DNA of 41,952 nt from Ignavibacteriota bacterium (GTDB taxonomy: Bacteria; Bacteroidota; Ignavibacteria; UBA10030): NCBI GenBank assembly GCA_003142575.1, contig PLMS01000065.1:67128-109079 (forward strand), in the 5' to 3' direction. The position numbers were made by a program, and so were the translations under genes. The notes beneath the pieces were generated by a model that was not told where the DNA came from, made no database searches, and worked only from the letters and a program-made list of their open reading frames with translations. Shown here in pieces: positions 1-41,952 of this stretch. Positions within the stretch are counted from its first letter, which is position 1. Every line of letters starts with the position of its first letter.

Positions 1-1
1 T

Positions 2-61
2 CTTGGCAAGTATGTGGAGCGTCTTTTTGAGGAAAGAGGCATGCCGACGACGAGGAAATAA
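2..61 (+). CDS. C-terminal end of an unidentified protein (partial)
   Basis: An open frame enters from the left edge and ends at TAA 59-61. The last residues include LGKYVERLFEERG and then a basic tail ending in RK. I do not recognise the family from 19 residues. It is treated as coding because a diverged copy at 6474-6534 differs mostly at synonymous positions and also ends in a stop codon at the equivalent place. Confidence 0.6.
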   Translation, partial: LGKYVERLFEERGMPTTRK

Positions 62-191
62 ATGCCGCACATTTTTTTGACGAATTCGTTGATAACTGAA
101 TCTAGTACTCTATCGTTTGTTTTATATTGTTCCCAAAATACGCCGTTATTTCTATAGAATATTCTGATAGGAAGAACGGTCGCATTTTTCC

Positions 192-220
192 TTGACTTTT
201 AACCCATCTTATTTTACTAT
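192..220 (+). promoter_or_regulatory. Sigma-70-type promoter for the secreted-protein cluster
   Basis: TTGACT (192-197), a 17-nt spacer and TACTAT (215-220) give a strong -35/-10 match about 100 nt upstream of the 319 start. The rest of the 62-318 spacer shows no gene that I would support; it contains only this site and the ribosome binding site of the next gene. Confidence 0.6.
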
Positions 221-318
221 TCTACAGTACTTCTTATTGCCGTTTCGGCGCCAAATGATACCTACGGGGCGCGGCAGAGTTATAGAGAAAACAATTTACC
301 GATTTGCAGAGGGGCTAT

Positions 319-2580
319 ATGCAATCATCTACCATTGTAACAAACAGATTGTTTTTCATTCTCGTCACTGTGATGATTTTTTCCACTTTGCTTAATGCCC
401 AAATTAAAATTAAATCGAGAGTGGAGATAAAACCGGCTGGTAATCAATTACAAAATAGTTTAAACAAAAGCGGATCACTTCCCCCTACAAGTTACATCGC
501 CAATTGTTCAGGTACATATTTAGCATGGGTAATTATTGCTGCTAAAAATAGTCCTCCTTCGGAAGGCCCTATTACTGTAGCATTTCGTGATAAAGTCCGT
601 GATACAACTATGGTATTCCGGCTTTCAGATTATATAAATTACAGATATTCTTATTCTCAAGGGCAAGAGTGTGATTTCTGCAATAGACGACCCGATTGGA
701 GTTGTACATCAATAAGCGAAACAGCATATCATGCTTATTCAACAGATCCGGAATTATTTATTATGATTCCATATATTCTCAAAGGAGATACGTTAAATTT
801 TTCCTATGATAACTGTACCCAGCCTGTTAAAACCGGTGCCGGTATGGAATTTCAATTTGCGAAGAGGGATTCAATTGGCGATAAATGCTATTCATATATG
901 GAAGGCGACCTGCAAGAATTAGAACTTTGCGGTATCGAATTCGCTCCTATAAGATACTCTGTATGGCAAGACGAAGATACACTCATTTCTGGTTCATCTA
1001 CCATGCTCTATATATATACTCCTATGGATTTTGGGGATGACTCGCTGATGACTATTGAAGTTGATAGCGCGCAATATGCGAAATTTATCTATGATAAGGG
1101 AACAAGTATAGATACCCTCGATTCACCAATGGATAGTGTGAAATGCAGCGATGCTATGTCAGGCAAAATCAAGTTTCTAGCAATGGGCAAGCAACCTGAC
1201 AAACCTGTCCCTGTTGCCATCTGTGCACGCTATATGTTCGATCCATCAAAAGTATTTGAAGATACGATTGTAGTAAAGGGGAGTGAAATAATGCTCGGTG
1301 AAACAAAATATTATTACGCGACGCAGGAAACAAATGGTGAGTTGACGATACACGAAACCGTGTCGACAGAATTACCAGCAGGAGCGGTAAGCAGTGACAT
1401 TTGGGGTAATAATCCGGTAGCTCCTGTATTAATTGAAAATAAACCTTCAGGCAGAAAGTTGGGTGTTTATTGGGAGAAAAAATATCCGATCTATACTGGA
1501 AATACATTTACAAGTATGGAAGACTTGCCTACAGGAATGATACGCTTGGTGGGACGATATTGGCATAAAGATTCTGTTTATATAGTGAAACTGACTACAG
1601 GTAATTATCCCACACCAACAAGTCTGGGGATTGAAGTAAAGAAACCGACGCTTTTAGGAACTAGTGATTTTGCGAGAGCACGAAATAATGGGCTTGATAT
1701 TAATGGTCATCCATATAGCGTTGATTCTGTTTGTATCATGTGGGGTGGAATATTTGGATTTCCTCCACAAAATATTAAAGGCCAGTATGAACGTGAATCT
1801 TTTTTTGAAGATGTTGAATTACACGCATATACTCCAGGTTATAGATACGAACCATGGTCTGCGGAGTTTTGGCCGGATGTACAAAATCTTAGAACAACTA
1901 GTCATTTTTGGGTTACTAGTCAAAGTATGGGAAATGGGGATGGTGTTCCAACTCATCAAAACACGAGATATATGTCATATGTCAATCCACAACAATATGT
2001 GTGGGATTTAATAGACGAATATTCAACTATTGTTCACGACACTCCTCCAAATGAGCATGGTTATTCATTGTTTGGGTCATTCCATCAAAGCGATGGTCGA
2101 CTTACATTCATTTACCCAAGAGCAACTGGGCAGTATAATATTATTCATCGGCGTGTATATCGTCAAATGCATCTCAACAATAATGTTGAAAACTATCAAG
2201 CGAATCTTAGAGTAAGAGCTGAATTCATTGAATTCATGTCCACTATATATTTTGGAGGATTAAGTACTCGCGTTGCTCAGTCCCGTCTTGCAAGTTCGTA
2301 TGGGCCGCTTCAAACAATGTATACTACTGCTCTTGGCGAAGGTTATCAAAATGGGATCCATAATACACCTGAGAATCTTAATGATCTGAATATTTTTTTT
2401 CCTCTTGCTATGGCTCATCATATTACCCTCTTGATAGGGGAAATTGGAGAAGTTGATGCAAATAACTGGGAATCAGGGTTTGAGGAGACAATGAGAATCG
2501 TGTATAATGGATGGAATGACACACCTGGGTATGATGCACAAGTACTAAGATATTCAAGAAAATATTTGCCAACACCTTAA
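319..2580 (+). CDS. Secreted protein of unknown function, 753 aa
   Basis: I chose ATG 319 because a GAGGGG ribosome binding site (309-314) sits just before it; an in-frame TTG at 304 has no such site. Residues 1 to about 27 form a Sec signal peptide: a polar start, then a hydrophobic stretch with FFILVTVMIFSTLL, then a NAQ cleavage site. The mature part is rich in Tyr, Trp and Asp and has several cysteines, including an ECDFC...DWSC cluster near residue 115, which suggests disulfides or a metal site. I see no T9SS C-terminal domain, catalytic motif or membrane anchor. It is followed after 17 nt by another exported protein, probably in the same operon. Function unknown; export is the only supported statement. 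Confidence 0.75.
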   Translation: MQSSTIVTNRLFFILVTVMIFSTLLNAQIKIKSRVEIKPAGNQLQNSLNKSGSLPPTSYIANCSGTYLAWVIIAAKNSPPSEGPITVAFRDKVRDTTMVFRLSDYINYRYSYSQGQECDFCNRRPDWSCTSISETAYHAYSTDPELFIMIPYILKGDTLNFSYDNCTQPVKTGAGMEFQFAKRDSIGDKCYSYMEGDLQELELCGIEFAPIRYSVWQDEDTLISGSSTMLYIYTPMDFGDDSLMTIEVDSAQYAKFIYDKGTSIDTLDSPMDSVKCSDAMSGKIKFLAMGKQPDKPVPVAICARYMFDPSKVFEDTIVVKGSEIMLGETKYYYATQETNGELTIHETVSTELPAGAVSSDIWGNNPVAPVLIENKPSGRKLGVYWEKKYPIYTGNTFTSMEDLPTGMIRLVGRYWHKDSVYIVKLTTGNYPTPTSLGIEVKKPTLLGTSDFARARNNGLDINGHPYSVDSVCIMWGGIFGFPPQNIKGQYERESFFEDVELHAYTPGYRYEPWSAEFWPDVQNLRTTSHFWVTSQSMGNGDGVPTHQNTRYMSYVNPQQYVWDLIDEYSTIVHDTPPNEHGYSLFGSFHQSDGRLTFIYPRATGQYNIIHRRVYRQMHLNNNVENYQANLRVRAEFIEFMSTIYFGGLSTRVAQSRLASSYGPLQTMYTTALGEGYQNGIHNTPENLNDLNIFFPLAMAHHITLLIGEIGEVDANNWESGFEETMRIVYNGWNDTPGYDAQVLRYSRKYLPTP

Positions 2581-2597
2581 AGATACTGGAGCATACT

Positions 2598-5387
2598 GTG
2601 AAAAATAAAAGATTACTGTTGATATTTCTTACTTTTTTCTTCAGCCTTCAAATTTGTTTAAGGGCGCAAGATCAATACCTTTTACCGGGAGTAACAGACA
2701 ATATTGTGTTGGCAATTCAGACGCAGGTTAACACGGTTATCGGTGATAAATATGAGGTTACTCAGGTTCTAAATGTAGACAGCTCGTTAGGTAGTGGGCT
2801 TAGTCCACGATGGCCGGATGTAGGTGCAATAGAAAATCCATATGGCACTCTTACACATTGTTTTGTTTTTAATGGGACGCGAAGGCAAGGAGCAACCTCT
2901 ACCGACAGTGCGAGTGGAATAGTAGGAGTATTTAAATCCGGCCAAATACTCTGGCACTCTGATGGAATCCTTACGGTTAAACCTCCAGGGATGATGGCAA
3001 ATACAATTTGGACAATCAAGGATATTAATAGGGACGGAAAGGTAGAAATATTAACGACTTGGATTTCGTTGAGTAGCGGAACTAATCCACCAATGTATCT
3101 TTGGATTTTCAGTTGGGAAGGTCAGAAAGGTGAGATCATTAACGCCCGGGATAAAAACAAGCAATCTATATTAAAGATTGACTCGTACGGATTATTTTCA
3201 TTAATAGACAATGTTGGGAAGGATATTTGGGAAATTCAGGGGCCAATTACTTCTTACGAAGGAGATTCAACTAGGACAGAATTCCGCACCTTTAGCTGGA
3301 ACGGTTCTCTTTATGGACTATGGCCTAATACACCTCAGCCTTCAGAAGGAACCAGCTATCCAAAAGATAAAGCCCAAGGGACTGTGTATGCAAAAGTAGT
3401 TCAAGTATACGAAAAATTCCAATATCGCTATTACATTCAAAATTCATCTTCAAGTTTGCAAGACATACAAGAATTTGCTATTGATCGATTAACAGACTCT
3501 GTTACCTTTGCTCAATCAAGAAAATTTTGGGATAGCGCTTTACCTTGGCTTCCCGTTGTTAGTTGGAAATGTGATGGTCTTTATGGATCCAATTATATTC
3601 GACCAGGTGAAAAAGATTCTGACTTTGTGTTTACAACGATAGATACTACTCTCCCAAGACTTATTAAATTCTATGTGCAAGGATTAAACGGAGAATCGAG
3701 TGATGACATTACAAATAATTCATTTTATGGTTCTACTATAGGACCTTCCAATCTCCCCGTTCCTTTCATCCCTTTAAACTTTCTCGACACACTCACAAAC
3801 TACACAACCCAATCTCGCACGTTGGGATGGGTCAAAGACCAAACGACGTCAAATAAATATCTTGGCTACTTTGCATCAGCCAAAACGAGCTTGGGGCAAA
3901 ATAATATTACATCAACACGCACAACACTCCAGCAAGTCCTGCAGGATGTGAATGTTGATAGCACAAGTCACCTTACAAGTGAAGCATATGCGCTCATCCG
4001 CTACAACACAGAATATTTATTGGCACAATTGCCGACAGCTCCTTCGTCTGGTTGTGTTGTAAAGCTTGTCAACAGCACAGGGTCACTGCTTACAACCGGC
4101 ACACTCCAATATCGCGATAGCACATGGAAAGATGCCACGAGCAACAACGACGGCACATTTACCATCACCACCACTCGTAAAAAACTCAATCTTCGTATGA
4201 CGTACGAGTACGGTACACAAACAAAATCGAATGTTCCGGTCAAGAATGATACAACAATTATCTTCCAGACAAAAAATGTAACAGTCGACTTGCAAACCAG
4301 TAGCGGCAATCCATTAGATACAGGAACTGTGCAATATAACGCTGGGGGATGGAAGGACTTTGGAACAACAACAAACGGAGTTGCAACAAAGGAACTTCTC
4401 CCTATAAAGTATAAATTTAAAATGACTTACAATAACGCGAGCAATGAGAAAACACAAAACATTGACTCTAACGCTGTTGTTTTATTTCAAACTGTCAACG
4501 TGAGTGTTCAACTAAAAAACAGCACAGGGAATTTTATCGATCAAGGTGTTGTGCAATATAATTCCGGCGGGTGGAAGGACTTTGGCATAACGTCAAATGG
4601 TAGTGTCCATAAAGAACTGTTGCCTGCTAAATATAATTTTAAAATGACCTATGCCTCAGCCAGCAAAAACCAAGCACAGGATTTAGATTCTAATGCCGTC
4701 GTTGTCTTCCAGACTTCCAATGTATCCGTGCAACTGAAAAGCAGTCAAGGCACTCCGCTCGATACAGGTGTGGTGCAATACAATGCCGGCGGTTGGAAGG
4801 ATTTTGGCACAACAGCAAACGGAGTTGCCAACAAAGAACTCCTTCCTATAAAATATACATTCCGCATGACCTACGGCTATGCTAATAATGAGAAAGCACA
4901 GAATACGGATTCCAATGCTGTGGTAACGTTCCAGACGGTCAATGCAGTAGTTCAGTTAAAGAATAGCCAAGGAAATACTCTCGATATAGGCACAGTGCAA
5001 TACAACGCAGGAGGATGGAAAAATTTTGGAACAACGACAAATGGTACGGCATCGAAAGAACTTTTAGCAAATAAATATAACTTCCGCATGACATATGCAT
5101 TCGTCAACAATGATAAATCGCAGAACCTTGATTCCAGCAATATCGTAAGATTTTCTACGGTTCTTTGTTCTGTCCGAGTTACCAATTCATCCGGACAATT
5201 AGTAAGCAATGCGATTGTAACGTATAATGCAAGTGGATGGAAACCATTTGGCACGACAGTCAATGGTATTGCAACCAAGGAATTATTGCCGGCAAACATA
5301 ACATTCAAAGCTCAATCCGGAAAGACGACACAGACGAAAGCACAGGATATTACGACGAATCCCAATGTGGAGATTGGTTTACCATAG
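2598..5387 (+). CDS. Secreted FG-GAP-like protein with six ~74-residue C-terminal repeats
   Basis: The GTG start at 2598 has a GGAG site 6 nt upstream. Residues 1-23 are a signal peptide (FLTFFFSLQICLRA before Q). The N-terminal half contains a calcium-binding-like loop DINRDGKVEI (residues 142-151) of the kind found in FG-GAP beta-propeller repeats, followed by a Trp-rich region. From residue 486 to the end there are six repeats. Five of them begin at residues 561, 635, 709, 783 and 857, exactly 74 apart; the first is more divergent. The core of each is QYNAGGWKDFGTT...NG...KELLP...FRMTY, which reads like a beta-sandwich (Ig-like) unit. No T9SS sorting domain is visible at the C-terminus. 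It probably works at the cell surface as an adhesin or structural protein, by inference from architecture only. Confidence 0.8.
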   Translation: MKNKRLLLIFLTFFFSLQICLRAQDQYLLPGVTDNIVLAIQTQVNTVIGDKYEVTQVLNVDSSLGSGLSPRWPDVGAIENPYGTLTHCFVFNGTRRQGATSTDSASGIVGVFKSGQILWHSDGILTVKPPGMMANTIWTIKDINRDGKVEILTTWISLSSGTNPPMYLWIFSWEGQKGEIINARDKNKQSILKIDSYGLFSLIDNVGKDIWEIQGPITSYEGDSTRTEFRTFSWNGSLYGLWPNTPQPSEGTSYPKDKAQGTVYAKVVQVYEKFQYRYYIQNSSSSLQDIQEFAIDRLTDSVTFAQSRKFWDSALPWLPVVSWKCDGLYGSNYIRPGEKDSDFVFTTIDTTLPRLIKFYVQGLNGESSDDITNNSFYGSTIGPSNLPVPFIPLNFLDTLTNYTTQSRTLGWVKDQTTSNKYLGYFASAKTSLGQNNITSTRTTLQQVLQDVNVDSTSHLTSEAYALIRYNTEYLLAQLPTAPSSGCVVKLVNSTGSLLTTGTLQYRDSTWKDATSNNDGTFTITTTRKKLNLRMTYEYGTQTKSNVPVKNDTTIIFQTKNVTVDLQTSSGNPLDTGTVQYNAGGWKDFGTTTNGVATKELLPIKYKFKMTYNNASNEKTQNIDSNAVVLFQTVNVSVQLKNSTGNFIDQGVVQYNSGGWKDFGITSNGSVHKELLPAKYNFKMTYASASKNQAQDLDSNAVVVFQTSNVSVQLKSSQGTPLDTGVVQYNAGGWKDFGTTANGVANKELLPIKYTFRMTYGYANNEKAQNTDSNAVVTFQTVNAVVQLKNSQGNTLDIGTVQYNAGGWKNFGTTTNGTASKELLANKYNFRMTYAFVNNDKSQNLDSSNIVRFSTVLCSVRVTNSSGQLVSNAIVTYNASGWKPFGTTVNGIATKELLPANITFKAQSGKTTQTKAQDITTNPNVEIGLP
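4053..5384 (+). repeat. In-frame 222-bp repeat array encoding 74-aa units
   Basis: Unit boundaries fall at 4053 (divergent, 75 codons), 4278, 4500, 4722, 4944 and 5166. The period is exactly 222 bp for the later units. At DNA level the units have drifted, while at protein level the GGWK, NG and KELLP positions are kept. This points to old duplications under selection rather than a fresh expansion. Confidence 0.85.
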
Positions 5388-5507
5388 AGTAATGAGTAGT
5401 TTAAAAAGAGAGAAGAGTAAATAGTGAACGGTGAAAAGCAATAGTCAGTCGATAAAAACTGAATACTGAACACTGATGACTGTAATTTAAGAACTGGAAA
5501 CTCAAAC
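5388..5507 (+). repeat. Spacer of short degenerate ACTGA-type repeats
   Basis: This 120-nt spacer between two exported-protein genes holds overlapping short quasi-repeats, for example AACTGAATACTGAACACTGA followed by TGACTG at about 5457-5482, and GTGAACGGTGAAAAG near 5423. It carries no obvious promoter or terminator hairpin. A comparable TGAGTCGATAAGTAG-rich stretch follows rfbB at about 20307-20345. Confidence 0.45.
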
Positions 5508-6392
5508 ATGAAAACCATCATAACATTACTGCTTTGCACAAGCCTTGCAATCGCACAGCAGATTCCCAATACGATAACGTCAAAAGCAAAGAATAAACTT
5601 GAATTTCAGACAACGCTAAAGAAATGGCAAGAGGAACTGAAGCAGTTTAACACGCCTGAATTAAGAAAATCGCAAAAATATGCTGCACTCAGACAGGAGA
5701 TGTGGAAAGAACTCCGAGATATGAGACTTGGAAAAACTGCTGAACCGGTGCAACACAAGCCATCATTGGCCGCTGTTCCTGCAAAAGTTAATGAGGATGC
5801 TACGTGCTATGATGTTCCCGTGGCATCGAAAGGAAATACGATTGATATGTCGATTGTCAATACTTCGACACTATCGGCAGAAGGAGTGAAAGTCGAAATA
5901 AACAATATTCCGGAATGGTTGAAATTTACAGAGAAGGACATTACTCTTACGACCTTGAAATCGAATGAAGAGCAAACAGCCTCTTTCACTTTCTCGGTTG
6001 ATAAATTAGCGAAAGTTAATAAGGAAGATACATTACATTTTACTATCACAGATAAAAACGGACAGACTTGGACGAAAGAGATCAAGATCAGTATCACACC
6101 TCCGACAACATACGAACTTCTTCAGAACTATCCGAATCCATTTAATCCGACAACAACAATCGAATATCAGTTGCCCGGAGCAGGGATACGATATAATGTA
6201 TCGATAAAAATTTATGACGCGATCGGGAGAGAGGTAACTAATCTTATCAATGAGCAGCAGGATCCAGGATATTATCAGAAAATCTTCAATGCAAGTCGAT
6301 ATGCCAGCGGGATGTATATCTACCGTCTCGTTGCAACAGACGAGCAGAATAAACAGCATGTATTTCAAAAGAAAATGATTCTTTTACGGTAA
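5508..6392 (+). CDS. Exported protein with T9SS C-terminal sorting domain, 294 aa
   Basis: ATG 5508 opens a short signal peptide (MKTIITLLLCTSLAIAQ). Residues 30-75 are charged and helical. Residues about 95-198 look like a beta-sandwich resembling the NEW3/CARDB type: VNTSTLSAEGVKVEINNIPE, then a paired strand pattern. From about residue 202 there is a classic type IX secretion sorting domain: YELLQNYPNPFNPTTTIEY, then IKIYDAIGREV, YASGMYIYRL and a final basic strand. Such proteins are moved across the outer membrane by the T9SS and often anchored or released with CTD cleavage. It is probably the surface component of this three-gene exported cluster. The actual ligand or activity cannot be read from the sequence. 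Confidence 0.85.
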   Translation: MKTIITLLLCTSLAIAQQIPNTITSKAKNKLEFQTTLKKWQEELKQFNTPELRKSQKYAALRQEMWKELRDMRLGKTAEPVQHKPSLAAVPAKVNEDATCYDVPVASKGNTIDMSIVNTSTLSAEGVKVEINNIPEWLKFTEKDITLTTLKSNEEQTASFTFSVDKLAKVNKEDTLHFTITDKNGQTWTKEIKISITPPTTYELLQNYPNPFNPTTTIEYQLPGAGIRYNVSIKIYDAIGREVTNLINEQQDPGYYQKIFNASRYASGMYIYRLVATDEQNKQHVFQKKMILLR

Positions 6393-6473
6393 TCCCGTTA
6401 GCCATAATTCATTGTGGGCAGAAGGTAAATCTGTTTAAATCATAATTTCTAAGAATGAATCCTGTTGTGATGT

Positions 6474-6534
6474 TCTTGGCAAGTATGTGGAGCGCCTTTT
6501 TGAGGAAAGGGGCTTGCCAAAGACGAGAAAATGA
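6474..6534 (+). pseudogene. Second copy of the upstream gene's 3' end (remnant)
   Basis: Positions 6474-6534 match 1-61 with 7 mismatches by eye. They encode the same C-terminal peptide with M-to-L and T-to-K changes, and stop at TGA (6532-6534). The frame is closed by a TAA about 45 nt upstream and has no start codon, so this is a gene tail, not a gene. Similarity seems to continue weakly about 15 nt past the stop. Confidence 0.75.
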
Positions 6535-6554
6535 AATTGTGTGCATTTTCCTTC

Positions 6555-6583
6555 TTGCATTTTGAGTCATTTTTTGCTATAAT
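6555..6583 (+). promoter_or_regulatory. Promoter of secG
   Basis: TTGCAT (6555-6560), a 17-nt spacer and a perfect TATAAT (6578-6583). The predicted start near 6590 places the hairpin at 6597-6613 at the very 5' end of the secG transcript. Confidence 0.75.
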
Positions 6584-6596
6584 AAAACCTGCAAAC

Positions 6597-6621
6597 CCCC
6601 ACAGTTGGTGGGGATTTTTTT
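6597..6621 (+). terminator. Terminator-like hairpin in the secG leader
   Basis: CCCCAC (6597-6602), loop AGTTG and GTGGGG (6608-6613), followed by a T run to 6621. It has the shape of an intrinsic terminator but lies between the secG promoter and the secG start. It may act as an attenuator or 5' stabiliser, or end readthrough from upstream. Confidence 0.6.
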
Positions 6622-6640
6622 CGCTTGAGGAACAGTATTG

Positions 6641-6973
6641 ATGTACACAATTGCGATTATTCTCGAAGTCATCATTGGAATTCTGCTCATGCTCGCCATT
6701 CTCATGCAATCGAGCAAGGGCGGTGGATTGGCCGGAGGTTTCGGCGGTGCCAATATCGGAACGGTCTTTGGAGTTCGGCGGACCTCGGATTTCCTTACAA
6801 CGTTGACACAGTGGCTGGCAGGTATCTTTATGGTCTTCGCCCTGGTTATCAACTTATGGTTGTTACCGCGGGGTGAACAGAAGCAGGAGAGCGTTATTCA
6901 ATCTGGACCTCCTCCGGCTGCATTGCCACCGACTCAACAGGCTCCTTTATCCCCAATTCCGGGTAGCAAATAA
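6641..6973 (+). CDS. secG: Preprotein translocase subunit SecG
   Basis: This is the small membrane subunit of the SecYEG channel, which assists protein export across the inner membrane. The protein has 110 residues. The two expected transmembrane segments are at about 3-20 and 52-72, separated by the typical Gly-rich loop SSKGGGLAGGFGGANIGTVFG, and a Pro-rich cytoplasmic tail follows. ATG 6641 is preferred because the GAGGA site at 6627-6631 is correctly spaced; an in-frame TTG at 6638 is less likely. It has its own promoter and is followed after 7 nt by a tRNA gene, possibly co-transcribed. Confidence 0.93.
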   Translation: MYTIAIILEVIIGILLMLAILMQSSKGGGLAGGFGGANIGTVFGVRRTSDFLTTLTQWLAGIFMVFALVINLWLLPRGEQKQESVIQSGPPPAALPPTQQAPLSPIPGSK

Positions 6974-6980
6974 CACATTT

Positions 6981-7053
6981 GCACCCATGGCTCAATTGGT
7001 AGAGCAACTGACTCTTAATCAGTGGGTTCCAGGTTCGAGTCCTGGTGGGTGCA
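6981..7053 (+). tRNA. tRNA-Lys (anticodon CTT)
   Basis: A 73-nt cloverleaf. The acceptor stem is GCACCCA/TGGGTGC with discriminator A7053. The anticodon stem is ACTGA/TCAGT with loop CTCTTAA, so the anticodon is CTT (reads AAG). The T arm is CCAGG-TTCGAGT-CCTGG. The 3' CCA is not encoded. It lies between secG and the rplM-rpsI operon. Confidence 0.95.
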
Positions 7054-7201
7054 CTGAAGTAACAGTGGATTCATAGTATAGCAGTCAGAGTGAAAGATGG
7101 GTTCCTGGTCTAATAGAATGGATATGAGTTCGATGATCTGGAGCAGAGATTTTTGGGAAGTACACAATTTTTTTGAAAAAGATTTAGCGTAGGAGAATAG
7201 A

Positions 7202-7642
7202 GTGAATACGTCGCCGAAAACGCGGTTTTTTAAACCGGAAGAAGTAAATAAAAAATGGTTTCTTGTCGATGCAGAAGGACAGACATTAGGCCGCATCGCA
7301 TCGCACGTTGCACATTTGCTGCGTGGCAAACATAAACCGGAATTTACGCCCAACCACGACTTGGGAGATTTCGTCGTGATTGTGAATATAGAAAAAGTAA
7401 AACTGACCGGAAAACGGCCCGAGTTGAAAGAACTGTATCATAACACAGGTTATCCGGGCGGAGCACGCTTTGAATCTTTTTCGGAACTCATTAAAACGAA
7501 TCCGGAAAAGGTCATGGAGCATGCCGTCAAAGGAATGCTTCCGCATAACCGTTTGGGACGTCAGATGTTTAAGAAGTTGAAAGTGTATCGGGGAGCAGAA
7601 CATCCCCATTCAGCACAGCAACCAGAAACAATTTCTTTTTGA
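7202..7642 (+). CDS. rplM: Large ribosomal subunit protein L13 (uL13)
   Basis: L13 is an early-assembling 50S subunit protein. The 146-aa length is normal. Typical family segments are visible: WFLVDAEGQTLGRIASHVA near the start, DFVVIVNIEKVKLTGK, and the C-terminal VKGMLPHNRLGRQMFKKLKVY. The GTG start at 7202 has a TAGGAGA site upstream. The 7054-7201 leader contains no gene I can support; a ribosomal-protein leader could be there but I cannot define one. rpsI follows after 19 nt, the standard pairing. Confidence 0.97.
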   Translation: MNTSPKTRFFKPEEVNKKWFLVDAEGQTLGRIASHVAHLLRGKHKPEFTPNHDLGDFVVIVNIEKVKLTGKRPELKELYHNTGYPGGARFESFSELIKTNPEKVMEHAVKGMLPHNRLGRQMFKKLKVYRGAEHPHSAQQPETISF

Positions 7643-7661
7643 GTAAGGAAAGAACAAGTTC

Positions 7662-8048
7662 ATGCAACCAAGAATAACAGTTGGCCGTCGGAAAAATGCT
7701 ATTGCCCGTGTGAAGTTGTTGGATGGATCAGGCAAGCTTTTAGTGAACGCGCGGGAATTTGAAAATTATTTTCCACTGGCAATTCAGCGGGATGAGATAT
7801 TAAAACCGTTCAAAGTGACAGACACGATGGGGCGGTACGATGCACAAGTGCGTGTGAATGGCGGCGGACAGGCTGGTCAGGCCGGAGCCGTAAGGCTCGG
7901 CATTGCACGTTCATTGGTTGCACTGGATGAAGATTTTCGTTTAGCACTTCGCGGGGCCGGACTTTTGACGCGCGATCCTCGTATGGTGGAACGAAAAAAA
8001 TACGGGCAGAAGAAAGCCCGCAAACGGTTCCAGTTCTCCAAACGTTAA
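7662..8048 (+). CDS. rpsI: Small ribosomal subunit protein S9 (uS9)
   Basis: S9 binds the 30S head and its C-terminal tail reaches the P-site tRNA. The 128-aa protein shows the N-terminal [12 protein letters not shown], the central [19 protein letters not shown], and the invariant basic end [12 protein letters not shown]. An AAGGAA site precedes the ATG. It is co-transcribed with rplM. The 156-nt spacer to rpsB has a short GCGAC/GTCGC inverted repeat (8064-8085) that could be a weak hairpin, with no clear T tract. Confidence 0.97.
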
Positions 8049-8204
8049 TTTTTTATGTACCATGCGACAGCTGTTGTACAGTCGCTTAGATTCATCAACA
8101 ATCATATTCTCTGATTTAACCGGCAGTGTTCCGATGAACATGGTTCATAGGGATTCCGGAAGAAGACGACGAGAATAGTAGTTTAACTGAAAGGAAATAT
8201 TTTT

Positions 8205-8957
8205 ATGCCTCGTGTTGAACTCGATGCATTGCTTCAATCAGGTGCCCATTTCGGACACCTCACACGCCGTTGGAATCCCAAAATGAAGCCCTACATTTTT
8301 ATGGAGCGTAATGGGATTCATATCATCGATTTGAAAAAAACCCAAGAGATGCTTGAAGCGGCATGTAACGCCGTTTCGAACTCCGTCGCTGAAGGCAAGA
8401 AACCGCTCTTTGTCGGAACGAAGCTGCAGGCAAGCGATGTGATGAAACAGGAAGCACAACGCTGCCACGCACACTATGTGACGGAACGCTGGCTTGGCGG
8501 CATGCTGACGAACTTCAGTACCATCCGCAAGAGCGTCAAGCGCCTCACGAATATTGAGAAGATGGAAACGGACGGCACCTTTGAAAACATCACGAAGAAA
8601 GAGCGACTGTTCTTAACTCGCGAACGTGATAAACTTCAAGCAGTGCTGTCAGGTGTCGTTGAGATGTCGCGATTACCCGGTATTGTCTATGTTGTGGATA
8701 TTAAAAAAGAAGCCATTGCTGTAAAAGAAGCGAAACGTCTTGGAGTTCCGATAGTTGCCATTGTTGATACGAACACGGATCCTGATCCGATCGACTATCC
8801 CATCCCTGCAAACGATGATGCACTCAAGTCGGTTCAATTGATCACGAAAGCCATTGCCGATGCAGTTCTTGACGGTCAGGAGCGAGCATCTGCAAAACAA
8901 CAGGCAGCAGCCGAAGAGCAGGCAACGGCAGAAGCAGCAGCCGTAGAGAAAAAGTAA
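8205..8957 (+). CDS. rpsB: Small ribosomal subunit protein S2 (uS2)
   Basis: S2 joins the 30S subunit late and helps recruit S1. The 250-aa protein begins with the characteristic LLQSGAHFGHLTRRWNPKM and includes LFVGTKLQA, RWLGGMLTNFSTI, and VDTNTDPDPIDYPIPANDDA. An Ala/Glu-rich tail extends the C-terminus, a common variable feature. The start has a GAAAGGAAA site. tsf follows after 22 nt, the near-universal rpsB-tsf pair. Confidence 0.97.
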   Translation: MPRVELDALLQSGAHFGHLTRRWNPKMKPYIFMERNGIHIIDLKKTQEMLEAACNAVSNSVAEGKKPLFVGTKLQASDVMKQEAQRCHAHYVTERWLGGMLTNFSTIRKSVKRLTNIEKMETDGTFENITKKERLFLTRERDKLQAVLSGVVEMSRLPGIVYVVDIKKEAIAVKEAKRLGVPIVAIVDTNTDPDPIDYPIPANDDALKSVQLITKAIADAVLDGQERASAKQQAAAEEQATAEAAAVEKK

Positions 8958-8979
8958 TTGAAAGAAGGAAGTATATACC

Positions 8980-9582
8980 ATGGCAGAGATTACAAGTGAA
9001 GCAGTAAAAAATCTTCGGGATAAAACCGGTGCAGGCATGATGGATTGTAAGCGGGCATTGGCAGAAACAAAAGGTGATATCGAACAAGCGATCGAATATC
9101 TTCGGAAGAAAGGCGCAGCAGTTGCCGCGAAGCGTGCCGACAAAGAGGCAAACCAGGGTGTGGTGGAAGCGTACATCCATGCTGGCGGGCGTATCGGTGC
9201 GATGGTCGAATTAAATTGTGAGACAGATTTTGTGGCAAAGACGCCGGGTTTTAAACAACTTGCGCATGATATCGCCATGCAGATTGCTGCGATGACTCCG
9301 CAGTATGTGTTGCGGGAACACATTCCACAGTCTGTTATCGAAAAGGAACTTGAGATCTACAAAATACAGGCACAGAATGAAGGAAAACCGGCACAAATAG
9401 CGGAAAAGATTTCTCAGGGACGACTCGACAAGTTCTATCAGGAAGTTGTGTTGATAGAACAGAGTTTTATCAAGGATTCCGGAAAGACAATTAAAGATAT
9501 TATGGATGAAGAAACAGCGAAGGTTGGCGAGAAGATTTCTGTGCGCCGATTCCTTCGTTACCATCTTGGCGAAGCAAATTAA
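8980..9582 (+). CDS. tsf: Elongation factor Ts (short form)
   Basis: EF-Ts exchanges GDP for GTP on EF-Tu. The N-terminal UBA-like region contains VKNLRDKTGAGMMDCKRAL and is followed by AIEYLRKKGAAVAAKRADKE. The EF-Tu-contacting core begins at VELNCETDFVAKTPGF. At 200 residues it is much shorter than the E. coli protein (about 280) and resembles the compact Thermus-type form, keeping one core subdomain and the C-terminal module with the VGEKISVRRF strand. A hairpin terminator follows immediately. Confidence 0.96.
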   Translation: MAEITSEAVKNLRDKTGAGMMDCKRALAETKGDIEQAIEYLRKKGAAVAAKRADKEANQGVVEAYIHAGGRIGAMVELNCETDFVAKTPGFKQLAHDIAMQIAAMTPQYVLREHIPQSVIEKELEIYKIQAQNEGKPAQIAEKISQGRLDKFYQEVVLIEQSFIKDSGKTIKDIMDEETAKVGEKISVRRFLRYHLGEAN

Positions 9583-9590
9583 AAAACTAA

Positions 9591-9619
9591 AATCCCGAAA
9601 CCATTTCGGGATTTTTTTT
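9591..9619 (+). terminator. Intrinsic terminator between tsf and pyrH
   Basis: A perfect 10-bp stem AATCCCGAAA (9591-9600) / TTTCGGGATT (9604-9613) with a 3-nt CCA loop, then a T run to 9619. The T run ends only 14 nt before the pyrH start, so pyrH must rely on readthrough or on an overlapping weak promoter such as TTGGCG-16-TAAAAT at 9566-9593. Confidence 0.8.
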
Positions 9620-9633
9620 GTGAGTCGGGAACC

Positions 9634-10359
9634 ATGAAAAAAATTAAATATAAACGAATATTATTGAAGCTCAGCGGCGAGTCGCTCATGGGCGATCGCG
9701 AATATGGAATTGACCCCAAAGTCGTCACGCGCTACTCTGAAGAGATTGCTTCTGTCAGCAAGCTCAATGTGCAAATCGGCATCGTCATTGGCGGCGGCAA
9801 TATTTATCGCGGTATGGAAAGTTCAACCGATGGCATCGACAAAGTGACCGGTGATCATATGGGCATGCTGGCGACTGTGATCAACGCATTGGCGCTGCAA
9901 AACTCACTGGAACATCAAGGGCTGAAGACGCGCTGCTTGAGTGCCATCAATATGGAACGGATTGCCGAACCATTTATCCGCCGCAGAGCAATTCGGCATT
10001 TGGAAAAAGGGCGCATCGTCATTTTTGCTGCTGGCACAGGAAATCCGTATTTTACCACCGACACCGCAGCAGTACTGCGTGCAATTGAAATCGAAGCGGA
10101 TGTGATTATCAAGGGTACACGCGTAGACGGCGTCTATGATTCTGATCCAGAAAAAAATTCTAAGGCAATCCATTTTCCAGAGATTTCTTATACAGACGTT
10201 TTAAAAAAAGACCTCCGTATCATGGACCTGACGGCGATAACGCTTTCAAAAGAGAACAAGCTTCCTCTTGTCGTCTTTAATATGAACATCCGCGGCAATC
10301 TGAGGCGTGTTATCTGCGGAGAAGCAGTTGGTTCAAAAGTAGTTGAACTCTCAGCATAA
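9634..10359 (+). CDS. pyrH: UMP kinase
   Basis: Converts UMP to UDP with ATP in pyrimidine nucleotide synthesis; hexameric and allosteric in bacteria. The 241-aa length is normal for the amino-acid-kinase-fold family. Visible motifs are [13 protein letters not shown] at the N-terminus, [46 protein letters not shown] and [13 protein letters not shown]. The order tsf-pyrH-frr is widely conserved. The ATG has only a weak GGGA site upstream. Confidence 0.97.
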
Positions 10360-10403
10360 AAGTCGTAACATCATTCATCCTATCACCAATTGATGGAATG
10401 TCT

Positions 10404-10967
10404 ATGACAAACTCAAAAGAAATCCTGAAACAAGCAGAAGACAGAATGAAAAAAGCCGTGGAAGTTCTGCGGGAAGAGCTTATTAAAATCCGCACAGGAA
10501 AAGCCACGACTGTATTGCTCGACGGGATCAAAGTTGATTATTACGGCACCATGACTTCGCTGAATAAGATTGCCAGCGTTAGCACGCCTGATGTGCATAC
10601 GATTGCTGTGCAGCCATGGGAAAAAAGCGTCATTCCTTTGATTGAAAAAGCAATTCTTCAAGCGAACATTGGTTTGAATCCTGCAAATGATGGAACAGTT
10701 ATACGCGTTCCTATTCCGGCGCTGAATGAAGAACGTCGTCGTGAACTGGTGAAGCTTATAAAAAAGTTCGGTGAAGACGGTAAGATCGCAATCCGGAATG
10801 TACGCCGAGACGCTATCGAGCATTTTAAGAAAGCAGAAAAAGGCGATCACATGCCGGAAGACGAACGGAAACGTGGTGATCAAGAAGCTCAAAAACTGAC
10901 CGATAAATTTACAAAAGATATCGACAGTCTCCTTGCTTTGAAAGAAAAAGAAATTATGGAAGTCTAA
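10404..10967 (+). CDS. frr: Ribosome recycling factor
   Basis: RRF splits post-termination ribosomes together with EF-G. The protein has 187 residues (usual about 185) with the family features AEDRMKKAVEVLREELIKIR, TGKAT, the hinge near DYYGT, and VRRDAIEHFKKAEK. I use ATG 10404 because a TGATGGA site lies 6 nt upstream. ATG 10398 would leave no spacing and add two residues. Alignment of the AE..RM motif with E. coli RRF also suits the later start. Confidence 0.95.
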   Translation: MTNSKEILKQAEDRMKKAVEVLREELIKIRTGKATTVLLDGIKVDYYGTMTSLNKIASVSTPDVHTIAVQPWEKSVIPLIEKAILQANIGLNPANDGTVIRVPIPALNEERRRELVKLIKKFGEDGKIAIRNVRRDAIEHFKKAEKGDHMPEDERKRGDQEAQKLTDKFTKDIDSLLALKEKEIMEV

Positions 10968-11001
10968 TGTCCTAAAAATAACAGGCATGAATGAGAATTT
11001 G

Positions 11002-11041
11002 AAATCCCGGTTCTGCAGCGATAGAATCGGGATTTCTTTTT
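11002..11041 (+). terminator. Intrinsic terminator after frr
   Basis: A 13-bp stem AAATCCCGGTTCT (11002-11014) / AGAATCGGGATTT (11023-11035) with one G-T pair and an 8-nt loop, followed by CTTTTT. It ends the rpsB-tsf-pyrH-frr transcription block. Confidence 0.82.
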
Positions 11042-11114
11042 GCCGTTGGGTTTTGTAACCTTTGTATTTAAAATCCGTATGAAAAGAGAGCTACATAGTT
11101 CAAAGGAGACGCTC

Positions 11115-11822
11115 ATGCCAGAACAACAACGACGCCTTTATCGAAGTCAGACGAACAAAGTTATTGCCGGAGTCTGCGGAGGACTTGCAGAATATCTCAA
11201 TGTGGACACAACTATTGTCCGACTTGTCTGGGTTCTCTTAACACTTCTCGGCGGTTCCGGAATTATCCTCTATGTCCTTGCTTTCTTCATAGTTCCAGAG
11301 AAACCAATCGTGATGGGTGAAGCACCTTCTCCAGAGAAATCGGAATTCGGTTCTGCGCGCGTCTTTGGAATTTTGTTTGTGACTGCGGGAGCGGTGCTCC
11401 TTCTTGACAACCTTGGAATTCTCTCGTTCTGCCGGATATGGGATACATCGTGGGAGTTTGTATTTCCTGGCATTCTCATGCTTTCAGGAATTTATCTCTT
11501 GACTAAGCGCGGTAAATTACAAACAACGCTGTCTGAACAAACATCACCAGTAGAACCGGAGCAATCAACTGAGAATCAGATTCCGCCTCCGGTGTCTTCG
11601 ACGGAACAGTCAACGAATCCTAAAGTGTTTCGCCGTTCTCTCACTGATAAGAAAGTGTTCGGTATTTGTGGAGGCGCAGGAGAGTATTTTGGCATTGATC
11701 CCACAATCCTTCGCGTTGCGTATGCAATCTTTACGATCTTTTCAGGCGGTATGGGAATTATTCTCTACTTCTTAATGTATCTGATTGTTCCGGAAGGTCA
11801 GCTACAACAGAACAAGCAATAG
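11115..11822 (+). CDS. Membrane protein with two PspC domains flanking a LiaF-like segment
   Basis: PspC-family proteins are small inner-membrane components of envelope-stress (phage-shock-like) systems. ATG 11115 follows AAGGAG (11102-11107) and gives 235 aa; a TTG further upstream would fall on the frr terminator. Residues about 6-62 are one PspC domain (VIAGVCGGLAEYLNVD...ILYVLAFFIVPE). The middle (about 78-125) has two hydrophobic segments like the DUF5668/LiaF transmembrane unit. Residues about 172-228 are a second PspC domain (VFGICGGAGEYFGID...ILYFLMYLIVPEG). The two are joined by a Pro/Glu/Thr linker. This duplicated layout is uncommon compared with single-domain PspC. It overlaps in function and probably operon with the next gene, 10 nt away. 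Confidence 0.88.
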   Translation: MPEQQRRLYRSQTNKVIAGVCGGLAEYLNVDTTIVRLVWVLLTLLGGSGIILYVLAFFIVPEKPIVMGEAPSPEKSEFGSARVFGILFVTAGAVLLLDNLGILSFCRIWDTSWEFVFPGILMLSGIYLLTKRGKLQTTLSEQTSPVEPEQSTENQIPPPVSSTEQSTNPKVFRRSLTDKKVFGICGGAGEYFGIDPTILRVAYAIFTIFSGGMGIILYFLMYLIVPEGQLQQNKQ

Positions 11823-11832
11823 TGAGGAATCT

Positions 11833-12345
11833 ATGGAACCGACTTTACAAAAGAAATCAAGTGGACTTCCAATCTTTGGCGTTTTTCTCATTCTCCTTGG
11901 TGCCGGTCTTGTTCTGAATAAACTGCATGTATTCCGCTACGGTTGGGGAATAATTCTCTGGGTTTGTCTATGTGTGGTTGGCGTTGTGACAGTTGTGCAA
12001 GCATTCATCACACGACGACGCGGAGTAGTCTTTTGGGGAAGCCTTTTATTTTTTATGAGTGTAACTATGATTGCTCACAGATTTGTGCTCATAGATTTTG
12101 CACCATGGGATGTGCCAGCGACGTTCGCACTTGCCCTTGGACTCTCATTTCTTATGCTGTTCTTTTATGATCCTCGCCGGTTTGGAGTTCTCATTCCCGT
12201 TCTCTTCTTCGGCGGTTACGGTGTTCTCTACTACTTGTGGTGGTGGGATGTGATCGACTGGTTTGAGATGAGACATTATGTCTCTACGTACTGGCCCGTG
12301 TTCGTCATTCTCTGGGGATTTTCATTGATATTTCGACGTCGCTGA
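11833..12345 (+). CDS. LiaF-like multi-pass membrane protein, 170 aa
   Basis: ATG 11833 follows GAGGAA (11824-11829). The protein is almost entirely hydrophobic, with about five to six membrane segments. It begins with GVFLILLGAGLVLNKLHVF, the signature of the DUF5668/LiaF transmembrane module, and closes with a similar unit ending in FVILWGFSLIFRRR. Such proteins occur beside PspC in Gram-negative and Gram-positive envelope-stress loci; that role here is inferred from the neighbour. The stop is 9 bp from the convergent polA stop, with no terminator visible between. Confidence 0.75.
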   Translation: MEPTLQKKSSGLPIFGVFLILLGAGLVLNKLHVFRYGWGIILWVCLCVVGVVTVVQAFITRRRGVVFWGSLLFFMSVTMIAHRFVLIDFAPWDVPATFALALGLSFLMLFFYDPRRFGVLIPVLFFGGYGVLYYLWWWDVIDWFEMRHYVSTYWPVFVILWGFSLIFRRR

Positions 12346-12354
12346 TTGAAACAG

Positions 12355-15153
12355 CTAATGCGCTTCTAACCAATTCTTGCCTACTCCCAGATCAACTTCG
12401 ACAGGAACCGAGAGGGGAAGGGCCTGCTGCATCTCCCTTTCAACAATTTCTTTCACGATACTCTCTTCTTTTTCTTGTACTTCAAATACCAATTCATCAT
12501 GAACTTGGAGAAGCATCGAACTGGCAAGTTTTTGTTTTCTGAGAGCTGCATCGATGTGTACCATCGCCAGTTTAATCATATCTGCCGCTGTTCCTTGAAT
12601 CGGCATGTTGATAGCTTGCCGCTCGGCGTTCTGGCGAACATTCTGGTTGTTACTGCGAATATCTGGAATGTACCGCCGCCTGCCCAGAAGTGTGCTGACA
12701 TATCCATCTTTGCGTCCGCTTGCGATTGTATCGTTGATATATTGTTGAACTTTTGGGAAGCGGGCAAAATAACGGGCAATGATTTCTTTTCCTTCACTCT
12801 GACTAATTTCTAATCGGTTGGCGAGACCATAAGCACCGATGCCATACATGATTCCAAAGTTGACTTCTTTTGCCTTCCGCCTCATATCTCTGGTTACATC
12901 CGTTGCATTGACACCAAATACTTTTGCTGCCGTTGTTGTGTGGATATCTTCATGATTCTTGAATGCCTGTGTCAATCCATCGTCGCTGGAGATGTGCGCC
13001 ATTACCCGAAGTTCGATCTGTGAATAATCGGCGGAAAGAATAAGCGATTCAACGTTTCCGGGAATGAACGCCTTCCGAATCGATCTGCCAATTTCCGTAC
13101 GGATAGGAATGTTCTGAATATTTGGATCGCTGCTGGACAACCGCCCAGTGGTGGTTACAGTTTGGTTGAATGATGTATGCACTCGTCCGGTTCTCGGGTT
13201 GATGAGTTTCGGAAGTGCATCGATGTAGGTCGATTTCAACTTCGTAGATTGACGGAAGTCGAGGAGCATTTCAATGATCGGATGCGAGCCTTTCAACGTT
13301 TCAAGAACAGCGACATCTGTGGAAAAACCGGTTTTTGTTTTGCGCACCGATTTCAGTTTGAGCTTATTGAAGAGAATTTCTGAAAGTTGCTGTGTGGAGT
13401 TAATGTTGAAAGATGTACCGGCGGCTTGATGGATTTCTTTCGTGAGCTTTTCAAGCTGCTTTTCAAGTTCTTTTGACATCTCCGAAAGATGGTCGACGTC
13501 GATAGAAACTCCGGCACGCTCCATTCGCGCAAGAACTGAGACTAAAGGGAATTCCACTTCTTCACAAAGCCTGGTCATCCCGAGTTCAAGAAGTTTCTTC
13601 TGAAATGTTTCATACAAGCGAAATGTAATGTCGGAATCTTCACACGAATAATCGGAAAGGGTTTGAAGGGAAACATCACGGATGTGTTTCTGCTCTTTCC
13701 CTGTACCAACCAAATCGGAAAAGGAGACGGTTTTGTACTTGAGATACTCCGCAGCTACATCATCCATATTATGCTTACCGTCTGCACGAACCATATAGCT
13801 GGCAATCATCGAGTCAAAGAGAGCGCCATCAACGTTGATGCCATAGTTCGACAACACCAAAATATCATATTTAATATTATGTCCGATTTTCTTGATGTGA
13901 GAATCTTCCAGAATCGGCTTGAGCTTATTACAGATGAATTCCGGCGGCAAACCGATTGACGAATTAGGTTCATCAGCGGTGTTTCCGAAGAGACCGCCTT
14001 GTCCCTGTGTTTTCTTTCCTGTGATCGCAATATAGAAAGCTTCATGCGGCTTGAAGGCAAATGAAATTCCGACGAGTTCGGCATTCAACGAATCGGTGGA
14101 GGTTGTTTCAGTATCGAAGACAAATTCCTGTGCCGATTTCAACCTATCGCAGAGAGAGGTGAACTCTTTTTCTGTTGTGATGAGTCGGTAGGAATGTTTG
14201 TCTTTGGTGATATCGGAGAGTGGTTCCGGAGGTGTGAACTCGATATCAGGATCAGCACTCTTTGATGCTTCCGGAGTCTCCATCTGGAGCTTGCTCAGGA
14301 GCGAGCGGAATTCCAGTGCTTCAAACAATTCCATAAGCTTCGAAGTGTTTCTTTGTTCCGCTTTCAGTGAGTGGAAATTGATAGATAGCGGTACGTTGAT
14401 ATCGATCGTAACAAGCTGCTTGGACAGGAACGCAAGTTCTTTGTTCGATTCCAATTTAGCGCGCAATCCCTTTTGAGGAATCTCGTCAAGATGGCGATAG
14501 ACTTCTTCGATGCTCCCGTACTTTTGGATGAGCGGGATGGCTGTCTTCTCGCCAACTCCCGGCACACCCGGTATATTATCAGAGGCATCGCCGATTAACC
14601 CGAGAACGTCTATGACTTTATCGGGAGTAACACCGAATTTCTGTCTCACTCCTTCAATGTCTACAATTTCGATGTCGGATCCTTGCTTGCCCGGTTTATA
14701 GATTTTCGTTGTATCGGAGACAAGCTGCATAAAATCTTTATCGGGTGTGACGAGGAACGTGAGAGCGTTTTCTCGCTCTGCCTGCTTTGCAAGTGTGCCG
14801 ATAACATCGTCGGCCTCAAAACCGTCCATCTCAACGACAGGGATATTATAAGCACGCACGACTTCTTTCAGCATCGGAATTTGTGTGATCATGTCTTCAG
14901 GCATTTTCTGACGTGTGGCTTTGTATTCTTTATACGCCTTGTGCCGGAACGTGGGTTTGCCTGTGTCGAAGACGACGGCAATGTGATCGGGAAATTCCTG
15001 CGAGAGGATACGATTTAAAAACGTGACGAATCCGTAGACCGCGCTGGTGTTTTCACCTTTCGAATTCATCAGCGGCTGGCGTATAAATGCGAAATAGGCA
15101 CGGTACGCCAGTGCCATTGCATCGATGAGATACACTCGCTCAATTTTTGCCAT
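12355..15153 (-). CDS. polA: DNA polymerase I
   Basis: A repair and Okazaki-fragment polymerase of 932 residues with all three classical domains. The 5'-3' nuclease (about 1-290) shows VVFDTGKPTFRHKAYKEYKA, DGFEADDVIGT and GVGEKTAIPLIQKYG. The 3'-5' proofreading exonuclease appears intact: FDTETTS (D347, E349), GHNIKYDILVL, and YSCEDSDITFRL. The polymerase domain has motif A SADYSQIELR (D709), the O-helix RRKAKEVNFGIMYG with Phe rather than Tyr at the sugar-selectivity position, and motif C QVHDELVFEV (D886). The only large minus-strand gene in the window; it is convergent with the membrane genes to its left and divergent from the 15343 gene. Confidence 0.97.
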   Translation of the reverse strand: MAKIERVYLIDAMALAYRAYFAFIRQPLMNSKGENTSAVYGFVTFLNRILSQEFPDHIAVVFDTGKPTFRHKAYKEYKATRQKMPEDMITQIPMLKEVVRAYNIPVVEMDGFEADDVIGTLAKQAERENALTFLVTPDKDFMQLVSDTTKIYKPGKQGSDIEIVDIEGVRQKFGVTPDKVIDVLGLIGDASDNIPGVPGVGEKTAIPLIQKYGSIEEVYRHLDEIPQKGLRAKLESNKELAFLSKQLVTIDINVPLSINFHSLKAEQRNTSKLMELFEALEFRSLLSKLQMETPEASKSADPDIEFTPPEPLSDITKDKHSYRLITTEKEFTSLCDRLKSAQEFVFDTETTSTDSLNAELVGISFAFKPHEAFYIAITGKKTQGQGGLFGNTADEPNSSIGLPPEFICNKLKPILEDSHIKKIGHNIKYDILVLSNYGINVDGALFDSMIASYMVRADGKHNMDDVAAEYLKYKTVSFSDLVGTGKEQKHIRDVSLQTLSDYSCEDSDITFRLYETFQKKLLELGMTRLCEEVEFPLVSVLARMERAGVSIDVDHLSEMSKELEKQLEKLTKEIHQAAGTSFNINSTQQLSEILFNKLKLKSVRKTKTGFSTDVAVLETLKGSHPIIEMLLDFRQSTKLKSTYIDALPKLINPRTGRVHTSFNQTVTTTGRLSSSDPNIQNIPIRTEIGRSIRKAFIPGNVESLILSADYSQIELRVMAHISSDDGLTQAFKNHEDIHTTTAAKVFGVNATDVTRDMRRKAKEVNFGIMYGIGAYGLANRLEISQSEGKEIIARYFARFPKVQQYINDTIASGRKDGYVSTLLGRRRYIPDIRSNNQNVRQNAERQAINMPIQGTAADMIKLAMVHIDAALRKQKLASSMLLQVHDELVFEVQEKEESIVKEIVEREMQQALPLSVPVEVDLGVGKNWLEAH

Positions 15154-15201
15154 GAATCAATCTGCCTCTTCTACTCTTGTGTTGCTCATTATTGTGTGAA
15201 A

Positions 15202-15229
15202 AATATACGGAAAGGTGGTCTGAAAACAA
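15202..15229 (-). promoter_or_regulatory. Possible polA promoter
   Basis: Read on the minus strand: TTGTTT (15229-15224), a 16-nt spacer and TATATT (15207-15202), about 50 nt upstream of the polA start. A modest match; no alternative looked better. Confidence 0.4.
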
Positions 15230-15289
15230 AAAATGTTAGAGGAACACTCTGTTGATGAATTTCGTCTCTTTAGTAATGAAAGTGTGACC

Positions 15290-15318
15290 TTGACAATCAT
15301 TTCAGATTTGAGTATCAT
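15290..15318 (+). promoter_or_regulatory. Promoter of the 15343 gene
   Basis: TTGACA (15290-15295), a 17-nt spacer and TATCAT (15313-15318), 24 nt before the start codon. One of the best -35/-10 matches in the window. Confidence 0.72.
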
Positions 15319-15342
15319 TATTTCATAAAAGAAAGTGTAAAA

Positions 15343-15846
15343 ATGAAAATCCTCATAAAAACCGTATTGACCTTAATAGTCGTTAGTTTTACGGCTGTTG
15401 GCCAATTTAGATCTCAACCAGAAGCGAGATCTTCGGTATCCGAATCCATGATTCGGCAGGATGACGGCGGATTACTTTTCGGCTGGTTTGATCCAAGCCG
15501 GTTCACGATGCACAACAGTTATTCGCTGAGCTATACGACATCTGGCGGAAAGGGATTTTCACTCGGTACACTGACGAGCAGCCTTGCATATCAGATTTCA
15601 AATCCGCTTTCGGTGCAATTCGATGTCAGTTTGATGCATTCACCATATAACAATCTTGGCGGTAACTTTTCGAAAGAAATCTCCGGTGTATACCTTTCTG
15701 GAGCAGAATTAAATTATCGGCCAAGTAAGAATACGTTGCTCCAAATTCAATTTCAACAACTGCCTGCAATGTATTGGTTGAACAACTACGACAGGTTTGG
15801 TTTTATGTCGGGATTTGATCGAATCGATGAGGAGGAGAGTCACTGA
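15343..15846 (+). CDS. Small exported beta-strand-rich envelope protein
   Basis: 167 residues. Residues 1-20 form a signal peptide (VLTLIVVSFTAVGQ). The mature part alternates polar and aromatic/hydrophobic residues (HNSYSLSYTTSGG, LSVQFDVSLMHSP, TLLQIQFQQLP), as in transmembrane beta-strands or an outer-membrane-associated sheet, with a conserved-looking GLLFGWFDPSRFTMHNSYS segment. I do not recognise a named family. It sits between polA and a LytR_C-domain gene and has its own strong promoter and a terminator, so it is probably monocistronic. A role in the envelope is inference. Confidence 0.75.
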   Translation: MKILIKTVLTLIVVSFTAVGQFRSQPEARSSVSESMIRQDDGGLLFGWFDPSRFTMHNSYSLSYTTSGGKGFSLGTLTSSLAYQISNPLSVQFDVSLMHSPYNNLGGNFSKEISGVYLSGAELNYRPSKNTLLQIQFQQLPAMYWLNNYDRFGFMSGFDRIDEEESH

Positions 15847-15877
15847 ACATCGGTACAAAACGAGTGTGTGTATTAAA

Positions 15878-15926
15878 GCCGGGTCGAGCTGAGTTGTTAC
15901 TCGTCAGCTTGCTCGGTTCTTTTTTT
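15878..15926 (+). terminator. Terminator after the 15343 gene
   Basis: A long imperfect stem: GCCGGGTCGAGCTGA (about 15879-15893) pairs with TCAGCTTGCTCGGTT (15904-15918) with one bulge, then C and a seven-T run. Confidence 0.75.
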
Positions 15927-15937
15927 ATCAGGCAGGA

Positions 15938-16483
15938 ATGAAACACACAAAACCTACCTACGCTGCCGTCCAAACTGATACTGCGGATCTACCACGAGAA
16001 CGCGTTCCTAAACTTCAGACCCGTACGGTACGTTATAGCAAGTTGATGAAGGGCGTATTTGGTATACTTTCCTTGGCGCTTATAATTACTGTGTATGTCC
16101 TTGCGCATAGAAGCTTCTCGAACCACAGCGCAACGGTCGATCCGCTGCCGTCGTCAACAGACCGGGTGCTTCAAGTAGAGGTGTTGGATGGTGCAGGAAG
16201 CATGAAAGCTGCTCAGTATGTGACAAATATTCTTCGCTCGCAGGGGTACGATGTCGTGGAGATGAAAAGAAACAACGATGGAATCATCGAACGCACCTAT
16301 GTGGTCGATCGTTCCGGGAATCTCGAAGCCGCACGAAAACTTGCAACGACCCTTGGTATTGCCCAGGACAAAGTATTTCAGAAAATTGACCGCAATTTGT
16401 ATCTTGATGTGACAGTCGTAGTAGGAAAAGATTTTTCCCGACTGAAGGTGTTTCAAGCATTGAATGAAAGGAGTAAACGTTGA
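15938..16483 (+). CDS. LytR_C-domain membrane protein
   Basis: 181 residues: a basic N-terminus, one transmembrane segment at about 38-57 (VFGILSLALIITVYVLA), then an extracytoplasmic LytR_C-type domain from about 78. The domain shows VLQVEVLDGAGSMKAAQYV, a second helix ILRSQGYDVVEM and the conserved Tyr/Val strand pattern through LDVTVVVGKDF. In LytR-CpsA-Psr proteins this domain is appended to a ligase; here it stands alone. Its stop overlaps the TTG start of rsfS by 3-4 nt, so the two are translationally coupled. Confidence 0.8.
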   Translation: MKHTKPTYAAVQTDTADLPRERVPKLQTRTVRYSKLMKGVFGILSLALIITVYVLAHRSFSNHSATVDPLPSSTDRVLQVEVLDGAGSMKAAQYVTNILRSQGYDVVEMKRNNDGIIERTYVVDRSGNLEAARKLATTLGIAQDKVFQKIDRNLYLDVTVVVGKDFSRLKVFQALNERSKR

Positions 16484-16860
16484 TAGCACGAACACTCGCA
16501 AAACGAATTGCTGACTTGATGATTTCCAAGAAGGCAGATGATGTTGTGATCTTGGATTTGAAAAAACTCACAAGCGCAGCAGATTATTTCGTGATTTGCT
16601 CGACAGATTCCGATACGCAGGTGAGAGCCGTTGCGGACGCAGTGCGCGATGGTATGGAAGAATCCAATGAGCGCGTGTGGCATTATGAAGGGTATCAAGC
16701 GTTGAAATGGATTGTACTGGATTATGTTGATGTTGTGGCACACATCTTCTATAAAGAAGATCGATCGTTCTATAACCTCGAACGGTTATGGGGTGATGCA
16801 AAGAAAACGGAAGTGAAAGATACATTAGCAGCGCCTAAACCTTCAGCGAAAAAACGCTGA
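16480..16860 (+). CDS. rsfS: Ribosomal silencing factor RsfS
   Basis: RsfS binds L14 and blocks subunit joining when nutrients are short. The 126-aa protein shows the family core DDVVILDLKKLTSAADYFVI, then STDSDTQVRAVADAV, and VWHYEGYQALKWIVLDYVDV...HIFYKEDRSFYNLERLWGDA. The start is TTG 16480 inside TTGA, preceded by AAGGAG (16468-16473). A Lys-rich tail extends beyond the usual end. argS begins 41 nt downstream. Confidence 0.95.
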   Translation: MIARTLAKRIADLMISKKADDVVILDLKKLTSAADYFVICSTDSDTQVRAVADAVRDGMEESNERVWHYEGYQALKWIVLDYVDVVAHIFYKEDRSFYNLERLWGDAKKTEVKDTLAAPKPSAKKR

Positions 16861-16901
16861 ACAACGACACGGACTTCAAAGAAGAAAAAAATTGAAAAAG
16901 A

Positions 16902-18554
16902 ATGAAGAAGTACCTCTCTAAAAAAGTCGGTGCAGCCCTTCGTTCGCTTTCGTATGAAGGTCTTGCGAAACTGACATTTGAAAAACCAAAGGATGAAACG
17001 CACGGTGACATGACAACGAACGTTGCTATGCTCCTTGCAAAATCAGCAAAGAAGAATCCGCGTGCGGTTGCACAGGAGATTGTCGGCAAGCTGGATGTAG
17101 ATCCGATATACGTTTCAAAAGTTGAGATTGCCGGGCCGGGTTTTATCAATTTCCGATTCACAGAAGATTTTTTTACTGCGCAGATTGATTCTATACTGCA
17201 ACACCCGGCAACATTTGGAAGAACAGACATTGGCGGTGGAAAAAAGACACAGGTGGAATATGTCAGCGCTAATCCGACGGGTCCTCTCAGTGTTGGCCAC
17301 GGCCGTCAAGCGGCTCTTGGAGATACGATTGCCAATCTTCTCGTATGGGCAGGATATGATGTTACCCGCGAATATTATTATAACAATGCAGGCAGGCAGA
17401 TGCGCATGCTTGCAGAGTCAACGTATGCGAGGTACCGGCAGCTTTTCGATCCGGCATTCCCATTTCCCGAAGATGGATATCAGGGTGATTATATCCGAGA
17501 GATTGCAGATGATTTGAAAAAAGAACGCGGGGATTCCATTGTTTCTTTACAGCAGGAAGAAGCGCTCTCAACATGCAAGGAATTTGCCGAGCGGGCATTA
17601 TTTGAAGCTATTAAGAAAGTACTCGCGCGGATGGGGGTTGTACATGATGTGTTTTTCAACGAAGATTCGCTTTATAGCAGCGGGAAAATTCAAGAAGTTA
17701 TTCAGGAGTTACGTACGAAAGATCTTGCGTACGATTTAGATGGTGCCGTTTGGCTAAAGACAACAGCATTAGGACTTGACCAGGATCGTGTTATAGTCAA
17801 GTCCACAGGCGAGCCGACCTATCGCTTGCCGGATATTGCATATCATCGTGAAAAATTTAAGCGCGGATTTGATCTGATCGTTGATGTCTTCGGCGCAGAC
17901 CACATAGCAACCATTCCTGATGTTTTAGCCGGGGTGAAAGCCCTTGGGTATGACCCGGAAAAAGTGAAGGTGGTTATTCATCAATTTGTGACGTTGATGC
18001 GCGATGGCGAGCAAGTGAAGATGTCTAAACGGCTGGCAAATTTTGTCACACTCGATGAGTTGATTGACGAAGTCGGCTCAGATGCTGTAAGGTTCTTCTT
18101 TTTGATGCGTTCTACATCAAGCCATCTGGAATTCGATCTAAATCTTGCAAAAGAGCAATCGGAAAAGAATCCGGTTTATTACCTGCAATATGCTCATGCA
18201 CGTATTGCCAGCATCCTTCGTTTTGCAGAGGGGCAGGGAGCATTCAGTCTGGTGGATTCCTTTGCCAACATAGAATACAATCTGTTGAAAGGTTCGGCCG
18301 AAATTGCACTTGTGAAACTGCTTCTTGACTTCCCGGAAACCGTTGAGTTGTGCGCGATGAGCTTCGAACCACACAGGTTGACCACCTATTTACATGATGT
18401 CGCCACAGCATTCCATAAATTTTATCATGAACACCGCGTTGTTATTCCAGAAATCGATCTTGCAAACGCACGTCTTGCGCTATGTCTTGCAACAAAGACT
18501 GTGCTGGCAAATGGATGCAAAATTCTAGGCATTTCTGCTCCCGAGCGGATGTAA
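16902..18554 (+). CDS. argS: Arginyl-tRNA synthetase
   Basis: Charges tRNA-Arg with arginine. 550 residues, a normal length. The N-terminal add-1 domain is followed by VEYVSANPTGPLSVGHGR. The KMSK loop is VKMSKRLANFVTLDEL, then GSDAVRFFFLMRSTSSHLEFD. The DALR anticodon-binding domain begins near NPVYYLQYAHARIASILR. The class I HIGH signature reads SVGH: the first histidine is replaced by serine, while GH is kept. Some relatives in the Chlorobi group are thought to have a similar substitution. Probably transcribed with rsfS. Confidence 0.96.
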   Translation: MKKYLSKKVGAALRSLSYEGLAKLTFEKPKDETHGDMTTNVAMLLAKSAKKNPRAVAQEIVGKLDVDPIYVSKVEIAGPGFINFRFTEDFFTAQIDSILQHPATFGRTDIGGGKKTQVEYVSANPTGPLSVGHGRQAALGDTIANLLVWAGYDVTREYYYNNAGRQMRMLAESTYARYRQLFDPAFPFPEDGYQGDYIREIADDLKKERGDSIVSLQQEEALSTCKEFAERALFEAIKKVLARMGVVHDVFFNEDSLYSSGKIQEVIQELRTKDLAYDLDGAVWLKTTALGLDQDRVIVKSTGEPTYRLPDIAYHREKFKRGFDLIVDVFGADHIATIPDVLAGVKALGYDPEKVKVVIHQFVTLMRDGEQVKMSKRLANFVTLDELIDEVGSDAVRFFFLMRSTSSHLEFDLNLAKEQSEKNPVYYLQYAHARIASILRFAEGQGAFSLVDSFANIEYNLLKGSAEIALVKLLLDFPETVELCAMSFEPHRLTTYLHDVATAFHKFYHEHRVVIPEIDLANARLALCLATKTVLANGCKILGISAPERM

Positions 18555-18563
18555 AGGAAAGCG

Positions 18564-18592
18564 TTGACATTCGTCAAATTTTTTCATAATTT
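18564..18592 (+). promoter_or_regulatory. Possible promoter(s) for the polysaccharide locus
   Basis: TTGACA (18564-18569) is followed after 17 nt by TAATTT (18587-18592). A second candidate, TTGAAA (18748-18753), 16 nt and TAAATT (18770-18775), lies just before the 18792 start. Either or both could drive the rfbB-led genes; the spacer carries no gene. Confidence 0.4.
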
Positions 18593-18680
18593 TTCATCAA
18601 CGAAAACAAAAAAGAAGGTTACTTACTCCCGCCATTGATACTGCGTTTGTTTTACTGCTGAAAGTTGAATCGATTATTCA

Positions 18681-18712
18681 AGCTCACATCTGAAAAGATG
18701 AGCCTCGTTTTC
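18681..18712 (+). terminator. Possible argS terminator
   Basis: GCTC-AC-ATCT (18682-18691), GAAA tetraloop, AGATGAGC (18696-18703), then CTCGTTTTC. The stem has a 2-nt bulge and the T tract is weak. Confidence 0.4.
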
Positions 18713-18791
18713 ATTTAAAATAGTAAGGTATGTCCAACCACCGTGTTTTGAAATGCGGTCATTCTTTTGTAAATTTATTTTCGCACAGGCT

Positions 18792-19271
18792 ATGATGAAC
18801 TTCAAAAATGGTGTTATTCATGATGTCATTATCCGCGATTCGATGAAATATCAAGATAAGCGCGGATGGTTGGTGGAATTATTTCGCAGTGATGAAATAG
18901 CGGAAGAATTTCTGCCAACGATGTCTTATATCTCGCAGACAGAACCGGGAGTAGCTCGCGGACCCCACGAACACAAAGATCAAGCGGATTTTTTTTGTTT
19001 TGTCGGCCCTTCAATGTTTCGGTTGTATTTATGGGATGCACGAAGACAATCTCCAACATTCGGACATCGAATGGTATTCGATGCAGGCGAACAGAAACCA
19101 CAATCCGTTATTGTTCCGGCAGGAGTCGTTCATGCTTATCGCAATGTGGGAAGTGTTCAAGGATGGGTTATTAATTTACCTAACAGGTTATATGCGGGAA
19201 AAGGACACAAAGAAGTGGTGGATGAAATTAGGCATGAAAGCGATCTAAATTCATCATTTCAATTGGATTAA
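18792..19271 (+). CDS. RmlC-like cupin (dTDP-4-dehydrorhamnose 3,5-epimerase family)
   Basis: 159 residues from ATG 18792; longer starts upstream would add residues encoded by the promoter-like spacer. The cupin core is visible: RGWLVELFRSDEIAEEF, then ARGPHEHKDQADFFCFVGPS with a His pair where RmlC has RGLHYQ, and SVIVPAGVVHAYRNVG. It is about 20-30 residues shorter than classical RmlC. It stands 6 nt before rfbB, so it very probably acts on dTDP-4-keto-6-deoxyglucose. Whether it is a 3,5-epimerase, 3-epimerase or ketoisomerase (FdtA-like) cannot be decided by eye. Confidence 0.8.
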   Translation: MMNFKNGVIHDVIIRDSMKYQDKRGWLVELFRSDEIAEEFLPTMSYISQTEPGVARGPHEHKDQADFFCFVGPSMFRLYLWDARRQSPTFGHRMVFDAGEQKPQSVIVPAGVVHAYRNVGSVQGWVINLPNRLYAGKGHKEVVDEIRHESDLNSSFQLD

Positions 19272-19277
19272 AAATCA

Positions 19278-20306
19278 ATGAATCTTCTGGTGACAGGCGG
19301 TGCGGGTTTTATTGGAAGTAATTTTGTCCGGCATATTTTAAACAAATATCCGGAATACCGCGTCATCAATCTTGATAAGCTTACGTATGCAGGTAATTTG
19401 GAGAACTTGACCGGCGCAGATAAAGATCCCCGCTATGCATTTGAGAAAGGGGATATTTGTGATAAAGCGCGAGTCCAACTTTGTGTGATGCGATATGAGA
19501 TTGACGCGATTGTAAATTTTGCGGCGGAATCGCATGTTGATCGCAGCATCCTTGGAGCAGCTGAGTTTGTGCAGACGAATATCGTAGGCACACATGTATT
19601 GCTGGAAGTTGCAAAAGAATTAAAGATCAAGCGGTTCCTGCAAGTTTCTACCGATGAAGTATACGGGTCGCTTGAATTGACAGGGCTTTTCACTGAAGAA
19701 ACACCATTGCATCCGAACAGTCCGTATTCCGCCAGCAAAGCTTCCGCTGACATGCTCGCGCTAGCATATCAACACACGTTTGGTTTGCCGGTTGTGGTCA
19801 CTCGTTGCTCAAATAATTACGGACCCTATCAATTTCCGGAAAAGCTGATCCCCCTGATGATTGCAAACGCTATCAATGATAAATCGCTGCCGGTGTATGG
19901 CAATGGTATGAATATCCGAGATTGGCTTCATGTGAAAGATCATTGTTCAGCTATCGATGAAGTGCTTCATCGCGGACGAATTGGTGAAGTGTACAACATT
20001 GGCGGGAACAATGAAAAACCGAACATTGAAATTGTTAGACTCATTTTACAAAACCTTGGGAAACCGGAATCGCTGATCACATATGTAAAAGATCGTCCTG
20101 GCCACGACCGGAGGTACGCGATTGATTCGAGTAAGATTCAACGCGAGCTTGGCTGGATTCCATCTTACACATTCGAACGCGGTATGGCAGAGACAATCAA
20201 GTGGTACGTCGATAATCAGCAGTGGTGGAAACGGGTCATGAGCGGCGAATATAAAGAATACTATAAGCTTTTATACGGCGGCATGGAAGTCGTGGAAAAG
20301 AAGTAG
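19278..20306 (+). CDS. rfbB: dTDP-glucose 4,6-dehydratase
   Basis: Converts dTDP-glucose to dTDP-4-keto-6-deoxyglucose, the branch point for rhamnose and many deoxy and amino sugars. The 342-aa SDR protein starts with the NAD-binding [15 protein letters not shown], and has [22 protein letters not shown], the catalytic STDEVYG, the active-site [26 protein letters not shown], and [11 protein letters not shown]. All catalytic residues appear intact. It is the first clear enzyme of the polysaccharide locus. Neither rmlA nor rmlD is nearby. Confidence 0.96.
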
Positions 20307-20360
20307 TTGAGCCAGTGAGCAGATGAGTCGATAAGTAGTTGAGATATTAAAAAAACGTAG

Positions 20361-20475
20361 GGGCGAAGTGACTTCGCCCAAATAGATGATGCTGAGAAAA
20401 ATGAGTCCTGCATGGATGAAATATTTGTAGAAATAAATTAAATAAAGACAAGAAAGCTCCGATAAGAGCGAAATA
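20361..20475 (+). repeat. Degenerate REP-like palindromes upstream of the Wza-like gene
   Basis: Three short palindromes each followed by an A/T-rich hexamer: GGGCGAAGTGACTTCGCCC (20361-20379) + AAATAG; GTCC...GGAT (20405-20417) + GAAATA; GCTCCGATAAGAGC (20456-20469) + GAAATA. The last two match the elements beside the transposase at 34.1-35.0 kb in sequence and orientation. The 20307-20345 stretch before them contains AAGTAGTTGAG twice (20301 and 20333). Confidence 0.65.
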
Positions 20476-20493
20476 GAAAAAGCAGCGGTGAAT

Positions 20494-22245
20494 ATGATGA
20501 GACAAAATCGATCGTTGAAATTCTGGAATCTCAGAATAGCCATTCTATGTTTGTGTGCGTGGTATGGTTTCATGTTAACATCCAACGCACAGTGGGACAT
20601 GGAAACAAAGAAGAATTCGCAGGATTCTAAAACAGATTTCAAGAATATGTCACCATCGACGCTTACGAATCCAACAATAACAAATACATCAGTACAAAAT
20701 GCACCACCCTTGGAGGGTTCGGTTGATCCCGATGCATATTTTGTCGGTCCTTCAGATTTGATCTCCGTTAATATCTGGACCAGTCCACAACTCGTATTTC
20801 CTCTTACTGTAACACCGGAAGGAACATTGATCATTCCGACGGTAGGTGAAATTCATGTCGCCGATTTAACACTGAGTGAGGTGAAGAAAAAAGTCATTGC
20901 AGAAATCAAGAAGAAATATCTTTCGGGAAATCCCACCGTTACACTTCTTAGTCCAAGGCAGATCATTGTGACGGTCACGGGGGCAGTCCGCTATCCTGGA
21001 AAATACATACTTTATGCAACGGATCGTGTCGACAACGCGATAACACTGGCGAACAAGAAACAGAAAGATGTCATTCCGGAAACTAAGGATATTAATTTAG
21101 GAAAAGAAATCAGGAAGGATATAGCGACCCAGTTCGACGAAAGCTATCAAACAAGGCGGAACATTCGCGTGACGCGGCATACGGGGGAAATTGTTCGCGC
21201 AGATATTCTCCAATATTACTCTACCAGGGATAGCCGATGGAATCCATTCCTTCGCGAGGGGGATGAGGTCTTCGTGCCCCGCATCGATCCCAAGAAAAGT
21301 GTGTTTGGCGTCTATGGAGGCGTAAATGTTCAAGGCACGTTTGAACTGGCTGAAGGAGACAATTTCCTCAGTGCTATCGAACTCGCATATGGTTTTACAT
21401 CGCGGGCAATCACAGATAGTATTATAGTGTACCGTTATGATACTGATACGGGACAACAGGTCTTCACCAGCTACAATTTCAACCAGGTAAAACTTGGTGC
21501 ACAGAAAAATTTTCTGCTTCTTCCGGGGGATCGAATCATTGTGAAAGAGCTGCCTGATATCAGGGAAGATTATCATGTATTTGTCGAAGGAGAAGTCCGT
21601 TATCCTGGTAATTATCCTATCACAAAAGGGAACACAAAACTATCGCATGTTATTGCATGGGCGGGGGGATTCACGGAATATGCTGCATTACATGCTGCAG
21701 AAGTTGTTCACAATCCGTTATCTTCAACTGAACAACAATTCGATCGTATCCTTAGTCTTCGTGGCAGCGGGATAGCTGAGGACACGACGTACTATGCAAT
21801 TGAAAGTCAAGTGAGAGCAAATCACGCAACAGTGAGTGTAAATTTCGTGGATCTGTTTGAGAAAAAAGATACTACCAAGGACGTTGTTCTTCAGAATGGA
21901 GATTGGATTCGTATTCCAACAATTCAAAAAACAGTCTATGTTTTCGGACAAGTGGCTTTACCGGGCAATGTAACATTTATGAGAGGGGAGAAATATAAAT
22001 ATTACATCAACAAAGCGGGTGGATATACAGATAACGCCCGCAGCGGTGATGCCATGGTCATTAAGTGTGGTTCACGGCAATGGTTGTCTCCCTCCGAGAC
22101 GAAGATTGAAGAGGGCGATTATATTTGGGTTCCGAAAGATCCTGTAAGGCCAGGTACATATTATTGGAATATAGTGGGTCAGACAGCTTCCATTATCAGT
22201 GTAGCAGTGAGTATAGTGTTGATTACAATACAGTTAAAAAAATAA
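20494..22245 (+). CDS. Wza-like polysaccharide export protein with SLBB domains
   Basis: An outer-envelope export channel or adaptor for polysaccharide. 583 residues from ATG 20494 (a GTG at 20488 is possible). A signal peptide spans about 1-33 (AILCLCAWYGFMLTSNAQ). The Poly_export domain is near 80-150 (FVGPSDLISVNIWTSP...TPEGTLIIPTVGEI). At least four SLBB units follow: VTGAVRYPGKYILY, VNVQGTFELAEGDN, VEGEVRYPGNYPITKG and FGQVALPGNVTFMRG. The end is a hydrophobic segment (TASIISVAVSIVLITIQL). No lipobox Cys is evident, unlike E. coli Wza. It precedes the Wzz-type gene, the usual partner. Confidence 0.9.
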   Translation: MMRQNRSLKFWNLRIAILCLCAWYGFMLTSNAQWDMETKKNSQDSKTDFKNMSPSTLTNPTITNTSVQNAPPLEGSVDPDAYFVGPSDLISVNIWTSPQLVFPLTVTPEGTLIIPTVGEIHVADLTLSEVKKKVIAEIKKKYLSGNPTVTLLSPRQIIVTVTGAVRYPGKYILYATDRVDNAITLANKKQKDVIPETKDINLGKEIRKDIATQFDESYQTRRNIRVTRHTGEIVRADILQYYSTRDSRWNPFLREGDEVFVPRIDPKKSVFGVYGGVNVQGTFELAEGDNFLSAIELAYGFTSRAITDSIIVYRYDTDTGQQVFTSYNFNQVKLGAQKNFLLLPGDRIIVKELPDIREDYHVFVEGEVRYPGNYPITKGNTKLSHVIAWAGGFTEYAALHAAEVVHNPLSSTEQQFDRILSLRGSGIAEDTTYYAIESQVRANHATVSVNFVDLFEKKDTTKDVVLQNGDWIRIPTIQKTVYVFGQVALPGNVTFMRGEKYKYYINKAGGYTDNARSGDAMVIKCGSRQWLSPSETKIEEGDYIWVPKDPVRPGTYYWNIVGQTASIISVAVSIVLITIQLKK

Positions 22246-22305
22246 TAATGTACGCATCACTTTTATTATCGTATAATAAAGAATGAATGTTTGGAAAAAA
22301 AGATA

Positions 22306-23568
22306 ATGAATATAAAAAATGATGAAATAGCTGAATCGACGATGGAGACTCAGACTCCTGCAAACAGCTTGATGGATTTTCTTTCTATTATTACAAAGTA
22401 CAGGAAATTCATCTCGCGTTTTGTTTTGATCATCACGGTGATTACAACAGTTATTGCTTTGCTTTTACCTAAATGGTACAAGTCAACTACTTCTGTGTTT
22501 CCTGCAGAAAAGGCCGATTTATTGGGCGGATTAGAAGGAATTTCGTCAATTGCTAAATCATTCTCTTCTGCAAAATCGCTCGCTTCACTTGGATCAAATC
22601 AGGAAATAGACCGGTATCTTGCAATTCTAAAAAGCGGTACGGTATTGGACGCCGTCATTCGGAAATTCGATTTGGTTCATGTATATGACATTACCTCTTA
22701 TCCGGGTGAGAATACGGTAAAGGCTTTACTCAGTAATGTCGAGTTTACAATAGAAGAGGAAGGAAATCTCACGATCACTGTTTATGACAAGAATCCCCAG
22801 CGAGCTGCTGATATTGCAAATTACTTTGTCGAAATGTTGAACAAGACGAATACAGAGCTTCAAATACAAAACGCTAGAGGTAACCGTCAATTTATCGAAG
22901 AAAGGTATAAAAAAAATCTTGCCGACCTTGCTGCTTCAGAAGATTCATTGAAAGCATTCCAAAAGAAATATCGTGTTATTGCATTGCCTGAACAAATTGA
23001 AGCATCCATTAAAGCAGCGGCTGAAATCACCGGGCAGCTTACTATTAAAGAAGTTCAGGCAAACGTGCTCCGCAGAACTCAATCAGAAGACAATCCGTCT
23101 TTGATAGCAGCACAAATTGAAATTGATGAATTCCGGAACAAACTATCACAAATGAATAGTGGAGTACATAGTTCCAAGAACGATGTGAATGTCTTTGTGC
23201 CGTTTAGCAAAATGCCGGATCTTGGTAGTGAGTTTATCCGGAGATTTCGTGAAGTCGAAATACAATATAAAATTCTTCAACTTATTACACCACTCTATGA
23301 ACAGGCGAAGGTAGAAGAAAATAGGCAAACCCCATCAGTTTTAATCCTTGATAAGGCAGGACCTGCTGAGCGGAAAGCAAAACCAAAAATTTTGTTATAC
23401 GCAATATCCTCGTTTGTGATATCTATCGCTGTCGCTCTTCTGATTGTTTTTTCGATCATTGGAATAAGAAGACTTCAATCTTTGCATCCGGAACGGTTCA
23501 ATGCAATGACATTTTCTATACAATCTGATTGGTTCGGGCTGAGATGGAAGCATAATGTTAAGAAGTAA
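22306..23568 (+). CDS. Wzz-type chain-length determinant / polysaccharide co-polymerase (copy 1)
   Basis: Inner-membrane protein that sets polysaccharide chain length with Wzy. 420 residues from ATG 22306. One transmembrane helix near 41-60 (FVLIITVITTVIALLLP) is followed by WYKSTTSVFPAEKA. A long periplasmic coiled-coil region (about 180-300) follows, and a second helix lies near 365-390 before a basic tail. NPQRAADIANYFVEMLN is the family's typical helix. There is no Walker-type kinase domain, so it is PCP-1 or PCP-2b-like, not Wzc. A TATAAT at 22272-22277 is a weak promoter candidate. A clear paralogue lies at 25291. Confidence 0.88.
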   Translation: MNIKNDEIAESTMETQTPANSLMDFLSIITKYRKFISRFVLIITVITTVIALLLPKWYKSTTSVFPAEKADLLGGLEGISSIAKSFSSAKSLASLGSNQEIDRYLAILKSGTVLDAVIRKFDLVHVYDITSYPGENTVKALLSNVEFTIEEEGNLTITVYDKNPQRAADIANYFVEMLNKTNTELQIQNARGNRQFIEERYKKNLADLAASEDSLKAFQKKYRVIALPEQIEASIKAAAEITGQLTIKEVQANVLRRTQSEDNPSLIAAQIEIDEFRNKLSQMNSGVHSSKNDVNVFVPFSKMPDLGSEFIRRFREVEIQYKILQLITPLYEQAKVEENRQTPSVLILDKAGPAERKAKPKILLYAISSFVISIAVALLIVFSIIGIRRLQSLHPERFNAMTFSIQSDWFGLRWKHNVKK

Positions 23569-25102
23569 TGGGTCTATGACTTCTCCTACCACTAGAGGCG
23601 GCTTTCGCGCTCGAAACATTGTGATTAATTTCTTTGGTCAAATCATTCCTTTGGTCGTAGGGATTATCGCAATGCCATTTGTAATTAAGGGTTTAGGGGT
23701 TGAGAGTTTCGGGATTCTTTCTATAGCATGGATGCTTCTTGGTTACTTCACTATTTTTGATTTAGGATTGGGACGTGCGACGACAAAATTCATTGCAGAA
23801 GAATTGAAGAAAGGAGAAATTGATAGTCTTCGAAGCATATTCTGGACTTCGTGCCGGATGAATCTTGTACTTGGATTTATTGGAGGCATTATCATTGCAG
23901 GAATAGCCTCCTTTCTTGCTGGATACGTTTTCAAAATTTCCCCAGGGTTGATTGATGCAACGAGAACATCATTCTTTATACTTGCGGCTTCTTGTCCTAT
24001 TGTTCTTGTTTCGATTGCATTCAGAGGTGCACTTGAGGCCGCGGAACGGTTTGATTATGTGAATTCTGTTTCTGCTGTTTCGAGTTCCCTCAATTTTTTA
24101 TTGCCGATCGCAGGATTGCTTATGGGTTTCGATATTCGAGGGATTATTCTCATATTAATGATTTCGAGGTTATGCAGCGCATTGGCATATCTGCTTTTAT
24201 GTTTTAGAGTGTTTCCCTTTCTAAAAGGTTCTATTTCTATTAATTTCATTCACATAAGACGGTTGCTAAAGTATGGGGGGTGGGTTAGTGTGTCAAATGT
24301 TATAAATCCGGTCATCACGTATCTCGACAGATTTCTTATTGGTTCTTTGATTTCAATTGCAGCGGTAACTTATTATGCTGCACCTTATGAGATAGTAACG
24401 AGATTGTCGATTTTAGCGATGAGTATTACGATGACATTATTCCCTTCTTTTAGCGCTGTGAATGTTGCCGAACGTAATAGCCTGTCCGGATTGTACTCTC
24501 GCTCCATTAAGTTACTCATTGTGTTTATGACCCCTCTTATTGCAATATTGGTTATATTTGCTAAAAATATTTTATTCTTATGGTTAGGCGTCGAATTTGC
24601 AGAAAAAAGCACTGTCGTATTTCAAATTCTTGCCATCGGTATTTTGATGAATTCTCTGGCGCAAATCCCTTATGCGCTTATCCAGGGATTTGGGCATCCT
24701 GACATTACAGCGAAATTTCACCTGATTGAATTGATGTTATATATCCCTCTGGCATGGTTTTTAGTATGGAAATTGGGGATTGTCGGAGGAGCACTGGCAT
24801 GGACTATTCGAGTTACGCTAGATTCGCTATTACTATTTGCTGCATCGATTAAATTCATAAGTCTAGATATTCTTCTTGATAATGGTTTTAAGCGTTGCAT
24901 TAGTCTGGTTTCTTTAACCATATGTGTTTTGCTTGGTTTGTATCTCTTTGGTGGAACTATTTTGTTCAAAATAATTATCTCTGGAGGTGTATTGATTTTG
25001 TTTGCTATTGCTGTTTGGTATTATGCATTGGATGTCAACGAGAAGAAATTATTTAGTACTACAACTCAACAGTTCATTGGTTTGATATTGGGAACAAAAT
25101 GA
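23555..25102 (+). CDS. Wzx-type polysaccharide flippase
   Basis: Moves the lipid-linked repeat unit to the outer face of the inner membrane. 515 residues with about 12-14 membrane helices. It starts with the family's typical N-terminus NIVINFFGQIIPLVVGIIAM, PFVIKGLGVESFGILSIAW, and FDLGLGRATTKFIAEE. It belongs to the MOP/oligosaccharide flippase superfamily. ATG 23555 overlaps the previous gene by 14 nt and follows GGAAG, so translation is probably coupled. An in-frame ATG at 23576 is the alternative. Confidence 0.93.
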   Translation: MLRSNGSMTSPTTRGGFRARNIVINFFGQIIPLVVGIIAMPFVIKGLGVESFGILSIAWMLLGYFTIFDLGLGRATTKFIAEELKKGEIDSLRSIFWTSCRMNLVLGFIGGIIIAGIASFLAGYVFKISPGLIDATRTSFFILAASCPIVLVSIAFRGALEAAERFDYVNSVSAVSSSLNFLLPIAGLLMGFDIRGIILILMISRLCSALAYLLLCFRVFPFLKGSISINFIHIRRLLKYGGWVSVSNVINPVITYLDRFLIGSLISIAAVTYYAAPYEIVTRLSILAMSITMTLFPSFSAVNVAERNSLSGLYSRSIKLLIVFMTPLIAILVIFAKNILFLWLGVEFAEKSTVVFQILAIGILMNSLAQIPYALIQGFGHPDITAKFHLIELMLYIPLAWFLVWKLGIVGGALAWTIRVTLDSLLLFAASIKFISLDILLDNGFKRCISLVSLTICVLLGLYLFGGTILFKIIISGGVLILFAIAVWYYALDVNEKKLFSTTTQQFIGLILGTK

Positions 25103-25290
25103 GGGATGTTGCTAGAGGTATTCGAGAAAGGACTGAAGAAGTTTTGACTAGGGGAATCGAAAATTGGTAGATATTTAAATTTATTTGCTTGAGTCGATTG
25201 GAAAAACATATTCAACCTTTTCAATCAAGGAGGTTGTTATAATATTGTTGGCCACTCTAGAAGAAGGTTCTTATTTTTGGTAATATCGGA

Positions 25291-26550
25291 GTGAACAGAG
25301 GACCAGAAGTAGTGATTGGAAAAGGAAACAAATTATTAAGTTCAAATTATGCAATCGGAAATGCATTTTCCGTGATGGTGAGGTATCGAAAGTTCATTTC
25401 ATATAGTGTGTTATTTTCCGCTATTGTGACAACGATTATTGCATTGTTCTTACCCAATGTGTATAAGTCGACAGCGTCGGTATTTCCTGTCGAAAAGTCC
25501 TATCTGGTGGATGCATTGGGAAACGCTTCATCACCTGTAAGTTCGTTTTCATCATCACGTCGAATTTCCTTCGCGAAAGTCTTAAAGAAAATGTTTGGAT
25601 CTCTGGAGACTGATCGTTGTCTCGCGATTCTCAAGAGCAACACTGTACTCCTTGAAGTAGTTCAGAAATTTGACTTAATACGCATCTATGGAATAAAATC
25701 GTACCCTCTTGAAAATACTATTAAAGAGCTTCTTAAAAATGTAGAATTTAAAGTGGCGTGGGAGGGGAATATATTTATTACTGTCTATGATGAAGACCCA
25801 CAACGAGCTGCAGATATAGCAAATTATTTCGTCGAAATTCTGAACAGGATCAACTCTGAACTCATATCGCAATCGGTGCGAGGAAATCGGGAATTCATTA
25901 ATGATTATTATGAAAGAAATTTTAACAATCTTACGATGGCCGAGGATTCTTTGAAAAGATTCCAAAAAAGGTTTGGCGTTATATCATTATCGGAACAAAC
26001 TCATGCATATATAGAAACCGTTGCCGAACTTAAAGAACAGCTTATCATGAAAGAAATACAGGCCAATATTTTGAAGAAGACTCTACCATTCGAACATCCG
26101 TCTATCAAGGAAATTGAAATGGAAATTGAAGAATTGCAGAAAAAGCTAAGCGAATTTAATGAAAGGACACAAGCGTTTAATAATGAAACAATCGCATTTT
26201 CTCCATTCGGCAAAGTCTCTGATCAAGGACTTGATTATTATGTGAAATATAGCAACATAGAAATTCAATATAAAATTCGACAATTTATAACTTCTCTCTA
26301 CGAACAAGCAAAAGCAGAAGAACTTCGGAACACTTCTGCTGTTGTTTGGCTGGATCGAGCGGAGCGTGCGGAACGAAAATCAAATCCACAAAGACTTCTG
26401 ATTATTCTTGGCGGAGTACTCATGGGAGGATTGAGTGCGTTTTCTATTTCATTACTATATGAAAAATGGATATTATGGAAAAATCAGCATACTGTTTTAT
26501 ATAAATCACTATTAAATTTATTCTCAATTCGAATAGATTCCAATATATGA
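25291..26550 (+). CDS. Wzz-type chain-length determinant (copy 2)
   Basis: 419 residues from GTG 25291; a GTG at 25312 with an AGAGGA site is also possible. It is collinear with copy 1: the N-terminal helix (VRYRKFISYSVLFSAIVTTI), VYKSTASVFPVEKS, DEDPQRAADIANYFVEILN, a coiled-coil (EIQANILKKTLPFEHPSIKEIEMEIEELQKKL region), and ERAERKSNP before the second helix. By eye roughly half the residues match copy 1. The 25103-25290 spacer has a TATAAT (25238-25243) with no good -35. Two Wzz proteins around one Wzx is unusual and suggests alternative chain lengths or acquisition of a second cassette. Confidence 0.87.
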   Translation: MNRGPEVVIGKGNKLLSSNYAIGNAFSVMVRYRKFISYSVLFSAIVTTIIALFLPNVYKSTASVFPVEKSYLVDALGNASSPVSSFSSSRRISFAKVLKKMFGSLETDRCLAILKSNTVLLEVVQKFDLIRIYGIKSYPLENTIKELLKNVEFKVAWEGNIFITVYDEDPQRAADIANYFVEILNRINSELISQSVRGNREFINDYYERNFNNLTMAEDSLKRFQKRFGVISLSEQTHAYIETVAELKEQLIMKEIQANILKKTLPFEHPSIKEIEMEIEELQKKLSEFNERTQAFNNETIAFSPFGKVSDQGLDYYVKYSNIEIQYKIRQFITSLYEQAKAEELRNTSAVVWLDRAERAERKSNPQRLLIILGGVLMGGLSAFSISLLYEKWILWKNQHTVLYKSLLNLFSIRIDSNI

Positions 26551-26590
26551 CATCTAGAAAGATAAAATATAATAGGTTTTTGATTTAACA

Positions 26591-28042
26591 ATGTTGACCA
26601 ATAAATCAAATATTCTGCCGACAACTTCCAAAGAGTTAAATTCAATAACTCTTCAAAATGTTCCTTTAGTTGTCTATTTAGGGACATTTATCGTGTTTGC
26701 AATGTATTTGATTTGCGTCGTTTTTCATTGGGAATTATTTTATTTCCTTTCTCTTTTCACAGTAATAGTTTTGATAACTGCGCTGATAAAATTTGAAGCG
26801 GCTTTTCTCTTCGTTCCGCTTACTCTTACGAACCCCTATATGCTCAAAGAAACCGGTACTAATCTGCACCTTTCAGAGCTTGTCTTGATTATAATTTTTA
26901 TCGTATGGGCGAGTAGGATCGTTATGATGAAAGAGCGAATAGTGTTTCCAAAAAATATTCTTTACTCTTCTTTGACAATAATTGTTACTGCAATTCTTTC
27001 ATTACTTGTTGCGCGTTATTTTGTTGTAAGCATTCTACAGATTATTCGGGATATAGAAATATTGTTAGTGTTTTTTATGGTTGTTCTTTACACATTAACG
27101 AATGAAAAAAGAATAAAGCAAGTATTTCTCTTTCTCATTATAGGTGGATTAATAGCATCATGTGTAGGTTTGGGTCAATTCATCAACAACGCATCAGAAT
27201 TGAGACAGTCGACAAGGGTATTCGGTTGGCTTGGTGGTGGGTATGGTTCAGTCGTTGCGTCAACAATCATTCTTTCAATATGCGCTTTGGTATATAAAGG
27301 AAATAGGATGCTAAATATTTTAGCATTAATTACGCTTCCTATTGCGATATCGGCGCTGATCATAAGCCAGACTCGAGCATGGATTGGTGCACTTTTTATT
27401 GTATTGGGTCTTCTATTTTTCTGGAGGAATCGTGGTGCTAAAAAGAAAATATTGAAGATGGCGGGATTCATAATTTTTTGTGTTATTATTGTGACGATAA
27501 CCAACATTTCCGGTCTTATTCATAATAGAGTTATTATGGATAGCATTGGGGGTGCATTCAGATTTGGTGAATCACAGCGTGAACATTCATTAAGTGATGC
27601 ATCAATGTTCCTCCGCCTGGTTGCCTGGAAAAAGGCTATTCTCCTTTACATCGATCACCCGGTTTTTGGTATAGGTGTTGGAAATGTTCGCTTTGATTTT
27701 TCTACTTTAAAGCTTGCTAAACCAGGAGAAGGAATTGGGTATGTTGATAATCAATATCTTCAAGGATTTGTAGAAGCGGGAACAATTGCGGGCATAGCTT
27801 GGATTGTATATATATTTCAAGCAGTGGGAGTTGGTATTAAAAGCGTTCGCAGATCTATTGGATCCAATCTCTACCTCCCTGCGATAGGTTTTATGGGTTG
27901 TCTATTGATTTTTGTGCTAGGAAGTTTCTTTTGGGTTATTACACCAGATCACGAATTATTTGCTCTTATGGTTCTATATATTGGGTTATTAATAAACATA
28001 TATAAAATTAATAGTATTCGAGGAACATCGCAGGAGAAGTAA
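26591..28042 (+). CDS. Wzy-type polymerase / O-antigen ligase family protein
   Basis: 483 residues with about 11-12 membrane helices. The large periplasmic loop region with the Wzy_C signature is visible: SQTRAWIGALF, then the arginine-led RLVAWKKAILLYIDHPVFGIG, VGNVRFDF and NQYLQGFVEAGTIAGIAW. Family members polymerise repeat units (Wzy) or ligate O-antigen to lipid A (WaaL). The position between Wzx/Wzz and glycosyltransferases favours Wzy. Start ATG 26591. Confidence 0.85.
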   Translation: MLTNKSNILPTTSKELNSITLQNVPLVVYLGTFIVFAMYLICVVFHWELFYFLSLFTVIVLITALIKFEAAFLFVPLTLTNPYMLKETGTNLHLSELVLIIIFIVWASRIVMMKERIVFPKNILYSSLTIIVTAILSLLVARYFVVSILQIIRDIEILLVFFMVVLYTLTNEKRIKQVFLFLIIGGLIASCVGLGQFINNASELRQSTRVFGWLGGGYGSVVASTIILSICALVYKGNRMLNILALITLPIAISALIISQTRAWIGALFIVLGLLFFWRNRGAKKKILKMAGFIIFCVIIVTITNISGLIHNRVIMDSIGGAFRFGESQREHSLSDASMFLRLVAWKKAILLYIDHPVFGIGVGNVRFDFSTLKLAKPGEGIGYVDNQYLQGFVEAGTIAGIAWIVYIFQAVGVGIKSVRRSIGSNLYLPAIGFMGCLLIFVLGSFFWVITPDHELFALMVLYIGLLINIYKINSIRGTSQEK

Positions 28043-28240
28043 ATATTTATTGATGTTAATATTTTATAAAAGAAATCATATCGATGAAAACAATATAGTT
28101 AGAGAATTGTTGCATACCTTCATAATGATAGTATGAGAAGATATATGGGGAGATTCATTGATAAAAATTAATTTATTATATATTAATAATATTTTATATG
28201 TCCTACCTAAAAGTATTCAAAGTGTAAAGGGATTATAGCA
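28043..28240. other. AT-rich spacer, no gene seen
   Basis: About 200 bp, strikingly AT-rich (the stretch near 28160-28200 is almost only A and T). TTGCAT (28110-28115), 16 nt and TATGAG (28132-28137) is a weak promoter candidate for the next gene. I see no coding frame or RNA gene. Confidence 0.5.
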
Positions 28241-29311
28241 TTGAAGGTATTAATAGATGAAGGACTTTCCACCCTTCAGCAATTAGGTGGAATCGGTAAT
28301 CATTGTATCAGTCTTTGGAAACATCTCAAAAAGTATGTCGAATGTGATATAACGAATTATTTTTATCTTAATAATATGCCACGTATAGCAAAAAGATTGA
28401 TTTATTTAGGGTTAGCAAACTCTGAACCCTATATAAAAAAATACGATATTATTCATTACCAAAATTATTATATCCCGAAATTCTTAGGAAAAGCCAAAGG
28501 TTTAACAACAATTCACGATTTAGGTGGATTGAAATTTCCTGAGATTTATCAAAGTTGGTATAATGCTTATTTTCGAAACGTCGTTCGTAATGCTATCAAG
28601 CGATCTGATGCAATTGTTCTATCTACACAAGCGATTAAAGAACAACTTCTTAGCATGTTTCCTGGTGTAGAAGAATCCCGAATTTATATTTGTCCTTATG
28701 GGATTCGTTCGGTTTTTTTCGAAGCTCATCCTTTTGAAGAGGACCTCGCGCCGATGAATCTCAAGCCGTACTCATATTTTCTGTATGTTGGAAATTTGGA
28801 AAAAAGGAAAAACCTCCAATTTCTTCTCTCCCAATTTGCCGAGGCACGAAAACTTTCTCTTATTGCTCAAGAGACAAAATTAGTTCTAGTTGGAAAAAGG
28901 GGGGTCGGATATGAAGACTTTAAACAGCTTATACATAAACAAGATAACATTATACATATAGGCCGTCTGAGTGATGAACAAATTGTAATACTCTATAAAT
29001 TTTCAAAGGCATTTGTGTTCCCTTCTTTATATGAAGGATTCGGAATACCGATTCTAGAGGCAATGAGCCAAAGAGTTCCGATTCTTATTTCAAATATTCC
29101 AACGAGTTTAGAACTCAACCGTCGTCATAATAATCAATGTTTTGTTTTTGAATTAGGACGGGAGGGAACGTTTACTGAAATGCTGTCCCATCTCGACAAA
29201 AATTTTACAAATATCACTTCAAGGTTGAATTACGGTGATCTTTCAATCTATTCTTATGATCATATCGCTCAAGAGCATCTGAAAATTTACACTCAGGTTC
29301 TGCAAAGTTAA
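28241..29311 (+). CDS. Glycosyltransferase family 4 protein
   Basis: 356 residues. GT-B fold retaining glycosyltransferase. N-terminal half: GGIGNHCISLWKHL, then IIHYQNYYIPKFLGKAKGL and TIHDLGGLKFPEIY. C-terminal nucleotide-sugar-binding half: FLYVGNLEKRKNLQFLL, KLVLVGKRG, IIHIGRLSDEQIVILY and the EX7E-type FVFPSLYEGFGIPILEAMSQ. The start is TTG 28241, with AAAGG about 10 nt upstream, and it gives the usual MKVLID opening. The sugar is not predictable. Confidence 0.9.
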   Translation: MKVLIDEGLSTLQQLGGIGNHCISLWKHLKKYVECDITNYFYLNNMPRIAKRLIYLGLANSEPYIKKYDIIHYQNYYIPKFLGKAKGLTTIHDLGGLKFPEIYQSWYNAYFRNVVRNAIKRSDAIVLSTQAIKEQLLSMFPGVEESRIYICPYGIRSVFFEAHPFEEDLAPMNLKPYSYFLYVGNLEKRKNLQFLLSQFAEARKLSLIAQETKLVLVGKRGVGYEDFKQLIHKQDNIIHIGRLSDEQIVILYKFSKAFVFPSLYEGFGIPILEAMSQRVPILISNIPTSLELNRRHNNQCFVFELGREGTFTEMLSHLDKNFTNITSRLNYGDLSIYSYDHIAQEHLKIYTQVLQS

Positions 29312-29584
29312 TATAGAGGTATATAAAGAGAATCATGCACCTTTGAACTGGATAATTATTTTATTTATTTCTATTCATTCCTCGTCTTCTGAAAGTTGCT
29401 TTGAAGGGATACTTGCATTATTTGACCGCTCAAGTGTTTGGTTTTACAATGATATTGGAGCTCGTTCGCATAAGAAAATCGTTTTAGAAAAGCGATGGTT
29501 ATCCAAATTCTTTCCAGGAATCTAACTGTATATTTCTAATAGAGCATTGATATGGTGAGTTTAAAAAAATGAGGAAATGATTAA
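29312..29584. other. Spacer with a possible gene remnant
   Basis: About 270 bp between two glycosyltransferases. A frame from 29343 to 29525 could encode 60 residues with a C-terminal segment FDRSSVWFYNDIGARSHKKI, but it starts at TTG with no ribosome binding site and matches nothing I recognise. It may be a decayed fragment. The GAGGAA at 29571-29576 belongs to the next gene. Confidence 0.3.
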
Positions 29585-30592
29585 GTGAATGATTTAACCC
29601 TCGATAATCAATTCGTCAGTGTTGTTATCCCGCTCTATAATGGCGGCAAGTATATTGAATCAACATTGATGAGTGTACTTTCTCAATCATATAATAACTA
29701 TGAGGTGATAGTCGCTGACGACGGTTCTACAGATGATGGTTCTCAAAAAGTCAAAGTGATAATGGAGCGGTACCCTAGACGCATACAGTTAATATATCAT
29801 TCGGATCGAGGAAATCATGGCATTGCAGCAAGTCGTAATTTAGCAATTCAGAATGCAAAGGGGATTTATATAGCCTTTATTGACCAAGATGATATATGGT
29901 TACCCAACAAACTTGAAAGACAAGTAAAAACTTTGCAACAGTTTCCGGAAGCAGATTTGGTATATGCAAAAGCTACCTTTGTAGATCAAGAAGGAGAGGG
30001 AAAGAAACTTCGCAGCGTTCATCCTACATATGGAAGAGGAGTTGCCTGGCAACCTCAGAATGTGTTTCATAAACTTGTAAAAGAAGATTTTATTCCCAAC
30101 TTGACAGTATTGGTGCGAAAGAGTTGTATAGAGCGTGTTGGTTTTCTTGATGAAGGCCCGCGATATGAGTATGAAGATTGGCTCCTTTTAAGCAAGATGG
30201 CATACTTCTACAAATTTATCTTTATGCCTGAAGTTCTTGGAAAATGGAGATTGCACGAGAGTAATTATTCAACTCATATTCTTGAGATGGGCCATCTTTG
30301 CGATGCAGGGGAACATTATACTATTACGCTCTTTTCATTTCTGATGAATCAGAAAGGTATTTCGATTGTTGATGTACGAAAATATCTTCATCAACGTTTA
30401 TGGCTTTTCTTCTTACGTGCTCGGTCATGGGGTGTTTCTAAAGAATTACTCGAAAAGCATGCATCGAATTTCCTGAACTTGTTTCCATCAGAACATCGTA
30501 CGATACGAGCGGCACTTCGATTTTCGATGCTCCTTCATCCAAAAATAGCAGTAATACTTCGACGCATTCGTAGGGCTATCATAGGCATGTAA
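29585..30592 (+). CDS. Glycosyltransferase family 2 protein
   Basis: 335 residues, inverting GT-A fold. N-terminal SVVIPLYNGGKYIESTLMSV, EVIVADDGSTDDGS, then GNHGIAASRNLAIQNAKG and the metal-binding FIDQDDIWLPNKL. The acceptor side has YEYEDWLLLSKMAYF, matching the ED motif of this family. The GTG start at 29585 has GAGGAA 8 nt upstream. Adds one sugar to the lipid-linked unit; specificity is unknown. Confidence 0.92.
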   Translation: MNDLTLDNQFVSVVIPLYNGGKYIESTLMSVLSQSYNNYEVIVADDGSTDDGSQKVKVIMERYPRRIQLIYHSDRGNHGIAASRNLAIQNAKGIYIAFIDQDDIWLPNKLERQVKTLQQFPEADLVYAKATFVDQEGEGKKLRSVHPTYGRGVAWQPQNVFHKLVKEDFIPNLTVLVRKSCIERVGFLDEGPRYEYEDWLLLSKMAYFYKFIFMPEVLGKWRLHESNYSTHILEMGHLCDAGEHYTITLFSFLMNQKGISIVDVRKYLHQRLWLFFLRARSWGVSKELLEKHASNFLNLFPSEHRTIRAALRFSMLLHPKIAVILRRIRRAIIGM

Positions 30593-30664
30593 CCAATAGG
30601 AATAATATCACTGTTTTTCGAAAGATTATATACGGATAAAAAATTCATAGAACGTTCTGCTCAT

Positions 30665-31726
30665 ATGCAAAAACTGTTATATATTGGACTCAAGAATGAT
30701 TATGGCTCAGCAAAAAGAGGACTAAGCTATGAATACCGTAATTTTCTTGAAACCTTGCGACAGATAAAAAGCTTTGATGTTGATTTTTTCCCGGTTGATG
30801 AAATATTGCGATTATATGGCCGGAAGAAAATGAATCAATTACTGCTTAAAAAAATAAATATATGGCAGCCGGATATTTGCTTTTTTGTTCTATTCACGGA
30901 TGAAGTTGAGAAGGAGACTCTCCGTTTAATCACCAAGCAAAGTAATGTGACAACATTGAATTGGTTTACTGATGATCATTGGAGATTCGATACATTTTCA
31001 AAATATTGGGCACCCTTATTCCATTGGACGATCACGACGGATCAAGAATCTCTAGAGCGATATTACTCCGCTGGGTGCAAGAATGTTATATTATCCCAAT
31101 GGGGTTTTAATCATCGATTACTACGTGAAGAAAAACAGAAATACTTGTACGATGTGACGTTTATTGGTCAAGTACATTCATCCCGCAAGCGGAGAATTGA
31201 AGAATTGCGGGAACGCGACATTGAAGTGCAGTGCTGGGGAAAAGGATGGAAAAGAGGAACAATCTCGAGTGAAGGAATGATTGAGAGATTTAAGCAAAGC
31301 AAGATTAATCTAAACTTTACGGGCAGTTCAAGTACTTTGAGCCTCAAACGGCTTGCAAAGATTTTATTAAATCGACGGTGTGACAATACATTTCAGATCA
31401 ATTCCTTAAAAAGGATGTCGAATGAATCCAAAGTATTGATGAGATCAGCACGCAGTCAAATTAAGGGACGGAATTTTGAAATCCCTGGGCATGGGGGATT
31501 TCTCCTCACTGATTATGCTGACCATTTAGACCGATATTATATTCCAGAAAATGAAATTGCAGTATTTCATAATTATGATGAGCTTGTTGAAAAAATATCT
31601 TACTATTTATGCCATGATGAAGAACGGGAGAAGATTCGATTGGCTGGTCAACAGCGGACATTGAGGGATCATACTTATGAAAAAAGATTCAAAGAAATAT
31701 TTACTACGATGGGCATTCCGAAATAA
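30665..31726 (+). CDS. CgeB/YkvP-like glycosyltransferase
   Basis: 353 residues. The C-terminal half has the Glyco_trans_1_2 (CgeB-like) signature: KGRNFEIPGHGGFLLTDYAD, then DELVEKISYYLCHDEEREKI, AGQQRTLRDHTYEKRFKEI. The N-terminal half includes NWFTDDHWRFDTFSKYWAP and DVTFIGQVHSSRKRRIEEL. Members are GT-B transferases often found in polysaccharide and spore-coat loci. The ATG at 30665 lies 72 nt after the previous gene. The substrate is unknown. Confidence 0.85.
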   Translation: MQKLLYIGLKNDYGSAKRGLSYEYRNFLETLRQIKSFDVDFFPVDEILRLYGRKKMNQLLLKKINIWQPDICFFVLFTDEVEKETLRLITKQSNVTTLNWFTDDHWRFDTFSKYWAPLFHWTITTDQESLERYYSAGCKNVILSQWGFNHRLLREEKQKYLYDVTFIGQVHSSRKRRIEELRERDIEVQCWGKGWKRGTISSEGMIERFKQSKINLNFTGSSSTLSLKRLAKILLNRRCDNTFQINSLKRMSNESKVLMRSARSQIKGRNFEIPGHGGFLLTDYADHLDRYYIPENEIAVFHNYDELVEKISYYLCHDEEREKIRLAGQQRTLRDHTYEKRFKEIFTTMGIPK

Positions 31727-31743
31727 AAGACAGGAGCAGTCGA

Positions 31744-32895
31744 GTGATCATTCTTGAAACCTTATTTTGGGTGATCGTTTTCTTGATTCTTCATACCTAT
31801 ATTCTATACCCTCTCATGATATTTTTATTCTCAAGAAATAAAAATGCTGAGGACTTAGCCGATCACTCAACTGTTTTGCCTTCTGTTTCAGTTGTGATAT
31901 CTTTCTATAACGAAGAAAAAATACTATACAAGAAACTTCTCAACCTTCAGGCTATCGATTATCCAACATCGAACATCGAATTCCTCTTTGGATCTGATGG
32001 TTCCACAGATGCTTCTGTTGAATTGCTCAAGCGATCAATAGAAAAAAATATCCGAGTACACATTTTTAACAAAAGGCGTGGTAAGGCTGCTGTACTAAAC
32101 GATTTAATCTTTGGTGCGATGGGTGACATTATTGTATTTACCGATGCAAACACTGAGTTTGAACCACAGACGGTACGTATGCTTGTAAAACACTTTACCA
32201 ATCCTTCAGTCGGCGCTGTATCTGGACACTTGATCCTTCGATCAGAAAAAGATCAATTAAAAACTGGGGAGCATTCATATTGGGCTTTTGAAAACAAGTT
32301 GAAATTCATGGAAAGTAAAATAGGTACCCTCCTTGGAGCAACTGGTGGAGTATATGCAATACGAAAGGAACTATTCACGCCCCTTCCATCAAATATTTCA
32401 GTTACGGATGATTTCCTAATTCCAATGAATATTCTCCTGAAAGGATATCGCACAGAATTTGAACCGACTGCGCGTGCATATGAAGAAATGGAGAATTCGA
32501 TAGCTGGTGATTATCGCCGAAAAGTTAGAATTGGTGCTCAGAATATAAATGTTCTTCCTTTAATCGCTCCATTGCTTCATCCACGTCATGGTTTCACAGC
32601 TTTTTCTTTGTGGTCGCATAAAATATTGAGATGGTTAGTACCTTTTTTCCTACTTACGATCACACTGTTATTGTACTCTCTAAAAGATATCTCTACGTGT
32701 TATGATATTCTTTATAAAATAACTCTGGTCTTTTGGGTGACTGGACTGTTGGGATTTGTAGCAGATCTCCTAAAAATATCCGTCGGATATTTTGGATATC
32801 CGTATTATTTTTTGGCCATGAACTTTGCATTATTTGTAGGAACTTTTAAAGCTGTTTTTGGTCTACAAAAACCAACTTGGACAGTTATCCGTTAA
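31744..32895 (+). CDS. Membrane-bound family 2 glycosyltransferase
   Basis: 383 residues with one N-terminal membrane helix and three C-terminal ones, a layout like hyaluronan- or cellulose-synthase-type transferases. Catalytic motifs: SVVISFYNEEKILYKKL, the first aspartates in GSDGSTD, FTDANTEFEP, TDDFLIPM and RRKVRIGAQN in place of QxxRW. GTG 31744 follows AGGAG (31733-31737). It may act as a single or processive transferase. The next gene is wecB-like. Confidence 0.9.
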   Translation: MIILETLFWVIVFLILHTYILYPLMIFLFSRNKNAEDLADHSTVLPSVSVVISFYNEEKILYKKLLNLQAIDYPTSNIEFLFGSDGSTDASVELLKRSIEKNIRVHIFNKRRGKAAVLNDLIFGAMGDIIVFTDANTEFEPQTVRMLVKHFTNPSVGAVSGHLILRSEKDQLKTGEHSYWAFENKLKFMESKIGTLLGATGGVYAIRKELFTPLPSNISVTDDFLIPMNILLKGYRTEFEPTARAYEEMENSIAGDYRRKVRIGAQNINVLPLIAPLLHPRHGFTAFSLWSHKILRWLVPFFLLTITLLLYSLKDISTCYDILYKITLVFWVTGLLGFVADLLKISVGYFGYPYYFLAMNFALFVGTFKAVFGLQKPTWTVIR

Positions 32896-32943
32896 TTTAT
32901 CTGATTCTGTCGATGAACAGAAAATATATTTTATCATAATAAT

Positions 32944-34059
32944 ATGAAAACCATCCTCATTATCGCCGGCACACGCCCGGAAATAATTAAAACTGTCCCT
33001 GTTGTAATCGAAGCGCGGAAGCGAAATGATGCAAAGGTCATCTATTGCCTCACTGGCCAGCATAAAACTATGGCGCTGGAGGCACTCTCGATCTTTGACG
33101 TAAAGCCCGATGATGATCTTCAAATCATGCGTCCGAATCAAACACTGAACATGATCTCCGAATCTGTTTTTGGGAAATTACCACCTGTCATCGAGCAGGT
33201 AAAGCCGGATGTTGTGATGGTGCAGGGTGACACCACCACTGCAGCTATGACAGCATTATGCGCGTTTAATATGAAAGTACCTGTTGCACACATCGAAGCT
33301 GGATTGCGCACTTTTAATATGGATGCTCCGTATCCGGAAGAGTGCAATCGCCGGCTTATTGGTATCGTTTCAAAATATAATTTCTGTCCGACCACAATGG
33401 CGCAGGATAATTTGCTGCGTGAGGGAACGCCGAAGGAAACGCTTTTTGTGACCGGTAATACCGTTGTGGATTCACTGCGACTGATTCAGGAAAAACATAA
33501 TCTTGATAAACTTGAACTCATTGCACTGGATGTACGAAAGCCCTTTGTCCTTATCACAGCCCATCGACGTGAAAGCTTTGGCGGTGGATTTAAAAATATC
33601 TGTACGGCAATCCGAGAATGTGCTTTGCGGTATCCTCAGTATCAATTTATATATCCTGTGCATTTGAATCCTCATGTGAAGGGTCCGGTGCATGAATTTC
33701 TGGGAAATATCAGCAATGTCAAGTTGATCCCGCCTATTCCATATCTGGAAATCCTCACGCTTATGAAGCACTGCGAGTTTGTGCTTTCTGATTCGGGAGG
33801 TATTCAGGAGGAAGCTCCTTCGTTTGGGAAACACTGTATTGTTTTACGCGAAGTGACGGAACGGATGGAAAGTGTGAATCTTGGTATGTCGGAGTTGGTC
33901 GGAACAAACGTCGAAAAAATATGTAAATCAGTCCAGCGTACCATCGAAGGAAAGATTAAATATGATATCCATCAAAATCCATACGGTGATGGTCACGCAT
34001 CTGAGAGAATTTTGGATATATTGATGAAGAGCAATAGCTGGTGTTACACAGGAAGATGA
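32944..34059 (+). CDS. wecB: UDP-N-acetylglucosamine 2-epimerase (non-hydrolysing)
   Basis: Interconverts UDP-GlcNAc and UDP-ManNAc. 371 residues with the full motif set: IAGTRPEIIKT, LTGQHKTMALEAL, VQGDTTTAAMTAL, HIEAGLRTFNMDAPYPEE, NRRLIG, ITAHRRESFGGGF, VHLNPHVKGPVHEF, SDSGGIQEEAPSFG and NPYGDGHASERIL. It could alternatively be a WbpI-type epimerase of di-acetamido sugars; the family is the same. Its base composition looks less AT-rich than the genes to its left. It is followed by REP-like repeats, not another gene. Confidence 0.94.
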   Translation: MKTILIIAGTRPEIIKTVPVVIEARKRNDAKVIYCLTGQHKTMALEALSIFDVKPDDDLQIMRPNQTLNMISESVFGKLPPVIEQVKPDVVMVQGDTTTAAMTALCAFNMKVPVAHIEAGLRTFNMDAPYPEECNRRLIGIVSKYNFCPTTMAQDNLLREGTPKETLFVTGNTVVDSLRLIQEKHNLDKLELIALDVRKPFVLITAHRRESFGGGFKNICTAIRECALRYPQYQFIYPVHLNPHVKGPVHEFLGNISNVKLIPPIPYLEILTLMKHCEFVLSDSGGIQEEAPSFGKHCIVLREVTERMESVNLGMSELVGTNVEKICKSVQRTIEGKIKYDIHQNPYGDGHASERILDILMKSNSWCYTGR

Positions 34060-34074
34060 TATGAATGATATGCC

Positions 34075-34246
34075 GCCCCTACGGGGCTCATCACTTACTT
34101 TATGAAATTTTTATAAATATCACGCTCCTGCCCGAGCTATTGAAAACATTTTTAATAAAACATTATTAAAAGTCCCGAAGGGACGAAATAATTATAGTAA
34201 AGGAAAAGAGAAGAAAAAAAGCTCCATGAGGAGCGGCATAGTGTGC
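34075..34246 (+). repeat. REP-like module A upstream of the transposase
   Basis: Contains, in order: GCCCC-TAC-GGGGC (34075-34087); a looser TATAAATATCACGCTCCTGC element ending in CGAGC (about 34111-34138); GTCCCGAAGGGACGAAATA (34172-34190); and GCTCC-ATGA-GGAGC (34221-34234) + GGCATA. The third and fourth are in the opposite orientation to the second, giving inverted pairs as in BIMEs. Positions 34134-34212 are repeated at 34343-34421 with one mismatch. Confidence 0.85.
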
Positions 34247-34284
34247 ATAGAAGAGGAAAAATGTTTATCTGAAGTCTTGATGTC

Positions 34285-34452
34285 ACCCCTATGGGGTTTA
34301 TAGATTTACTATTGATTATTTTATAAGTATCATACTTTGACGGAGCTATTGAAAACATTTTTAATAAAACATTATTAAAAGTCCCGAAGGGACGAAATAA
34401 TTATAGAAAAGGAAAAGAGAAATGAAGCTCCGATAGGAGCGGAATAATTATA
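34285..34452 (+). repeat. REP-like module B, 209 bp after module A
   Basis: The same order as module A: ACCCC-TAT-GGGGT (34285-34297); a degenerate TATAAGTATCATACTTTGAC element ending in GGAGC (about 34322-34347); GTCCCGAAGGGACGAAATA (34381-34399); GCTCCGATAGGAGC (34427-34440) + GGAATAATTATAAG. The last copy ends about 35 nt before the transposase start. The region 34060-34487 holds no gene. Confidence 0.85.
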
Positions 34453-34487
34453 AGATGTGTGCGCCACATTTCAGGTGAGAGGGAATT

Positions 34488-34958
34488 ATGTCTAATACAT
34501 ATACGCAGATATATATCCAATCTGTGTTCGCTGTGAAGGGACGTCAAAATCTCATCTTCCAAGATCATGAAGATGAATTGTATCGCTACATTGGTGGAAT
34601 TCTAAGAAATAAAGGTCATAAATCTCTTGCGATTAATGGTATGCCCGATCACATTCATGTTTTCTTTGGAATGAAGCCAACGGAATCGCTTTCAGATTTG
34701 ATGAGAGACATAAAGGCAAATTCCTCAGGATTCATTAATGATAAAAAATGGTTTCCAGGAAAATTCCATTGGCAGGAAGGATTTGGTAGTTTTTCTTATT
34801 CTCATTCGCAATTGGATAATGTCATATGGTATATCAAGAATCAAAAAGAGCATCATAAAAAGAAATCATTCAGAGAAGAATATCTCTCTTTCTTAAAAGA
34901 ATTTGACATCCAATATGATGATAGATATGTCGTTGCTCCGATAGAAGAATATAAATAA
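34488..34958 (+). mobile_element. Y1 (HUH) transposase, IS200/RAYT-like
   Basis: 156 residues, a single-domain Y1_Tnp protein that cuts and rejoins single-stranded DNA. The HUH motif is MPDHIHVFF (H55, H57) and the catalytic tyrosine is very probably Y115 in NVIWYIKNQKEHHKKKSF. All appear intact. ATG 34488 follows GAGAGGGA (34476-34483). Palindromic REP-like elements enclose it: inverted copies end 35 nt upstream and start about 13 nt downstream. This fits a REP-associated tyrosine transposase (RAYT) more than a plain IS200, but by sequence alone the two grade into each other. Confidence 0.88.
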
Positions 34959-34970
34959 TAGCTCTCGCAT

Positions 34971-35045
34971 GGTTTATGTCGTTCCGATGGAGCTTGAATT
35001 AGATTGGTGGAAATATCTATAAATATTACAACTCCTACGGGGCTT
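34971..35045 (+). repeat. REP-like elements downstream of the transposase
   Basis: GTTCC-GAT-GGAGC (34981-34993) preceded by TTTATGTC, and a TATAAATATTACAACTCCTA element ending in CGGGGC (about 35019-35043). Both have the orientation opposite to the copies nearest the transposase start, so the gene lies between inverted ends. Confidence 0.7.
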
Positions 35046-35076
35046 GTTTACTGTTGCATTAAAAAATAAGTTAGCA

Positions 35077-36495
35077 ATGAATTCTCGTCGTCAACATATT
35101 ATCACAATACTGATCGATATCCTCACCATCAATCTGGCATATCTGGCGTACTACGTTTTTCGTGTACGAAGCGGGTGGATTCCGTACAGTATCGAGCCTG
35201 AACTTCTCCTGCCTATGATGTTCATCTGTGTGTACTGGCTCATCTGGTTTGGTTTGTTCGGTCTCTACCGTTTGTGGTATGAACAATCCCGTATCGATGA
35301 AATCCTTACGATTGTTCGATCAACGATGGTCGGCGCTTTGATTTTGTTCTTTCTCATCTTCCTGGATGATACTTCCAGTGAAACCATTGTCCAGTCGCGT
35401 CTTCTCATCCTTGGATATTGGACTGCATTAACATTTTTGGTAATTACAGGTAGGTTAACACAGCGATTTGTTCAAAGGAAATTGCTCGTCGCCGGGGTTG
35501 GACTTCGGAATACGATAATCGTTGGTTGGTCGGATAAAGCTTTTAAACTGTGCGATATGGTTCTGAAGTATCCAGCATTGGGATATAAAGTTGTAGGATT
35601 TGTAAAAGCGGGAGCGAAGATCGACAGTACACAGCGGATAAAGAGAAACACGTATCAAAATATTCCTGTCTTAGGTTCAATTCAAGATGTGTCTCATCTT
35701 ATTAAGAAACATACAATTCATGAAGTTCTGATTGGACTCGACACAACAGAACACAGTCAATTGATAGATATCATGCGCCAATGCGATTCCGTCGATATTG
35801 GAATGAAAATTATGCCTGATTTATATGATATCGTCAGCGGACAGGCGCGGATCAGTTCTCTCTATGGTTTACCGCTCATGGATGTGCGCCCGCAATTGAT
35901 GAAGCCATGGGAAGAGGCGGCAAAGCGAGTACTTGATTGCCTGTTTTCACTGTCAGTGCTTATCATCGGATTTCCGGTGTGGATGCTCATAGCTCTTCTC
36001 ATCAAAGTTGATTCCAGAGGACATGTACTCTATCGTCAAACGCGGGTCGGCAGGAATGGAAGACATTTTAAGATCCTTAAATTCCGTTCTATGTGGACCG
36101 ATGCAGAAAGACATTCTGGTCCGGTTTGGGCAGGGAAGAACGATCCTCGTGTGACACGACTTGGCCGCTTTCTTCGAAAGACGCACCTTGATGAGCTTCC
36201 GCAGTTTGTCAACGTGCTTATAGGTGATATGAGTTTGGTGGGGCCACGACCTGAACGCCCGTTCTTTGTGGACAAGATTACGAAAGAAGTTCCGTTGTAT
36301 AATCACCGTCATCGCGTAAGGCCCGGTATTACCGGTTGGGCACAGGTGAAACATAAATATGATGAGAATATGGAAGACGTGCGAGCTAAGATCAAGTACG
36401 ATCTCTTCTATATTGAAAACCTCTCATGGCGAATGGACCTCAAAATTCTTTTTAACACTCTCTATGTCATGATAGCCGGGAAAGGACATGCATAA
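35077..36495 (+). CDS. Undecaprenyl-phosphate sugar-phosphate transferase (initiating PGT)
   Basis: Transfers the first sugar-1-phosphate onto polyprenyl phosphate, starting repeat-unit assembly. 472 residues from ATG 35077; an in-frame TTG at 35044 lies within a REP-like element. The N-terminal half has four to five membrane helices and a CoA_binding_3-like Rossmann region ([14 protein letters not shown]). The PGT domain is from about 283: [10 protein letters not shown], then [20 protein letters not shown], the catalytic DELPQ (D372, E373), [13 protein letters not shown] and [11 protein letters not shown]. It is a WbaP/EpsE-type enzyme with all landmarks intact. Confidence 0.93.
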
Positions 36496-36640
36496 TTAAA
36501 ACAGAATAAGTCCGGTAAACTGCACGATGTGAAGTTTGAGAAAAGATTAAAAATATCTGTCAATATTTTACTAAATTGAACAGGAAGTATACTGCCGAAC
36601 CATGAAGGTCTGAAAAAAATGTATCTTAAAAGGTGATTCC

Positions 36641-37747
36641 GTGAACCCCATACATATGGTTGATGTCGTAGGTCAGTATAAGAAGATTAAGAAAGAAATT
36701 GATGAAGCTGCACTGAGAGTCATTTCATCTGGTCAGTACATTCTCGGTAAAGAAGTGTCCGAGTTTGAGAACGAAATTGCACGATATCTAAATGTGAAAT
36801 ATGCCGTTGGATGTGCATCCGGAACCGATGCATTGATGGTTGCGATGATGGCGCTTGGCATTGGACCAGGAGACGAGGTTGTAACAACACCGTTCACATT
36901 CGCTGCAACAACAGAAACGATTGTTTTGCTGGGTGCAAAGCCGATCTATGTTGACATCGATCCTGCCACATATAATCTGGATCCCTCAAAAATAGAAGAG
37001 GTAATTACAAAAAATACAAAAGCAATTATTCCGGTGCACCTCTATGGACAATCTGTAGATATGGACCCATTGGTACGTATAGCAAACCATCACGGCATAC
37101 CGATCATAGAAGATATGTGCCAGGCTATCGGTGCAGATTACAAAGGGAAAATGGTCGGCGGCATTGGGACGATGGGCTGTATCAGTTTCTTCCCCAGTAA
37201 AAATCTTGGCGCCTTCGGTGATGCCGGTATGATTGTAACAAATGATGTCGTATTGGCTGAAAAACTGCGGATGATCGTTGTGCACGGCTCGCGTGTACGG
37301 TATAAACATGAAATTATTGGAGTCAACAGCAGGTTAGATGCCCTGCAGGCTGCTCTCCTTCGTATAAAGTTTCAGTACCTTGACCAATGGACTCATGCGC
37401 GGCGTTCGGCTGCTTCGGTGTATAGTCGTTTGTTTGCAGGTTCAGGTATTGAGGTTCCATGTGAAGCATCATATGGAAAACATGTATTTCATCAGTACAC
37501 CATTCGATTAAAAAATCGAGATAAGGTGTCATATACTCTCAGTGAAAAGAAAGTCCCTCATGGTGTTTACTATCCCATTCCTCTGCATTTGCAGGAAGCA
37601 TATAGCGCGGCAGGAAAACCCAAAGGAACATTTCCGGTGACTGAGAAAGCAGCGGATGAAGTGCTCTCGCTGCCGATGCATACGGAACTTGATGAAGAAC
37701 AGCAGAAGTACATTGTCCAATCAGTAGTAGAAGCGATGAAGAATTAA
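36641..37747 (+). CDS. DegT/DnrJ/EryC1-family sugar aminotransferase
   Basis: A PLP-dependent enzyme that aminates a keto nucleotide-sugar. 368 residues: SSGQYILGKEVSEFENEIAR, GCASGTDALMVAMMALGIGP, PFTFAATTETIVLLGAKPIY, PVHLYGQSVDMDPL, IEDMCQAIGADYKGK, and the PLP lysine K187 in FFPSKNLGAFGDAG. GTG 36641 follows AAGGTGA. It most resembles WbpE/WlbC-type 3-aminotransferases of hexuronates, or FdtB/QdtB-type enzymes. Because rfbB is in the locus, a dTDP-4-keto-6-deoxy sugar is a plausible substrate, by inference. Confidence 0.92.
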   Translation: MNPIHMVDVVGQYKKIKKEIDEAALRVISSGQYILGKEVSEFENEIARYLNVKYAVGCASGTDALMVAMMALGIGPGDEVVTTPFTFAATTETIVLLGAKPIYVDIDPATYNLDPSKIEEVITKNTKAIIPVHLYGQSVDMDPLVRIANHHGIPIIEDMCQAIGADYKGKMVGGIGTMGCISFFPSKNLGAFGDAGMIVTNDVVLAEKLRMIVVHGSRVRYKHEIIGVNSRLDALQAALLRIKFQYLDQWTHARRSAASVYSRLFAGSGIEVPCEASYGKHVFHQYTIRLKNRDKVSYTLSEKKVPHGVYYPIPLHLQEAYSAAGKPKGTFPVTEKAADEVLSLPMHTELDEEQQKYIVQSVVEAMKN

Positions 37748-37759
37748 TTTGGTGATTCT

Positions 37760-38482
37760 ATGAAGCGTTCACTCGTTATTATTCCGACATACAATGAAGC
37801 AGACAATGTTTTAAAAATTATTCCCGAGGTACTGGCTCAGGATGAAGGATTTCATGTGCTCGTCGTTGATGATAATTCACCGGACGGAACGGCAAATTTG
37901 GTTAAAGAGATGCAGAAGAGCAATTCACGAATTCATCTCCTTGAACGACCGAGTAAGCGAGGTCTCGGAACTGCGTATGTGGCAGGATTTAAATATGCTC
38001 TTTCCCATGAATTTGATTTTGCCTTTGAGATGGATGCTGATTTCTCGCATGATCCAAAATCGCTGTTAACACTTCTTGCGAAGACAGAGGAATGCGATCT
38101 CGTTATCGGTTCGAGGTACATTTCAGGTGTGAACGTTGTGAATTGGCCTATGAGACGATTGATCTTAAGCTATGCCGCAAATATGTACACACGATTCGTG
38201 ACCGGTCTACCGGTGCGAGATGCAACAGCTGGTTTTAAATGCTACCGCCGAGCTGTTTTGGAGAGCTTAGATCTCGATGCCATTACATCGAATGGTTACA
38301 GCTTCCAAATTGAGACAAACTTCATGGCTTGGAAAAAAGGTTTCCGTGTGTGCGAAGTTCCTATCGTCTTTGTCGATCGGCGAGCAGGTGTTTCAAAAAT
38401 GTCGAAACATATCGTCTATGAAGCAGCGTGGATGGTATGGAGGTTGAAGTTTAGGCATTTCTTCTCAAAAGGAAGCCGCTGA
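37760..38482 (+). CDS. Dolichol-phosphate mannosyltransferase-like GT2 (polyprenol monophosphomannose synthase type)
   Basis: 240 residues, the length of a soluble DPM1/Ppm-like transferase that makes polyprenyl-phosphate-sugar donors. Motifs: VIIPTYNEADNVLKIIPEVL, VLVVDDNSPDGTANLV, ERPSKRGLGTAYVAGFKYAL, the metal-binding EMDADFSHDPKSL, IGSRYISGVNVVNWP, DATAGFKCYRR, GYSFQIETNFMAWKKGF and EVPIVFVDRRAGVSKMS. No C-terminal membrane domain. 4 nt separate it from the following fusion gene. Confidence 0.93.
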   Translation: MKRSLVIIPTYNEADNVLKIIPEVLAQDEGFHVLVVDDNSPDGTANLVKEMQKSNSRIHLLERPSKRGLGTAYVAGFKYALSHEFDFAFEMDADFSHDPKSLLTLLAKTEECDLVIGSRYISGVNVVNWPMRRLILSYAANMYTRFVTGLPVRDATAGFKCYRRAVLESLDLDAITSNGYSFQIETNFMAWKKGFRVCEVPIVFVDRRAGVSKMSKHIVYEAAWMVWRLKFRHFFSKGSR

Positions 38483-38486
38483 ACGT

Positions 38487-40562
38487 ATGGCTGGATCACG
38501 TAGACAAACACGCCTGCACACGGAAATATTTCGGCGAGCAAGTGTGCTGGATGTTTCGGTTATCATCGTTAACTATAATGTCCGTGATTTTCTTCATCAA
38601 GCGCTTGTATCGATTCAAAAAGCTCTGAAGGGAATCCGTTCGGAAATTGTAGTGGTTGATAATGCTTCAGATGACGGAAGCGTTGAAATGGTGCGTCGAC
38701 AGTTTCCACGTGTAAAGCTCATTATCAATGCAGCTAACTTCGGATTTGCCAAAGCTAATAATATTGCTCTCAAACAAACACGCGGAAAATTCCTTCTTCT
38801 AATCAATCCCGATACCATTGTGCAGGAAGATACTATCCGTGTCATGGTTGAATTTTTAAAGAACCATCCCGAAGTTGGGCTTGCAGGATGTAAAATCCTT
38901 AATCCGGATGGTAGCATGGAACCTGCATGCCGAAGAAGTTTTCCCACTCCATGGGTTGCATTCTCAAAGATATTCGGCCTCAGCAAATTATTTCCAAAGA
39001 CAAAGCTCTTTGGAAAATACAATCTTACATACCTGAGTATTGAGGAAACATATCCGGTTGAGGCTGTCAGCGGCTCGTTTATGATGGTGCGGAAAGAAAC
39101 GCTCGAGCAGGTCGGTGAGTTAGATGAAAGCTTTTTTATGTACGGAGAGGATCTTGATTGGTGCTACCGTATTCATCAGGCAGGTTGGCAGATTTACTAC
39201 GTGCATTCTACACAGATCATCCATTATAAAGGGGAGAGCACACGACGCAGTAGTATAGACGAAATTCATACTTTCTATGAAGCAATGCGCCTTTTTGTGG
39301 AAAAGCACGTCCGCTCTTCTTCCTTGTTCTCAATGGTTCTGAGGATGTCGATTGCACTTGTCTCTTTTGCTGCGTTTCTGAATTCAATAGTACGACCGTT
39401 GAAAATAGCTATTCTCGATTTCATGACAGTTACCATATGTCTTCTCCTGGCAGAGGAAATCTGGAGAGGTGGAATATTCCAATATCCAGCGTATGCGTAT
39501 CCTGTCGTATTCAGTATTCCAGCAGTCATTGTCATCGGATGCTTATACGCCGCAGGAGTGTACACTCAGCGTCGTATGTCCATCTCCCGCTCCATTGTGG
39601 CGACATTCTTTGCGTACATTTTAATTTCTGCTCTTACAGCGTTCTTTAGGGATTTTGCCTTCAGCAGGATGATCGTTGCAATCTCAGGGATTTTTGCGAT
39701 GGTTCTTATTCCTGGATGGCGACTGATTTTTCGGCTCCTTGGAAAAACAACGGCGCATGGCAGAGGAACGTTGTTTGGCAAACGAACACTCATTGTTGGG
39801 ACTGACAAAAACGCAATTGGTCTACAAAGGAAATTGCGAACGAGAGTTGGTGAAGGATACGAGATTGTCGGGTTTGTAGGAACCACGCACAAACATATTG
39901 GTGAAATGCTGAATGGTGTGCAAGTCCTTGGGAGTATCGATAATGTCGGGAAGATCATCAAAAAACAAAAAATTAGCGATGTTATCTTTGCACCGCAGGC
40001 ACTGAGTTACATGCAGATACTTTCTGTTATCGGCAGAAGTCGCGAGCAGGCAGTTGCTTTCCACCTTGTTCCGACGACCATGGAAGTGATTGTAGGGAAA
40101 GCGAGTGTGGATAGTCTTGAAAATCTGCCGCTTGTCCAGATCGCCTATAATATTGACAAGCCGTTTCATCGTTTCACAAAAAGAGTATTTGATCTCGTGT
40201 TTTCTGGATTGCTCTTGATAACGGTTTATCCTATTTTTCGATTGTCTTCTGCAAAAGAAAGAACGGAATCGAACGGTTTCCTTGTCGGATTATCGCATGT
40301 TTTCGGCGGAAGGATAAGTCTTGTTGGTCCACCTCTCAGTGACCAGCGAGTGGAGAAACCCACGAGCGAGTCTTTATTTCTTGGGAAACCAGGTCTCTGC
40401 GGTTTAGTACAGCTTCAGCAAGATGGAACATTATCGGACGATGAGATTAATCAATACTATCTCTATTATGCACGTAATCAGAGTGTTCTTCTTGATCTGG
40501 AGATTTTGATCAAGACGTGGTTACGATTTCGCGATTGGCGAAAAAAAACAAAGAGAAAATGA
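38487..40562 (+). CDS. GT2 glycosyltransferase fused to a degenerate polyprenyl sugar-phosphate transferase
   Basis: 691 residues. Residues about 22-270 form a complete GT2 rhamnosyltransferase-like domain: SVIIVNYNVRDFLHQAL, VVVDNASDDGSVEMV, NFGFAKANNIALK, INPDTIVQED, EDLDWCYRIHQAGW. Residues about 285-420 hold four to five membrane helices and then a Rossmann segment (RTLIVGTDKNAIGLQRKL), as in PGT enzymes. The PGT region begins with KRVFDLVFSGLLL (K565) but only 47 residues separate it from SLVGP (L612), against 104 in the intact enzyme at 35077. The FRQxRxG, KFRSM and DELPQ catalytic segments are absent. The C-terminal KPGLCGLVQLQ and YYARNQSVLLDLEILIKT are kept. The protein is therefore probably a transferase with a non-catalytic membrane scaffold. 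Confidence 0.9.
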   Translation: MAGSRRQTRLHTEIFRRASVLDVSVIIVNYNVRDFLHQALVSIQKALKGIRSEIVVVDNASDDGSVEMVRRQFPRVKLIINAANFGFAKANNIALKQTRGKFLLLINPDTIVQEDTIRVMVEFLKNHPEVGLAGCKILNPDGSMEPACRRSFPTPWVAFSKIFGLSKLFPKTKLFGKYNLTYLSIEETYPVEAVSGSFMMVRKETLEQVGELDESFFMYGEDLDWCYRIHQAGWQIYYVHSTQIIHYKGESTRRSSIDEIHTFYEAMRLFVEKHVRSSSLFSMVLRMSIALVSFAAFLNSIVRPLKIAILDFMTVTICLLLAEEIWRGGIFQYPAYAYPVVFSIPAVIVIGCLYAAGVYTQRRMSISRSIVATFFAYILISALTAFFRDFAFSRMIVAISGIFAMVLIPGWRLIFRLLGKTTAHGRGTLFGKRTLIVGTDKNAIGLQRKLRTRVGEGYEIVGFVGTTHKHIGEMLNGVQVLGSIDNVGKIIKKQKISDVIFAPQALSYMQILSVIGRSREQAVAFHLVPTTMEVIVGKASVDSLENLPLVQIAYNIDKPFHRFTKRVFDLVFSGLLLITVYPIFRLSSAKERTESNGFLVGLSHVFGGRISLVGPPLSDQRVEKPTSESLFLGKPGLCGLVQLQQDGTLSDDEINQYYLYYARNQSVLLDLEILIKTWLRFRDWRKKTKRK

Positions 40563-40586
40563 GAGTATGACAAGGAGATATTGTCC

Positions 40587-41540
40587 ATGGCAAAAGTGAC
40601 ACTGGATTTTGAGCGGCCCATCATCGAGCTTGAACAGAAGATTGTGGAGATGCGGAAGTATGCTGACAATCTTGACATCGCGGATGAAATTGCGACGCTC
40701 GAAAATAAAGTGGATCAACTTCGCGAGAATGTTTATAACAATTTGACTCGCTGGCAGCGCGTTCAACTTGCCCGTCATCCTGATCGACCTTACACGCTGG
40801 ATTATATTCCACTGATTGCAGAAGATTTTATTGAGCTGCATGGTGATCGTCGATTTGGGGACGACAAAGCGATTGTTGCAGGTTTTTGTACTATAAACAA
40901 AGAAACAGTACTCATTGTAGGACACCAAAAGGGAAGAGACACACGGTCCAACATCTATAGAAATTTTGGTATGCCCAATCCTGAGGGATATCGGAAGGCA
41001 CTTCGGTTAATGCAGCTGGCAGTGAAATTCCAGAGGCCGATTATTTGTCTGCTTGATACACCCGGTGCCTATCCTGGCATCGGAGCCGAGGAGCGCGGTC
41101 AAGGAGAAGCAATTGCGCGCAACCTATTTGAGATGTCTCATCTTCCCGTCCCTATCATTATTGTTATCATTGGTGAAGGAGCTTCCGGTGGTGCGTTGGG
41201 TATTGGAGTTGGGGATCGCATTTTAATGTTTGAAAACGCTTGGTACTCTGTCATTTCGCCGGAGTCATGTTCCAGCATTCTCTGGCGCAATTGGGAATAC
41301 AAAGAACAAGCGGCTGAAGCACTAAAACTCACTGCACCTGATTTGCTTGAGCAAGGAGTTATTGATCGTATTATTCCAGAGCCGATGGGAGGCGCACACC
41401 GGAATCCGCAAATTATGGCACAAACGCTTAAAAACACATTGCTGGAAGAATTGAAGGCGTTGAAGAAAATCAAACCGGATCGATTGGTACAACTTCGCGT
41501 AGCAAAGTTTTCGAAGATGGGCGCGTGGAAAGAGCGGTAG
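40587..41540 (+). CDS. accA: Acetyl-CoA carboxylase carboxyltransferase subunit alpha
   Basis: With AccD it carries carboxyl from biotin to acetyl-CoA, the first step of fatty acid synthesis. 317 residues from ATG 40587, which has AAGGAG (40572-40577) upstream; TTG 40581 is too close to that site. Motifs: [120 protein letters not shown] and [12 protein letters not shown]. Unrelated to the polysaccharide locus. Confidence 0.97.
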
Positions 41541-41625
41541 GGGAAAAAATGAGAATTTGAAATTTTCGATTGAAGATGATAAACTATTTGTTGTAAGACA
41601 GAAATAAAAAAAAGGCAAAGGGGAG

Positions 41626-41952
41626 ATGATTCGTCATAAAGCAGAAATTCGAGTGCGGTATGCAGATACGGATCAAATGAAAGTTGTCTATCACGGTAAG
41701 TATCTTGAATACTTTGAAGTTGGACGCTCTGCTCTGATTCGTTCTCTTGGAATGCCATACTCGGAACTCGAAGCTCGCGGTATTCTTCTTCCGGTCATTG
41801 AGATATATGCGAAATATCGAAAGCCTGCCCGATACGATGAACTTCTTTTGGTCGAGTCTTTTGTCACTGAAATACCTCAAGCAACTCTCAAGATAGAATA
41901 TCGAATATGCCATGGAGGCGAGGAGAATTCGCTCGTAGAAGGGTATACTGTT
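41626..41952 (+). CDS. YbgC/4HBT-family acyl-CoA thioesterase (3' truncated by window end)
   Basis: 109 codons are visible from ATG 41626 to the right edge. The hotdog-fold 4HBT signature is clear: VRYADTDQMKVVYHGKYLEY with the catalytic aspartate, then FEVGRSALIRSLGMPYSELE and YAKYRKPARYDELLLVES. The family hydrolyses acyl-CoA thioesters and in many Gram-negatives the member beside tol genes is YbgC. GGGGAG lies directly in front of the ATG, so spacing to the binding site is odd; AAAGG at 41611-41615 is an alternative. Confidence 0.88.
   Translation, partial: MIRHKAEIRVRYADTDQMKVVYHGKYLEYFEVGRSALIRSLGMPYSELEARGILLPVIEIYAKYRKPARYDELLLVESFVTEIPQATLKIEYRICHGGEENSLVEGYTV

Follow-up and report, generated by a model that had tools for sequence, protein, structure and literature searches.

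Organization of the locus

The window analysed here is a stretch of 41,952 nucleotides from an Ignavibacteriota bacterium (phylum Bacteroidota; source genome of 3.28 Mb in 152 contigs). Between the genes for an epimerase and an initiating sugar-phosphate transferase it carries a short transposase gene, tnpA, set among small DNA hairpins (Table 1). The offset between the two hairpin modules upstream of tnpA is exactly 209 bp, and an 84-nt block is 96% identical between them. A preliminary description of this DNA had reported a 79-nt block with one mismatch, which lies inside the 84-nt block, and the array it described is real. The four palindromes that it assigned to each module could all be located, but the second is decayed, reading GCTC...GAGC with a 6-nt loop in one module and ACTTT-gac-GGAGC in the other, so that three of the four are intact per module. 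Folded as single-stranded DNA, unit 1 beats all of its shuffles (z -3.4, 0/200). The Y1 gene that was said to follow the modules is indeed intact. The copies reported beyond it are inverted relative to the nearest upstream hairpins, as stated, but they amount to a single decayed half-unit in forward orientation, in which the first stem retains 4 of 5 pairs and the second 3 of 5. The 5′ end of the transferase gene had also been thought to overlap the last element. That start, a TTG at 35044, was a mechanical call, and a gene reaching into the array is ruled out by the start codon common to the congeners, which corresponds to the ATG at 35078.

Table 1. Features of the tnpA locus (positions within the window)
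Feature	Position	Strand	Orientation	Remarks
Upstream neighbour, UDP-GlcNAc 2-epimerase (Epimerase_2)	32944..34059	+		Outside the system
Left MITE TIR remnant (CTGRTGTTACACAG...)	34038..34066	+		Local alignment to TIR consensus
Unit 1, four hairpins P1-P4	34072..34246	+		Alignment with dispersed copies, fold
Unit 1 P1	34075-34087		forward	
Unit 1 P2	34124-34137		forward	Decayed
Unit 1 P3	34172-34184		reverse	
Unit 1 P4	34221-34234		reverse	
Unit 2, P1-P4	34282..34452	+		Sequence comparison
Unit 2 P1	34285-34297			
Unit 2 P2	34334-34346			Decayed
Unit 2 P3	34381-34393			
Unit 2 P4	34427-34440			
Right MITE TIR remnant (AAGATGTGTGCGCCACAT)	34450..34470	+		
tnpA, HUH/Y1 transposase, TnpA-Y1 subclass 1.2 (by motifs and tree)	34488..34958	+		156 aa
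Downstream half-unit	34976..35043	+		Both stems decayed; matches foot consensus of 298 tandem pairs
Half-unit, first part	34976-34980 (foot ATGTC), 34981-34993 (hairpin)			
Half-unit, second part	35017-35030 (foot CTATAAATATTACA), 35031-35043 (hairpin)			
Downstream neighbour, initiating sugar-phosphate transferase (Bac_transf)	35078..36495	+		Start inferred; outside the system

The TIR remnants on either side of the array belong to a separate, DDE-type MITE family. The left remnant, whose alignment to the TIR consensus was equalled by 3 of 5000 shuffles, encodes the last codons of the epimerase, including the stop at 34057-34059. The epimerase C-terminus SWCYTGR (34038-34059) thus comes from the TIR remnant, and the congener proteins have other ends. 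In the region from 33500 to 35600 the transferase is 95-96% identical to that of one congener (G393, contig C114), compared with 77-82% for the upstream epimerase; this step in identity indicates a recombination breakpoint at or near the array.

Classification of the transposase

The tnpA product matches the Pfam Y1_Tnp family (3.7e-23) and passes the NCBIfam IS200 model (61.9 bits against a threshold of 55), whereas it scores 29.8 bits against the NCBIfam RAYT model, which has a cut-off of 80. Its motifs, DHIH, WQ and YIKNQKEHH, are those published for TnpA-Y1 subclass 1.2 (DH[IV]H, WQ, YIKNQKEHH; ~150 aa), a group described as sister to IS200/IS605, generally without IS200 terminal structures, and tabulated as REP ‘no’ with a copy number of 1.7 and a range of Cyanobacteria and Bacteroidetes (Quentin et al. 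2018, PMC6006769). The HUH, WQ and Y..Q..HH features were found at 90 of 90 loci of the phylum, and residues H55, Q96, Y115 and H123 are invariant across 170 subclass 1.2 proteins. A tree that included E. coli RayT, five other class 2 proteins and three tnpB-linked IS605 transposases split the Y..Q..HH proteins from the RAYTs (100/98) and from IS605 (99/92), the latter separation being less secure with only three IS605 rows. An AlphaFold model of the protein (pLDDT 89) has its best PDB matches in the folds of ISDra2 and IS608 TnpA, followed by the RAYT 4er8. Judged by its motifs and its place in the tree, the window TnpA is a member of subclass 1.2, sister to IS200/IS605. The tree proposed earlier, of this protein against the IS200 and RAYT groups, placed it in subclass 1.2 and not among the RAYTs.

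The gene is present in the source genome as one close copy, with two further homologs of ~30% identity and no near-identical second copy, in keeping with the earlier expectation that near-identical insertion sequence copies would be absent. These two further Y..Q..HH transposase genes (L002, C135:31745-32188; L003, C11:62006-62413) have different and longer palindromes on their flanks (e.g. ATTGCCGTGCYCTTAAGRGCACGGCAAT plus GGACTTTAGTCC), similar to one of the TIR-MITE cores. Among plasmid matches, only two, with 53% and 37% identity, resemble subclass 1.2; the other plasmid matches and the phage matches were distant IS605-type proteins with 25-29% identity.

Hairpins at subclass 1.2 genes

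When 392 Bacteroidota genomes were searched at the protein level (E <= 1e-30), relatives of TnpA were found in 116 genomes from 69 genera. Hairpins with a perfect 5-bp GC-rich stem and a 3-4-nt loop were then counted within 400 nt of each gene and compared with dinucleotide shuffles, which keep base composition and not the biology of gene flanks, and also with a distance profile. The first set of 90 loci had 451 hairpins versus ~34 in shuffled sequence, and 86 of the 90 loci had at least two, where 5.6 were expected. A second set of 80 named loci, many from MAGs, includes Cloacimonadota, Neomarinimicrobiota, Verrucomicrobiota, Poribacteria, Acidobacteria, Chloroflexi, Methylococcaceae and Desulfonema magnum; it had 410 hairpins versus 29, with at least two at 78 loci. 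Together the sets, which share a few genomes and lie outside the Cyanobacteria, give at least two hairpins at 164 of 170 loci (861 versus ~63 expected) in Bacteroidota and at least seven other phyla. Hairpins become sparser with distance, from ~1 per 100 nt next to the gene to 0.1 per 100 nt at more than 500 nt. We therefore take the published REP ‘no’ for subclass 1.2 as a family description to be corrected, not as a ground for excluding the window TnpA: unlike the published picture, nearly every member here has flanking hairpin arrays.

The hairpins follow a common grammar. Neighbouring hairpins are spaced 48-54 nt apart, and the nearest ones lie at a median of 41 nt 5′ of the start codon and 33 nt 3′ of the stop. 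On the upstream side the hairpin closest to the gene is usually reversed (68:13), on the downstream side usually forward (63:15). Oriented by flank, 479 hairpins yielded a one-sided foot, TA(C/T)AAA.AT(G/T)TC, with the deep consensus (CTATAAAC)AT(G/T)TC. Among 298 tandem pairs, the foot is AT(G)TC at the outer hairpin and CTATAAACATkTC at the inner one, 36-39 nt further on; these pairs were partly selected on TA.AAA.AT.C, and the independent bases are the others, e.g. the leading C at 75%. Dispersed units in the source genome and its congeners have the order P1P2P3P4 in forward-forward-reverse-reverse (FFRR) orientation, that is, two tandem pairs, inverted, over ~165-175 bp. The BIME layout assigned to the locus earlier must be abandoned, as FFRR is not the strict alternation of a BIME.

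Gene and hairpin type also go together. The same stem sequence occurs in the upstream and downstream flanks at 76% of loci, compared with 23% after permutation. The more alike two proteins are, the more alike are their hairpin profiles (Mantel r 0.52, p <= 0.001), a signal that also fits plain co-inheritance of the gene and its flank. Four genomes (G112, G302, G271 and G236) each carry two tnpA copies that are 51-56% identical, and in the last three of these the paralogs have different hairpin types within one genome, so that a genome-wide background does not explain the association.

Dispersal of the hairpin units

The preliminary description had predicted many dispersed copies without the gene. 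Dispersal was found, but it is weak in the source genome, with four further units, all inside or beside TIR-MITEs. A search of that genome for the palindrome returned 12 sites, which form inverted pairs with near-fixed spacing, and a single site for the reversed control. Across the 392 genomes, one hairpin pattern gave 579 matches versus 7 for the reversed control. It is present in 56 of 116 tnpA-bearing genomes versus 41 of 276 others (odds ratio 5.3). The exact pattern scanned is absent from about half of the tnpA-bearing genomes, and the 276 others may include sister-clade genes below the E threshold. Stratification by family left the enrichment in place (CMH, OR 4.8, p ~1e-6). An intergenic bias was seen as well, with 19 of 20 dispersed sites, a non-random sample from the matches listed, being intergenic versus 23% noncoding sequence.

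Four congeners (G394, G078, G393 and G395) lack the array at the junction between epimerase and transferase, with 19-107 bp between the aligned gene ends. In a fifth, G392, the junction contains at least two tandem units with neither tnpA nor such TIRs, the copy number being uncertain where two contig ends overlap by 30 bases. These states indicate that the array was gained or lost as a discrete piece and can be separated from the gene. The congeners, which are ~75% identical and whose flanks are too diverged for junctions or target sites to be read, yielded no recent insertion.

The TIR family, CTGATGTTACGCA...TGCGTAACATCAG, occurs at 21 sites of the source genome versus 1 in the control, with ~7-bp target duplications (C142:17561-17808, C71:29790-29972, C5:22777-22919, C53:14192, C82:6483 and others; L145-L165). 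It encloses at least four unrelated hairpin cores, the P1-P4 unit among them, and seems to be a DDE-type MITE that takes up interchangeable REP-like cargo. A stretch of ~100 bp, TTGACTTTT...TACAGTA...GCCGTTTCGGCGCCAA.TGATAC, lies before a gene at window positions ~190-290 and recurs on C82 beside a TIR-MITE (L148), possibly as a repeated promoter or leader.

Relation to named repeats

The array matches no Rfam family at gathering score. It scores 20.3 bits against Acido-Lenti-1 (RF01687), for which the gathering score is 37, and identity with that family was accordingly dropped. Acido-Lenti-1 does contain a hairpin of the same type as those in the window, although the first of its hairpins is longer. 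Of the 392 genomes, 72 carry the family, frequently with many copies each, and in eight genomes picked for having it, 20 gathering-level matches lie beside 8 of 20 Y1 genes. Acido-Lenti-1 flanks Y1 genes in inverted layout at L278, L279, L284, L285, L289, L299 and other loci, as at L285, where copies at 1373-1418 (-) and 1987-2032 (+) surround the gene. The proteins so flanked have Y..Q..HH wherever the motif scan could read them, and they form a sister clade in the tree that also includes the two other Y1 genes of the source genome. Weaker evidence comes from co-occurrence of Acido-Lenti-1 with the window type of tnpA (family-stratified OR 4.2, p 2e-4). Given its position beside sister-clade Y1 genes, this ‘RNA’ is most simply read as the double-hairpin repeat of such a system, and Acido-Lenti-1 is probably a mobile DNA repeat and not an RNA. 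A recent study reads Acido-Lenti-1 matches as possible regulators of proteases (PMC13298647, 2026). One Flavo-1 RNA match beside a tnpA (RF01705; L030, 1179-1257, 43.6 bits) differs in structure and was set aside as coincidence.

CGTC-tagged REPs are short palindromes reported in Bacteroidetes; they carry an NGTC-like tag on the 5′ side and are said to have neither a dedicated nor a known flanking transposase. They have 8-9 bp stems, 4-5 nt loops and a CCA tail (PMC3733652). The window type has a similar NGTC-like tag, but differs in its 5-bp stems, its AT(G/T)TC foot and the absence of a CCA tail. RAYT REPtrons with REPINs or BIMEs, e.g. E. coli rayT (PMC2817692, PMC8266576), share with the present system a low-copy Y1 gene, inverted flanking palindromes, dispersed intergenic palindromes and paralog-specific repeats. 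They differ in protein class, in their GT[AG]G foot and in lacking the FFRR order of 5-bp stems paired ~50 nt apart; the Marinomonas Mb REPtron also has 5-bp stems, but with GTAG (PMC8266576). IS608 and ISDra2 resemble the window system in fold, catalytic residues, the Y-x3-Q motif and hairpins on both sides of the gene. In contrast to IS200/IS605 elements, however, there is no tnpB, there are no identical copies, many hairpins take the place of one per end, and subclass 1.2 has an extra HH after the Q.

Interpretation and alternative explanations

The preliminary description was right about the kind of system, a low-copy Y1 gene among its own REP-like hairpins with gene-less copies dispersed. 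We consider it likely that the locus is a REPtron-like system of a new class, that of TnpA-Y1 subclass 1.2, in which TnpA is predicted to cut single-stranded DNA hairpins and to spread the units. Behind this reading stand the observed anatomy, the near-universal presence of hairpins, their co-variation with the protein, the paralog types, the dispersal, the intergenic bias and the presence or absence of the array at the junction. More generally, the subclass 1.2 enzymes very probably have their own scattered repeats, which they recognise and may also spread. TnpA would act as a single-strand nuclease and strand-transferase that recognises a 5-bp GC-rich stem with a 3-4-nt loop and the 5′ foot AT(G/T)TC, extended at inner hairpins to CTATAAACATkTC. 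As a dimer, it may bind hairpins on single strands at replication, either on the lagging strand or extruded. In IS608 and RAYTs a tetranucleotide 5′ of the hairpin guides the choice of cleavage site (PMC8266576), and by analogy the foot could serve as cleavage guide here. Y115 would then cut, the ends would be rejoined, and the two inverted tandem pairs, as a mobile non-autonomous FFRR unit, would be moved or copied by the cognate TnpA. The tnpA gene, placed between units with reversed hairpins upstream and forward hairpins downstream, would itself stay at low copy while the units spread.

The locus had originally been taken for a true RAYT (TnpA-REP, class 2) in a BIME array. The layout is alike, with a low-copy Y1 gene and inverted flanking palindromes that are also dispersed, but the protein has Y-x3-Q-x2-HH where RAYTs have Y..NP, the foot is AT(G/T)TC and not GT[AG]G, and both the RAYT model score and the 100/98 split in the tree speak against membership. 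Motif and tree rule out the RAYT class, and we give that proposal almost no credence. An ordinary IS200/IS605-type insertion sequence, with subterminal hairpins multiplied locally and dispersed units as its MITEs, is unlikely but deserves more weight: the protein passes the IS200 model, the group is sister to IS605 transposases, and the inverted flanking hairpins resemble left and right ends. Against it, there is no tnpB next to the gene and no near-identical second copy, the next homologs being ~30% identical and the copies in the four two-copy genomes no closer than the 51-56% given above. The gene also lies between units, outside the dispersed P1-P4 unit, and gene-less units occupy the corresponding site in G392.

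It is improbable, too, that the unit is simply cargo of the DDE-type MITE with CTGATGTTACGCA termini and ~7-bp target duplications, its link to tnpA being incidental here. All four dispersed units of the source genome lie within or next to such TIRs, and TIR remnants flank the window array on both sides, but this leaves unexplained why, in other taxa, 164 of 170 tnpA loci have hairpins, and why the units in G392 show no such TIRs. Since the same TIRs also enclose unrelated cores, the MITE looks like a vehicle that captures such units. Finally, the hairpins might act in the transposase mRNA as transcription terminators or regulatory structures and not be substrates of the transposase; their closeness to the gene and the Rfam entry of the related Acido-Lenti-1 as an sRNA could suggest this. 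We regard this reading as very improbable, because the hairpins occur in both orientations and in FFRR tandem arrays in intergenic DNA far from tnpA, a DNA foot is conserved on one side of each, and their types are paralog-specific.

With more reserve than for the locus itself, we favour the broader view that the Y..Q..HH TnpAs make up a third, widespread group of single-strand transposases partnered with hairpins, next to IS200/IS605 and the RAYTs, with a grammar of their own (tandem hairpins ~five helical turns apart, the foot CTATAAACATkTC, mobile FFRR units), and that they are the missing cognates of repeats now unassigned or annotated as RNA, including Acido-Lenti-1. A subclass of HUH nucleases described without partners, as neither insertion sequence nor REP-associated, now has a defined candidate DNA substrate, which opens its biochemistry to direct tests. 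The partnership of transposase and repeat would thereby extend well past the class 2 RAYTs, and it would account for the short palindromes dispersed in genomes of Bacteroidota and other phyla. It also indicates that an Rfam ‘small RNA’ family carried into genome annotations is probably a mobile DNA repeat.
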